Assembly: GCF_000317205.1 (NCBI RefSeq)
Contig: NZ_AJLK01000140.1
Location: 1 to 46,833, forward strand
Source: Fischerella muscicola PCC 7414
GTDB taxonomy: Bacteria; Cyanobacteriota; Cyanobacteriia; Cyanobacteriales; Nostocaceae
Direction of reading: 5' to 3'
Length of the DNA: 46,833 nt
The notes under the pieces are model-generated. The model was given only the letters and a program-made list of their open reading frames with translations, was not told the origin of the DNA and made no database searches. Position numbers and translations under genes: made by a program. This document shows, piece by piece, positions 1 to 46,833 of the stretch; position 1 is the stretch's first letter; each line of letters begins with the position of its first letter.

Positions 1-496
1 AGCATCCATGACCATCCCTCCTTATGCTGATCAAACTGAAAGTTTAAAAAACTTTGCATCGAAAAAAACACAGAGAAGTTTGTAGACACACAGCATCCTA
101 GAGGAAACCTGAAAGCTTCGATGGGGACAACGTAGGGCGTCTACGCCCCTACACACGAAGAAATACAGTCGCAATAACCTGCCTGGGGTTCAAACCCCAG
201 GCTGATAGCAAAAGTCTTCTTAAAGAAGACTGAAAAAGAAGTTGACTCCATTAAAATGGAGTTGAGCTATGAGCCGCTGAACTTGAGTTATGGACGGAAT
301 TTAAGGCTTACTGACATTGGCGCAAGGTTTGAGTTAAGTAAATTCGCTACGAATTTCCTTAAGGGGTTCGGGATTTGCGTTTCCAAAATCGCCATAGAGA
401 AACCCCTAGCAAACCTAGCATGATAATCCAACTGGTTGTAGTAGAAAAATCAAAGTTGTCCATTAGGTAATCTAACTTCAAGTAAAAGTTTTACAT
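1..496. other. Intergenic region with repeat hairpins
   Basis: No convincing coding sequence is visible. The stretch holds an imperfect palindrome near 132-152 and a run of three perfect short inverted repeats at 181-262, entered separately. The remainder is AT-rich and featureless to the eye. Confidence 0.6.
181..262. repeat. Cluster of three perfect hairpins
   Basis: Three inverted repeats follow each other. GCCTGGGGTT/AACCCCAGGC has arms 181-190 and 193-202. AGTCTTCT/AGAAGACT has arms 213-220 and 224-231. ACTCCATT/AATGGAGT has arms 245-252 and 255-262. Arms are 8-10 bp with 2-3 nt loops. The arrangement resembles the small interspersed palindromic repeats scattered through Nostocales genomes. 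Whether it is a mobile MITE-like unit or a structured RNA cannot be decided from one copy. Confidence 0.6.
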
Positions 497-709
497 TTAA
501 GAGACAGCCAGACTCCTCCTCACAAATGCCGCTAACTCTGTGGCTAATGCAGTTACTGCTTCTGCAACCCATTCAGCAATCAAGCCAACTACTATTTCTG
601 TCATGAAGCTGGCGATCGCTTCAACAATCACTGACCTAACCCACTCTGCCAAGACATGAACAATAAATTCAGTTATAGCTTCTGTCACTAATGTGATTAA
701 CCAACCCAT
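497..709 (-). CDS. Small amphipathic helical-repeat protein, unknown function
   Basis: A 70-residue protein built from alternating Ala/Val/Ile and Glu positions. It contains an internal duplication: ITEFIVHVLAEWV at about residues 12-24 and MTEIVVGLIAEWV at about 36-48, each followed by a helical Ala-rich stretch. A Shine-Dalgarno-like AGGTG lies about 6 nt before the ATG, which supports real translation. There is no Cys or His site and no clear signal peptide. It may associate with membranes or self-assemble through amphipathic helices, but that is inference. I do not recognise a family. It lies upstream of nothing in the same operon except possibly repeats. Confidence 0.5.
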   Translation of the reverse strand: MGWLITLVTEAITEFIVHVLAEWVRSVIVEAIASFMTEIVVGLIAEWVAEAVTALATELAAFVRRSLAVS

Positions 710-827
710 ACGTTCACCTGTTATGGAATCAATTCAAAATCTCAAATCCGATAATTCTGAGGAAGGTACAAGTCTCTAAATTTATCTGTGTAAGCAATCC
801 AAAATCTACAATCCAAAATCGGATGAC

Positions 828-1952
828 CTAACCCTGTTCTTGTTTCTCTTCAAAAGCAACTATCAAATATGGTTCTTCAAATTTACCTGATTGAATAGCT
901 AATTTTTGCAAATCTGGAGGTAAAAAGATATTTCGTCGTTGCTCCCCTGCTTCAACAGTAAGTTCATTACCATGTTGAGTTAATTTAACCTGTTTTTTAG
1001 TGAATCCCGGTAAAAATACAAATAATTGACGAGATTCTAGATCTATTTTGAGTGGCAAAGGAGCCTGATGATTGTCGTTAAAATCAGGTAGGGCTTGCAG
1101 CAAAGGGTTCCAATTATCCTCTTTTAAAGCTGGAATGGGAGTAACACTCAACGGAGCAAAGACTTGCTGTAAATCGCTGATATCTTCGCTTTCCTGGTAT
1201 TGATAAGCTAGAACTCCATTAACGACCAGATTTATTTGCTGAGCGCTCCCCCAAAGCCATCGAGTCTCAGCGATCGCTCCCGGTTCATTATTAGTCACCA
1301 GGTAGGATGTTAGCTTGCTGGCATCTCCCACAACAGCAGTACCTTCAGCAATCCAACTGCGGATTTGATCCAAACCTTGTTGTACTTTTTCAGTATCCAC
1401 ATTTGCTGACACAATCGCAGAAGCAATTGGCCCACCAATAGAATCAGCTATTTTGTGTAAGCTAAATCCCTCAAACATCTTCCCAAAACGCTGAAAATAC
1501 CAGTCCAACATCCCTGGGATGCCTAACATCCGCAGCGTTTCTAAGTCTCCTCGACTATCATAAACTATGACTTCATAATCGCCACTCTGATAGTATTGGC
1601 GCATAGCATTAAAATACAGGAGACTGTCAAATCCAGGGAGCAAAATTAACTCTCCTGAGTAGATTTCTTCAGAGTCAGGTATGGGTATATAGAGGGACAA
1701 TAGTTGCTTCACTTCTTCCCAGGTTTGATCTAGCATTGTTGTAGCTTGCAACTGCACAGCTTGGAGATTGGGAGCAACAATCTGGGGAATATGCGTCAGC
1801 GGCGTTTTCAACAAAATTTCAGCATTGGGACTAGGGTTATGAGTGACAAACAGTACTTCTTTCCCTTGTTGAGAAAACCATTTGGCAGTGGCGATTGCTA
1901 GCGTTGTCTGCCCTGTCCCTGCTTTACCTATAAATGTAATGATTCTGCTCAT
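828..1952 (-). CDS. Get3d-like ArsA/Get3-fold ATPase with C-terminal alpha-crystallin domain
   Basis: A 374-residue protein with an ArsA/Get3 nucleotide-binding fold, followed from about residue 290 by an HSP20/alpha-crystallin-like beta domain (KIDLESRQLFVFLPGF, then KKQVKLTQ). This two-part layout is that of the photosynthetic Get3d group (Nostoc All4481 type), proposed to handle hydrophobic clients; the function remains uncertain. The P-loop reads GKAGTGQTT at residues 9-17: the first, deviant-Walker lysine is K10, but the usual second lysine is Q15. From memory, the Nostoc homologue also lacks it, so the change may be family-typical and not damage. A GTGAAAGGT stretch precedes the ATG. 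The frame is intact and full length for the group. Confidence 0.85.
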   Translation of the reverse strand: MSRIITFIGKAGTGQTTLAIATAKWFSQQGKEVLFVTHNPSPNAEILLKTPLTHIPQIVAPNLQAVQLQATTMLDQTWEEVKQLLSLYIPIPDSEEIYSGELILLPGFDSLLYFNAMRQYYQSGDYEVIVYDSRGDLETLRMLGIPGMLDWYFQRFGKMFEGFSLHKIADSIGGPIASAIVSANVDTEKVQQGLDQIRSWIAEGTAVVGDASKLTSYLVTNNEPGAIAETRWLWGSAQQINLVVNGVLAYQYQESEDISDLQQVFAPLSVTPIPALKEDNWNPLLQALPDFNDNHQAPLPLKIDLESRQLFVFLPGFTKKQVKLTQHGNELTVEAGEQRRNIFLPPDLQKLAIQSGKFEEPYLIVAFEEKQEQG

Positions 1953-2110
1953 TGAAATATTAACCTTTCACCTAGAATTACTGGAATCCACGTGAAAGTT
2001 AGGTGTTAGAAAAACTCTAGCCAGTACGAGGTAGAGTTAATTAACCCAAACTATAAATATTCAAGTAATTCTCTGTGATTTGGGAGGAATTAATGAAATT
2101 GGCTACAATT

Positions 2111-2149
2111 TGAAAAAATTGACCAATTGTGAGAAAAATTGGTCAATTA
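2111..2149 (-). terminator. Putative intrinsic terminator of the small DUF454-like gene
   Basis: A perfect 12-bp inverted repeat, AATTGACCAATT at 2117-2128 and AATTGGTCAATT at 2137-2148. Read on the minus strand it lies just 3' of the stop codon at 2155 and is followed by a run of six T. The stem is AT-rich, so it would be a weak terminator. It could instead be an operator-like palindrome. Confidence 0.55.
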
Positions 2150-2154
2150 AAAAT

Positions 2155-2301
2155 TTAAGGTTCTAGAGTACAAAAGCAAGCCGCAGCTACCAGAAGAAAT
2201 GGAGTACCAGGAATCACAGGCAGAAGTATCCCAACAACACCGACTACAGCGGATATCGAGCCAACAACAATTCTTGCGGCATTTCTCATCTGCTTAAACA
2301 T
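2155..2301 (-). CDS. Tiny membrane protein, DUF454/YbaN-like
   Basis: A 48-residue frame: ATG at 2301, stop at 2155. Its core is a glycine-proline hydrophobic hairpin, VVGILLPVIPGTPFLLVAAA, at about residues 22-41. This matches the signature of the DUF454 (YbaN) family, G-x-x-G-x-x-LP-x-x-P-x-x-PF-x-L-x-AA, whose members are small inner-membrane proteins of unknown function. It is shorter than typical YbaN (about 120 residues) and keeps only the signature hairpin, so it is either a genuine mini-version or a relic. A terminator-like hairpin follows it directly. Confidence 0.5.
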   Translation of the reverse strand: MFKQMRNAARIVVGSISAVVGVVGILLPVIPGTPFLLVAAACFCTLEP

Positions 2302-2537
2302 AATTCATTTGTCCAAATACTTGCGATTTCCTACTAATTGAAATGTAGCAGAAAAATTACTCCTTGACTCAGAAAATTAATAGTGCGTTACTATACTAAT
2401 AGTTGATTGCAACGATAAGCTAAAATTCATCCCATTACCTATTTTTCATCAAAAATTCTATCATCCTTGCATTGAATTGGTGGTAAGGTGATGTTAACGG
2501 TAATGTATTCCTTTGAAACATAAAATTTGAGGTACTT

Positions 2538-2747
2538 ATGTACTCTTCCTTGAGCATTGCCCCTAGAAACGGTGGTTGGACTCAACGGTTCAATCGGTTA
2601 ATGCATACACTTGCGTTGTTGCTTCCCAATATTTTGTTATCGCTGATCATATCTATTCTTGGCTCGATCATTCTGACCATTTTTGCCTATGGCTTGAGTG
2701 CGATCGTAGGGTTTCCGATTATCCCCTTTTTCCTGATCATCATTTAA
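2538..2747 (+). CDS. Small two-helix membrane protein, unknown
   Basis: A 69-residue protein with a polar N-terminus (about 20 residues) and two closely spaced hydrophobic segments, at about residues 26-50 and 55-69. A GAGG motif lies 7 nt before the ATG, which supports translation. Its last codons overlap the last codons of the convergent gene at 2744. No family recognised. Confidence 0.5.
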   Translation: MYSSLSIAPRNGGWTQRFNRLMHTLALLLPNILLSLIISILGSIILTIFAYGLSAIVGFPIIPFFLIII

Positions 2748-3916
2748 CCTAGACGGTGCTTCAGCCAGAATCCTAACAGCGGCATTGCTATGCGATAGCT
2801 ATATTTAGAACCGTAAACAAGTCCTTTTTGTTCCAATCCAGCCAGTGCCCCTTGGAGACCTCCTCCTCTAGAAAGTTGGTGCTTCTCAATATACTCCCGT
2901 GAGTGAGGGCTATCAGTTGGGTCAAGAGCTAGACTTTCTAAAACACGAGCTTGAATAGGTGGGAGCAGTAAAAGTAAGGACTCAAAAGTTAGAGATAAAT
3001 CTTCCACTAAACTTAAAGTACTACGGTGGACGTGATGAGTTTGAATTAATCCATCTTCAAAAGGATAAACTATTGAGGATGATTGCAGTTGAGAGCTTAT
3101 GATTCCAGGTGCATTTTTCTTAGTGCCTTCATCTTTCATCGTTGCAAAAGCTCGACAGTCTAGCCAAATGCGACGGGCAAGAGCAATAGCATCCCCCAGA
3201 TGACCTTGAACGTAGTTAAGAAACATATTAAGTGCTTGACTATCTGCTTCAAACTTGAGTCCTTCTGCTGCCATCGCATCTATAATCCAAGACTGGAGGT
3301 CTTTACGCTCCAGAGGTGCTAAGGTAACAACATGCAAATTACTTTCATAAACCCAGGGTTCTGGAACTGTAGCAATGAGGACATAGCTAACACGGTTTTG
3401 CCGCTCAACTTCCTGGCGTAGATAATCTTCCCACTTACGAGTTCGATCCCAAGAGCGGATGTGAGGAAAATTTTGAAATACTAACACAACTCGGCAATCA
3501 AGCCATTCTGCCATCACTTGCGGTAGGGTCAACAGAGCTTGTAGGATAATCCAGTTATCCTTAGACGGGACGTGCCATACTAAGCGAGTGCGTCGCGTTA
3601 AATATTGTTCCAGAATCAACGGATGTTCAGTACTCCATCTTTGGATGAGTTCTAATTCAGCTGGATCTGAGAATACTTGCAGCAGTCCTTCTGCCAACAG
3701 TTCCAAAAAGCGAGAAGAATTTGTCGCTCGCAGACAGTCAATTTCCAAAACCCTAGCTCCTACCTGTTGAGCAGCCCAGCAGATGAGCGCTCGTCGCCCA
3801 TTTCCTGGAATACCTGCCACCATCAGGTCGCCATCCTGAGCAAGAATTGTGCTGACTTGCTCTAGTTCTGCCTGCCTGCCTATTAAATATCGCGGAACAA
3901 AAGGATTGCTGACCAT
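2744..3916 (-). CDS. AAA/NACHT-like protein with degenerate nucleotide-binding motifs
   Basis: A 390-residue protein with the layout of a STAND/archaeal-type ATPase: an N-terminal IGRQAELEQV box (residues 12-21), a P-loop region, a sensor-like region, and a C-terminal winged-helix-like part (about 320-390). The Walker A site reads GIPGNGRR (35-42), with R41 and R42 where Lys and Ser/Thr are expected. The Walker B strand VVLVFQNF (143-150) carries Q148 where the acidic residue should be. Nucleotide hydrolysis therefore looks lost, while the frame is intact. It is divergent from the P-type ATPase at 4420 across a 500-bp region with repeated palindromic boxes. A regulatory or adaptor role is possible but unproven. 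Confidence 0.65.
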   Translation of the reverse strand: MVSNPFVPRYLIGRQAELEQVSTILAQDGDLMVAGIPGNGRRALICWAAQQVGARVLEIDCLRATNSSRFLELLAEGLLQVFSDPAELELIQRWSTEHPLILEQYLTRRTRLVWHVPSKDNWIILQALLTLPQVMAEWLDCRVVLVFQNFPHIRSWDRTRKWEDYLRQEVERQNRVSYVLIATVPEPWVYESNLHVVTLAPLERKDLQSWIIDAMAAEGLKFEADSQALNMFLNYVQGHLGDAIALARRIWLDCRAFATMKDEGTKKNAPGIISSQLQSSSIVYPFEDGLIQTHHVHRSTLSLVEDLSLTFESLLLLLPPIQARVLESLALDPTDSPHSREYIEKHQLSRGGGLQGALAGLEQKGLVYGSKYSYRIAMPLLGFWLKHRLG

Positions 3917-4419
3917 TTTTTGCTGGGAGTAAGGGTTAGGGATTACTATACGCTTAAGGTAAAAGTTATTATTGATAAATATAATTTTAGATTATACCTA
4001 ATACCATTTAATAGTATTTAAATCTTTTACAGATACTATTATTTATTTCCATAGATATAGGAATTCTATTTGAGTTGCGAATAATTCAGCTTGCCCAGAT
4101 TCCCGACTTTTTGCAAAAGTCAGGGATCTTATTTTTCACAAATCGGTACTTCTGATACCAAATTGGGATAGGTAGTATTGTTTGAAATTACAGGAACAGC
4201 CTTCCAGTGAAGACTTTCAATCCAAAATCCTGTTGGGTAAAATCCAAAATTGGTATGAACTGGTATCTGCTTACTTTGGTAATTAACAATTCATTAAAAG
4301 TACTGAAGAGTGATATTAATTAAAATTATGCTTGATACTATTTAATAGTGCTGTATACTAATATAAGTACTATTAAATATTGCAATTAGACATAACAGCA
4401 TTACTAGGAATTTCGATTC
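3917..4419. promoter_or_regulatory. Divergent promoter region with repeated TACTATTTAATAGT-like boxes
   Basis: This AT-rich gap separates two divergent genes. Two close copies of one near-palindromic box occur at 4334-4350 (GATACTATTTAATAGTG) and 4366-4382 (AGTACTATTAAATATTG), 32 bp apart, about three helical turns. Looser copies lie at 4003-4017 and 4032-4048. The paired copies sit 38-86 bp before the P-type ATPase start, which fits an operator or promoter position. No regulator is identified. Confidence 0.45.
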
Positions 4420-7284
4420 ATGTCTTCTAGTACCATATCAGACTCAGCTTTTGCGAAGCCTGAAGCTCCGGCTTGGCATACCTTGGAGGTTGATCAAGCA
4501 CTCCTGAAGCTGAACAGCGATCGCACCTCTGGTTTAACAACCAGACAAATTACAGAGAAACAGCGGCATTACGGTGCTAACGAATTGGTAGAAACAGGAG
4601 GGCGTACACCCTTAGAAATCTTCTGGGATCAGTTCAAAAACATCATGCTGCTGATGCTGATTGCAGTTGCAATCATCTCTGCAATTTTGGATATTCGCGA
4701 ATCTTTTACCGCTGGGAAGTTCGTGTTTCCCAAGGATGCCGTTGCGATTTTTGTAGTGGTAATCTTGAATGGCGTACTAGGTTACATTCAAGAAAGTGGT
4801 GCTGAAAAAGCTTTGGCAGCACTAAAAAACCTAGCTTCATCAAAAGTGCGAGTCATCCGGGATGGTAAGCCAATAGAAGTAGAGTCAAAAGAACTGGTAC
4901 CAGGAGACATCATGCTGTTAGAAGCCGGAGTCAAAGTAGCAGCCGATGGACGCTTGGTAGAAGCAGCGAATTTGCAAGTACGAGAAGCAGCCCTGACAGG
5001 GGAAGCACATGCAGTCAACAAACAAGCAGAAGTGCTGTTACCCAAAGATGCGCCCTTGGGCGATCGCATCAACTTAGTTTTCTCTGGCACTGAAGTTGTT
5101 CAAGGGCGGGCAACAGTCTTAGTGACTGAAACTGGAATGCAAACAGAACTAGGCAAGATTGCCAGCGCACTCCAATCAGTGGAATCTGAGCCGACTCCCT
5201 TGCAAAAGCGCATGAGCCAATTGGGGAACACCTTAGTAACAGGTTCCTTAATACTGGTGGCGATCGTCATAGTAGGTGGTACTATTTTTAATCCCTCTTT
5301 GTTTGAGGAACTAGTAAAAGTTTCCCTGAGTATGGCAGTTGCCGTTGTTCCAGAAGGCTTACCAGCAGTAATTACCGTCACCTTGGCACTCGGAACTCAG
5401 CGCATGGTCAGGCGTAATGCTCTGATTCGCAAACTTCCAGCTGTAGAAACTCTTGGTTCTGTGACAACGATTTGCTCAGACAAAACTGGAACGCTCACTC
5501 AAAACAAAATGGTAGTGCAGGCACTGCATACACCAAGCAGTTCTGTCAGCATCACAGGAGAGGGCTATAGTCCTGAGGGTCAATTTTACGAGATGAGTAT
5601 GGTAAACCAACCATCTAAAATGATTTCACCTCAACAGCAGCCAGAACTTTTGGCACTCATGCTTGCCTGTGTGCTGTGTAATGATGCAATTTTGCAAAAA
5701 GAAAATGGTGAGTGGGCAATTCTTGGAGATCCGACAGAAGGCGCATTACTTTCTGTTGCAGGTAAAGCTGGATTCCGCAAGCATGAGCAAGAGGCTTATT
5801 TCCCTCGTGTTGCCGAGTTTCCTTTTTCCTCAGAACGGAAGCGCATGAGTGTAATGGTGGAGACTCACAGAAGTAATGAACTACTTTCTCCACTCAATAA
5901 TTTACACCTTGCACCCTACGTCATGTTTACCAAGGGGTCGCCAGAGTTAACCCTAGAACGTTGTACTCATATTCAAGTGGGGAATCGTTGGCAACCGATC
6001 ACAGATGAGCAGCGTCGCACAATTCTCCAGCAAAATAATCAGCTTGCCAGTCGAGGTCTGCGAGTTTTAGGATTTGCTAGTAAACTCCTAACAGAATTGC
6101 CGCCCGAAGCTTCTGAAGATGTTTCCGAAAATGGATTGACATGGCTAGGATTGGTAGGAATGCTAGATGCACCCCGTCCTGAAGTCAGAGAAGCAGTAGC
6201 AAAATGCCGGGCAGCAGGTATTCGCCCTGTCATGATTACAGGAGATCACCAATTAACAGCGCAGGCGATCGCAGAAGACTTAGGTATTGCTAAAGTAGGT
6301 GACTTATGTCTTACCGGACAAGAACTAGAAAAACTTAGCATGGCAGACTTGGAGGCAGAGGTTGATCGGGTGAGCGTCTATGCCCGTGTCTCACCAGAGC
6401 ATAAGCTGCGGATCGTCCAAGCACTGCAACACCGCAATAACGTAGTGGCAATGACAGGAGACGGAGTCAATGATGCTCCCGCATTAAAGCAGGCAGATAT
6501 AGGCGTGGCAATGGGAATTACAGGTACAGACGTCAGTAAAGAAGCCAGCGATATGGTGCTTTTAGACGATAACTTTGCCACCATCGTATCAGCCGTAGAG
6601 GAAGGGCGTGTTGTTTACATCAACATTCGCCGCTTCATCCGTTACATTTTAGGCAGTAACATTGGCGAAGTACTAACTATTGCTGCTGCGCCCCTATTAG
6701 GATTAGGTGGTGTGCCGATGTCACCATTACAAATTCTCTGGATGAACCTAGTGACGGATGGTGTTCCTGCCTTAGCTTTAGCAGTGGAACCAGGTAGACC
6801 AATTGTCATGCAGCAGCCACCCAAAGACCCCAAAGAAAACATCTTTGCTCGAGGCTTGGGAGCTTATATGATTCGCATTGGTTGTGTCCTAGCCATCGTC
6901 ACCATCTTAATGATGACATGGGCATACAACTTTACTGGGCAGAACACCGCAGGCGGAACACTTGACCCAGACCGTTGGAAGACAATGGTGTTCACTACCC
7001 TGTGTCTCGCTCAAATGGGACATGCACTTGCTATTCGTTCCAACACTCGTTTATTCATTCAGGTGAATCCCTTCTCTAACCCCTTTATCCTTGCTTCTGT
7101 AATATTAACTAGCATCTTGCAACTGTTGCTGATTTATATCGAACCACTCCGAAACTTCTTCGGTACTCACTATATTACCTTCCAAGAGCTAATGGTTTGT
7201 ATTGGCTTCAGTGCCATTATCTTTATATGGATTGAGGCTGAGAAGCTATTTATCCGCTGGTTCTTCCGTCGACAAAGAGGCTAA
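4420..7284 (+). CDS. P2A-type cation-translocating ATPase (Ca2+-type, PacL-like)
   Basis: A 954-residue P-type ATPase, full length for the IIA (SERCA/PMR1/PacL) class. In order: actuator-domain loop TGEA at residues 193-196; M4 ion site VPEGLP with E312; phosphorylation motif DKTGTLT with D354; KGSPE in the nucleotide domain; [12 protein letters not shown] hinge motif. Ion ligands on M5 (N747, E750) and M6 (N776, T779, D780) are present, whereas the M8 position that is Glu in SERCA is Gln here (Q865). This suggests one high-affinity Ca2+ site plus Mn2+ or H+ variation, as in PMR1 and PacL-like pumps. The usual TGES serine is Ala. ATG is preceded by AGGA. Location: cytoplasmic or thylakoid membrane; it exports divalent cations. 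Confidence 0.9.
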
Positions 7285-7674
7285 ATTGGTTTGTTGGGCC
7301 GTCATTTGTACAGTGCGGCTCAATCACGCTTGAAAATTCCACTTTTGGATTTGCAAAAACTCATAGGCTCTGTTGAGTACCGTTCCAAGAAGTGAAAACT
7401 TCTGACAGTGCTTTGCCAAATCCCAGACTCAGAGCATACCTAATTGACATTGCACGCTCATTCAATCGGCGATCGCCCAGTTCTAAGGTCGCAAAATTCT
7501 TCTCTCACCAGTCCAGGATTGATTGTCAGCTTTAGCACCCAATTTTCATTACTGTACCGTATCTACTGTGCTGTTTCTCAAATCATTTACTAGTAGGCTT
7601 TTCAAGACTTAACGGGAAAACTCAGGTATCAATCCACTTCAAACAAAGCCCAAATTGTCGCAAGGGCATAGGGG
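7285..7674. other. Intergenic, probably decayed sequence
   Basis: No intact gene. On the minus strand a short open stretch near 7628-7680 reads DPYALATIWALFEVD before a stop, which looks like a protein C-terminus but which I cannot assign. The rest shows stops in all frames. Confidence 0.4.
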
Positions 7675-7845
7675 TCATAATGTCAAGCATCTGGAAGTAG
7701 AGCTTGAGCAGTCGGGAGCATCTTCTAAACTCAAAAGTCCATATTGATTTACTCTTTTGGCTATTTTGGCTAGTTTTCCGGTCAAAGTTGTTTTGGCAAC
7801 GCCCCCTGACTGGTTGAATAACGTAATGATGCGAGTTTTAGTCAC
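7675..7845 (-). pseudogene. ParA-family ATPase remnant (N-terminus only)
   Basis: From a GTG at 7845 the frame encodes TRIITLFNQSGGVAKTTLTG and continues about 30 more residues to a stop at 7675. The segment FNQSGGVAKTTLT is a ParA deviant Walker A motif at the expected position just after the N-terminus. After about residue 26 similarity ends and the frame closes at about 56 residues, against roughly 250 for a full ParA. It is a truncated relic lying directly downstream of the decayed CRISPR operon. A plasmid or mobile-element origin is possible. Confidence 0.6.
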
Positions 7846-7982
7846 GATAGTTGGTTGAGAATTTCTTTGTTATTTGGGAAGAAGTCAGATTTGGCGGATA
7901 ACGTTGAAGGATTTTAAGGATGGTTTCGCGTTGAAAGTTGCGTGGGGGAAGGTAGTGAGGGTGTATGAGAGTTGGGTAATAT

Positions 7983-9366
7983 TTATTTTTTGGGTGGTAA
8001 TGGTCTTTGTATAGCAGGATTAGAACTATTCCCATCCCCTGAGTTATATCGATTATTGTTGGGTCTAGAATCTCTATTATTGTTCTTGGGTTTTATTATT
8101 GGTTTTTCAAACTTTTTTGTTGGGGTATTTTCTGGTGATGAAGCTGAGGAGGTTGGTAATTTACGATTATCTGTGATGTTCATTATCTGCAATGGAGTTG
8201 GCAAAACAGGACGCTCTCTATACTCGTTAGTAGGCTTAATAGTCATATATCGAGTATCTTCTGCTTTTAGTGGAGAATTCCAACGCAGCAAGCAATAAAG
8301 CATTTCAATACGTGGTAAATCTTTTAGGCTGTTTAGTTCTCCTTCTTTTGGTTTATCCTCGTTGCTGATATTATCAATTACATATTTCTCAAAAGCCTTG
8401 ATGAAACTAATCTGCTGTTCGTCGCTGGCTGATGTTTCGGCTTCATTCCAGTGATTTCCATCAAATAATTTTTGGTAGCGTGTATTGCGATCGCTCAAAT
8501 ATAGCTCCGGCTCAATTTTAACTGCACCCATCCCTAAAGGTTTACCCATACCTAGAGAAAGGCAGTACTCTTCACCTTGTTTGCCAATGCCAAATGCTTG
8601 TGTTTTATCGCTTGAAATACTTAGTACCCACAACAACGCACCTAGCTCTACATCACTCAAGTTTTCAAAGTTGATGGTAAATGTAAAATGAACATCCGAT
8701 TTTATTGGTTTAATTTGAGTAGTTTGAGTACCTGAAGCTTCATTCGAGTTTGAATATTGAATATCGGGTTTACTTCCTTGATGCCAGTAAAGTTTATGTC
8801 CTCGAATAACAGTTTTTTCATCATCCGATTGAGGAGAATAATGCTTAAGTTGTTTTCTATCGGTGCTAGTTTGAACTAAATAGTGTTGAAAAGTTGTGAG
8901 TTTTGGACTACCTAATATTTTAGGGATTAAGGTTTTCTCAAAATTTTCTTGATGCCAAACGTTTCCAAGGTGTGTACAAGTAGCATCATTAAACTTCAGC
9001 ATCAATATCAACATATATATGTTGGTGCTGATATTTCCAATTTGGGTTACTTCCTGGTTTTTTACCAATATAGAGTGCTTGACGTGGTTGATTAGAAATA
9101 TAACGAATATCATTTCTATCAATACGTCCATAACCACATTCTTCTATTACATAATCATTATTATTTATTTTTTGTATAAATCCAGCACGAACTTTAGAGC
9201 GGTAACAGGGAATTTTCGTACCTAGATTATTCAGATGTATTTCTTCTGACTATTCAATAAAATTAGATGAATAAATTTCTTGAAGTGCTTTATCTCCCAA
9301 AGAAAGATAAAAAGGCTTTTTATTTGTAACTTTTGTAATTTTACTAAAGCTAATAATTTCTATAAG
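7983..9366 (-). pseudogene. TIGR03986-like CRISPR RAMP protein, broken by deletion, frameshift and a stop codon
   Basis: Two out-of-frame pieces of one protein. The 5' piece, about 9366-8989, encodes LIEIISFSKITKVTNKKPFY and later YRSKVRAGFIQK, YVIEECGYGRIDR. It has one internal TAG at 9252-9250 and ends at a TAA at 8991. The 3' piece is an open frame ending at 7983, meaningful from about 8996: FNDATCTHLGNVW, TLIPKILGSPKLTTFQHYL, TVIRGHKLYWH, then a basic Pro/Asn-rich tail. These blocks are those of the TIGR03986 family of type III CRISPR RAMP (Cas7-like) proteins as I remember it. The true N-terminus and a middle section are missing. The apparent ATG at 9137 of the downstream frame starts in out-of-frame sequence and is not a real start. 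Confidence 0.7.
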
Positions 9367-10442
9367 GCTTCGACAGTTAAGCGGCTAGCCTTTGCTTTTT
9401 TTTTCTGCTCATTATTAGTTGATTCTAATATTTGGTTTTTATCCTTTACAAAACCAAATATCTCATTAACGATTTGTTCAGTAAAAAGTTGTTTTTTACC
9501 TTGTGTCAAAGTGTTAATAATCTTTTCTGCGCGGTGACGCAAGGCTCCTGTTAAAGCTGTACCGGATAAAATTGGTTTCAGTTCCTCGTCGCGTCTAGAT
9601 TTCAAATGAACGACATCAGGTGCTTTATCGGTGGAAGCTTGACCAGAACGAATTAACAGGGGACTTGCGAGGATGAATTTAGCTTCGATGGTTAGGCGAT
9701 CGCGTTTATCTTTTGCATCCAGTTGGACTTGGAGTGCTGTTTCAATTGATTTACTTATATTGGGTGATTTTGTGTAGGATTCTGCCCAATCACGATCTAG
9801 AGTTAACCATTGGAGACGTTGATTGGGGTTGGTCATATCAAATTCCCAAACTTGCCATTCTTCTACATGAGTGCGACCAAACCCCCGCCGCTTTTTCGTT
9901 CCGATACTAATTTCACCATGTTCTAGCCCTTTGAGAACAATTGCTAGTTCTCTAACTAATTGCTTCTTATTATTTTCCGCGTCAATCAACAATTCAAAAT
10001 AAAGGTCAAACTTTGTTCCAGCTTCTAGTAACTCTAAGTCATATTTTGCGCCAGGTTCGGCTGTCCTAGTAACGCTATTAATCTTGACACCGTCTCGCAG
10101 TTCTGCTTTGATATTTTCATTGCTGAGTGCATCATTTACTATTAGAGGACTTTGCTCACCCTCTTCATCACTACGCAGACAGCCAAATAAGAGCAATTCT
10201 TCTGTAGCACTATAACCATTTTGATACTCTCGCAAATAGTTCCGTAACGCTCCGGCAATAGATGAACCCATCAGTAAAGCTTTATCTTCTCTACTGTCTC
10301 GCAACAAAACTAAATCAGTATCACCATCAACATCACCGCTTCCTAAACAACTTGGAGTATTTAAAACCAAAGTGCCTTTTACTATAATGCGTTCGATTAT
10401 GTGGCGTTGATTACGATTTTTGAGGCGATCGCTACTCATCAA
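9360..10442 (-). CDS. Type III-D double-Cas7 (Csm3-like) RAMP protein, truncated in the second domain
   Basis: 360 residues. The first Cas7/RAMP domain (about 15-195) has the Csm3-type pattern LGSGDVDGDTDLVLL, GSSIAGALRNYLRE, LLLFGCL, a thumb segment DGVKINSVTRTAEPGAKYDL and a glycine-rich loop GTKKRRGFGR. A second Cas7 domain begins at about residue 250 (ASPLLIRSGQAS, then SGTALTGALRHRAEKI) but stops after about 110 residues at ASRLTVEAL. Immediately after the stop, sequence of a different RAMP gene begins in another frame, so the end is a deletion junction, not a natural C-terminus. In type III-D complexes such repeats form the crRNA-binding backbone. It overlaps csx10 by 4 nt (translational coupling). 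Confidence 0.75.
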   Translation of the reverse strand: MMSSDRLKNRNQRHIIERIIVKGTLVLNTPSCLGSGDVDGDTDLVLLRDSREDKALLMGSSIAGALRNYLREYQNGYSATEELLLFGCLRSDEEGEQSPLIVNDALSNENIKAELRDGVKINSVTRTAEPGAKYDLELLEAGTKFDLYFELLIDAENNKKQLVRELAIVLKGLEHGEISIGTKKRRGFGRTHVEEWQVWEFDMTNPNQRLQWLTLDRDWAESYTKSPNISKSIETALQVQLDAKDKRDRLTIEAKFILASPLLIRSGQASTDKAPDVVHLKSRRDEELKPILSGTALTGALRHRAEKIINTLTQGKKQLFTEQIVNEIFGFVKDKNQILESTNNEQKKKAKASRLTVEAL

Positions 10443-12064
10443 CTTTCCTCCTTCATTGCCTTTTTAGCCACAGCCATAATTAGACGCAGGGTATATTTTT
10501 CAACCAGCTTGTTGTTTCTTGCAAATTCATCTGTAATACTTCGCTCTATCTCAGCAACCCTGACTGCTAAATCCTGTGGATTGCTAATCCAAGACATAGG
10601 GTTACGCAGCCATTCATCGAGCTTTTGCTTCAGAGAATCTTTGTCTGCACCTATTTTTGCTCTTTCAAATTGACCTCTGGCATTAGCTGGTAAATTATCT
10701 AAAAGTGACAGTAACAAATCACAGTCACCAGTTGTTAGTGCCTGTCTTGCTACTAATTGCAAGCGTGATAGTTGACTATTGCTAATATTACCTTGTATTG
10801 CTAAACGTCCAATTTGTTTTTGCAATAATTCTTCTAGTTTTTGGTGTAGTAGTCTCTCAGCCATGTGTGCTGCTAAAGTACGTGATGGTTCTTGTTTTAA
10901 TGTCGGCTGACTAGTTAATTTAGTTGGTTTTGGATATACCTGGAAATGGGTTTCTTCTAACCAATTCACAACTACTCTGCCAAAACCTTCTACTCTTCGT
11001 TCTCCAATACCTTGAATTTCCAGTTGTTGAATCTGCTCTAGATTTAAGGAAATATTCTCAAAAACAAATACGCTTCCTGCTGTAAATGCTGGGACTTGAG
11101 GTAGAGGAAGTCCCCATTTACGATTAAATCCACCTACTAAAGTGTTATTAGTAAAACTTATTTTTGGCTGTAGTTCTACACCTAAAAATTTTTTTAGTTC
11201 TTTTATTAATGGTACTGGGACTTGATGTAGTGCTGACGGAGGAATTACGGCATATTGCCCCCACTCATCACGTAAAATTATGTCACTTAGCAGCGTAATT
11301 GTAAAACTGTCCCTATCAATACGGTCTTCAATTGGAATACTTACTTCATCCCAAGCGTCGTGACAATTTATCTCAGAAATTTTTGTATGTCCGTAACCTG
11401 CACTTTGAGAACCACCTAACCAAATATCTTGTGATTTATGGAGTAATTTTTTCAGAAAGTCTGCATCTGCTTCTTGGCAGAGGATGACAGCTTGAAACGT
11501 TTGTCCAGCATCAATTGCTTCGTAGCGAAAAATTTCCCCTTCACCTTTGAGTTGCTTGGTTTGAGGGTCGCGTTTAATTTGAGTAGAGTGTCCTTGTTTG
11601 CGATCGCGTTGATTGTGAATGTTAATCCGCCGTTTTTCTTTGTAAAATCTGACACAGCCACCTTCTTCTGTGCAAAAGTATTCACCCACAAACTTGGGGT
11701 TTTCTAGATCATCCCCTCTATAAAGACTGAAATCATAAACCCATATCGTTGAATCATCTGTTAATTCTGCATCCTTATCCTTAAACCAAGAACGGGGTAC
11801 AGGTAGCGTCCGTTTCCCTTGCTGACTTAGCAAATATGCATTTAGATAGCGCGTGCTTTTAGCATCAAAAAATAGGTGTTTGACTGTATCATTGCTCAAA
11901 TCAAGCTCTGATAATTGATGCTGCTTCATATAGCGACCAATTATCGCACCCCGAATCATGCTACCGGGAATAAAACTATAAGACACATCAGAATTTGGGT
12001 CGCCTTGAAATGAAGTAGCAAGCAGTGGTTGTTGAGTATGCAATGAAAAAGTAATTATCTTCAT
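10439..12064 (-). CDS. csx10: CRISPR type III-D RAMP protein Csx10 (Cas5-like)
   Basis: 541 residues, apparently intact. The N-terminal RAMP block matches Csx10: an opening strand LHTQQPLLATSFQGDPNSD, then SFIPGSMIRGAIIGRYMK. Glycine-rich loops occur at GGSQSAGYGHTKI (about 215-227) and GIGERRVEGFGRVVVNW (about 350-367). A long helical C-terminus (about 395-541) includes ISNSQLSRLQLV. In type III-D complexes Csx10 is the Cas5-group subunit that caps the crRNA 5' handle. The gene overlaps both neighbours by 4 nt (ATGA type), so it was the middle of a tightly coupled operon. It appears to be the best preserved effector gene here, yet no Cas10 partner is in the window. Confidence 0.85.
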   Translation of the reverse strand: MKIITFSLHTQQPLLATSFQGDPNSDVSYSFIPGSMIRGAIIGRYMKQHQLSELDLSNDTVKHLFFDAKSTRYLNAYLLSQQGKRTLPVPRSWFKDKDAELTDDSTIWVYDFSLYRGDDLENPKFVGEYFCTEEGGCVRFYKEKRRINIHNQRDRKQGHSTQIKRDPQTKQLKGEGEIFRYEAIDAGQTFQAVILCQEADADFLKKLLHKSQDIWLGGSQSAGYGHTKISEINCHDAWDEVSIPIEDRIDRDSFTITLLSDIILRDEWGQYAVIPPSALHQVPVPLIKELKKFLGVELQPKISFTNNTLVGGFNRKWGLPLPQVPAFTAGSVFVFENISLNLEQIQQLEIQGIGERRVEGFGRVVVNWLEETHFQVYPKPTKLTSQPTLKQEPSRTLAAHMAERLLHQKLEELLQKQIGRLAIQGNISNSQLSRLQLVARQALTTGDCDLLLSLLDNLPANARGQFERAKIGADKDSLKQKLDEWLRNPMSWISNPQDLAVRVAEIERSITDEFARNNKLVEKYTLRLIMAVAKKAMKEES

Positions 12065-12516
12065 GCAACTTTCTCCTGAATTTGACCAAAAAGGCTTACA
12101 TACCGTTGTGTAATTTCTTCTCCTGGATGATTATGTAGTGTACATCGCACATATCCTCGACCTCGATTGCGTCCACTTCCTACACGCCGAAGTGCTAGTA
12201 CCCCCACTGCTAAAATTGACAGCATTTCATCACTAGGTTGAGTTTCAAACAGTAAATCAGCTTTGAATTCAAGCTGGCGTATAACTACTCTGAAAGAACG
12301 TAAACTTCCTTTGTCCGCCGTACCAGTTTGGGAATCAATCGCAGTTTGGCGACGGATAGTAGTAAGAGATTCCAGAACTTCCTCCCTTGTCAATGTTTTG
12401 TCTTGAATTTGCCAAGCAACAGCTTCCCGTAAATCATCTGGTAAGCAAGCATCTCCTACGTGCATTGCTGCTATTGTTCCCAAAGTACTGCCGGGTGTAC
12501 CGAAAAGAGTGCTACT
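12061..12516 (-). pseudogene. Type III Cas7-like RAMP protein, N-terminus deleted
   Basis: The open stretch begins after a stop at 12519. It contains LFGTPGST, HVGDACLPDDLREAV, RRQTAIDSQTGTADKGSLRS and a terminal glycine-rich loop RRVGSGRNRGRGYVRCTL, i.e. the middle and C-terminal parts of a Csm3/Cas7 domain. A usable TTG at 12483 would give 140 residues, but roughly the first third of a normal Cas7 fold is missing. Similarity (LFG-x-x-GS) already starts upstream of that TTG, inside the 3' end of the CARF gene. This indicates that a deletion joined the two genes at about 12500-12520. The 3' end overlaps csx10 by 4 nt. Any product would lack the crRNA-binding N-terminal strands. Confidence 0.7.
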
Positions 12517-13694
12517 CTAGCTTCATCACCTCCCATTTGTTTCGCTCTAATATATGCTTCAAAAAGCTTACTCTTGCATAACTTTCTGTCATTACTCGTT
12601 GTACAAGAAATAGCAAAAAGTTGATAACCACGGGTAAACGCAATGTCAAACTGAAATCCATCTTCAGTATCCTTAAGAGGAATTTCAAAATTAAGTCCGT
12701 AGTCTGTTACCAAGTGACTATGAACAATATGATTGACTTGCTCTAACACATAATGTTCTAGCCATAAACCGTCTAGCCACTCGCAAAAATGTTTGAGTTT
12801 TTTAAAAATCTCCGTTTTCTGGACTTCTTGTAAAGAAAGTTGACTATCACTTGTAACAAAGCTTTCTTGATTAAAGGCTGCAACTATTTCTTTCGGTAAT
12901 TTTTCCAAACATGTTGATACTTCTTTCAAAGATGTTTCACTTTTCCACTCTCCCCAACTACCGTTTTGTTTCTTCTTACGTGCTTCTTGACAAAATATAT
13001 TTTGATACCAATCAAACCACTGTTTTTGTTTAGCCTCTTCTTGAAAAACATTGGCCAGTTCTATAGCTAAATTCGGTAATTGCGCTTGCTGTATAGGCTT
13101 TGGATCTAACTCCAAACCATGAAGCTGGAAGATTTTTACAAGTTTGACAGGTAATATATCTGGTTTGATTTTTAAGCGGATGCGCTCATTATCTTCTCTA
13201 TCGATGCACATCTCTAATTTGCGAGCGTCGAGATAGCTAAAAGTAATACCTTCACGCTTCTTGTATGTTTTATCTTTATATGTTTTATCTTTAATTTCTT
13301 CGTAAAACAATGTTCGGTAGGCGTGGGTGGACATCGCCTTTGTTCCGCCTGTATAATTTAGCCCTATTTTTCCGCTTTTAATGCTTTCTAGCTTTTCTCT
13401 AATTTCCGTTTGGATGTGATAAGCATCAGACTCATAATCATTGAGCGATCGCAATTCTACATCTTTAGAACTATTTGACTCACTTTTGAGAATATTTTGC
13501 AGCCGCTTTGCCTGTTCTACTGTATCCGCTGTGTGTACTAAATATGCAGTTCCACCATCATTCAACAACAGCTTTGCTGCAACATAGTTGGGCAGAGGAT
13601 TTTCACCAATCAGCAAAAACAGATGATCTACTTTATACTTGTCAAACTCAGACGTACTCACAGGGAGAATGTATCCGTTTTTCAAAAATGCCAT
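12471..13694 (-). CDS. CARF-domain putative nuclease, DUF1887 (Card1/Can2-like), C-terminus probably cut
   Basis: 407 residues. An N-terminal CARF fold shows GENPLPNYVAAKLLL (30-44) and the ligand-binding motif LNYTGGTKAM (112-121), characteristic of the DUF1887 group that binds cyclic tetra-adenylate made by Cas10. The C-terminal PD-(D/E)XK-like domain has E313, D350 and, on the third strand, AISCTT (361-366) in place of the canonical hydrophobic-(E/Q)-x-K; lysines K371 and K374 follow. The catalytic arrangement is therefore unusual. The protein ends at ALFSVHPAVLWEQ exactly where Cas7 sequence starts in another frame, so its natural tail is probably lost. It is first in the operon and divergent from a WYL-regulator relic. 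Confidence 0.75.
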   Translation of the reverse strand: MAFLKNGYILPVSTSEFDKYKVDHLFLLIGENPLPNYVAAKLLLNDGGTAYLVHTADTVEQAKRLQNILKSESNSSKDVELRSLNDYESDAYHIQTEIREKLESIKSGKIGLNYTGGTKAMSTHAYRTLFYEEIKDKTYKDKTYKKREGITFSYLDARKLEMCIDREDNERIRLKIKPDILPVKLVKIFQLHGLELDPKPIQQAQLPNLAIELANVFQEEAKQKQWFDWYQNIFCQEARKKKQNGSWGEWKSETSLKEVSTCLEKLPKEIVAAFNQESFVTSDSQLSLQEVQKTEIFKKLKHFCEWLDGLWLEHYVLEQVNHIVHSHLVTDYGLNFEIPLKDTEDGFQFDIAFTRGYQLFAISCTTSNDRKLCKSKLFEAYIRAKQMGGDEARVALFSVHPAVLWEQ

Positions 13695-13777
13695 ACCCAG
13701 TATTACACAGCATCGGAAATACCCCCTTCCGAATAACTGCTACCTTGGAAAGTACACCTGAGACATCTTAACTGACC

Positions 13778-13987
13778 GTGAATGCACTCTTCACCAACCC
13801 TCCGCACCCCAAACTTTTACAACAGCTAGCCAATGGCTCTCTAGGCCAAAGTCATAATCTCACTCGCGCCATGCGGCTTTGGGCATTGTTATGTTGGCTC
13901 TATAGTGATAAAGGACTTTCGATCAGTTTAGATATTGCCTCGCAGCGCAACGCTGATGGAACGCTACCTAGAAACTCCCACTTATGA
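13778..13987 (+). pseudogene. Remnant of a WYL-type CRISPR regulator (TIGR03985-like N-terminus)
   Basis: A 69-residue frame whose first part, HPKLLQQLANGSLGQSHNLT then RAMRLWALLCWLYS, resembles the N-terminus of the TIGR03985 proteins. These are WYL-domain regulators adjacent to cyanobacterial type III loci (Sll7009-like in Synechocystis). After about residue 45 the similarity stops and the frame closes; a full protein would exceed 400 residues. It is divergently placed, 83 bp from the CARF gene, which fits a regulator of the operon. The assignment rests on memory of the family, so confidence is moderate. Confidence 0.45.
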
Positions 13988-14150
13988 AGGGAAGCAATCC
14001 CTACATGTTAATTCACAGTCATCTTTGTATAATTACTACAAAAATTGTATATAAATGAGTAGAATTTGAACTTAATTTAAATTAGGTAATAAATAAAAAC
14101 ATCTAGTTCAATTAGATGCTTGGGTTTATCATTTTCTATGAGTTGTCCCT

Positions 14151-15029
14151 ATGAAAAACGCTTACGGTGCATCCTTGTGGACGAACGCAAAACCGAACTA
14201 CCGCCCCCAAGCATCCGACACCAGCATCGAAGCTGATATCTACATGTTTGGTCGATTGCGCCAACTATCGCTCAAACAAAGGGTAGAGATGTTCGCCACC
14301 CACAACCGGGGGGTAAAGAAACTCTGCCTTGCAGGGGTAAAAATGCGGCATCGAGGTGCGACTTTTGAAGAAATCCGCCTGCACTTCGCCCGTGCGGTGC
14401 TGGGGGAGAAATACGATCCCAGTTTCCAACCCAAAGGAGGTGATGAAACAATTTGGATTCAAGACTCTATTGCGCTTGCTGGCGAACTCCACTCCTTCTT
14501 GGAGTCGGTTAATATCCCCTACTACGTCAGTGGCGGCGTCGCTAGTTCGATTCATGGGGAAGCCCGTTCAACACGGGATTTAGACTTGGTAATAAAGGCG
14601 CACGTGAGTCAAATTGACCTATTGGTGACGACTTTAGAAGCAGCAGGTTACTACTGTCCCGGCGGGGCGGTTGAGGATCTGAAGCTGGGGCGAGAAAGAA
14701 TGCTCAATATCACGCACACGGAAACGATCGCCAACGCTGACCTATACGTGACGGACAATTCACCGTTTGCAGCATCGCAAATGGCGCGGCGGCAGTTACT
14801 TGATGTTGAGGGAATGCCCGCCTTTTGGGTAATCTCACCTGAAGACTTGGTGCTGCAAAAACTGCATTGGGGAAGGGGAAGCCAATCGGAAAAACAGTGG
14901 CGTGACGTACTGGGGATAATTAAACTCCAAGCCGAAAATCTCGACTACGACTATCTTACCGAGTGGGCGGAACGGTTGAAACTGGTTGATGCGTTGATAA
15001 TGGCATTCACTGAGGCTGGAGTTTTGTAG
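14151..15029 (+). CDS. Nucleotidyltransferase-fold protein (AbiEii/DUF1814-like)
   Basis: 292 residues in two parts. Residues about 30-100 form a charged helical region (LSLKQRVEMFATHNRGVKKL, FEEIRLHFARAVLGEKY). Residues about 105-292 form a nucleotidyltransferase fold with the signature YYVSGGVASSIHGEARSTRD followed by LDLVI: the Gly-Gly/Ser element and the DLD pair expected to bind metal. The C-terminus has SPEDLVLQKLHW and QWRDVLGII, typical of AbiEii/DUF1814-like toxins of type IV systems. No separate antitoxin gene is adjacent; the N-terminal segment might take that part, but this is inference. The first about 25 residues are low in similarity signal, so the true start may be downstream. 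Confidence 0.65.
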   Translation: MKNAYGASLWTNAKPNYRPQASDTSIEADIYMFGRLRQLSLKQRVEMFATHNRGVKKLCLAGVKMRHRGATFEEIRLHFARAVLGEKYDPSFQPKGGDETIWIQDSIALAGELHSFLESVNIPYYVSGGVASSIHGEARSTRDLDLVIKAHVSQIDLLVTTLEAAGYYCPGGAVEDLKLGRERMLNITHTETIANADLYVTDNSPFAASQMARRQLLDVEGMPAFWVISPEDLVLQKLHWGRGSQSEKQWRDVLGIIKLQAENLDYDYLTEWAERLKLVDALIMAFTEAGVL

Positions 15030-15388
15030 TGATGTGATGGCAGGAAGTGCCCAACTTTTTGTGATCTTACTGTTGTAGAAAGTACAGCAAAGTATTTTCG
15101 TTTCAACTATTTTTGACTATTTTTTTTGTAATTAATAATTTTATGAATCAAAATAACTGTTCGGGATTGTGACCAGTGTTTTGAATTTTGTGAAAAGCAC
15201 CTTCCACACGCTGACGAACACGACAGATGAAGCGCTTCAAATTTTAGTCTGTGAAGCGTGCTGATCATTGGGAACATATTCCAGGCATACCACTTTCATA
15301 CCAATTAAAGGCTGAAAATGGTACTTCTTTACCTTGTCTGCTAAATTAGGAGAATGATTGAAGCTTGCTTAGAGTAAGCTTTCTTCAA
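15030..15388. other. Intergenic region with a transposase relic
   Basis: Besides the small transposase-like relic entered separately, it carries a hairpin with an internal loop at 15358-15388 (outer arms TTGAAG/CTTCAA). This lies directly 3' of the minus-strand tRNA and may be a processing or termination element. Confidence 0.4.
15148..15243 (-). pseudogene. Transposase C-terminal fragment, possibly IS982-like
   Basis: A short open stretch on the minus strand reads KRFICRVRQRVEGAFHKIQN then TGHNPEQLF before a stop. The pattern R-x-R-V-E-x-x-F-x-x-I-Q-N-T-G-x-N-x-E is what I associate with IS982-family transposase C-termini. Only about 30 residues remain, and no terminal inverted repeats are evident. 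Confidence 0.4.
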
Positions 15389-15462
15389 TCGGAGCGGCGG
15401 GATTTGAACCCACGACCTCCACTACCCCAAAGTGGCGCGCTACCAAGCTGCGCTACGCCCCG
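15389..15462 (-). tRNA. trnP-GGG: tRNA-Pro (anticodon GGG)
   Basis: 74 nt including discriminator A73. The acceptor stem pairs CGGGGCG with CGCTCCG, with one G-U. The D arm GCGC...GCGC contains GCTTGGTA. The anticodon stem CCACT/AGTGG encloses loop TTGGGGT, giving anticodon GGG, which reads Pro CCC and CCU. The T arm contains GGTTCAAATCC. CCA is not encoded. Confidence 0.93.
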
Positions 15463-15544
15463 GACACAACAATTCACAATCTGGAATTGTTTTAGTCAAC
15501 CTCCTAATTATAGCAATCAGACCTGGAAAAATCAATCAGTCTAC

Positions 15545-15910
15545 TCAAAAAACTTTTAGCATTCCCGCAGCTTGCAATAAACCCGGAACAGCCGCAGCAC
15601 TCCACTTCCCTTCTGCACAACGATTTGTGTTGAGGATAAAACGCAGACTGTAGGCGCGGGGATAACCTTCTACTTCCATCCATAACAAATCACTTTCGGC
15701 TTCGCAGGCAATTTTTTCTTCATCCATTAATTCTGACGTCAGCTGCTGCATTGTATCTGCTAACTGCAACAGTAGCCGACAAAAATCATTTAATTCTGCT
15801 TCTGTTAATTCTATTGCCCAATCATCTGTACCCACCAAACCCTTAAATTCTGGCGCAGATGGGTTCCAACCGATACGCCAACCAGATCCACTTTTGATGA
15901 GACGTTCCAT
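15545..15910 (-). CDS. DUF1818 family protein (cyanobacterial)
   Basis: 121 residues matching the cyanobacteria-specific DUF1818 family over its full length: MERLIKSGSGWRIGWNPSAP at the N-terminus, GTDDWAIELTEAELNDFCRL in the middle, and a C-terminal WSAAAVPGLLQA. It is acidic and soluble, with no signal peptide. The molecular function of the family is unknown; it occurs in nearly all cyanobacteria and some chloroplast-bearing lineages. The upstream 60 bp are a TTGGTTG-type short repeat. Confidence 0.85.
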   Translation of the reverse strand: MERLIKSGSGWRIGWNPSAPEFKGLVGTDDWAIELTEAELNDFCRLLLQLADTMQQLTSELMDEEKIACEAESDLLWMEVEGYPRAYSLRFILNTNRCAEGKWSAAAVPGLLQAAGMLKVF

Positions 15911-15975
15911 AACTTATGTTGGTTGTTGGTTGTTGATTGTTGGTTGTTCCAAACAACAAACAAAAAACAACCACT
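15911..15975. repeat. TTGGTTG/CAACAA-type short tandem repeat
   Basis: Degenerate repeats of TTGGTTGTTGG followed by CAAACAACAAACAA. Similar runs recur at 20326-20369, inside the gene at 30698 and at 29414-29435. Such heptamer-like repeats are common in Nostocales intergenic DNA. Confidence 0.6.
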
Positions 15976-15977
15976 AA

Positions 15978-16496
15978 CTAATTTTGACTAAAAGCATTAA
16001 CTAATGCTTGCACTAAAGCATTTCGTTGCTGGCGGGTGAGGCGGCGAATGGCAGCGCGATCGCTTGCAAAGGGATTTTGTCGTAAAGTATCCTTACCTGG
16101 ATACGATGATTCATACATTACTTCATTTGCATCCAGGTAATCAGCCAAAGTCAATTTCCAATCTAGCCGATAATTTGGCGCACGCCCCTTAACATAGACG
16201 TGATACTGAATCATGCGGCTAACTAGAGTATTGCTTTCGGCGACTTTCCCTGTTTGTTTGCTGATGTATTGGTTTTCTTTTGGTAAATCAGGCAGTTGTT
16301 TGTACACCTGCTGCCAAACATCAGTTGATGGGACTCTTTGGGCATAGGCAGGTGAGGTGGAGAGTAAATTAGTATGGATAGATTGGTTTTGTTCTAAGCC
16401 AAACCAAAACACACCTAACATTAACATACACCCCACCCCCCTGAAAAAGTGGGGAGTAGAGAATGCCCGCCAAAGCTTGAGCATAGTACACCGCAC
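15978..16496 (-). CDS. Secreted conserved cyanobacterial protein, unknown function
   Basis: 172 residues. The N-terminus is a signal peptide or anchor (GVGCMLMLGVFWFGL, about 20-34) with a possible cleavage near SPAYA-Q (about 48-53). The mature part has TDVWQQVYKQLPDLPKENQY, a central DYLDANEVMYESSYPG and a C-terminal RQQRNALVQALVNAFSQN. I have seen this pattern in conserved hypothetical proteins of cyanobacteria. No catalytic motif is visible. The start may be the second Met (residue 5). It lies just 3' of rpoZ in the same direction. Confidence 0.6.
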   Translation of the reverse strand: MRCTMLKLWRAFSTPHFFRGVGCMLMLGVFWFGLEQNQSIHTNLLSTSPAYAQRVPSTDVWQQVYKQLPDLPKENQYISKQTGKVAESNTLVSRMIQYHVYVKGRAPNYRLDWKLTLADYLDANEVMYESSYPGKDTLRQNPFASDRAAIRRLTRQQRNALVQALVNAFSQN

Positions 16497-16515
16497 CTTA
16501 TTAAAATTAATTTAT

Positions 16516-16752
16516 CTATACTTCTCCGATAATTTCTGGTTGAGTCAGTTCGTCTGACATTTCAATGATTGCCCTCAGCACTGGCTTCATCATCACATCA
16601 TCATTACTCTCGAAGTCTTCATAACGCCGACGCTTAGCGCGATTTGCCACCTGAACCGTAATACGGTAGCGATTTGAAGCTGCACTAATCAAATCTTCCG
16701 CACGATGCATAATTTGGGTTTGGGTTGTCTCGAACTTAGAACGCTTTAGCAT
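16516..16752 (-). CDS. rpoZ: DNA-directed RNA polymerase omega subunit
   Basis: 78 residues, full length for the cyanobacterial omega subunit. Characteristic segments are [40 protein letters not shown] and [20 protein letters not shown]. Omega wraps the beta' C-terminus and aids RNA polymerase assembly and sigma selection. The gene precedes the secreted protein at 16496 by 19 nt on the same strand, so they probably share a transcript. Confidence 0.93.
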
Positions 16753-17051
16753 ATTTACTGGTTCTTTGGGTCTTTTTTAGTTTAGCAGTATTGTCATTTG
16801 CCATTGATTAGACTTCTTGTAGAAGTCGGGGAAAAGGTTAAAGAGATTAAAAATCCTTTCACCTTTACCGAAACTGCCTTGAAAATGGGTGTAGGGGTAT
16901 AAGGGTGTAAGGATGCAAGCAGATGAAATTTTCATACCCTCGTTGTGAATTATATTCATGGAGTCTCTTGCAAAACTAAAATTTTGCAAGATTTCTAATG
17001 AACTACTTTATACTTTCTGAGGTCTAAGCAACCAAGTATAGCCATACATCT

Positions 17052-17612
17052 ATGAAAAATATCAGCAAACTGACTCAAATATTTTGGATTGGTTTGATTA
17101 TTTTATTATTTTCTTTTTGTGTCACTGATGTTGCTGCTGCGCGTGGAGGTTGTTTTGCAAGGGGAACTGCTATTTTGACAACCGAGGGTTATAAACCAAT
17201 TGAGCAACTAGATCAGAGCGATCGCATTATTGGTTATAACTTTACAACCCAGCACCCTGAAGAAGGAAATATTGGTGAAATTCAGGTTTTATCTTCTCCT
17301 GGTTATTTTTTAATTAATGACAAAATCAAAGTTACAGAAAGCCATCCTTTCTATATCAAAACTTCTACGGGAGTTAAGGTGGTAAAGGCGCAAAAACTTA
17401 AACCTGGTGATCAGCTAGTTGGAGAAGAATCTCACCCTGTTATTTCTAGTCTGGAATATGTCAATAAACCTATTACTGTCTACAACCTCATCTCCGTCAG
17501 CCCAAATCACAATTTTTACGCAGATGGCATTTTAGTGCATAACAAAGGAGGTGGAGGTGGTGGCGGTGGCGGCGGCGGTGGTTATGGCGGAGCGAGGTAT
17601 GGAGGACACTGA
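17052..17612 (+). CDS. Secreted Hint (intein/hedgehog-type) domain protein with Gly-rich tail
   Basis: 186 residues. A signal peptide (IFWIGLIILLFSF, cleavage near VAAA, residues 27-30) is followed almost directly by a Hint domain, C34-N164. Block A is CFARGTAILTTEGYKPIEQL. Block B has the catalytic TxxH pattern KVTESHPFYIK. Block F/G is VYNLISVSPNHNFYADGIL, ending in VHN (H163, N164). The residue after N164 is Lys, not Cys/Ser/Thr, so classical splicing is not expected, but N-terminal thioester chemistry or Asn cleavage could occur. The 22-residue tail holds 12 consecutive Gly, then YGGARYGGH. The likely fate is export, self-cleavage and release or conjugation of the tail (inference). Confidence 0.8.
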   Translation: MKNISKLTQIFWIGLIILLFSFCVTDVAAARGGCFARGTAILTTEGYKPIEQLDQSDRIIGYNFTTQHPEEGNIGEIQVLSSPGYFLINDKIKVTESHPFYIKTSTGVKVVKAQKLKPGDQLVGEESHPVISSLEYVNKPITVYNLISVSPNHNFYADGILVHNKGGGGGGGGGGGGYGGARYGGH

Positions 17613-17720
17613 ATCCTTTACAAATTGACCAAAATCATTGATTTTCAGCTAATTTAGTGTAATCAGAAATTGCTGAATCCTTATCTTCCAAATTAGTTTG
17701 TATTCAAAAGTACAGAATTA

Positions 17721-17848
17721 TTTAATATTTTTATTAGTCAATAGATAGATAAATAATCTTTTAGAAATTAGCATAATAAATGTGGTCTATGACCCTAACA
17801 AAGGCATTGTGCTTACCGTCGTGATTTTGTAATCATGGCGGTATTTTT
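17721..17848 (+). ncRNA. Candidate small RNA, tandem unit A
   Basis: It starts with TTTAATATTTTTATTAGTCA and a GATAGATA box shared with units B and C. It has a small internal hairpin (GGTCTATGACC) and ends in a terminator-like stem: ACCGTCGTGATT (17815-17826) pairs with AATCATGGCGGT (17831-17842), 12 bp with two G-U pairs, followed by ATTTTT. The two wobble pairs keep the stem despite base changes relative to unit B. The transcript boundaries are inferred. Confidence 0.5.
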
Positions 17849-17980
17849 AATGTAATCAACTAAATTCGTTTTTTGTATATATCAGCTATTTGACTTTAGA
17901 TATTTCCTTTGGATAAACTCGATATATTATAAGTTTTACACTTATTTTCAGATAAGTTTGTTTTGATAGCTACATGATAA

Positions 17981-18131
17981 ATTAATATTTTACTACTCGA
18001 TAGATAGATGCGTAATATCTAAAAATATCAGAGTATATGTAGGGTAGATAAACTTGTTTATCTAAACGTCCATTAAATTAGAAGGCATTATTCCTCAACT
18101 GTCGTGGTTGTAAAACCACGACATTATTATT
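17981..18131 (+). ncRNA. Candidate small RNA, tandem unit B
   Basis: It opens with ATTAATATTTTACTACTCGA and TAGATAGATG, then a TAATAT -10-like box. An internal perfect hairpin is TAGATAAAC/GTTTATCTA at 18045-18064. The unit ends with the stem TGTCGTGGTT/AACCACGACA (18100-18123), followed by TTATTATT. Spacing from the conserved start to the terminator stem is 119 nt, nearly identical to unit C. Confidence 0.55.
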
Positions 18132-18167
18132 CCTTATAAGTTATTTTGTATCTGTAGCTACGTAATT

Positions 18168-18320
18168 AATTAATATTTTGACTCAACAATCGATAGATTA
18201 AGGCTTTGTATAGAACCAAGATAATGTTAGAAGTAAATGATTTGCTCAATCATCTACTCATTTTTTCTCTAAGGTTTCTTTTACTACTGTCGCGAGTCTG
18301 CGGATCGCGACATTATTTTT
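18168..18320 (+). ncRNA. Candidate small RNA, tandem unit C
   Basis: It opens with ATTAATATTTTGACTCAACA and TCGATAGATT. The internal hairpin is AGTAaATGATT/AATCATcTACT at 18232-18258, with a different sequence from that of unit B but the same position. The final stem TGTCGCGA/TCGCGACA (18288-18312) is followed by TTATTTTT. The stem bases differ from B in a compensatory way, which is what selection on RNA structure would produce. Confidence 0.55.
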
Positions 18321-18571
18321 GGAGCGATCGCTACTTTAAATTAGTATCATATTATACCTAAATTTGACCCTAATTTCCCTGTTAAGAGTTCCCCTTTCCC
18401 TATTCCCTATTTCCTGTTAAGAGTTCCCTCTTACCTGTTATTTTTCCAGAGTGAATGTGCTGTCTTCTGCAACTGGAAACCACTACTTCTAATTGGGTAG
18501 AACCCGCTCTGTTGGTAGTGAATAGGTTATTTCCCTAGATTCTAAAATAGAATTAAGCCACAAAAATAACT

Positions 18572-18937
18572 TTGATTTACATGAAAATACAGTCATCAGT
18601 ACTAGTCCATTTAGGATTTGGCAAGTACGTGCGTTCAGACCAAGTCACAGCAGTAGTACCGATTGAAGAAGATAGGGGCCCAGGACGACGCACTTTTGTT
18701 CATCTCCAAGGACAAACTAACCCAATTATCGCCTCAAGAGCTGAAGATACCATTGTGCGTGACTTAGTGCAGGAGCCGCGCGAAGTTACCCAAGCACGTC
18801 AACAGCAGGAAATTCTTCAAGATTTATTAGTAGATCTTGGCAATGTTAATTCGACTGTACGTCGGATTAGTCGTGATGAAGGCGGTTTGGATATTGAACG
18901 GTTAGAGCGGCGCATTCGCCAAGTTTTGGAGAATTAG
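18572..18937 (+). CDS. RemA/DUF370-like protein with C-terminal helical extension
   Basis: 121 residues. The N-terminal part, VLVHLGFGKYVRSDQVTAVV (about 10-29), resembles the DUF370/RemA signature (x-I-x-I-G-F-G-N-x-V-x-x-x-R-I-x-A-V). Then follow GRRTFVHLQG and IIASRAEDTIVRDLV, corresponding to the RRTRAVIITDS and later strands. RemA proteins are small DNA-binding regulators of matrix and osmotic genes. This one differs by a charged C-terminal helix (about 70-121, REVTQARQQQEILQDLLVDL). The start may be the second Met (residue 4). Its frame ends 86 nt before the broken lyase-family gene, with which it probably formed an operon. Confidence 0.65.
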   Translation: MIYMKIQSSVLVHLGFGKYVRSDQVTAVVPIEEDRGPGRRTFVHLQGQTNPIIASRAEDTIVRDLVQEPREVTQARQQQEILQDLLVDLGNVNSTVRRISRDEGGLDIERLERRIRQVLEN

Positions 18938-19023
18938 TCAAATCATGGGCATTTCTTATATTGCCCATGAGTCCCCTACAACAAGTGAACAATTAGCAAA
19001 ATCAACGCGGAGAACACTTTTCC

Positions 19024-19328
19024 ATGTACGCGATCCGAGACAAGGAACTTTCATCACAGCCAGAAGCGCGTCAGCGTCGTATGTGGATACCAGAACGCGT
19101 CGTATTTACACCCGCGGCTTTGGAAGAACCTTACGCTCAGCAGATACTACAGCGTGTCCAGTCATTTAATTTACCTGTGGAAGAGCTACCACGAAACCGC
19201 CTCACAGGTTTACGCGGTGAAGACGAACGCGATACATACAACATTGCTAAATGAAGACTATAAAGCGCTTTTTTGAGGATGAGATTCAACGGCGCTTTCC
19301 CAATGCAAAAATTTTATACTGGACTTAA
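19024..19328 (+). pseudogene. Spore-photoproduct-lyase (SPL) family radical SAM protein, internally deleted
   Basis: Two pieces of one protein in different frames. 19024-19254 encodes the N-terminus: RRMWIPERVVFTPAALEEPY, VEELPRNRLTGLRGEDERDT, YNIAK, then a stop. 19251-19328 encodes a C-terminus-like tail, KRFFEDEIQRRFPNAKILYW, before a stop. The radical-SAM core with the CxxxCxxC cluster motif, some 250 residues, is absent. In cyanobacteria this family (SPL-like, of uncertain substrate) commonly follows the RemA-like gene as here. The tail assignment rests on its aromatic ILYW end and position. Confidence 0.65.
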
Positions 19329-19756
19329 TAGAGAACGGGAAATAGATATAGGGCGTGGGGCATTGGGGATTGGTTAGTTGTCAATGGTCATTGGGCATTG
19401 GGCAATAGACCTCTCCAGAAATGAAATATCGACCTTGACTATATAAGGCTTTGATATTCTTTTTCGGAGATGTCTAATAGTTATTTCTTTCCTCTCCTGC
19501 TTTTTCTGCCTTGTCCTTCTTGTCCTCCTTGTCTCCTAGTCGCTAAATGCATCAAACTTATAGTGAAACGGTATGAGGGCGATCGCATGTTGCTTGGAAC
19601 TCAAAGTAAAGAGCGATCGCAGTGAGTTCCGTATACGCGATCGCTCCAATTACTCCTGGGTAGGAGTAATCAATAACGAAGATTATACTGATTGCAATAC
19701 CATTGATGGTTGCAGTGGCAGCCCCCTCATACCCGCAACCCCCCAGCGAGGAAACA
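19329..19756. other. Intergenic region, possible protease relic
   Basis: Repeats of GGGCATTGGG type lie at 19366-19405 and several HIP1 octamers at 19578-19646. A plus-strand reading at about 19650-19735 gives CNTIDGCSGSPLI, which resembles the GxSGSP active-site block of trypsin-like proteases. Nothing around it supports a gene, so this is weak. Confidence 0.35.
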
Positions 19757-20230
19757 TCAAGACTGTTCACAAGCACCAATACTTACCCAACTACTAGAAC
19801 CATCTTGCCAATGTTCTTTTTTCCAAATGGGGGCGTTATGTTTGAGAGTGTCGATCGCATAACGACAAGCTTCAAATGCTTCCGAACGATGGGGACAACC
19901 CACTGCCACTAAAACACTGATTTCGCCAATTTGCAAATGTCCAATGCGATGGTGGATCACTAAACGATTTACATCAGTCCATTTTTGACGAATATCGGCG
20001 GCAATTTGATAGAACATTTGTAGGGCCATTGGTTCATAAGCTTGGTATTCCAAGGAAACAACTGGTTTACCATCAGTTTGATTGCGAACTGTACCACTCA
20101 TCACCACTACTGCCCCATTTGCTGGATCATCAGCTAATTGATAGATTTCTTCAACTAGCAACGGTGCAAAGGTAATGGCAAAGCTATCTTCAGATTTCGG
20201 TTTTATGGTAAAGGGAAATGTTGTTATCAT
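19757..20230 (-). CDS. moaE: Molybdopterin synthase catalytic subunit MoaE
   Basis: 157 residues, the usual length. Signature segments: GAVVVMSGTVRNQTDGKPVV, LEYQAYEPMALQMF, VIHHRIGHLQIGEISVLVAV, HRSEAFEACRYAIDTLK and the active-site HNAPIWKKEHW with the conserved lysines. MoaE with the thiocarboxylated MoaD converts cyclic pyranopterin monophosphate to molybdopterin in the cytosol, supplying Mo cofactor for nitrate reductase among others. No moaD is adjacent. The 3' end runs close to the decayed region and appears complete. Confidence 0.93.
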   Translation of the reverse strand: MITTFPFTIKPKSEDSFAITFAPLLVEEIYQLADDPANGAVVVMSGTVRNQTDGKPVVSLEYQAYEPMALQMFYQIAADIRQKWTDVNRLVIHHRIGHLQIGEISVLVAVGCPHRSEAFEACRYAIDTLKHNAPIWKKEHWQDGSSSWVSIGACEQS

Positions 20231-20832
20231 AGCAACAGTTATTGGGTATCAAGCATTGGGCATTGGAAAAATGTGGAGTGTGAGGAGTAGGGGAAGTGTG
20301 AGGAGTGGAGGAAGTAGAGAAATAACCACCAACCACTAACAACCAACAACCAACAACCAACCACCAACTATTATCAATTACCCTACACCCATAGTAAGAA
20401 TCTTTGATGTTGAAGATTTATTGATATCGGCTGATTTTTTATCTATGATCCCGTTGTTGCGAGCTTGTGTCAGCTTTATCCAAAGATCATCCATAACAAA
20501 AATGCTTACAACTGCACAATTTTTGGATTTTTTAAGTAGTTTTACTCAATTTAATTATTGTTTTGTCATCTGTCCTAAGGCATATTACTATAGTTGAAGT
20601 GATAAAGTTGTCTAATTATCCCTAATTTAGATGGCTGGATAGTAACTTGACCTAAAATACCAACTTAAAGTAATCGTAAAGTGAATTAGCAAGCAATTTC
20701 CCCGTTAGGGTATTTGTACATAGCGCTTGCAAACACACTCATGACTGATGACCCTCTTTTATTTCTTACCGCCCTACTTCAGTCATTTCAAAAGCCGTAG
20801 GTTACACGAAGGCAAGCCGTAAATCAGCAATA
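20231..20832. other. Intergenic region with short repeats
   Basis: It holds GTGAGGAGT repeats at 20278-20305 and an AACCACCAACAACCAAC-type run at 20326-20369. The remainder is AT-rich upstream sequence of the kinase gene. No gene or clear promoter recognised. Confidence 0.5.
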
Positions 20833-23661
20833 GTGGGAAAACATCTCATGAAAACTTTAGTGCCTAATAATGAAGTGAAGAGGCTTGAAGCTCTTCATGA
20901 GTATCAAATTCTAGACACTTTACCAGAACAAGTGTTTGACGATTTGGCGTTTTTAGCAGCTCAAATTTGCCAAACACCGATCGCTCTGATTAATTTTATT
21001 GATGCCAAGCGTCAGTGGTTCAAGGCCAAGGTGGGTTTGTCTGTGGGAGAAATGCCCAGAGAGATTGGATTTTGCCCTATTTGTATAGAAATGAAGGATA
21101 TTTTGATTGTCCCTGACACTTTGGCTGATGAACGGTTTGCTAACTCGCCTGTCGTTACCTCGGAACCACATGTCAGATTTTATGCAGGTGTGCCCTTGTT
21201 TGCACCACAGGGAGAAGCAATTGGTACTGTTTGTGTAGTCGATTACATCTCCCGTGAGATCACCTCAGAACAAATAGAAGCATTACAAGCTATCAGCCGC
21301 TTAGTTATTAGGCAATTAGAATTACGGCGAAATCTCTCCGAGTTAGTCAGTATTAAAAAGGAATATAAACAGTCACAAATAGCACTACAGCAGAGCGAAT
21401 CTACCCTCCGTAGTTTCTATGACAGTGCCCCTATGATGATGGGAGTCGTTGAACTCCGAGGTAATGATATACTGCACATTTCTGATAACGCGACTAGTGC
21501 CAAATTTTTTGGGCTAACTCCAGAAGCGATGCAAAATCGCTTTGCCACTGAGTTGGGTGCCCCACAAGCATCAGTGAATGAGTGGATAAATTATTATCGT
21601 GAGGCTGAATATACTAAATTACCTGTCAGCTTTGAATATGTTCACGAACACACCCAGGGTAAAAAATGGCTCAGAAGTACAGTTTCATCAATTGATACGT
21701 GTTGCAGCGGCACTCCACAATTTGCTTATGTAGTAGAAGATATTACTGATCGCAAACTTGCCGCAGATAACCTCTGTTGGCAAGAAGCCCTATTACGTTC
21801 TATGACTAGTGTTTCACCACTAGCATTTTATGTTGTCGATAATCGTACAGACAATATTCTCTATTTTAACGAGCAATTTTGTGAAATTTGGGGTATTCAA
21901 CACCTCAAACCATTGATGGAACGTCGTCAATTAAAAAATCAGGATATCATTCCCGATTGCCTGCAATTGATAGCAGATATTCCCGCTTTTGCTGAGTCCT
22001 GTAAACCCTTACAAAGCGAACACAACCACTGTGTTGTTGAAGACGAAATTTTATTTACCGATGGGCGAATCATACGGCGGTTCTCAACCCAAGTCCGCGA
22101 TGCCAATGATCAATATTTTGGACGTTTGTATATTTTTGAGGATATCACTGCCCGCAAACAAGCAGAACAACAAGTCCGCGAACAAGCAGCGTTGCTAGAT
22201 ATCACCACTGATGCCATAATTCTGAAAGATTTATCTAATCAGATTTTACTGTGGAATAAAAGTGCAGAAAACCTTTACGGCTGGCACTCACAAGAAGCTA
22301 TCGGTAAGTATGCTGATGAACTTTTTGTTCACGAACCATTATCACTACTACGAGAAATTCATAACACAGTTTTAGAGCAAGGTTTTTGGCAAGGAGAATT
22401 ACAAAAAACTAACACATCTGGTCAAAAAATCATCGTTGAAAGTCGTTGGACGCTGGTAAGAGATGAACATCAACAACCAAAATCCATTCTGATCGTTGAT
22501 ACAGATATCACCCACAAGAAACAACTAGAAAAGCAATTTTTACGCGCCCAACGCATGGAGAGTATTGGTACTCTTGCTAGTGGCATTGCTCACGATTTAA
22601 ATAATGTCTTATCGCCAATTTTGATGTCGGTACAACTATTAAAAGCTAAATCCCAAGACCGACGCGATCGCCAAATCTTAGCAATAGTAGAAAATAATGC
22701 CAAGCGTGGTGCAAATTTGGTGAAACAAGTACTGTCATTTGTGAGGGGAATAGAAGGCGATCGCACTGTTCTCCAAGTCAAACACCTGATTTTGGAAATG
22801 AAACAAATTGTGGAACAAACATTTCCCAAATCAATTACTGTCGATACCGAAATTCAACCAGATTTGTGGAGTGTTTGTGGAGATAGTACTCAACTACATC
22901 AAGTATTAATGAACTTGTGTCTCAATGCGCGTGATGCCATGCCCACAGGTGGAAATATCACAATTGCCGCTCAGAATATTGTCATTGATGAAAACTATGC
23001 CAAAATGCATTTAGATGCAAAAGTCGGTTCTTATATAGTCCTGAAAGTTACTGATACAGGAGTCGGCATTTCTCAGGAAATATTAGACAGAATTTTTGAG
23101 CCATTTTTCACAACCAAAGAGTTTGGTAAAGGTACAGGACTGGGACTCTCAACAGTCATGGGTATTGTTAAAGGGCACGGTGGTTTTATCACTGTGTCTA
23201 GTACCCTTGGTAAAGGTACAAAATTTAAAGTATATTTACCAGCAGTTCAAACACAGACTGAAGCTCCATCAGAAGACGTAGAAATGCCAAAAGGGCAAGG
23301 ACAATGGATCTTGGTTGTAGATGATGAAGTCGCCGTCAGAGAGATTACAGCAACTTCGTTAGAAAATCACAACTACAAAGTATTAACTGCTAGTGATGGG
23401 ATTGAAGCAGTAGCACTGTATGCCCAACACAAAGACAAAATTAGTGCAGCAATTATCGATATGATGATGCCAAATATGGATGGCACAACCACTATTAACA
23501 CATTGCTGAAAATGAATCCACTGTTACGTATTATTGCTGTGAGTGGATTGGCAACAGGTGAACAATTTTTATTAAATAACAATACAAAGCGTACAGTTTT
23601 CCTACCAAAACCTTATACTGCACAGGAATTATTAAAAACATTACATGTAATTAATAGTTAA
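20833..23661 (+). CDS. Hybrid histidine kinase: GAF-PAS-PAS-PAS-HisKA-HATPase-REC
   Basis: 942 residues, soluble. Domains: GAF about 30-170 (ILDTLPEQVFDDLAFLAAQI, typical of this GAF class); three PAS/PAC units at about 190-310, 315-437 and 445-565; HisKA with phospho-acceptor H587 in SGIAHDLNNVL; HATPase with N-box LHQVLMNLCLNARDAM, G1 DTGVGI and G2 GKGTGLGLS; C-terminal receiver with D876 in IIDMMMPNMDG and a conserved LPKPY lysine. The NtrB-like HDLNN H-box and terminal REC suggest intramolecular phosphorelay control. GTG at 20833 or ATG at 20848 could be the start. Residues about 440-942 are strongly similar to the kinase at 27377. Confidence 0.9.
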   Translation: MGKHLMKTLVPNNEVKRLEALHEYQILDTLPEQVFDDLAFLAAQICQTPIALINFIDAKRQWFKAKVGLSVGEMPREIGFCPICIEMKDILIVPDTLADERFANSPVVTSEPHVRFYAGVPLFAPQGEAIGTVCVVDYISREITSEQIEALQAISRLVIRQLELRRNLSELVSIKKEYKQSQIALQQSESTLRSFYDSAPMMMGVVELRGNDILHISDNATSAKFFGLTPEAMQNRFATELGAPQASVNEWINYYREAEYTKLPVSFEYVHEHTQGKKWLRSTVSSIDTCCSGTPQFAYVVEDITDRKLAADNLCWQEALLRSMTSVSPLAFYVVDNRTDNILYFNEQFCEIWGIQHLKPLMERRQLKNQDIIPDCLQLIADIPAFAESCKPLQSEHNHCVVEDEILFTDGRIIRRFSTQVRDANDQYFGRLYIFEDITARKQAEQQVREQAALLDITTDAIILKDLSNQILLWNKSAENLYGWHSQEAIGKYADELFVHEPLSLLREIHNTVLEQGFWQGELQKTNTSGQKIIVESRWTLVRDEHQQPKSILIVDTDITHKKQLEKQFLRAQRMESIGTLASGIAHDLNNVLSPILMSVQLLKAKSQDRRDRQILAIVENNAKRGANLVKQVLSFVRGIEGDRTVLQVKHLILEMKQIVEQTFPKSITVDTEIQPDLWSVCGDSTQLHQVLMNLCLNARDAMPTGGNITIAAQNIVIDENYAKMHLDAKVGSYIVLKVTDTGVGISQEILDRIFEPFFTTKEFGKGTGLGLSTVMGIVKGHGGFITVSSTLGKGTKFKVYLPAVQTQTEAPSEDVEMPKGQGQWILVVDDEVAVREITATSLENHNYKVLTASDGIEAVALYAQHKDKISAAIIDMMMPNMDGTTTINTLLKMNPLLRIIAVSGLATGEQFLLNNNTKRTVFLPKPYTAQELLKTLHVINS

Positions 23662-23869
23662 TAGTCAATAGTCAAGGTCAATTGTCAAGAGACATCCGAT
23701 TTTGAATTACAGCTTAGCAAGATGCTTTTATGAGTGAAAAAGTAATAGAAAAGGAAGCAAAAAAATACATAGAATAGAATAAGTAAAAAAATTAATATTA
23801 ATTTTTTTATCAAAATCAAAGTATTTTAAAAATCTTGACTATTGACAATTGACCATTGACTCTTGACAA

Positions 23870-26785
23870 ATGACTAATTTAATTTTGGTTGTCGATGATG
23901 ACCATTTTGTACGTAGACAGTTACAAGAATTGTTAAAAACAGCAGGCTATAGAGTGCTAGAGGCAAGTAGTGGTGAGGAGTCCCTCGCTATTTATACTCA
24001 ACAGCAACCAGACATGGTGTTGCTAGATGCATTAATGTCAGGGATGGATGGATTTACCTGCTGCGCGCAAATAAAAAGCCTTCCTGGCGGCGATCGCACT
24101 CCTATATTAATGGTTACAGGTCTTACTGACCAAGAATCTCTAGAAAAAGCTTTTGCGGCAGGTGCGGCAGATTTTATTACCAAACCCATTAAATGGCCGA
24201 TATTGCGTCAACGAGTGCAGCGTCTTTTAGAAGCTAGTCACGCGATGCAGGCACTACGACAACAAACCGAACAGCAGATCCTAGTAGCAGAACTTAGTCA
24301 ACAGGCACTAGCTGGTACAGACCTCATCTCACTCATGCAGCAAGCAGTCACCTTTGTTGCCCAGTGCCTAGAAGTAGAGTATTGCAAAGCCTGGGAACTG
24401 CTACCAGATAACAATACACTACTGTTGCGGGCAGCAGTAGGTTGGCAACAAGAACTAGTAGGAAGGGCAACTATCAATGCTGGGAACAATTCTCAAGCTG
24501 GCTACACTCTCAATGTTAACGAACCAGTGGTCGTAGAAGACCTCCGCACAGAAACACGGTTCAATTCGTCGCCGTTTTTTCAGGAACAGCCATTAATTAG
24601 TAGTCTCAGCGTCGTTATTCATGGCAAAGACCGTGCTTTTGGTGTTTTAGGCGCACATACAACCAAATATCGCACTTTCAGCAAAGATGATATTTACTTT
24701 CTACAAGCCACTGCCAATGTTTTAGCTACAGCGATCGCCCGCCAGCAAGCTGAAGATGCACTCAAAGAAAGTGAACAACGTTGGCAGTTAGCTGTGCGGG
24801 GTAGTAATGATGGTATTTGGGATTGGAATGTCAAAACCAATGAAGTTTTCTTTTCCACACGCTGGAAAGAAATGCTTGGTTACGAAGAACAGGAAATTTC
24901 TAACAATTTTGATGAATGGTCAAGCCGAGTGCATCCCGATGATTTTGGCTGGGTAATGCAAGTAGTTCAAGACCACTTTGATCAAAAAACTCCTTTTTAC
25001 ATCAGTGAATACCGCATCCGCTGTAAAGACGGCACTTACAAATGGATTTTGGATCGCGGTCAAGCGCTGTGGGATGAAGATGGTAACGCTGTGCGGATGG
25101 TAGGTTCCCATACGGATATTACCGAACGTAAGCTAGCAGAGGAACAATTGCATCAGAGTGAAGAACGCTTTCAAATCCTTGCCCGTGCCACCACCGATGT
25201 CGTTTGGGACTGGGATTTGCTGACCGACCAGGTGTGGTGGAATGAAAATGTCCAAATACTATTTGGTTATCCACCAGAAGTAAGTAGGAATAATACTAAT
25301 TGGTGGTATGAATGTATACATCCGGATGACAGACAGAGGATTATTGCTGATATTCACGCCGTTATAGATAGTAAGCAACAATTTTGGTCTAACGAATACC
25401 GCTTTTGTCGTGCTGATGGTTCTTATGCATACATTTTTGACCGCGGTTACGTTGTTCTTGACCGTGCAGGTAATCCTGTCCGCATGATCGGCGCCATGAT
25501 GGATATCAGTGATCGCAAACGTGTCCAAGAAGAATTACAGCGGCAAAACATGCGATCGCGCTTGTTTGCTGATATCACTCTCAAAATTCGCCAGTCATTA
25601 CAAATCGATGACATTCTGCACACTAGTGTCACAGAAGTCCAAAAGCTACTACGTGCTGACCGGGTATTAGTTTTTCGGCTACGTCCTGATGGTTCTGGGA
25701 CTGTGGTTAAAGAAGCAGTGCTTCCTGGTACACCCACAATTTTAGGGCGGAACATCGTTGATCGTTGTTTTCAAGAAGATTACGTTGAAAAATACCGTCG
25801 GGGACGAATTAGTGCTATAGAAGATATCACCCAGGCTGACATCCAACCTTGTCATGTGGAATTTCTCCAAGAACTGTCAGTCAAAGCCAACCTAGTTGTG
25901 CCAATTATTATGCAAGATCAACTCTGGGGGCTGTTGATTGCTCATCATTGTACCCAACCCCGCCACTGGGATCAGTGGGAAACCGAATTGTTGCGACAAC
26001 TAGCAGATCAAATTGGTATTGCCCTAGCCCAAGCTAAACTCCTAGAACAAGAAACCAGACAACGACAAGAACTCAGTCGTTCTAACGAAGAACTGCAAGA
26101 ATTTGCTTTTGTCGCCTCCCATGACTTGCAAGAACCACTACGGAAAATCAAAACCTTTGGCGATCGCCTCAAAGCTAGCTGTGGTGATGTCCTGAGTGAA
26201 CAAGGACGCGATTATCTAGAACGAATGCAGAATGCTGCCCGTCGGATGCAGACATTAATAGAAGATTTATTGACCCTTTCGCGAGTTACCACCAGGGCGC
26301 AGCCTTTCGTGGCGGTGGATCTTTTACAGGTTACCCAAGAAGTTTTATCTGATTTGGAAATTAGTATTCAGCAAACCGGAGCAACTATAGAAATCGGAGA
26401 ATTGCCTGTCATCGATGCCGACCCGCTGCAAATGCGACAATTGTTGCAGAATCTGATCGGTAATGCCCTGAAGTTTCATCAAAAAGAAATACAGCCTATT
26501 GTGAAAATCTACAGTCAACTCCTGTATGATCCAGAACACGTCAGTGGTGAACAATGTCAAATCATCGTGGAAGATAATGGTATAGGGTTTAATGAGAAAT
26601 ACTTAGACCGTATCTTTAACGTCTTTCAGCGCCTACATGGTCGTAGTGAATATGATGGCACTGGTATAGGGTTAGCAATCTGCCGCAAAATAGTTGAGCG
26701 TCATCAGGGGAGCATCACCGCCAGGAGTGAACCAGGACAAGGGGCAAAATTTATCGTCACTTTGCCAATTCATCATCACTCTTGA
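23870..26785 (+). CDS. Hybrid histidine kinase: REC-GAF-PAS-PAS-GAF(CBCR-like)-HisKA-HATPase
   Basis: 971 residues, soluble. N-terminal receiver with D53 (VLLDALMSGMDG; the usual Pro after Met is replaced by Ser). GAF about 135-295. Two PAS/PAC at about 305-430 (NDGIWDWNVKTNEVFFSTRW) and 437-560. A second GAF about 570-735 with IQPCHVEFLQELSVKANLVV and LWGLLIAHHC; C661-H662 is the position that binds the bilin in cyanobacteriochromes. HisKA H751 (FVASHDLQEPLRKI, phytochrome-kinase type) and HATPase (IVEDNGIGF, GTGIGLAIC). The gene is followed at 130 nt by an Rcp1-like regulator, its probable partner. The TTGAC repeats before ATG leave no clear ribosome site. Confidence 0.9.
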   Translation: MTNLILVVDDDHFVRRQLQELLKTAGYRVLEASSGEESLAIYTQQQPDMVLLDALMSGMDGFTCCAQIKSLPGGDRTPILMVTGLTDQESLEKAFAAGAADFITKPIKWPILRQRVQRLLEASHAMQALRQQTEQQILVAELSQQALAGTDLISLMQQAVTFVAQCLEVEYCKAWELLPDNNTLLLRAAVGWQQELVGRATINAGNNSQAGYTLNVNEPVVVEDLRTETRFNSSPFFQEQPLISSLSVVIHGKDRAFGVLGAHTTKYRTFSKDDIYFLQATANVLATAIARQQAEDALKESEQRWQLAVRGSNDGIWDWNVKTNEVFFSTRWKEMLGYEEQEISNNFDEWSSRVHPDDFGWVMQVVQDHFDQKTPFYISEYRIRCKDGTYKWILDRGQALWDEDGNAVRMVGSHTDITERKLAEEQLHQSEERFQILARATTDVVWDWDLLTDQVWWNENVQILFGYPPEVSRNNTNWWYECIHPDDRQRIIADIHAVIDSKQQFWSNEYRFCRADGSYAYIFDRGYVVLDRAGNPVRMIGAMMDISDRKRVQEELQRQNMRSRLFADITLKIRQSLQIDDILHTSVTEVQKLLRADRVLVFRLRPDGSGTVVKEAVLPGTPTILGRNIVDRCFQEDYVEKYRRGRISAIEDITQADIQPCHVEFLQELSVKANLVVPIIMQDQLWGLLIAHHCTQPRHWDQWETELLRQLADQIGIALAQAKLLEQETRQRQELSRSNEELQEFAFVASHDLQEPLRKIKTFGDRLKASCGDVLSEQGRDYLERMQNAARRMQTLIEDLLTLSRVTTRAQPFVAVDLLQVTQEVLSDLEISIQQTGATIEIGELPVIDADPLQMRQLLQNLIGNALKFHQKEIQPIVKIYSQLLYDPEHVSGEQCQIIVEDNGIGFNEKYLDRIFNVFQRLHGRSEYDGTGIGLAICRKIVERHQGSITARSEPGQGAKFIVTLPIHHHS

Positions 26786-26914
26786 TTTTTTCTGCTACTA
26801 ATGGGTTTATCATGCCCCATATGATAATTAGCAGTTTTGCATTTTTACCCATTTATTTGTTGCAATTTAATAATGAACTAATCCTAAGAAACCTCATAAA
26901 GGAGAAAATGCAGA

Positions 26915-27361
26915 GTGAAGGGTCGGCAAACAACCGTCACTATTTTAATGGCCGATGATGATGAGGACGACTGTATGTTAGTTCGTGAAGCATTAGCAGA
27001 AAGTCGCTTGACCATTGAGCTACGCATGGTTCGAGATGGAGAAGAGTTAATGGATTATCTGTATCGGCACGGTCGATATGCTGATCCTAATATTTCACCT
27101 CGTCCAGGTCTGATTTTGTTAGATTTGAATATGCCGAAAAAAGATGGTCGTGAAGCACTTAGGGAAATCAAAAATGATCCAGAACTAAGGTCAATTCCCG
27201 TGGTCGTACTTACTACCTCAAAAGCCGAGGAAGATATCTATCGTACCTATAATTTGGGAGCAAATTCGTTCATCATTAAACCGGTGACCTTTGCAGCCTT
27301 AGTAGAAGTAATGAAAACTATAGGAAAGTACTGGTTTGAAATTGTAGAACTGCCGCTATAA
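26915..27361 (+). CDS. Single-domain response regulator, Rcp1-like
   Basis: 148 residues, one receiver domain. It has acidic pocket ADDDEDD (about 13-19), the phospho-acceptor Asp in LILLDLNMPKKDG (about 69), VVVLTTSKAEEDI and IIKPV with the conserved Lys. The long alpha4-beta5 region and YWFEIVELP tail match Rcp1-type partners of cyanobacterial phytochromes. The start is GTG at 26915: AAAGGAG lies at the right distance (26898-26904), while the ATG at 26908 is out of frame. It sits between two hybrid kinases, 15 nt before the next, so co-transcription is likely. Confidence 0.9.
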   Translation: MKGRQTTVTILMADDDEDDCMLVREALAESRLTIELRMVRDGEELMDYLYRHGRYADPNISPRPGLILLDLNMPKKDGREALREIKNDPELRSIPVVVLTTSKAEEDIYRTYNLGANSFIIKPVTFAALVEVMKTIGKYWFEIVELPL

Positions 27362-27376
27362 GCGTGGGAGGCAGCA

Positions 27377-29269
27377 ATGAAAAGTAACTTAATCAGGGTT
27401 TTGCTGATTGACGATGATGAAGATGATTATATATTAACTCGCGATTGGTTTAAAGAATTTCAAGTAGCTTCGTGTACATTGGAATGGGTAAATAACTATC
27501 AAGCAGGCAGAGACGCGATCGCCTCTGGGCAGTATGATGTTTATCTAGTAGATTACCGTTTAGGCGATGGCAACGGACTAGAATTATTACGTGAAGCTAT
27601 TGATCGTGGCTGTACAGCCCCGATTATTTTTCTCACCGGTCAGGGAGACAGAGAAATAGATATCGAGGCCATGAAAGCCGGGGCCGCAGATTATCTCGAA
27701 AAAAGCCAATTGGCAGCCCCTTTACTAGAACGTTCTATTCGTTATGCCTTAGAACGTAAACAAAATGAGCAAAAAATCCGGGAACAAGCCGCCTTATTAG
27801 ACGTAGCAACTGATGCCATTTTTGTCCAGGATTTAGATAATAAAATTTTATTTTGGAATAAAGCTGCTGAACATCTTTATAAATGGAAAAAAGAAGAAGC
27901 TATTGGTAAAAAAGCCTCAGAACTTTGGCAAGAAAAAGATTTATCAAAATTACAAGCCGCCCTCTCGATTCTAATGAAAAATCGTGCCTGGGAAGGTGAA
28001 TTACAACAAATCACAAAAACTGGTCAAGAGATTACAGTTGAAAGCCGTTGGACACTCGTCAAAGATTTTGACAACACAACCCAATGTTTTTTAGTTGTAA
28101 ATACTGATATTACTCAAAAAAAATTATTAGAATCACAATTTTTACGCGCCCAAAGATTAGAGAGTATAGGTACTTTGGCTAGTGGTATTGCCCATGACCT
28201 GAACAATGTCCTAGCACCAATATTGATGACAGCACAACTTTTAGAATCACAACTAGATGATGAGCGCAGTCAGCGACTTTTACCAATTTTAATTAGCAAT
28301 GCCAAACGGGGAGCAAATTTAGTTAAACAAGTATTATCTTTTACTCGGGGGATGGAAGGCGATCGCACCTTGCTGCAACTCAAGCACATAGTCCGAGAAA
28401 TCCAGCAAGTAATTCGAGAAACCTTCCCGAAATCCATTAACGTTTCTACCTCTATCCCTCCAAATCTTTGGACTATATACGGTGATGCCACCCAACTGCA
28501 TCAAGTACTGATGAATTTATGTGTCAATGCCCGTGATGCTATGCCCAACGGTGGTAATTTAACAATCTCCACAGAAAATTTTTTAGTCGACGAAAACTAT
28601 GCCAGAATGCATTTAGATGCGCAAGTAGGGGCTTACGTAGCAATTACCGTTGCTGACACAGGAGTGGGTATTGCCCCGGGAATTATAGACCGGATTTTTG
28701 AGCCATTTTATACAACCAAAGAATTTGGTAAAGGAACTGGTTTAGGTCTTTCTACGGTACTAGGAATTGTCAAAAGTCACGGCGGTTTTGTGAGTGTTTA
28801 CAGTGAAGTTGGCAAAGGTAGTCAATTTAAAGTGTTTTTGCCGGCACAACAGACACCAGAAAGTCTAGAAGAACCAGAAAAAGAATTACCCACCGGCAAT
28901 GGTGAATTAATTTTGGTCGTTGATGATGAAGATTCGATTCGGGACATCACCAAAACATCCCTAGAAACCCACAATTATAAAGCGATCACAGCTAGCGATG
29001 GCATTGAAGCGATCGCTCTTTATGCAGAACATCGCGACGAAATATCTGTAGTATTAACAGATATGCTCATGCCATCTATGGATGGACTGACAACCATCCG
29101 CACCTTGAAAAAAATTAATCCCAACGTCAAAATTATCGCCGTCAGTGGACTGGCTTCCACCGAAAAGGTAAACGCCGCAGCCGACATCGGCGTCAAAGCC
29201 TTTTTATCTAAACCCTTCACCGCCAAGCAATTATTGCAAACCATTGGTGTGGTGAAAAGTGGAAAGTAG
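27377..29269 (+). CDS. Hybrid histidine kinase: REC-PAS-HisKA-HATPase-REC
   Basis: 630 residues. N-terminal receiver with D59 (YLVDYRLGDGNG), PAS about 140-255, HisKA with H273 (SGIAHDLNNVLAPIL), HATPase (LHQVLMNLCVNARDAM, DTGVGI, GKGTGLGLS), and a second receiver with D562 (VVLTDMLMPSMDG) and FLSKPF. From about residue 130 on it parallels the C-terminal half of the 942-residue kinase almost motif by motif (FLRAQR-x-ESIGTLASGIAHDLNNVL), so the two are recent paralogues. GGGAGG lies before ATG. A phosphorelay from the neighbouring Rcp1-like regulator or to its own receivers is plausible. Confidence 0.9.
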   Translation: MKSNLIRVLLIDDDEDDYILTRDWFKEFQVASCTLEWVNNYQAGRDAIASGQYDVYLVDYRLGDGNGLELLREAIDRGCTAPIIFLTGQGDREIDIEAMKAGAADYLEKSQLAAPLLERSIRYALERKQNEQKIREQAALLDVATDAIFVQDLDNKILFWNKAAEHLYKWKKEEAIGKKASELWQEKDLSKLQAALSILMKNRAWEGELQQITKTGQEITVESRWTLVKDFDNTTQCFLVVNTDITQKKLLESQFLRAQRLESIGTLASGIAHDLNNVLAPILMTAQLLESQLDDERSQRLLPILISNAKRGANLVKQVLSFTRGMEGDRTLLQLKHIVREIQQVIRETFPKSINVSTSIPPNLWTIYGDATQLHQVLMNLCVNARDAMPNGGNLTISTENFLVDENYARMHLDAQVGAYVAITVADTGVGIAPGIIDRIFEPFYTTKEFGKGTGLGLSTVLGIVKSHGGFVSVYSEVGKGSQFKVFLPAQQTPESLEEPEKELPTGNGELILVVDDEDSIRDITKTSLETHNYKAITASDGIEAIALYAEHRDEISVVLTDMLMPSMDGLTTIRTLKKINPNVKIIAVSGLASTEKVNAAADIGVKAFLSKPFTAKQLLQTIGVVKSGK

Positions 29270-29274
29270 TTTGT

Positions 29275-29338
29275 GATGGGGAGATGGGGAGATGGGGAGA
29301 TGGGGAGATGGGGAGATGGGGAGATGGGGAGATGGGGA
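29275..29338. repeat. GATGGGGA tandem octamer repeat, about 8 copies
   Basis: Eight consecutive units of GATGGGGA directly after the kinase stop codon. This is a slippage-prone low-complexity tract; no function is evident. Confidence 0.9.
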
Positions 29339-29435
29339 ACTCGGGGCCCCCACGACCGATAGGGAGTGGGGATTAGGGGCAATGGGGTGATGGGGAGTGT
29401 GAGGAGTGGAGGAATAACCACTAACTACTAACCAC

Positions 29436-29465
29436 TGTAGAGACGTGCCATGGCACGTCTCTACA
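29436..29465. repeat. 30-bp perfect palindrome
   Basis: A perfect palindrome whose left half is TGTAGAGACGTGCCA, centred on CCATGG. Palindromes of this type (GTAGAGACGT...) are interspersed in many Nostocales genomes. It lies between the tandem repeat and the NTF2-like gene, could fold into a hairpin in RNA, and is flanked by CACTAACTACTAACCA repeats on both sides. Confidence 0.8.
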
Positions 29466-29500
29466 ACAACCACTAACCACTAACTACTAACCAATGACAA

Positions 29501-29887
29501 ATGACAAATAATTCTGAAATTTTAGCTGTGAATGACGCTTTTTATCGGGCGTTTGAAAAAAAAGATATTGAGGCTATGAGTGCAGTTTGGTCTCAAGGAA
29601 CTGGTAGTCTTTGTGTTCACCCTGGCTGGGATATACTCCGGGGTTGGAAAGCAATTTCTACCTCTTGGCAGAAGATATTTAAAAATACTCCTTATATTGA
29701 AATTAACACCGAGTTAATTACTGTAGAAATACGCGATCATCTTGCCTACATTGTGTTAGTAGAAAATGTGATGCAAGTGATCAATGGTAGAAAAATCGAA
29801 GCGCGATCGCTTGCTACAAATATTTTTGAATTTTTGGGAGGAAAATGGTACTTAATCCATCATCATGCCAGCCCGATTATGCGATGA
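29501..29887 (+). CDS. SnoaL/NTF2-like (DUF4440-type) protein
   Basis: 128 residues with the NTF2-like cone fold pattern: an N-terminal helix ILAVNDAFYRAFEKKDIEAM, then W and G-rich turn VHPGWDILRGWKAIS, then strands ending FEFLGGKWYLIHHHASPIM. Such small proteins act as isomerase-like or ligand-binding domains; the substrate is unknown here. The ATG at 29494 is followed by an early stop, so 29501 is the start. No operon partner is evident. Confidence 0.8.
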   Translation: MTNNSEILAVNDAFYRAFEKKDIEAMSAVWSQGTGSLCVHPGWDILRGWKAISTSWQKIFKNTPYIEINTELITVEIRDHLAYIVLVENVMQVINGRKIEARSLATNIFEFLGGKWYLIHHHASPIMR

Positions 29888-29929
29888 GATGCGCTAACGT
29901 AGTGATATAATTGTCACTATAGCAAAGCA

Positions 29930-30274
29930 ATGAAAAGAATCGGGGTGTTAATCTCTCTGGGAATATTAACGTTTATTTTTATTTGGGGTGGTTTGTTTTC
30001 TCATCCTGCCGCATCGCAACAAATAGAATCTCGACTTAACAATTTAGAAGCTGATTTTAATCGCTTGCAGTCAGAAGTAAATCAACTCCAATCCCAGTTA
30101 TCAAATCGTCCTTCTTCATTACCCAGAACAACCATAACTCCGTCGCCATCCCGACGAAATCTTTCCCAACAAGAAAAAGATAAAATGTTTGATAGACTGG
30201 CGACGTTAGTAGTCGAAGTTAAGCGCCAAGTCCAAGGATTGGAAAAGCGAGTTACTAAATTAGAGTCTCGTTAA
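29930..30274 (+). CDS. Exported coiled-coil protein, unknown
   Basis: 114 residues. An N-terminal hydrophobic segment (LISLGILTFIFIWGGLF, about 8-24) with a possible cleavage after AAS is followed by a heptad coiled coil (IESRLNNLEADFNRLQSEVN), a Pro/Ser/Thr linker (about 58-75) and a second coiled-coil helix ending KRVTKLESR. It is probably periplasmic or anchored in the membrane. No family function recognised. Confidence 0.6.
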   Translation: MKRIGVLISLGILTFIFIWGGLFSHPAASQQIESRLNNLEADFNRLQSEVNQLQSQLSNRPSSLPRTTITPSPSRRNLSQQEKDKMFDRLATLVVEVKRQVQGLEKRVTKLESR

Positions 30275-30697
30275 AAGTTCAAGAATCAATTAATTTGATC
30301 AACTATTTGGTTGAGCTTTCCGTGAAAACATAGCGTTTTTCAACCCAAATGGTCGTGGAGTTTTTCTGCATTTGAATCTTTGAATTAGGACAGTTTAGTA
30401 GCTTTATTTTTGTCGAATTAAACTTCAGTTTCAAGATGATGTGCCCTTGTCTGGTTTGCACAAAAGGCGAAAGATATTACTGTGTTAAGGTGTAGACGGA
30501 AATTGGAAGTTGTTTTTACCTACTAACTACTCACAGCCTTAACCAGCCATTTGTTCACACTAACTTATATCAAGTTCGACTAACTGCTTACGATATTATG
30601 CTTGGCTGTTGGTCATTAGTTTTTCCCATTACGGATTACCAATTACCTATTACCAGCATACGCGACAGTATAGGTATTCAAGCGAACATGATATTAA
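30275..30697. other. Intergenic region, nothing recognised
   Basis: About 420 bp between convergent genes with stops in every frame. No strong hairpin, tRNA or repeat noticed. Confidence 0.5.
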
Positions 30698-31954
30698 CTA
30701 AAATCTCTGTCCAGCAAAAATTGATCGCACTTCGCCGTTGCGGCGGATGATTGCTTCTTTGTTTGCCACATCTACTAGTGTCCAACCACTAGAACCGATG
30801 CTTTCACCAATATCAATGCGCTGAGTCACACCATTGATTTGAAATAAAGCAGCAGATTTGGATTTATTCTCTGACTCTAGCAATCCCTCAAGAATATAGG
30901 CAGGAGTAGGAGCAGATGCAATAGCTGTTGGTTGTTGGTTAATGGTTGGTGGTTGTTGGTTGTTGGGTGTTGGTTTGGGTGCTTGTCTAACTGTAATTGG
31001 TGCAGCTTTTATATCTACGGGTTTCAGATTTTGTTGTACTACTGCTAAGACATTTACGGGTTTAGTTGGTTGAATCCCACTATTGGGAGAAGGTTTGACA
31101 ATAGATGGTGGTTTAGAGGTATTTGTTGTCTTTTGATTCATAACAGATGGCAGTGGTGGCAAAGTTGTACTGATGCCAGAAACCTTTGGAGGTACGTAGC
31201 GCATTGGTAATGGCGCTTTATAAACAGGAATATAAATTCGCTCAACAACGTTCGTAGAAGTGGAAGAACTCGGAGTAGGGGATGTATTGTTAGCGGTCAA
31301 AACTGGTGGTAGGTTAGGAGGAGGTTGGTCATTCCTGACATAAGCTAAGGCTGTGCGGTTAGTTGTTACTCCTGGTGTGAGTGCAACGTTGACGGGTTTG
31401 ATATTGGTTTTCGCTTCTTGTCTGTCTATGGCAGCAAGCGAACCCAACATATAATTCACAAAATCTGCTTCTATTTCTGCTTTTGTAGGCAGTTGTGGTT
31501 GGGGTGCTTCTAAGGCTTGCTGGAAAGATGCTAATCTGAAGCGGTGGAACAAACCAGAGTTGATTAACCAGACAATGCTAGCGATCGCCACTCCTAAGGT
31601 TGTTCCTATACTTAGCATCCGACTGAACCAGTTTCGTGATTTTGGGCGTACTCTCTTAACAACTTTTCTGACAGAAGCAGAATTCACCACTACTGCATTC
31701 GGGTTGTTTCTGTAGTGCGCCACTGTTTGTATGTTTTGCCACGGTTGATTTGGCAAGACAACTGGCGGCATCGGGTATGTTTGTTGCGCCGTGTGCGAAG
31801 GTAGGTTGGGACTACCATCCAAAATCGAGTCTATATCGGCAAATAGATCATCCATAAAACCATCTGCGTAGGTGTCTATCGTCCAAGGTTCAATGGCGAT
31901 TAATTCCTCTGATGGTTCTGGAATAATGAGGTTGGTGCTGGCTTCTTGAGACAT
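30698..31954 (-). CDS. Pro-rich single-pass membrane protein with PilP/GspC-like C-terminus
   Basis: 418 residues: an acidic N-terminal cytoplasmic region, one transmembrane helix (about 108-130, LGVAIASIVWLIN), a long Pro/Thr/Asn-rich periplasmic linker (about 190-350), then a compact beta domain ending the protein (SAALFQINGVTQRIDIGESI, then EAIIRRNGEVRSIFAGQRF). The C-terminal module resembles the homology region of GspC/PilP, which couple inner-membrane assembly platforms to secretins in type II secretion and type IV pili. Part of the linker is encoded by GTTGTTGG-type repeats, so linker length may vary between strains. Function is inferred only. Confidence 0.55.
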   Translation of the reverse strand: MSQEASTNLIIPEPSEELIAIEPWTIDTYADGFMDDLFADIDSILDGSPNLPSHTAQQTYPMPPVVLPNQPWQNIQTVAHYRNNPNAVVVNSASVRKVVKRVRPKSRNWFSRMLSIGTTLGVAIASIVWLINSGLFHRFRLASFQQALEAPQPQLPTKAEIEADFVNYMLGSLAAIDRQEAKTNIKPVNVALTPGVTTNRTALAYVRNDQPPPNLPPVLTANNTSPTPSSSTSTNVVERIYIPVYKAPLPMRYVPPKVSGISTTLPPLPSVMNQKTTNTSKPPSIVKPSPNSGIQPTKPVNVLAVVQQNLKPVDIKAAPITVRQAPKPTPNNQQPPTINQQPTAIASAPTPAYILEGLLESENKSKSAALFQINGVTQRIDIGESIGSSGWTLVDVANKEAIIRRNGEVRSIFAGQRF

Positions 31955-32182
31955 AGCGATTTTTCAGTTTTAGCTTCGTCGTAGGGAACCAATGAATTGT
32001 TAGCCCTGTATGCTGATCTGGGAGCAAAAATCTATTACCTCGTCTCAGTTAGACGAGTTAATGATGGTTTTGGTATTAAATTCGACTGGAGTCAGGAAGC
32101 AAGATGATTATTCTCAGTATATACTGATGTCATCAATCATACTTAACTATACCCTGATATACCCTACTACTATACTCCCGCT

Positions 32183-34120
32183 TCATAAAGTTTGTTGGGA
32201 AGCTAAAGCTGAAAACTCAGTATCCGTCTTTGTTCTGCGCAATTCTAAATAAATTAACAAAGCGTTGATATCAGCCGGATTCACACCACCAATACGTGCT
32301 GCTTGACCAATGGTCAACGGTTTTACCTTGGTGAGCTTTTCCCGTGCTTCTTTAGAAAGGGTATCAATTGCTCCGTAATCTAAATCTGGAGGTAAGTGGC
32401 GATTGGCCTGACGAGCAATTTGCTCAATTTGATTTTGCTGTCTCGCCAGATAACCAGAGTACTTGATATCAATTTCTGCCCCTTCTGTTTCGGCACGGTT
32501 GAGGTGAGGATTTGCGAGTCCGTAGGTGTTGAGGTCTAGATAATGAAAGCCGGGACGCCGTAATAGATCAGCGAGGGTGATCGAACCTTTGATCGCTTGT
32601 CCTGTGGCTTGGGCGATCGCTTTGCCAATTTCATCATGTTCTTTCACCCGGATGCTATGCAACCGTTCTTTTTCGGCGGCAATATTTGCTTGCTTGCGGG
32701 TAAATAATTCCCAACGGCGATCGTCAATCAAACCAATTTCCCTTCCCAAAGGAGTCAGGCGTTGATCAGCATTATCAGAACGTAAAATTAAACGATACTC
32801 TGACCTACTAGTTAACATCCGGTAAGGCTCCCGCAAGTCTTTTGTACACAAATCATCAACCAGTGTACCGATGTAACTTTCTTCACGGGGAAACACAATC
32901 ATCGCTTTTCCCCGCACAAATCGTGCCGCATTAATTCCTGCCACAATCCCTTGGGCTGCTGCTTCTTCATAGCCAGTTGTGCCGTTAATTTGTCCAGCAC
33001 AAAACAGTCCTTCGATCTTCTTTGTCATCAGTGTGGGAAAACACTGCGTCGCAGGCAAATAATCATACTCCACAGCATAAGCTGGACGTAGCATGATACA
33101 GTTTTCCATACCAGGAAGACTCCGCAACATTTGCAATTGCAAGTTTTCTGGCAATCCTGTAGAAAACCCTTGAATATAAAGTTCTGGTATATCTCTACCT
33201 TCCGGTTCGATAAATATCTGGTGGCTTTCCTTATCAGCAAAGCGCACAATTTTATCTTCAATACTAGGACAGTAACGCGGTCCTTTCGCTTCTACCCAAC
33301 CACCATACACCGGGGACAAGTGGAGATTTTCGCGAATCAGACGATGGGTTTCGGCTGTTGTCCGCGTCATGTAGCAGGGCATTTGTTCCCTTTCTACCCA
33401 CACTTGGGGATCAAAGCTAAACCAACGCACATCGTTATCCCCTGGCTGGGGTTCCATTTTGCTGTAATCTACAGACCGCTTGTCAACTCGTGCAGGAGTA
33501 CCTGTTTTCAAGCGCCCAGTCTCAAAGCCCAAACGCTGTAGAGTTTCCGTTAGCCCGACAGCAGCAAATTCTCCAGCCCTCCCAGCTGACATCGACTTGT
33601 TACCAACCCAAATTTTGCCGCCTAAAAATGTACCAGTTGTAAGAATTACCGCTTTGCATTGGAAACCTACACCAAAATAAGTCTGGACGCCAATGACTTC
33701 ATCGTTAGTACCCAGCACTAAATCTGTAACCATCCCCTCACGGACAGTTAAATTTTCTTGATTCTCAACAATACCTTTCATCACCGCCGCGTACTCCCGC
33801 TTATCTGTCTGGGCGCGTAATGCCCACACCGCAGGTCCCCGCGAAGAATTGAGAATCCGCTTTTGCAGGTAAGTACGGTCTGCCATCTTACCTATTTCTC
33901 CGCCGAGTGCATCCACCTCATGGGTTAACTGAGATTTCGCAGGCCCACCTACTGCTGGGTTACAAGGTTGCCAAGCAATTTTATCTAAGTTGAGTGTCAA
34001 CAGCATGGTACGGCAACCAAGGCGTGCGGTAGCAAGCGCTGCTTCACAACCAGAGTGACCAGCACCGACGACGATGACATCAAAAGCGTCTTGAAAATCT
34101 ATAGAATTGTGCATGGTCAT
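32183..34120 (-). CDS. mnmG: tRNA uridine-5-carboxymethylaminomethyl(34) synthesis enzyme MnmG (GidA)
   Basis: 645 residues, the expected length. An N-terminal FAD-binding dinucleotide fold ([20 protein letters not shown]), the family signatures [20 protein letters not shown] and [14 protein letters not shown], a second signature [20 protein letters not shown], and the C-terminal helical domain ending [20 protein letters not shown] that contacts MnmE and tRNA. With MnmE it installs the cmnm5 group on wobble U34 using FAD, NADH, methylene-THF and glycine. Intact. The Met at residue 3 is an equally possible start. Confidence 0.96.
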
Positions 34121-35135
34121 AATGAGAAAACACTAAGCATGGAGATTCTGATCAATTTTAACTGATACTGTCTTTTCAGATTTATGCCATGTTGAATGGA
34201 AAATTAAGGTTGATATGGATGAAAGCGGTGAATGAAAGTTATGTTTTGGAAGGCGAACACTGTCTTGGAAAGCTTTGAGCGGAGAAAACCTTCGCACCCT
34301 AACCTTAAGCCGCAAAGCGTCTACAAACTTCCGCCGATGCACACAGATGAACACTGATGGACACAGAGAGATTATTCATTGTGCATGATGTCATTTGTTG
34401 GTGTATAAGTCTTGAAATACAATCAGATTTTTGCCTATCGATACTGTTGCTTTGCTAGAGTGAATATTTCTAATAAAACTATCTTTCCCAAAAATTATAT
34501 TTCTAACTACACTAGACACTCTAGTAACTTCTGATAACTTAAAACACAAATAATTTCATAATATCTAACACTTTATAATCACTTTTAAACTAGTACAAAT
34601 CCAACCCTTATTGAACAAACCAATCCCATCAGATACAAATACCTACCAATGATCTATCTGTGTACATCTGTGTTCATCTGTGTGCATCGGTGTTCGACAT
34701 TCATCCAATAATTATTCTCATAGCGACAATTTACATCCAGCAAAATAATTGAAGAAGGCAGAAGTACGAAGGCAGAGGGCTTTTATGTTTCGTTCAGATG
34801 GGGTCGAATCCCCATCTGAACGAGAGCCACTGAACGGAGGTTCAGTGGGGGTCTTAAACCCTTGTTCCCTTCGGTCACAGGCAGCTATGCAGCTATGCTG
34901 AATTCCCTTCTGCCAACTGAGCCTCCTGCCCTCTGCCTTTCCCTGATAAAAACTTATATAAATCCTAAGAAAACTCAATTCTAAAATGTTCTAACCAGAA
35001 TCATAGATAATCCCTATTGTATTTTACATAAACTAGAGTTTTGTCAATAATTATCTGCGATAAACGTTGATAAAAAATGTTTACAAAGTTTAATATTATG
35101 GTTCTAGACCATCATAAGTATTTTTGCTCAGAAAC
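34121..35135. other. Intergenic region with palindromes and repeats
   Basis: About 1 kb without a gene. It contains repeats of the CATCTGTGTTCATCTGTG type at 34658-34695 and their complement near 34337-34365, plus two strong hairpins at 34791-34848 (separate entry). An AT-rich stretch (TAATATTATGG near 35091) precedes ndhD and may hold its promoter. Confidence 0.55.
34791..34848. repeat. Two adjacent perfect hairpins
   Basis: CGTTCAGATGGGG (34791-34803) pairs with CCCCATCTGAACG (34810-34822), a 13-bp stem with a 6-nt loop. CCACTGAAC (34827-34835) pairs with GTTCAGTGG (34840-34848). The arms share GTTCAG/CTGAAC, so the two hairpins are related and may be halves of one interspersed palindromic element. 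Confidence 0.6.
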
Positions 35136-36821
35136 ATGATAGGCGATCAATTTCCCTGGCTCACTGCGATCATTCTATTGCCACTAGTGGGTTCCCTAGC
35201 TATTCCCTTCTTGCCCGATAAAAACGGCAAGCGTCTGCGCTGGTATGCCTTGGGCGTAGGTATGGTGGACTTTATGTTGATGTGCTATGCCTTTTGGCAA
35301 AATTACGATCCCAGCAGCGCATCTGTTCAACTTGTGGAGAAATACACCTGGATACCTCAGTTGGGTTTGAACTGGGCAGTTTCAGTTGATGGGCTGTCTG
35401 TGCCACTCGTACTGCTAGCAGGATTGGTAACAACACTGGCGATTTTTGCAGCATGGCAAGTCGATCGCAAACCGCGCCTATTCTATTTTCTAATGTTGGT
35501 GCTGTATTCTGCACAGATAGGCGTGTTTGTTGCCCAAGACATGCTGCTGTTGTTCATTATGTGGGAACTAGAACTGGTTCCTGTCTACCTACTCGTTTCT
35601 ATTTGGGGCGGACAAAAGCGTCGCTACGCAGCTACAAAATTCTTGTTATACACAGCAGCAGCTTCGATTTTTATTCTGGTAGCAGGGTTAGCAATGGCCC
35701 TCTACGGTGACAATATGACTTTTGATATGGTCGAATTGGGGATGAAAAATTACCCACTGGCACTCGAATTGCTGCTGTATGCAGGATTGTTGATTGCCTT
35801 TGGTGTGAAGCTGGCTGTTTTCCCCATGCACACCTGGCTACCTGATGCCCACGGTGAAGCGTCTGCGCCTGTGTCAATGATTTTAGCAGGTGTACTCCTA
35901 AAAATGGGTGGATATGGTTTAATTCGTCTCAACTTAGAACTTTTATCTGATGCCCACGTTTATTTTGCGCCAGTTTTAGCTTGTCTAGGTGTTGTCAATA
36001 TTATCTATGGTGCATTGAATTCCTTCGCCCAGCCCAACATGAAGCGCCGCCTCGCGTATTCATCGGTTTCTCACATGGGTTTTGTCCTGTTGGGTATTGC
36101 ATCCTTCACCGACTTGGGAATCAGTGGGGCGATGCTACAGATGATTTCCCACGGTTTGATTGCTGCAGTACTGTTCTTCCTTGCAGGCGTCACCTACGAT
36201 CGCACCCACACACTGATCATGTCAGATATGGGTGGTATCGGTCGAGCAATGCCGAAAGTATTTGCCCTGTTTACAGCTGCTGCAATGGCGTCATTAGCCC
36301 TTCCTGGAATGAGTGGTTTTGTGGGTGAACTCGCAGTCTTTGTCGGCGTCACCACTAGCGACATTTACAGTTCGACTTTCTGTACTGTTATGGTTTTCTT
36401 AGCAGCAGTAGGACTCATCCTCACACCAATTTACCTACTCTCGATGCTCAGACAAGTATTTTACGGTTCAGATGTTGCTCCTGCTTGTGTGATTTCTGAT
36501 GCAGGTTCACAAAACCAAGACAATGAGGAAGCTGTTTGCTTCGGGACTAACTGCGTCCTCCCAACTGAGGCCAAATTCAGCGATGCTAAGCCGCGTGAAG
36601 TGTTTATTGCTGCTTGCTTCTTGCTGCTGACTATCGGTATCGGCGTCTACCCAAAACTGGCTACCGAGATGTACGACGTCAAAACTGTTGCAGTTAATAC
36701 CCAGGTGCGCCAATCTTACATCCAAATCTCACAAACCAATCCCCAAATATTTGCTAAGGGCTTCCTATTTCCCAAAATCGCAGAATCTAATATAGCTTCC
36801 GTTGCTGGAATAGATAAATAA
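35136..36821 (+). CDS. ndhD: NAD(P)H-quinone oxidoreductase chain 4 (NdhD)
   Basis: 561 residues from the ATG at 35136 (a TTG four codons upstream is less likely). It is a proton-antiporter-like complex I subunit with about 14 membrane helices. It shows [18 protein letters not shown] with the conserved membrane Glu, [19 protein letters not shown] with key Lys and His, [15 protein letters not shown], and [18 protein letters not shown]. It functions in NDH-1 respiratory or cyclic electron flow in the thylakoid membrane; which NdhD isoform (D1/D2 respiratory or D3/D4 CO2-uptake) cannot be fixed, though the [16 protein letters not shown] type fits D1/D2. Single gene, followed by a strong terminator. 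Confidence 0.93.
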
Positions 36822-36881
36822 CCTTGCGATCGCCTTACATAGTCAAGCTTTGCCGAGGACAGGGAAAATATTCCAAAATCT

Positions 36882-36918
36882 GGGAGGGGTTTAATAGCCC
36901 CTCCTATTATTTTTTTTT
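36882..36918 (+). terminator. Intrinsic terminator of ndhD
   Basis: A GC-rich stem GGAGGGG (36883-36889) pairs with CCCCTCC (36898-36904) around an 8-nt loop and is followed by TATTATTTTTTTTTT. It is placed 61 nt after the ndhD stop. Confidence 0.88.
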
Positions 36919-37045
36919 AACGAAAATTATACAATGAAAAAGCTATGTAAATAAACGTAAATTCCCTGGTTTCGAGTAGCGCTTTAGCACCAGATTTTTA
37001 TATCAGAAATTCTAGCCAGGAAACCTACCTATAAAACTATGAAAA

Positions 37046-37924
37046 ATGAAACGACTTTGGAAAAAAACTGCCTTTTTTACGCTTCTTGCCTTAATTGTTT
37101 TTAGTCTAGTGGCAAGTAGTGGAACAACAAAGAAAATCCTGAGTCAAGATACTCGTAATTCAGAAAGTTACATTCTTGCTGATCCGCCTCACAAACAGCA
37201 GCAATTAAATCAACTTTATATCGGTATAGTTAATGAGATAGTCACCCCTACTCCCGAGACTACTCCTACTCCTAATTTAAACTTGACTAACAGAGAGCGG
37301 TTTTTGACAGCAATTACAGATCAATTATCAACAATTCCCCAATTTGGGACTTATGAATATATTTTGTTGCGTGCCTATGGGGCAGCTTTTGTAAATCATA
37401 ATCCCGAGGTTCAACTTCCATCTAAAGTGTTATTTAAAGATGAAAAAGAAACAAAAGAATTTCAGGATACCCTGACAATGGGTAAAGTGAATGGAACTAA
37501 CAACTGTTATTTACAAAAAGTAGCAGCCGATGCCTTAAATCAGGCTAAAGCACAAATTAGTATTCCCTTAAAATCTGGTTACGCTGATAGTGACTGCACT
37601 CGTAGTTTTGCCGCCAACGTTAGATTTTGGAGAAAGTATGCTAACGATAAAACTTTAGCAAGAGTTCAACAAGGTCAAGAAACAAAAATTTTGGGAACAG
37701 TTGCACCTCCTGGTGCATCACAACATCTGTGGGGATTAGCAATTGATTTGCGAGTATCAACTGAAGCTCAAAGACAGGCTTTAAATCAAAATGGTTGGTT
37801 TCGCACTGTGGAATATGATGTACCTCATTGGACTTATATTGGTTATCCGCCGGATAAACTGAGTGATTTGGGATTTCAAAATAAAGTGATTGGTGGAATT
37901 AGTTATTGGCTAACTCCTTTATAA
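37046..37924 (+). CDS. M15-type D-alanyl-D-alanine carboxypeptidase-like protein
   Basis: 292 residues with an N-terminal signal/anchor (KTAFFTLLALIVFSLVASS), a Pro/Thr-rich linker (TPTPETTPTPN, about 68-80) and a C-terminal M15 domain. Zinc ligands appear as H227 and D234 in SQHLWGLAIDLR and H261 in DVPHWTYIG. Three residues before the last His, where VanX/VanY have the catalytic Glu, D258 stands. The likely role is trimming peptidoglycan stem peptides in the periplasm; the Asp substitution leaves activity uncertain. ATG at 37039 is out of frame, so 37046 is the start. Confidence 0.75.
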   Translation: MKRLWKKTAFFTLLALIVFSLVASSGTTKKILSQDTRNSESYILADPPHKQQQLNQLYIGIVNEIVTPTPETTPTPNLNLTNRERFLTAITDQLSTIPQFGTYEYILLRAYGAAFVNHNPEVQLPSKVLFKDEKETKEFQDTLTMGKVNGTNNCYLQKVAADALNQAKAQISIPLKSGYADSDCTRSFAANVRFWRKYANDKTLARVQQGQETKILGTVAPPGASQHLWGLAIDLRVSTEAQRQALNQNGWFRTVEYDVPHWTYIGYPPDKLSDLGFQNKVIGGISYWLTPL

Positions 37925-37993
37925 AATACTTTTTCCTCCCACAGCTAAAAGCACATAGACTTCCACCTTCAATTTTGTCACAAGTGCATAAAT

Positions 37994-38134
37994 CTAAGCA
38001 TGACGCCACTGATCTAAAACGTCTTTAAATAAAACTTCCTCTAACCAAGTTTTTGCAACCACTGTTAGCGGTATAGCCATTAATAACCCCAAGGCGATCG
38101 CAGTTAAGAAGAACGCAGTATTTATCAGGAGGTA
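37994..38134 (-). pseudogene. C-terminal remnant of an AI-2E/PerM-family permease
   Basis: The minus strand carries FFLTAIALGLLMAIPLTVVA followed by KTWLEEVLFKDVLDQWRHA and a stop at 37994. This is a hydrophobic helix and the polar tail of an AI-2E (DUF20) transporter, similar in kind to the end of the intact permease at 43585. The preceding 300 residues are absent. Confidence 0.5.
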
Positions 38135-38431
38135 TGGATTGATTCAACCAATTCGACATCTACGTTGTTGGGCAAGTGCCTTTATCTGTTTGCCCAGATG
38201 CACCACCAACGACTACTCCCTGACACATCTTTACTGCTTGATATTTCTACGTAACAAGCTGTGTCACTCATTTGTGTTTAACTTCATCAACGCGTCAATT
38301 AAATATGACGTACCTATGGAAGATAACCGACAGAAAAATGTTTGCCCATTTTACCCAGACGAAGAATATCGAAACATGATTCTGTCGGGGATTTTCTTTA
38401 CAAGATGTCCGATTTTCTATTTATTTCATAT
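38135..38431. other. Intergenic region, nothing recognised
   Basis: About 300 bp between the permease relic and the flavin oxidoreductase. The frame of the oxidoreductase is open upstream of 38432, but the encoded residues look unrelated to the family, so I treat it as untranslated leader. Confidence 0.45.
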
Positions 38432-39397
38432 ATGGCAAAGTTTGGTTATCACGCCTCCCACGAACAGTTCAAGCCGAGCGCTCTGTTAGAATACGCTCAA
38501 GCTGCCGAAACAGCGGGATTTAACTTCATATCTTCTTCGGATCACTTCTACCCTTGGAGCGATCGCCAGGGAGAAAGTGGTTTTACCTGGTCTTGGCTGG
38601 GTGCAGCCATGCAAGCAACAAGCTTGCCTTTTGGTGTAGTTTGCGCGCCCGGACAGCGCTATCACCCTGCCATCATTGCTCAAGCAGCAGCAACCTTGGC
38701 GGAAATGTTTCCTAACCGCTTTTGGGTTGCTTTAGGAAGTGGTCAGGCATTGAATGAAAAGATTACAGGCGATCGCTGGCCCGCCAAAGCCGAACGTAAT
38801 GCCCGTTTGCAGGAATGCGTTGATATTATCCGCGCTCTTTGGGCAGGTGAAACCGTCACCCACTATGGTTTAGTCCGTATAGAAGAGGCAAAGCTTTATA
38901 CCCGTCCCCAAATTCCGCCCCAAATCATCGGCGCAGCAATTACCCCAGCAACAGCAGAGTGGTTGGGGGGATGGGCTGATGGGCTAATCACAATTTCTCA
39001 CCCCTACGAGAAGCTAAAACAAGTGGTTGAGGCTTTCCACCGGGGTGGTGGCGAAGGAAAACCGATGTATTTAAAAGTACAGATATCCTATGCAGCCAAC
39101 GAGGCAACTGCCCGTCAAGGAGCTTACGAACAATGGCGCACGAACATTTTCCAAAGTCCTGTGTTATCAGAACTCCGCAATCCTCAGCAATTTGACGCGA
39201 TGGCAGAGTTTGTCAAGCCAGAGGACATGGACGAGCATGTGCGGATATCAGCCGACCCGCAGCAGCATATCGAGTGGTTGCAAAAATATGTAGAACTGGG
39301 ATTCAGTGAACTCTCTCTACACAACGTCAACCGGGAGCAGCAGAGGTTCATTGAAGTTTTTGGTGAAAAGGTTCTACCAGCATTGACTAGAAAGTGA
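38432..39397 (+). CDS. Luciferase-like (LLM class) flavin oxidoreductase, TIGR03885-type
   Basis: 321 residues from the ATG at 38432; the open frame extends further upstream, but MAKFGYHASHEQFKPSALL is the natural N-terminus. It is a luciferase-like TIM barrel: FISSSDHFYPWSDRQGESGF, PGQRYHPAIIAQAAATLAEM, FWVALGSGQALNE and GWADGLIT. It matches the probable non-F420 flavin oxidoreductase group (TIGR03885), predicted to use FMN; the substrate is unknown. Apparently intact. Confidence 0.82.
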   Translation: MAKFGYHASHEQFKPSALLEYAQAAETAGFNFISSSDHFYPWSDRQGESGFTWSWLGAAMQATSLPFGVVCAPGQRYHPAIIAQAAATLAEMFPNRFWVALGSGQALNEKITGDRWPAKAERNARLQECVDIIRALWAGETVTHYGLVRIEEAKLYTRPQIPPQIIGAAITPATAEWLGGWADGLITISHPYEKLKQVVEAFHRGGGEGKPMYLKVQISYAANEATARQGAYEQWRTNIFQSPVLSELRNPQQFDAMAEFVKPEDMDEHVRISADPQQHIEWLQKYVELGFSELSLHNVNREQQRFIEVFGEKVLPALTRK

Positions 39398-39742
39398 CCG
39401 ACTTTGTCATCCAATTTTGGTGGATTTTGGATTGACCTCATGGATAAATCCGAGGGCTTGAGGGTTTTGGATTTTAGATTGCGGATTAGACCCCAAGGGC
39501 GATCGCGCCCACAACCAGGGGATTGGCAAAAGGGTAAGAATTTTCATGTATTGGTTGTGTACCAAAGTTCATAAATAGCTGTCTTGAAAAGCTTTTAAGT
39601 TCCCTCCGGGACGCTACTCTTACCTTGAAGCCAAAGAAGGCGCGTCTACAAACTTTTCAACAGTGCAAGGCGATGGATTATGGGTTTGCTGTTTTAGTTA
39701 ATCCCTGTTAAGAGTTAAGAGTTCCCCATTAGATGTTGTACT
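39398..39742. other. Intergenic region with short repeats
   Basis: It contains GGATTTTGGATT-type repeats, a HIP1 octamer and, near 39705, CCCTGTTAAGAGTTAAGAGTT, related to the repeat at 18379-18440. The expected 5' half of the debranching-enzyme gene is absent. Confidence 0.5.
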
Positions 39743-40882
39743 GGAGAGTTGGCACGTTTAGGGCAAATTCCCCACACGCCTTACTATGGCACTGCTGATG
39801 CCACACCATTGTATTTAATTCTGTTACATGAAGCTTGGAAATGGCTGGGGGATACTTCGCTACTGCACGAACAGCGAGATGTGGCTTTGCGTTGCTTAGA
39901 GTGGATTGATAAATATGGTGATCTTGACGGTGATGGTTTTCAAGAGTACCAAATGCGCTGCAATTCGGGTTACGGAATAGAAAACCAAGGTTGGAAAGAT
40001 TCTGGTGATGCCATTGTCTACCCAGATGGCACTCAGGTGAAAGCACCCAAGGCTTTGTGTGAGTTGCAAGGTTATGTCTTTGATGCCTGGATGCGGATGG
40101 CAGAAGTATTTGATGTGTTAGGGGAAAGGGAATTTTCTGGTGAGTTACGCCGTAAAGCTGCAAAACTGCGTCACTCATTTGAAGAAAGCTTTTGGTGTGA
40201 TGACATTGGTTTTTATGCCTTTAGCCTCGACCCCGACAAAAAACCAGTCAAAACAGTATCTTCCAATCCCGGTCACTGTTTGTGGAGCGGTATGATTAGC
40301 CCAGAACGTGCTGAACGTGTGGTTAAGCGCTTATTTGCACCGGATATGTGGACTGGCTGGGGTATCCGCACTTTATCTACACAAAATTCTGCATATAATC
40401 CATTTTCTTACCATCGCGGCTCCGTCTGGCCCCACGATAACAGTATCATTGCTTTGGGACTGAAAAGATATGGTTTTTCTCAAGAAGTAGCTGATGTTGC
40501 TTTGGGAATTTTCGAGGCTGGTAGCCTTTTTAGCAATTATCGTTTACCTGAGCTTTACGCAGGAGTTGAAAAAGAGCCTGGAACTTTCCCCGTACCGTAT
40601 ATAGAGGCAAACGTACCTCAAGCATGGGCAGCAGCATCTGTGTTTCAAATTTTACAAGCACTCCTCGGTTTGCAAGCGGATGCCCCAAATAATTGCCTGC
40701 ACCTAGACCCCTATTTACCTGAATGGTTGCCAGAATTGACGCTGCGACGTGTGGAAGTTGGCAAGGCGTCAGTTGATTTGCGGTTCTGGCGGGATGGAGC
40801 AAGTACAAAATGGGATGCTGCGGTTCAAGAAGGCGATGTGGAAGTTAAGCAGCAAACTTGGCAGCCTTGGAGTGTAGAATAA
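39743..40882 (+). pseudogene. Amylo-alpha-1,6-glucosidase (glycogen debranching-type), 5' half deleted
   Basis: From GELARLGQIPHTPYYGTADA onward the sequence is the C-terminal alpha/alpha-barrel glycosidase half of a roughly 700-residue debranching enzyme: DGDGFQEYQMRC, ENQGWKDSGDAIVYPDG, NPFSYHRGSVWPHDNSIIAL, YRLPELYAGVEK, IEANVPQAWAAASVFQILQA. Upstream of GELARL the frame quickly loses similarity and no start with a ribosome site exists; TTG at 39749 is only formally possible. About 350 N-terminal residues are missing. The preserved half shows no further lesions, so the deletion is recent or the fragment is still translated. Confidence 0.75.
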
Positions 40883-41074
40883 TCTTTCACAGTAGTGTAA
40901 AAGACTATGCCAGGGTTTTTTGAAAATTGAAACTACCTAGTAGAAATGACGGTGATGATAGGCAAGTTCATAACGAAATTTTTACACAAAGGCTCTGCGC
41001 TCCTTTGCGCTTAACTTTTCGAGCCTCTGCGTTCAAATTGCTACTTTCTTACGCAAAGCTGTACTTAATCATGA

Positions 41075-41956
41075 TTATCCACGTTGGGGTGGAAAAAAGA
41101 GTACAGGATACCAGCTATAACGTAATAATTCCGCCGCAAAACTGGAAACCAACCATTGTTGGAGTTTACCTATCGTTCCTGAAGACACTGCGATCGCACT
41201 AATATCTGCCATTGTAGCCGCCTCTAAAATCTGAGTGACGCAGTGTCCTTCGCGAACTTCTGTCTCCACTTGTAAATTTACTCTCTCTAAATCAGCTTTA
41301 ATCTGAGATAGAGTTTGCCCTGCCTGCTGCGGTAAGATTTTCTTTGGTACTTCTCGGCGACCAGTATCTTCTAATACCCAGCATAGCTTACACTGTTGTA
41401 GATATCTATCAGATTGTTGTTGAGCTAATTGCTTCACCTGTTGCACTAGATAATTCGCCGCTTGAGTATCGTTGTAGGGAAGTAGCAAAGAACGGAAAAG
41501 GTGCTGACAACGAAGCGTTAATTCCTCAGAAGTATAAGTAGAGATTAACTGAGGACGCAGTACCAGAAGAGGAATCGTTGTTTTGTGAGACAAGTCAGCC
41601 ATTGTACTACCCACCAATTTTTCAGTGAGTAAGCTGCGACTTTGAGAACCCAGTATAATCAATTGGGACTGATAGGTTTGGGCAACCTTAAGGATGATTT
41701 CCACAGGCTTTCCCGATTGAACTTCTATTTTTACTTCTACATCAGTAGGACTTTCACCAACAGTTTCGGTCAATCGAGTTTGAGCTTGTTCTATTTTCTC
41801 AGTATCGGCTCGTGGAATAATGCCTTTTTCCCACAATGGAACAGCGTGCAGAAAAACAATTTGCTTCATCCCCGCAAGCGCAAGACTAGAAACAAAATGT
41901 GTGAGACGGTGTAAACCATCAGAAAAATCTGTGCAAATCAAAACTCGTTGAAACAT
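41075..41956 (-). CDS. Tandem-domain universal stress protein (UspA)
   Basis: 293 residues with two UspA domains. The first (about 1-135) shows VLICTDFSDG and LIILGSQSRSLLTEKLVGST, close to the ATP-binding G-2X-G-9X-G(S/T) pattern but with Ser at the second Gly. The second (about 150-293) ends ISAIAVSSGTIGKLQQWLVS and YPVLFFPPQ, with a less regular motif. It is a cytosolic stress protein, ATP-binding or not. It stands alone, convergent with the debranching-enzyme relic. Confidence 0.85.
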   Translation of the reverse strand: MFQRVLICTDFSDGLHRLTHFVSSLALAGMKQIVFLHAVPLWEKGIIPRADTEKIEQAQTRLTETVGESPTDVEVKIEVQSGKPVEIILKVAQTYQSQLIILGSQSRSLLTEKLVGSTMADLSHKTTIPLLVLRPQLISTYTSEELTLRCQHLFRSLLLPYNDTQAANYLVQQVKQLAQQQSDRYLQQCKLCWVLEDTGRREVPKKILPQQAGQTLSQIKADLERVNLQVETEVREGHCVTQILEAATMADISAIAVSSGTIGKLQQWLVSSFAAELLRYSWYPVLFFPPQRG

Positions 41957-42175
41957 AGATAACCAGTAAAAAATATTTAGAAATCTTCTAATTTAATCCC
42001 AAAACCTATAATCAAGTTCGTTTGAATGCTTACAGCATATTTCATTTTAGTGATGAAACTGCAATCATTTTAATAAATTAGCTATAGCAATACATCATCA
42101 CTTTTCAATCACATTTGAGGCATATAACTAAAGTGGCGCTGCTTGCTGGAAAAGAAAATCAACAGTGAGGAAACT

Positions 42176-43480
42176 ATGCGATCGCGCGCAATTCTCATCC
42201 TCATCTCTTTGTTAATAGTCGTCGGCTTTTTAGGTTTTCAGTTAGAACTGAATTTGCCAGGAAGACCGCCTTCTATTGACAAAACCTATACACCATTGAC
42301 AAAATCTCCCCCCACAAGTGTAGGTTCCTATGATGTTTTGGGTTATGTAGTCGAGTCTGAAAAAGCCGACAGATGGCTGCAAACCGAAAAAGGACGCCAA
42401 GCACTTTCTCCTGATCATGGTGCGGTTAAAGTTACCCAAGACTTAATAGATTTGGGTCGTGATGCTTTTTATCAAGAAACCTTTGGTAATGAGTATCTAT
42501 TTACAGATGTCGTCGGTATTCTGGATAGCCCAATTAATTTACGTAGTATTGCCAAAGCAGTTTTGGGTTTGAAAGGAAAGGCAACTACAAATCTGCAACT
42601 GCCTATAGACCAAGATATTACCGTTGGCGATCGCACCTTCAAAGCTGGTACAGTTTTGAATACTGGTTTAGATGTACCTGGAGGTTCGCTATTTCCTTTA
42701 GGGTTAATCACTCACCTCGACAAAGGTCAACTGCGAGTAGGAATTACTTGTGCTTTGTGCCATGCAACAGTGAGTGCAGAAACCGGACGTATTTTAGAAG
42801 GTGCAATCAATACAGACATCAATTTGGGCCCATTAATTGCGATGGCAAGTAATTCTGCTGCGCTCTTCCGTCAGACAGATGTCAATCCAACCAAAATTAC
42901 ACCGGGAGAACATACTTTCATCAACAACAAAGGAGAAACAGCAAAACTCCCTGACCCAAAAATTATGGAAGATGAGGTTGATGCTGCGATTCTTTCCTGG
43001 CCACCTGGTAACTTTGTCTCTAATGGCGACCTCAAGAATAACTCAGCACAAATTCCATCTTCCTACACCCACGAAACTTTTCCCTACGCTTGGAGTGGTG
43101 TTGCTTCCATCGGTTGGTTCCATGGACTGACTACATTGAATAATGCCGTATTTGGGTTAAACGCAGATCCAACAACCACAGCATGATGGTGGTGTAGCTG
43201 CTAGTGCTGAGTCAATCAAGCAAAATGAAAATGAACGCTTTACTATTGCCAAACCAGATGAGTTGGGAATGGCTGGAACTCTAATGCGTGGTATTGCACC
43301 CGACTCAGAAGCTAGTTTGCGAGTACTGCTTGATCGGAATTTGCGTGCAGCTGTAGTTCCAGCCAACCAAGCCAATTCCAATTTGCAACGCTCAAACGTT
43401 GACGGTATTTGTTGCGGTAACGGCTGTATTCATTGTTTCCTGTCTGCTACTAATACATTCTGGAAAAGGATTAACGAGAA
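42176..43480 (+). pseudogene. Membrane-anchored multi-haem c-type cytochrome, internally deleted
   Basis: The start is ATG at 42176, 7 nt after GAGGAA (the open frame from TTG 42143 is longer). A signal anchor ILILISLLIVVGFLGF is followed by a periplasmic domain with one haem site CALCH (C192, C195, H196). At NADPTTTA (stop at 43186) the frame ends, but overlapping it in another frame begins HDGGVAASAESIKQ, LGMAGTLMRGIAPDSEASLR, NANLQRSNVDG-like text (exactly ANSNLQRSNVDG). This resembles the end of the same di-haem-peroxidase-like family (LHDGG motif). The middle with the second haem site is missing. From about 43405 the text changes again to a hydrophobic stretch, TVFVAVTAVFIVSCLLLIHS, in a third frame. 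Confidence 0.65.
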
Positions 43481-43584
43481 TTGATATATCGACAGATATT
43501 TATACTATTAGTTTACACAGTTTGCCGTCATTTATTGATAACCATCGCGTCAATTATGACGAGCAAAACGAATGAAACAAAACA

Positions 43585-44619
43585 ATGAATAAACCAAGAG
43601 TAAATAATTTTTTAGAACAAATAAGTACTAGCAAGTTAGTTCACTATTTGCTACTATTTGCACTTGGATGGGGAATAGTCCAAGTTTTGGCTTATTTTTC
43701 CACAGTAATTGTAATTTTTACTTTGGCAGCAGTTTTAGCATTTGTACTTAATTATCCTGTGCAGTGGGTGGAGCGTTTTTTACCGCACACTTTAGCAGTC
43801 ATTTTAGTTTTTTTATTAAGTCTCTTAATTCTTGGTGTTTTTACATTTACAATCGGTTTTGCAGCTTTATCTCAGGGACAACAATTGCTCAGTCAATCTC
43901 CAGAGTTTGTCAACTTTATAATATCATTATTAGAACGACTAGAAGCTTTACTGGATCAGTGGAATTTGCAAGTGGATTTAAGCGCTGTTGAAGAGGAACT
44001 ACGAAATCAAGCTTTAGCCGGAATTGGTTTGGGTTTCGAGACAGTTCAAAGATTACTTGCCAGCTTAGTTGATGTAATTTTGATTGCCGTTGTTGCTTTT
44101 TTCATGTTACTAGATGGTGAACGTCTCTGGTATTTCATTCTGAAATTTTTTCCCGAACGTCTGCGTAACGAATTGACGGTTGCTATTCAGCGGAACTTTT
44201 TAGGCTTTTTCTGGGGACGGCTAATTTTATCTGTGTTCTTTGGGGTTTCTGCTTTTATTGTATTTTTGATTTTGCAAGTGCCTTATGCATTAATTTTAGC
44301 TACCATTGCCGGAGTTTTTGACTTGATTCCAGGCATTGGAGCCACATTAGGAATTAGCCTTGTGGCTTTAATTGTTTTACCTCAAGGAATTTGGCTCAGT
44401 CTTAAAGTATTAGTAGGTTGTATTTTACTTCAACAAATAGAAGAGAATTTACTTATGCCTCGCATTATGCAAGGTTCGTTGAATATTAATCCAGTTGTGA
44501 TGTTTTTTGCACTATTAATAGGTGCAAGAGTCGCAGGACTACTAGGAGTTTTTCTGGCTGTTCCCATTGCTGGAGTAATTATTAGTTTATTTGAAATGGA
44601 TGAGTTGAAAGCAGATTGA
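43585..44619 (+). CDS. AI-2E family transporter (PerM/DUF20)
   Basis: 344 residues, intact, with seven to eight membrane helices: a pair at the N-terminus (about 18-55), a large loop with a coiled region (LLERLEALLDQWNLQVDLSA), then ILIAVVAFFMLLDGERLWYF, the family hallmark LATIAGVFDLIPGIGATLGI, and the C-terminal LQQIEENLLMPRIMQGSLNI and NPVVMFFALLIGARVAGLLG. The family includes exporters of AI-2 and Na+/H+ antiporters; the substrate here is unknown. Confidence 0.9.
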   Translation: MNKPRVNNFLEQISTSKLVHYLLLFALGWGIVQVLAYFSTVIVIFTLAAVLAFVLNYPVQWVERFLPHTLAVILVFLLSLLILGVFTFTIGFAALSQGQQLLSQSPEFVNFIISLLERLEALLDQWNLQVDLSAVEEELRNQALAGIGLGFETVQRLLASLVDVILIAVVAFFMLLDGERLWYFILKFFPERLRNELTVAIQRNFLGFFWGRLILSVFFGVSAFIVFLILQVPYALILATIAGVFDLIPGIGATLGISLVALIVLPQGIWLSLKVLVGCILLQQIEENLLMPRIMQGSLNINPVVMFFALLIGARVAGLLGVFLAVPIAGVIISLFEMDELKAD

Positions 44620-44846
44620 CACTAATACCAATTATTTATGAAGATGCACATTATTTTAAAAAACTAACTGCTAAGACGCCATAAACGCGCAAGCGGCTTC
44701 CGGAAGGGTAGAACGCTAAGAGTGGAGGGTTACTCATTTAGTACGGCTTCACATTAAATTGATATAATGTGACAATTAAAACTTTGCGATCGCTCGTTGC
44801 GATAGATGATGACCTAGAATAATTTCTTGATTCTGAATAGATAAAT

Positions 44847-45929
44847 TTGGTAGGGTGGATACTGTTCATCCTTTACTTTCTCAAAAATTATTGGCGTGCG
44901 AGGGATAGCATTGTGCGAAATATAAATGGTATTCGCAATCGTTTTAATAATTTCAAAAACAAACGAATTCCGCTACCACGATTAGAGGAAATACGCAGTG
45001 GTCTATTAGAAGAATCAACAATAAGTATTAATTATATAGTGCTAATTTTTGGTTCTTGTATCATCGCTACCTTAGGATTGCTTTCTAATAGTGCTGCTGT
45101 GATTATTGGTGCCATGATTATTGCACCTTTAATGTTGCCAATTCGGGGAGTAGCATTTGGAGCTTTAGAAGGCAATGTAATCTTATTTCGTAAAGGTTTA
45201 ACTGCGATTATATTTGGAACTATTCTAGCAATTGCTTTAGCTTGGTTTATCGGTTACTTCGTAGCGCTTCCAGAATTTGGTAGTGAAATTATCGCCCGTT
45301 CTCGACCCACTTTACTAGACTTAGGAATTGCCGTAGCGGCTGGGGGAATTAGTGGTTATGCAAAAGTGGAACCAAAAATTTCTGAAAGTTTAGCCGGAAC
45401 CGCGATCGCAGTTGCACTTATGCCACCAGTTTGTGTAATTGGCCTGGGTTTATCACAAGTAAATTTGTCACTTAGTATCGGTGCAACAATACTTTATCTA
45501 ACTAATTTACTGGGAATCACTCTTTCTTGTATGGTGACGTTTTTGCTAACGGGTTGCACCTCCTTTAAACTTGCGAGAAAAGCCCTTGGATGGACGCTAG
45601 CTTTTACAGCAATACTTTTTATTCCCTTAAGCATAAGCTTTTATCGGTTAATTAGACAAGCTAGACTTGAAACTAGTATTAGGCAAGCATTGCTGAATCG
45701 AACTGTTACCTTTCAACGGGTGGTACTCCTAAATAGTAGTGTGAATTGGTTAACCAATCCGCCACAAGTTCGTTTGAATGTTAGGACAAAGGAACCTGTA
45801 ACACCAACACAAGTAATCTTTTTAGAAAAATTTTTAGAAAAAGAAATGGGTCAACCTTTCACCTTAATTTTTGAAGTTGGTCAAATTGAGGAAGTTAGGG
45901 GTGACACCCCAGAGAATTTAAAGTTTTAA
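44847..45929 (+). CDS. DUF389 / TIGR00341-type membrane protein
   Basis: 360 residues. A charged N-terminus (about 15-65) precedes the conserved membrane core: IATLGLLSNSAAVIIGAMII, APLMLPIRGVAFGALEGN, LLDLGIAVAAGGISGYAKVE, AGTAIAVALMPPVCVIGLGL, about six helices, then a soluble C-terminus (about 270-360). The start codon is TTG at 44847 with no clear ribosome site, so the beginning is uncertain. The family's function is unknown. Confidence 0.8.
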   Translation: MVGWILFILYFLKNYWRARDSIVRNINGIRNRFNNFKNKRIPLPRLEEIRSGLLEESTISINYIVLIFGSCIIATLGLLSNSAAVIIGAMIIAPLMLPIRGVAFGALEGNVILFRKGLTAIIFGTILAIALAWFIGYFVALPEFGSEIIARSRPTLLDLGIAVAAGGISGYAKVEPKISESLAGTAIAVALMPPVCVIGLGLSQVNLSLSIGATILYLTNLLGITLSCMVTFLLTGCTSFKLARKALGWTLAFTAILFIPLSISFYRLIRQARLETSIRQALLNRTVTFQRVVLLNSSVNWLTNPPQVRLNVRTKEPVTPTQVIFLEKFLEKEMGQPFTLIFEVGQIEEVRGDTPENLKF

Positions 45930-46028
45930 AAACAGTAATTGTGAAAATCAACTAATAGTTTTTGTTGTTGTATAATTCAATTTTAATTTATTAATTTTGA
46001 TGTAACTTTGTTCTATATTTTGATATAT

Positions 46029-46150
46029 CTATTCCCAACTCAAATTGTCTTCTTTTAGCTGAAAAGCGATTGACACGCTTGTTAAACACTGAATTAAAAT
46101 TTGCACTTCTTCGCTAAAGTTCAGTAGTGGCGTGACACGAATACAATGGT
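46029..46150 (-). pseudogene. Possible aminotransferase class V C-terminal remnant
   Basis: The minus-strand frame reads HHCIRVTPLLNFSEEVQILI before ending near 46029. The C-I-R-V-T-P-L-x-N pattern followed by an amphipathic helix resembles the end of class V PLP aminotransferases (isopenicillin-N-epimerase-like). Only about 40 residues remain. Weak call. Confidence 0.3.
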
Positions 46151-46285
46151 GCAAAAAATCTCTTCTTCTTTCTGGTGTGTTCTCTCTTGCCTCATGCGGT
46201 TTATTTATGCACCATTTTAGTCCTGTCAGTCCACTACTAGCTGCTGATGTCAGCAATAAACCATTTGATTTTGAAGCAAAAACCT

Positions 46286-46833
46286 ATGATTATAAAATTT
46301 TTGCGACAACAATTTGTTCTGTTTGTAACAGGAATTTTTCTGGTATCTGTGCTACTTGCTTGTCAAGGAACACCGATCGCAGAGTCACCAACTCCCACAG
46401 TAACACCTGCAACAGAGCAAACTCTTGCTGCGAACCAGTTTCCCCCCGTAGCATATCCTGACAGAGAACTGAGTGCTTCCCCCGCAGAGCTACCAGAATT
46501 ACCTTACGCTTATAACGCACTAGAAAAAGCCATTGATGCAGAAACGATGAAACTGCATCATGACAGACACCATGCTACATACGTGGAAAACCTCAACGAA
46601 GCATTGCAAAACCTGAACTGCAAAACAGAAGTGTAGAAGCAATGCTACGCGACTTGAATAGCCTACCAGAGGATATTCGGGAAACGGTACGCAACAACGG
46701 TGGCGGTCATCTGAACCACACAATTTTGTGGCAAATCATGAGTCCTAATGGTGGCGGAGAACCAACGGGGGAAATCGCCCAACAAATAAATCAAACCTTT
46801 GGTAGTTTTGATGCCTTTAGAAAACAGTTTAAT
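46286..46833 (+). pseudogene. sodA: Lipoprotein Mn/Fe superoxide dismutase, frameshifted, continues beyond window
   Basis: From ATG 46286 there is a lipoprotein signal ([17 protein letters not shown], lipobox LLAC), a Thr/Pro linker ([11 protein letters not shown]), then the SOD N-terminal domain: [20 protein letters not shown] and [20 protein letters not shown], with metal-ligand and gateway His. After ALQN the frame ends at 46636, while the next frame continues [40 protein letters not shown] with the second metal His region, running off the window. About 4 nt appear deleted near 46612. It would detoxify superoxide in the periplasm or at the thylakoid lumen side if functional. Confidence 0.8.

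Follow-up and report, generated by a model that had tools for sequence, protein, structure and literature searches.

Three tandem paralogous units, predicted to encode sibling small RNAs, in Fischerella and one further genus

Sibling small RNAs and the Fischerella array

To our knowledge, NsiR1 is the only example of tandem sibling small RNAs (sRNAs) that has been studied in heterocystous cyanobacteria. LhrC is a set of paralogous sibling sRNAs with a shared motif; like NgncR_162/163 and AbcR, it belongs to other hosts, is not known to be related in sequence to the array described here and has tested targets. NsiR4 and NsrR1 are single sRNAs. In Nostoc sp. PCC 7120, NsiR1 is described as twelve copies of about 60 nt, seven of them identical, that are located upstream of hetF and are provided with DIF promoters (PMC9045159). 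The array analysed in this work would resemble it in consisting of tandem sibling sRNAs, each with its own promoter and with some copies diverged, in a heterocyst-forming host (PMC9045159). Unlike NsiR1, it has three strongly diverged units, GT-N10-AC palindromes, a terminator in each unit and no DIF motif. It is also like NgncR_162/163 and AbcR, as these are described, in that its paralogous members have a motif in common, and it would share its regulator with NsiR4 and NsrR1, as that regulator is described, if the palindromes are real NtcA sites. Unlike at the canonical NtcA-linked promoters described in PMC3898017, the palindrome lies away from -41.5. We would class the array as a new family within an already known type, that of tandem sibling sRNAs. 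No description of it was found in the literature consulted on heterocystous tandem sRNAs, on Nostoc rpoZ sRNAs or on sRNAs and NtcA in Fischerella, supplements aside. The sRNA survey in PMC4734099, as described there, starts from Nostoc PCC 7120. Start-site data exist for Fischerella (PMC5580265), and the tables of that work may well list the starts of the array.

The likely explanation, judged from sequence, is that the three units are paralogous, trans-acting sibling sRNA genes that arose by tandem duplication and became independent transcription units, and that the core of each RNA acts by pairing with mRNAs. Arrays of this type illustrate how sRNAs multiply by duplication and share out their targets. 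The present one would be a second, unrelated example in heterocystous cyanobacteria, and its seed, promoter and terminator are distinguishable by their conservation.

Layout, distribution and a split array

The window, a stretch of 46,833 nt from Fischerella muscicola PCC 7414 (contig NZ_AJLK01000140.1), carries three head-to-tail units, A, B and C, on the + strand at 17700-18322, flanked by genes for a Hint-domain protein (17052-17612) and a RemA-like protein (18581-18937). In A, B and C, respectively, the shared block starts at 17721, 17980 and 18168 and the end stem at 17814, 18100 and 18288. Three tandem units with a shared start block and a strong end stem followed by a T-rich tail had been predicted from the same DNA, and this prediction was confirmed with its coordinates essentially right; the block-to-end-stem distances, given as 94, 119 and 120 nt, measure 93, 120 and 120 nt. 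The units are paralogous and have sequence in common 5′ of the predicted start as well as in core and terminator. The internal hairpin, which was thought to keep its position, does so relative to the block (61-62 nt in the window) but not relative to the end stem. A scan of the window with Rfam 15 gave only a tRNA above the gathering threshold, and the four matches within 17600-18450 were all far below it. The features of the units are collected in Table 1.

Table 1. Predicted features of units A, B and C in the window. Identity refers to the comparison between genera, three genomes of each.
Feature	Position	Strand	Sequence	Remark	Identity
A palindrome	17700..17713	+	GTATTCAAAAGTAC	NtcA-type GTA-N8-TAC; centre -77.5 from predicted +1; GT and AC at this offset in 7/7 A units	half-sites 89 and 100%; N8 43%
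A upstream promoter block	17722..17751	+	TTAATATTTTTATTAGTCAATAGATAGATA	-62 to -33; 26/30 columns invariant (six genomes)	91%
A predicted -10	17772..17777	+	CATAAT	xATAAT in 7/7 A units; 6 nt 5′ of hairpin	89%
Predicted sRNA A	17784..17848	+		~65 nt; fold z -4.9 against dinucleotide shuffles	
A hairpin	17784-17794	+		hairpin + core, 27/27 invariant	100% with core
A core	17795-17813	+	CTAACAAAGGCATTGT + 3		
A terminator stem	17814-17843	+		followed by T tail	86%
B palindrome	17960..17973	+	GTTTTGATAGCTAC	GT-N10-AC; centre -76.5; GT..AC at this offset in 7/7 B units, full GTA-N8-TAC in 0/7	
B upstream promoter block	17982..18010	+		one base shorter than A and C blocks; 21/29 columns invariant	83%
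B predicted -10, weak	18031..18036	+	GAGTAT	nAnnAT in 7/7 B units; GATAAT or TATAAT in the other genus	61%
Predicted sRNA B	18043..18129	+		~87 nt; fold z -3.4	
B hairpin	18045-18064	+			90%
B core	18078-18097	+	TTAGAAGGCATTATTCCTCA	19/20 invariant	98%
B terminator stem	18100-18123	+			88%
C palindrome	18148..18161	+	GTATCTGTAGCTAC	NtcA-type GTA-N8-TAC; centre -77.5	
C upstream promoter block	18170..18199	+			78%
C predicted -10	18220..18225	+	GATAAT	GATAAT in window; GACAAT in G001 and G002	
Predicted sRNA C	18232..18320	+		~89 nt; fold z -3.3	
C hairpin	18232-18258	+			
C core		+		unpaired, pyrimidine-rich, with AAGG	
C terminator stem	18288-18312	+			

The array was then sought in relatives, as had been recommended. 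Units A and B matched in the same 7 of 217 genomes of the family, which represent 2 of its 56 genera, and homologues outside these two genera were not found among the 217. Genus 1 contributes the window's own genome (G000), Fischerella thermalis PCC 7521 (G001, contig NZ_AJLL01000105.1) and G002, and genus 2 contributes G006, G202, G203 and G204. When the whole array was searched for in 60 genomes, two from the window's genus matched strongly, with identities of 85% and 90%, and G006 matched at separate places. At the lax E value of 10 all 60 genomes matched, and the best match beyond the two genera (E 0.0024) was taken as chance. In a search of 388 genomes from the order, model R2 matched three, namely the window's own, G001 and, weakly, G443 (E 0.025). 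The G443 match was rejected as a homologue and taken as chance because it lies within an open reading frame, with 79 codons free of stops. G002 and the genus 2 genomes match R2 strongly yet are absent from these matches, being presumably outside the 388 genomes drawn; the stricter filters of this search may also have lost weak homologues. No further copy of the array was found in the window's genome at E 0.001.

In six of the seven genomes the array lies between moaE and a gene that we recognized as, and take to be, rpoZ. Comparison with the window's proteins by tblastn placed a DUF1818 gene, a gene for a 172-residue protein and rpoZ on one side, and moaE and a histidine kinase gene on the other; this arrangement, which is that of the window, is shared by G001, G002, G202, G203 and G204. 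The genome of G006 differs. Its unit A (position 2172646; L045 4145-4278) is accompanied by DUF1818, the 172-residue protein and rpoZ, and its unit B (520888; L044 4393-4547), 1.65 Mb away, by moaE and the kinase. Since the neighbours are divided between A and B, a rearrangement must have broken the array between them. Each unit kept its promoter-like region and terminator after the separation, and therefore A and B look like separate transcription units. The rearrangement amounts to a natural test that A and B are each self-contained. The body of C was found in the window and G001 only and is missing from five of the seven genomes, with remnants consisting of promoter and start in G002 and of the promoter region alone in genus 2.

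The array does lie directly after the Hint-domain gene, as originally predicted, but this gene is incidental: it is present in G001, partly present in G002 and found in none of the genus 2 loci. It encodes a small, secreted-looking Hint-domain protein (PT-HINT) in which ...VHNKG is followed by a glycine-rich tail. Relatives of this protein occur in Fischerella thermalis, Calothrix and Adonisia, and distant ones in metagenome-assembled genomes labelled Gottesmanbacteria, Omnitrophota, Elusimicrobia and Methanomassiliicoccales. The RemA-like gene, whose Pfam match is below the cut-off, was found in G002 only among the six relatives.

Predicted promoter regions, transcripts and terminators

Each unit has the same order of elements: a GT-N10-AC palindrome, a block of 29-30 nt that reads TTAATATTTT...GATAGAT, a -10-like nAnnAT, about 6 nt and a 5′ hairpin at the predicted start. 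The palindrome, absent from the original prediction, has a fixed place 5′ of each unit. It starts 22 nt 5′ of TTAATA in 18 of 20 unit promoters, and at any other of 100 offsets tested GT-N10-AC occurs in at most 3 of the 20. Two promoters depart from this: C of G001 carries a deletion, and in C of G006 the palindrome is shifted by one base; C of G203, a 21st promoter outside this count, has it as well. The full GTA-N8-TAC is found in nine of the 20 promoters (five A, four C, no B). Three GTA-N8-TAC occur in 17613-18571 against 0.27 expected from first-order Markov sampling (P 0.0024; P 0.030 for two or more), in a test chosen after the sites had been seen, and one of the three lies outside the units. 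This one, at 18344-18357, lies just 3′ of the last terminator and 5′ of the RemA-like gene, and not at the offset characteristic of the array.

The distance from TTAATA to nAnnAT is about 50 nt (49 in B, 50-51 in A and 50 in C). The -10-like box is xATAAT in all A units and in four of seven B units, and GAGTAT or GAGGAT in the other three; in B it is conserved no better than its surroundings. Six nucleotides after the box the hairpin region begins with GGTC in A and with AGTA in C of the window and G001. In B it begins with GGTAG in genus 1 and, one base later, with GGATAG in genus 2. The block had been taken as the start of the RNA-like units. Most likely it is promoter DNA and not RNA, and the RNAs probably begin at the internal hairpin, about 62 nt downstream. 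A search of the seven genomes for the A/C block with up to three mismatches and fixed spacing, which leaves out the differently spaced B block, returned 11 matches: seven A, three C and one outside the array, in G203, with three mismatches. The reversed control gave two.

The conservation between genera follows this division. In A, the spacer to the -10 is 58% identical and the six bases after the -10 are 44% identical, and strong conservation begins exactly 6 nt after the -10, at the predicted +1, which indicates that hairpin and core are the parts under the strongest constraint. The 27-nt string that starts at 17784 is identical letter for letter in all seven genomes. The three bases after the core show 0% identity in the alignment, where a 3-nt length difference makes their placing uncertain. 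In B, the spacer to the -10 (62%), the six bases after it (54%) and the linker between hairpin and core (52%) are the variable parts. The spacers upstream of A, between A and B and between B and C are 45%, 60% and 44% identical.

The predicted transcripts fold better than nearly all dinucleotide shuffles, with 0, 0 and 1 of 200 shuffles folding as well as A, B and C; for longer stretches that include upstream DNA the z values are -3.5, -2.6 and -1.7. The cores, CUAACAAAGGCAUUGU in A, UUAGAAGGCAUUAUUCCUCA in B and CUAAGGUUUCUUUU in C, are largely unpaired in the predicted folds, although the A core can pair weakly with downstream sequence. The motif AAGGCATT is common to the cores of A and B, and AAGG is found in C. 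The 5′ hairpins hardly vary within A or within B; between units they share position and not sequence.

Every unit ends in a hairpin of the Rho-independent terminator type, a TGTCG..CGACA stem with a T-rich tail, for which A has the variant ACCGTCG..GGCGGT. A terminator scan of 16600-18700 gave three sites, A and B among them and C not, and on its own is not significant because 1.5 (sd 1.4) sites are expected. The end stems had been said to differ while pairing was preserved, and in the terminator stem of 16 unit sequences (15 distinct) 96.7% of the cells are indeed paired. Between A, B and C, four of 12 stem pairs are changed on both sides. Doubly changed cells number 17 against a shuffle mean of 7.1, and none of 500 shuffles, which do not keep relatedness, reaches the percentage paired, the doubly changed cells or the covariation score; the count of doubly changed pairs is reached by 66 and that of pair types by 492 of the 500. 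A ten-pair version has three doubly changed pairs and 12 doubly changed cells, against 4.5 in shuffles. Among A orthologues, variation affects six of 13 stem pairs, each at one of its two positions, and 90 of 91 stem cells are paired; shuffles are uninformative there because they give the same values as the data. Among B orthologues, G-C is exchanged for G-U in two of ten terminator pairs, and genus 2 lacks the outermost pair of the hairpin. No doubly changed pairs were found within the A or the B orthologues. The structural support therefore comes from the terminators, and likeness among the units is not independent evidence since they are related by descent. Drift without preserved pairing had been named as counter-evidence; the relatives' terminators drift with their pairing kept.

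These results partly support the original idea of a tandem sRNA array with a promoter and a terminator for each copy, through the conservation in two genera, the pair-preserving changes and the split array of G006; what had to be revised is the predicted start of transcription and the bearing of the Hint-domain gene.

Alternative readings, regulation and targets

The same three sRNA genes could instead be transcribed from a start within the block or immediately downstream of it (about 17748-17758 in A). The RNAs would then have a variable leader and measure about 90-115 nt. We regard this as rather unlikely. Such a start would bring the palindrome to about -41 to -52, nearer the usual place of NtcA, and a competing -10 does exist inside the block, the most conserved upstream element, as TTAATA-N17/18-TAGATx, with TAGACT in C of G001. 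A TAN3T box at 18013-18018 is kept in 7/7 B units, and a mechanical scan gave TTGATA-N17-TATTTT in B only. However, TAN3T is present 20-24 nt after the palindrome in just one of 21 promoters, the TAGATx of A and B does not end in T, and the leader would have an identity of 58-62%, in contrast to the sharp onset of conservation at 17784 in A. The distance between nAnnAT and hairpin in A also stays constant though the six intervening bases change. J-Box (SigJ) promoters, sought with the consensus described in PMC6495340, were also considered and rejected: there were none on the + strand of 17613-18571, and the two on the - strand (18393 and 18428) lie outside the units.

Other readings dispense with the three sRNAs, or assign them to a known family. 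A row of terminators and promoters, or a relic of a mobile repeat, acting in cis without any trans-acting RNA, would agree with the terminators being the strongest structural feature and with the loss of the C body from five of seven genomes. It is nonetheless quite improbable, as the cores are conserved above the terminators (100 and 98% against 86 and 88%), the window's genome has no second copy at the E value given above, the syntenic place is the same in six genomes, and A and B were kept after their separation in G006. A coding role for unit A, whose tiny peptide would read MTLTKALCLPS in the window, with the other units decayed or unrelated, is very improbable. A short open reading frame with its ATG at 17789 does overlap the A core, and the length difference of 3 nt between genera, just after the core, keeps its frame. 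On the other hand, 27 nt are unchanged, synonymous sites included; the stop codon is not conserved, with TGA in the window and all four genus 2 genomes and TGG in G001 and G002; a +1 at 17784 leaves no room for a ribosome-binding site; and B has AAGGCATT with a TAG directly before it in the same frame. Finally, tandem copies, individual promoters and similar length could suggest membership of the NsiR1 family, to which we give almost no credence. TCCGGA, the DIF motif, occurs 0 times on either strand of 17613-18571, the locus is rpoZ-moaE and not upstream of hetF, and the units are strongly diverged, the comparison having been made by described features. The original caution against equating the two arrays was well placed.

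In the preferred reading, that of three independent sibling sRNA genes, a factor bound to the palindrome at about -77 would switch each unit on or off, helped by whatever binds the block at -62 to -33, and the regulator of the sRNAs would possibly be of the NtcA type. Each RNA would consist of a short 5′ hairpin, an unpaired core and a Rho-independent terminator. The core would most likely pair with mRNAs, probably near start codons, and repress their translation. Since A and B share AAGGCAUU and differ around it, both shared and private targets are to be expected.

The frequencies of GT-N10-AC (18/20) and GTA-N8-TAC (9/20) in the unit promoters agree with NtcA at the level of sequence, GTN10AC being the conserved core of 508 putative NtcA sites described from ChIP in Anabaena (PMC3898017). 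The geometry is not the canonical one. NtcA activation is described for a site at -41.5 with a TAN3T box (PMC3898017), and here the palindrome centres lie at -76.5 to -77.5 from the predicted +1; the one promoter with TAN3T 20-24 nt after the palindrome is C of G001, in which the palindrome is broken. NtcA is also described as acting non-canonically at cphB1 and ntcA (PMC3898017). The motif pattern leaves either a non-canonical site, a start further upstream, another protein of the CRP family or a palindrome that is not used. It is a tentative idea, which we think may well be wrong, that the units form a nitrogen-responsive regulon arm whose three sibling sRNAs are confined to Fischerella and a second genus and repress by pairing at start codons. 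An NtcA-type switch would then have been copied with each unit, two of the RNAs keeping the AAGGCAUU seed with changed surroundings, and if true one nitrogen signal would be split over several sets of mRNA targets. If NtcA binds the palindromes, nitrogen control in true-branching cyanobacteria would gain a further level, that of RNA. The palindromes make the earlier suggestion of nitrogen-shift experiments more pointed.

Among the pairing leads for A and B no target stood out. The reverse complement of the B core resembled a start site (GGAATAATGCCTTCT), and the inspected part of the contexts of core-complement matches in the seven genomes was mostly antisense or internal. The B pattern occurred 24 times in the window's genome against 5 for the reversed control, and the A pattern 11 against 8; the B excess was not taken as evidence because the reversed control has another dinucleotide composition. 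For the B core and the start of a DUF5331 (Pfam) gene, a lead selected for its match, the pairing energy is -18.4 to -21.2 kcal/mol (mean -20.8) in the seven array genomes, which are close kin, and averages -14.5 (best -19.7) in 16 other genomes. This scoring covered 23 of 33 loci, ten having been dropped when the start pattern was unmatched. In the window, -21.2 is reached by two of 1388 ATG contexts, which are overlapping contexts of one site. At this rate a few such matches are expected by chance among several thousand genes, and DUF5331 was rejected as a B target, its pairing being within chance. For the A core, the start of a gene recognized as, and presumably, that of an ion antiporter was rejected as well; the match is present in the window's genome and G002, and the similar strings found in three stretches of genus 2 are not located in a matching gene. 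The best pairing among 27 gene starts scored in the window was -15.6.

Two other genes of the window deserve mention. A 76-residue open reading frame at 19024-19254 resembles the spore photoproduct lyase family, but only over the initial 57 of its 338 positions and with a score under the curated cut-off; the frame is also present in G002 and not in the G001 locus, and may be a fragment or a small derived protein. The product of the gene at 12471-13694 has a CARF domain of the Card1 type and may belong to a defence locus, CRISPR-linked or otherwise.
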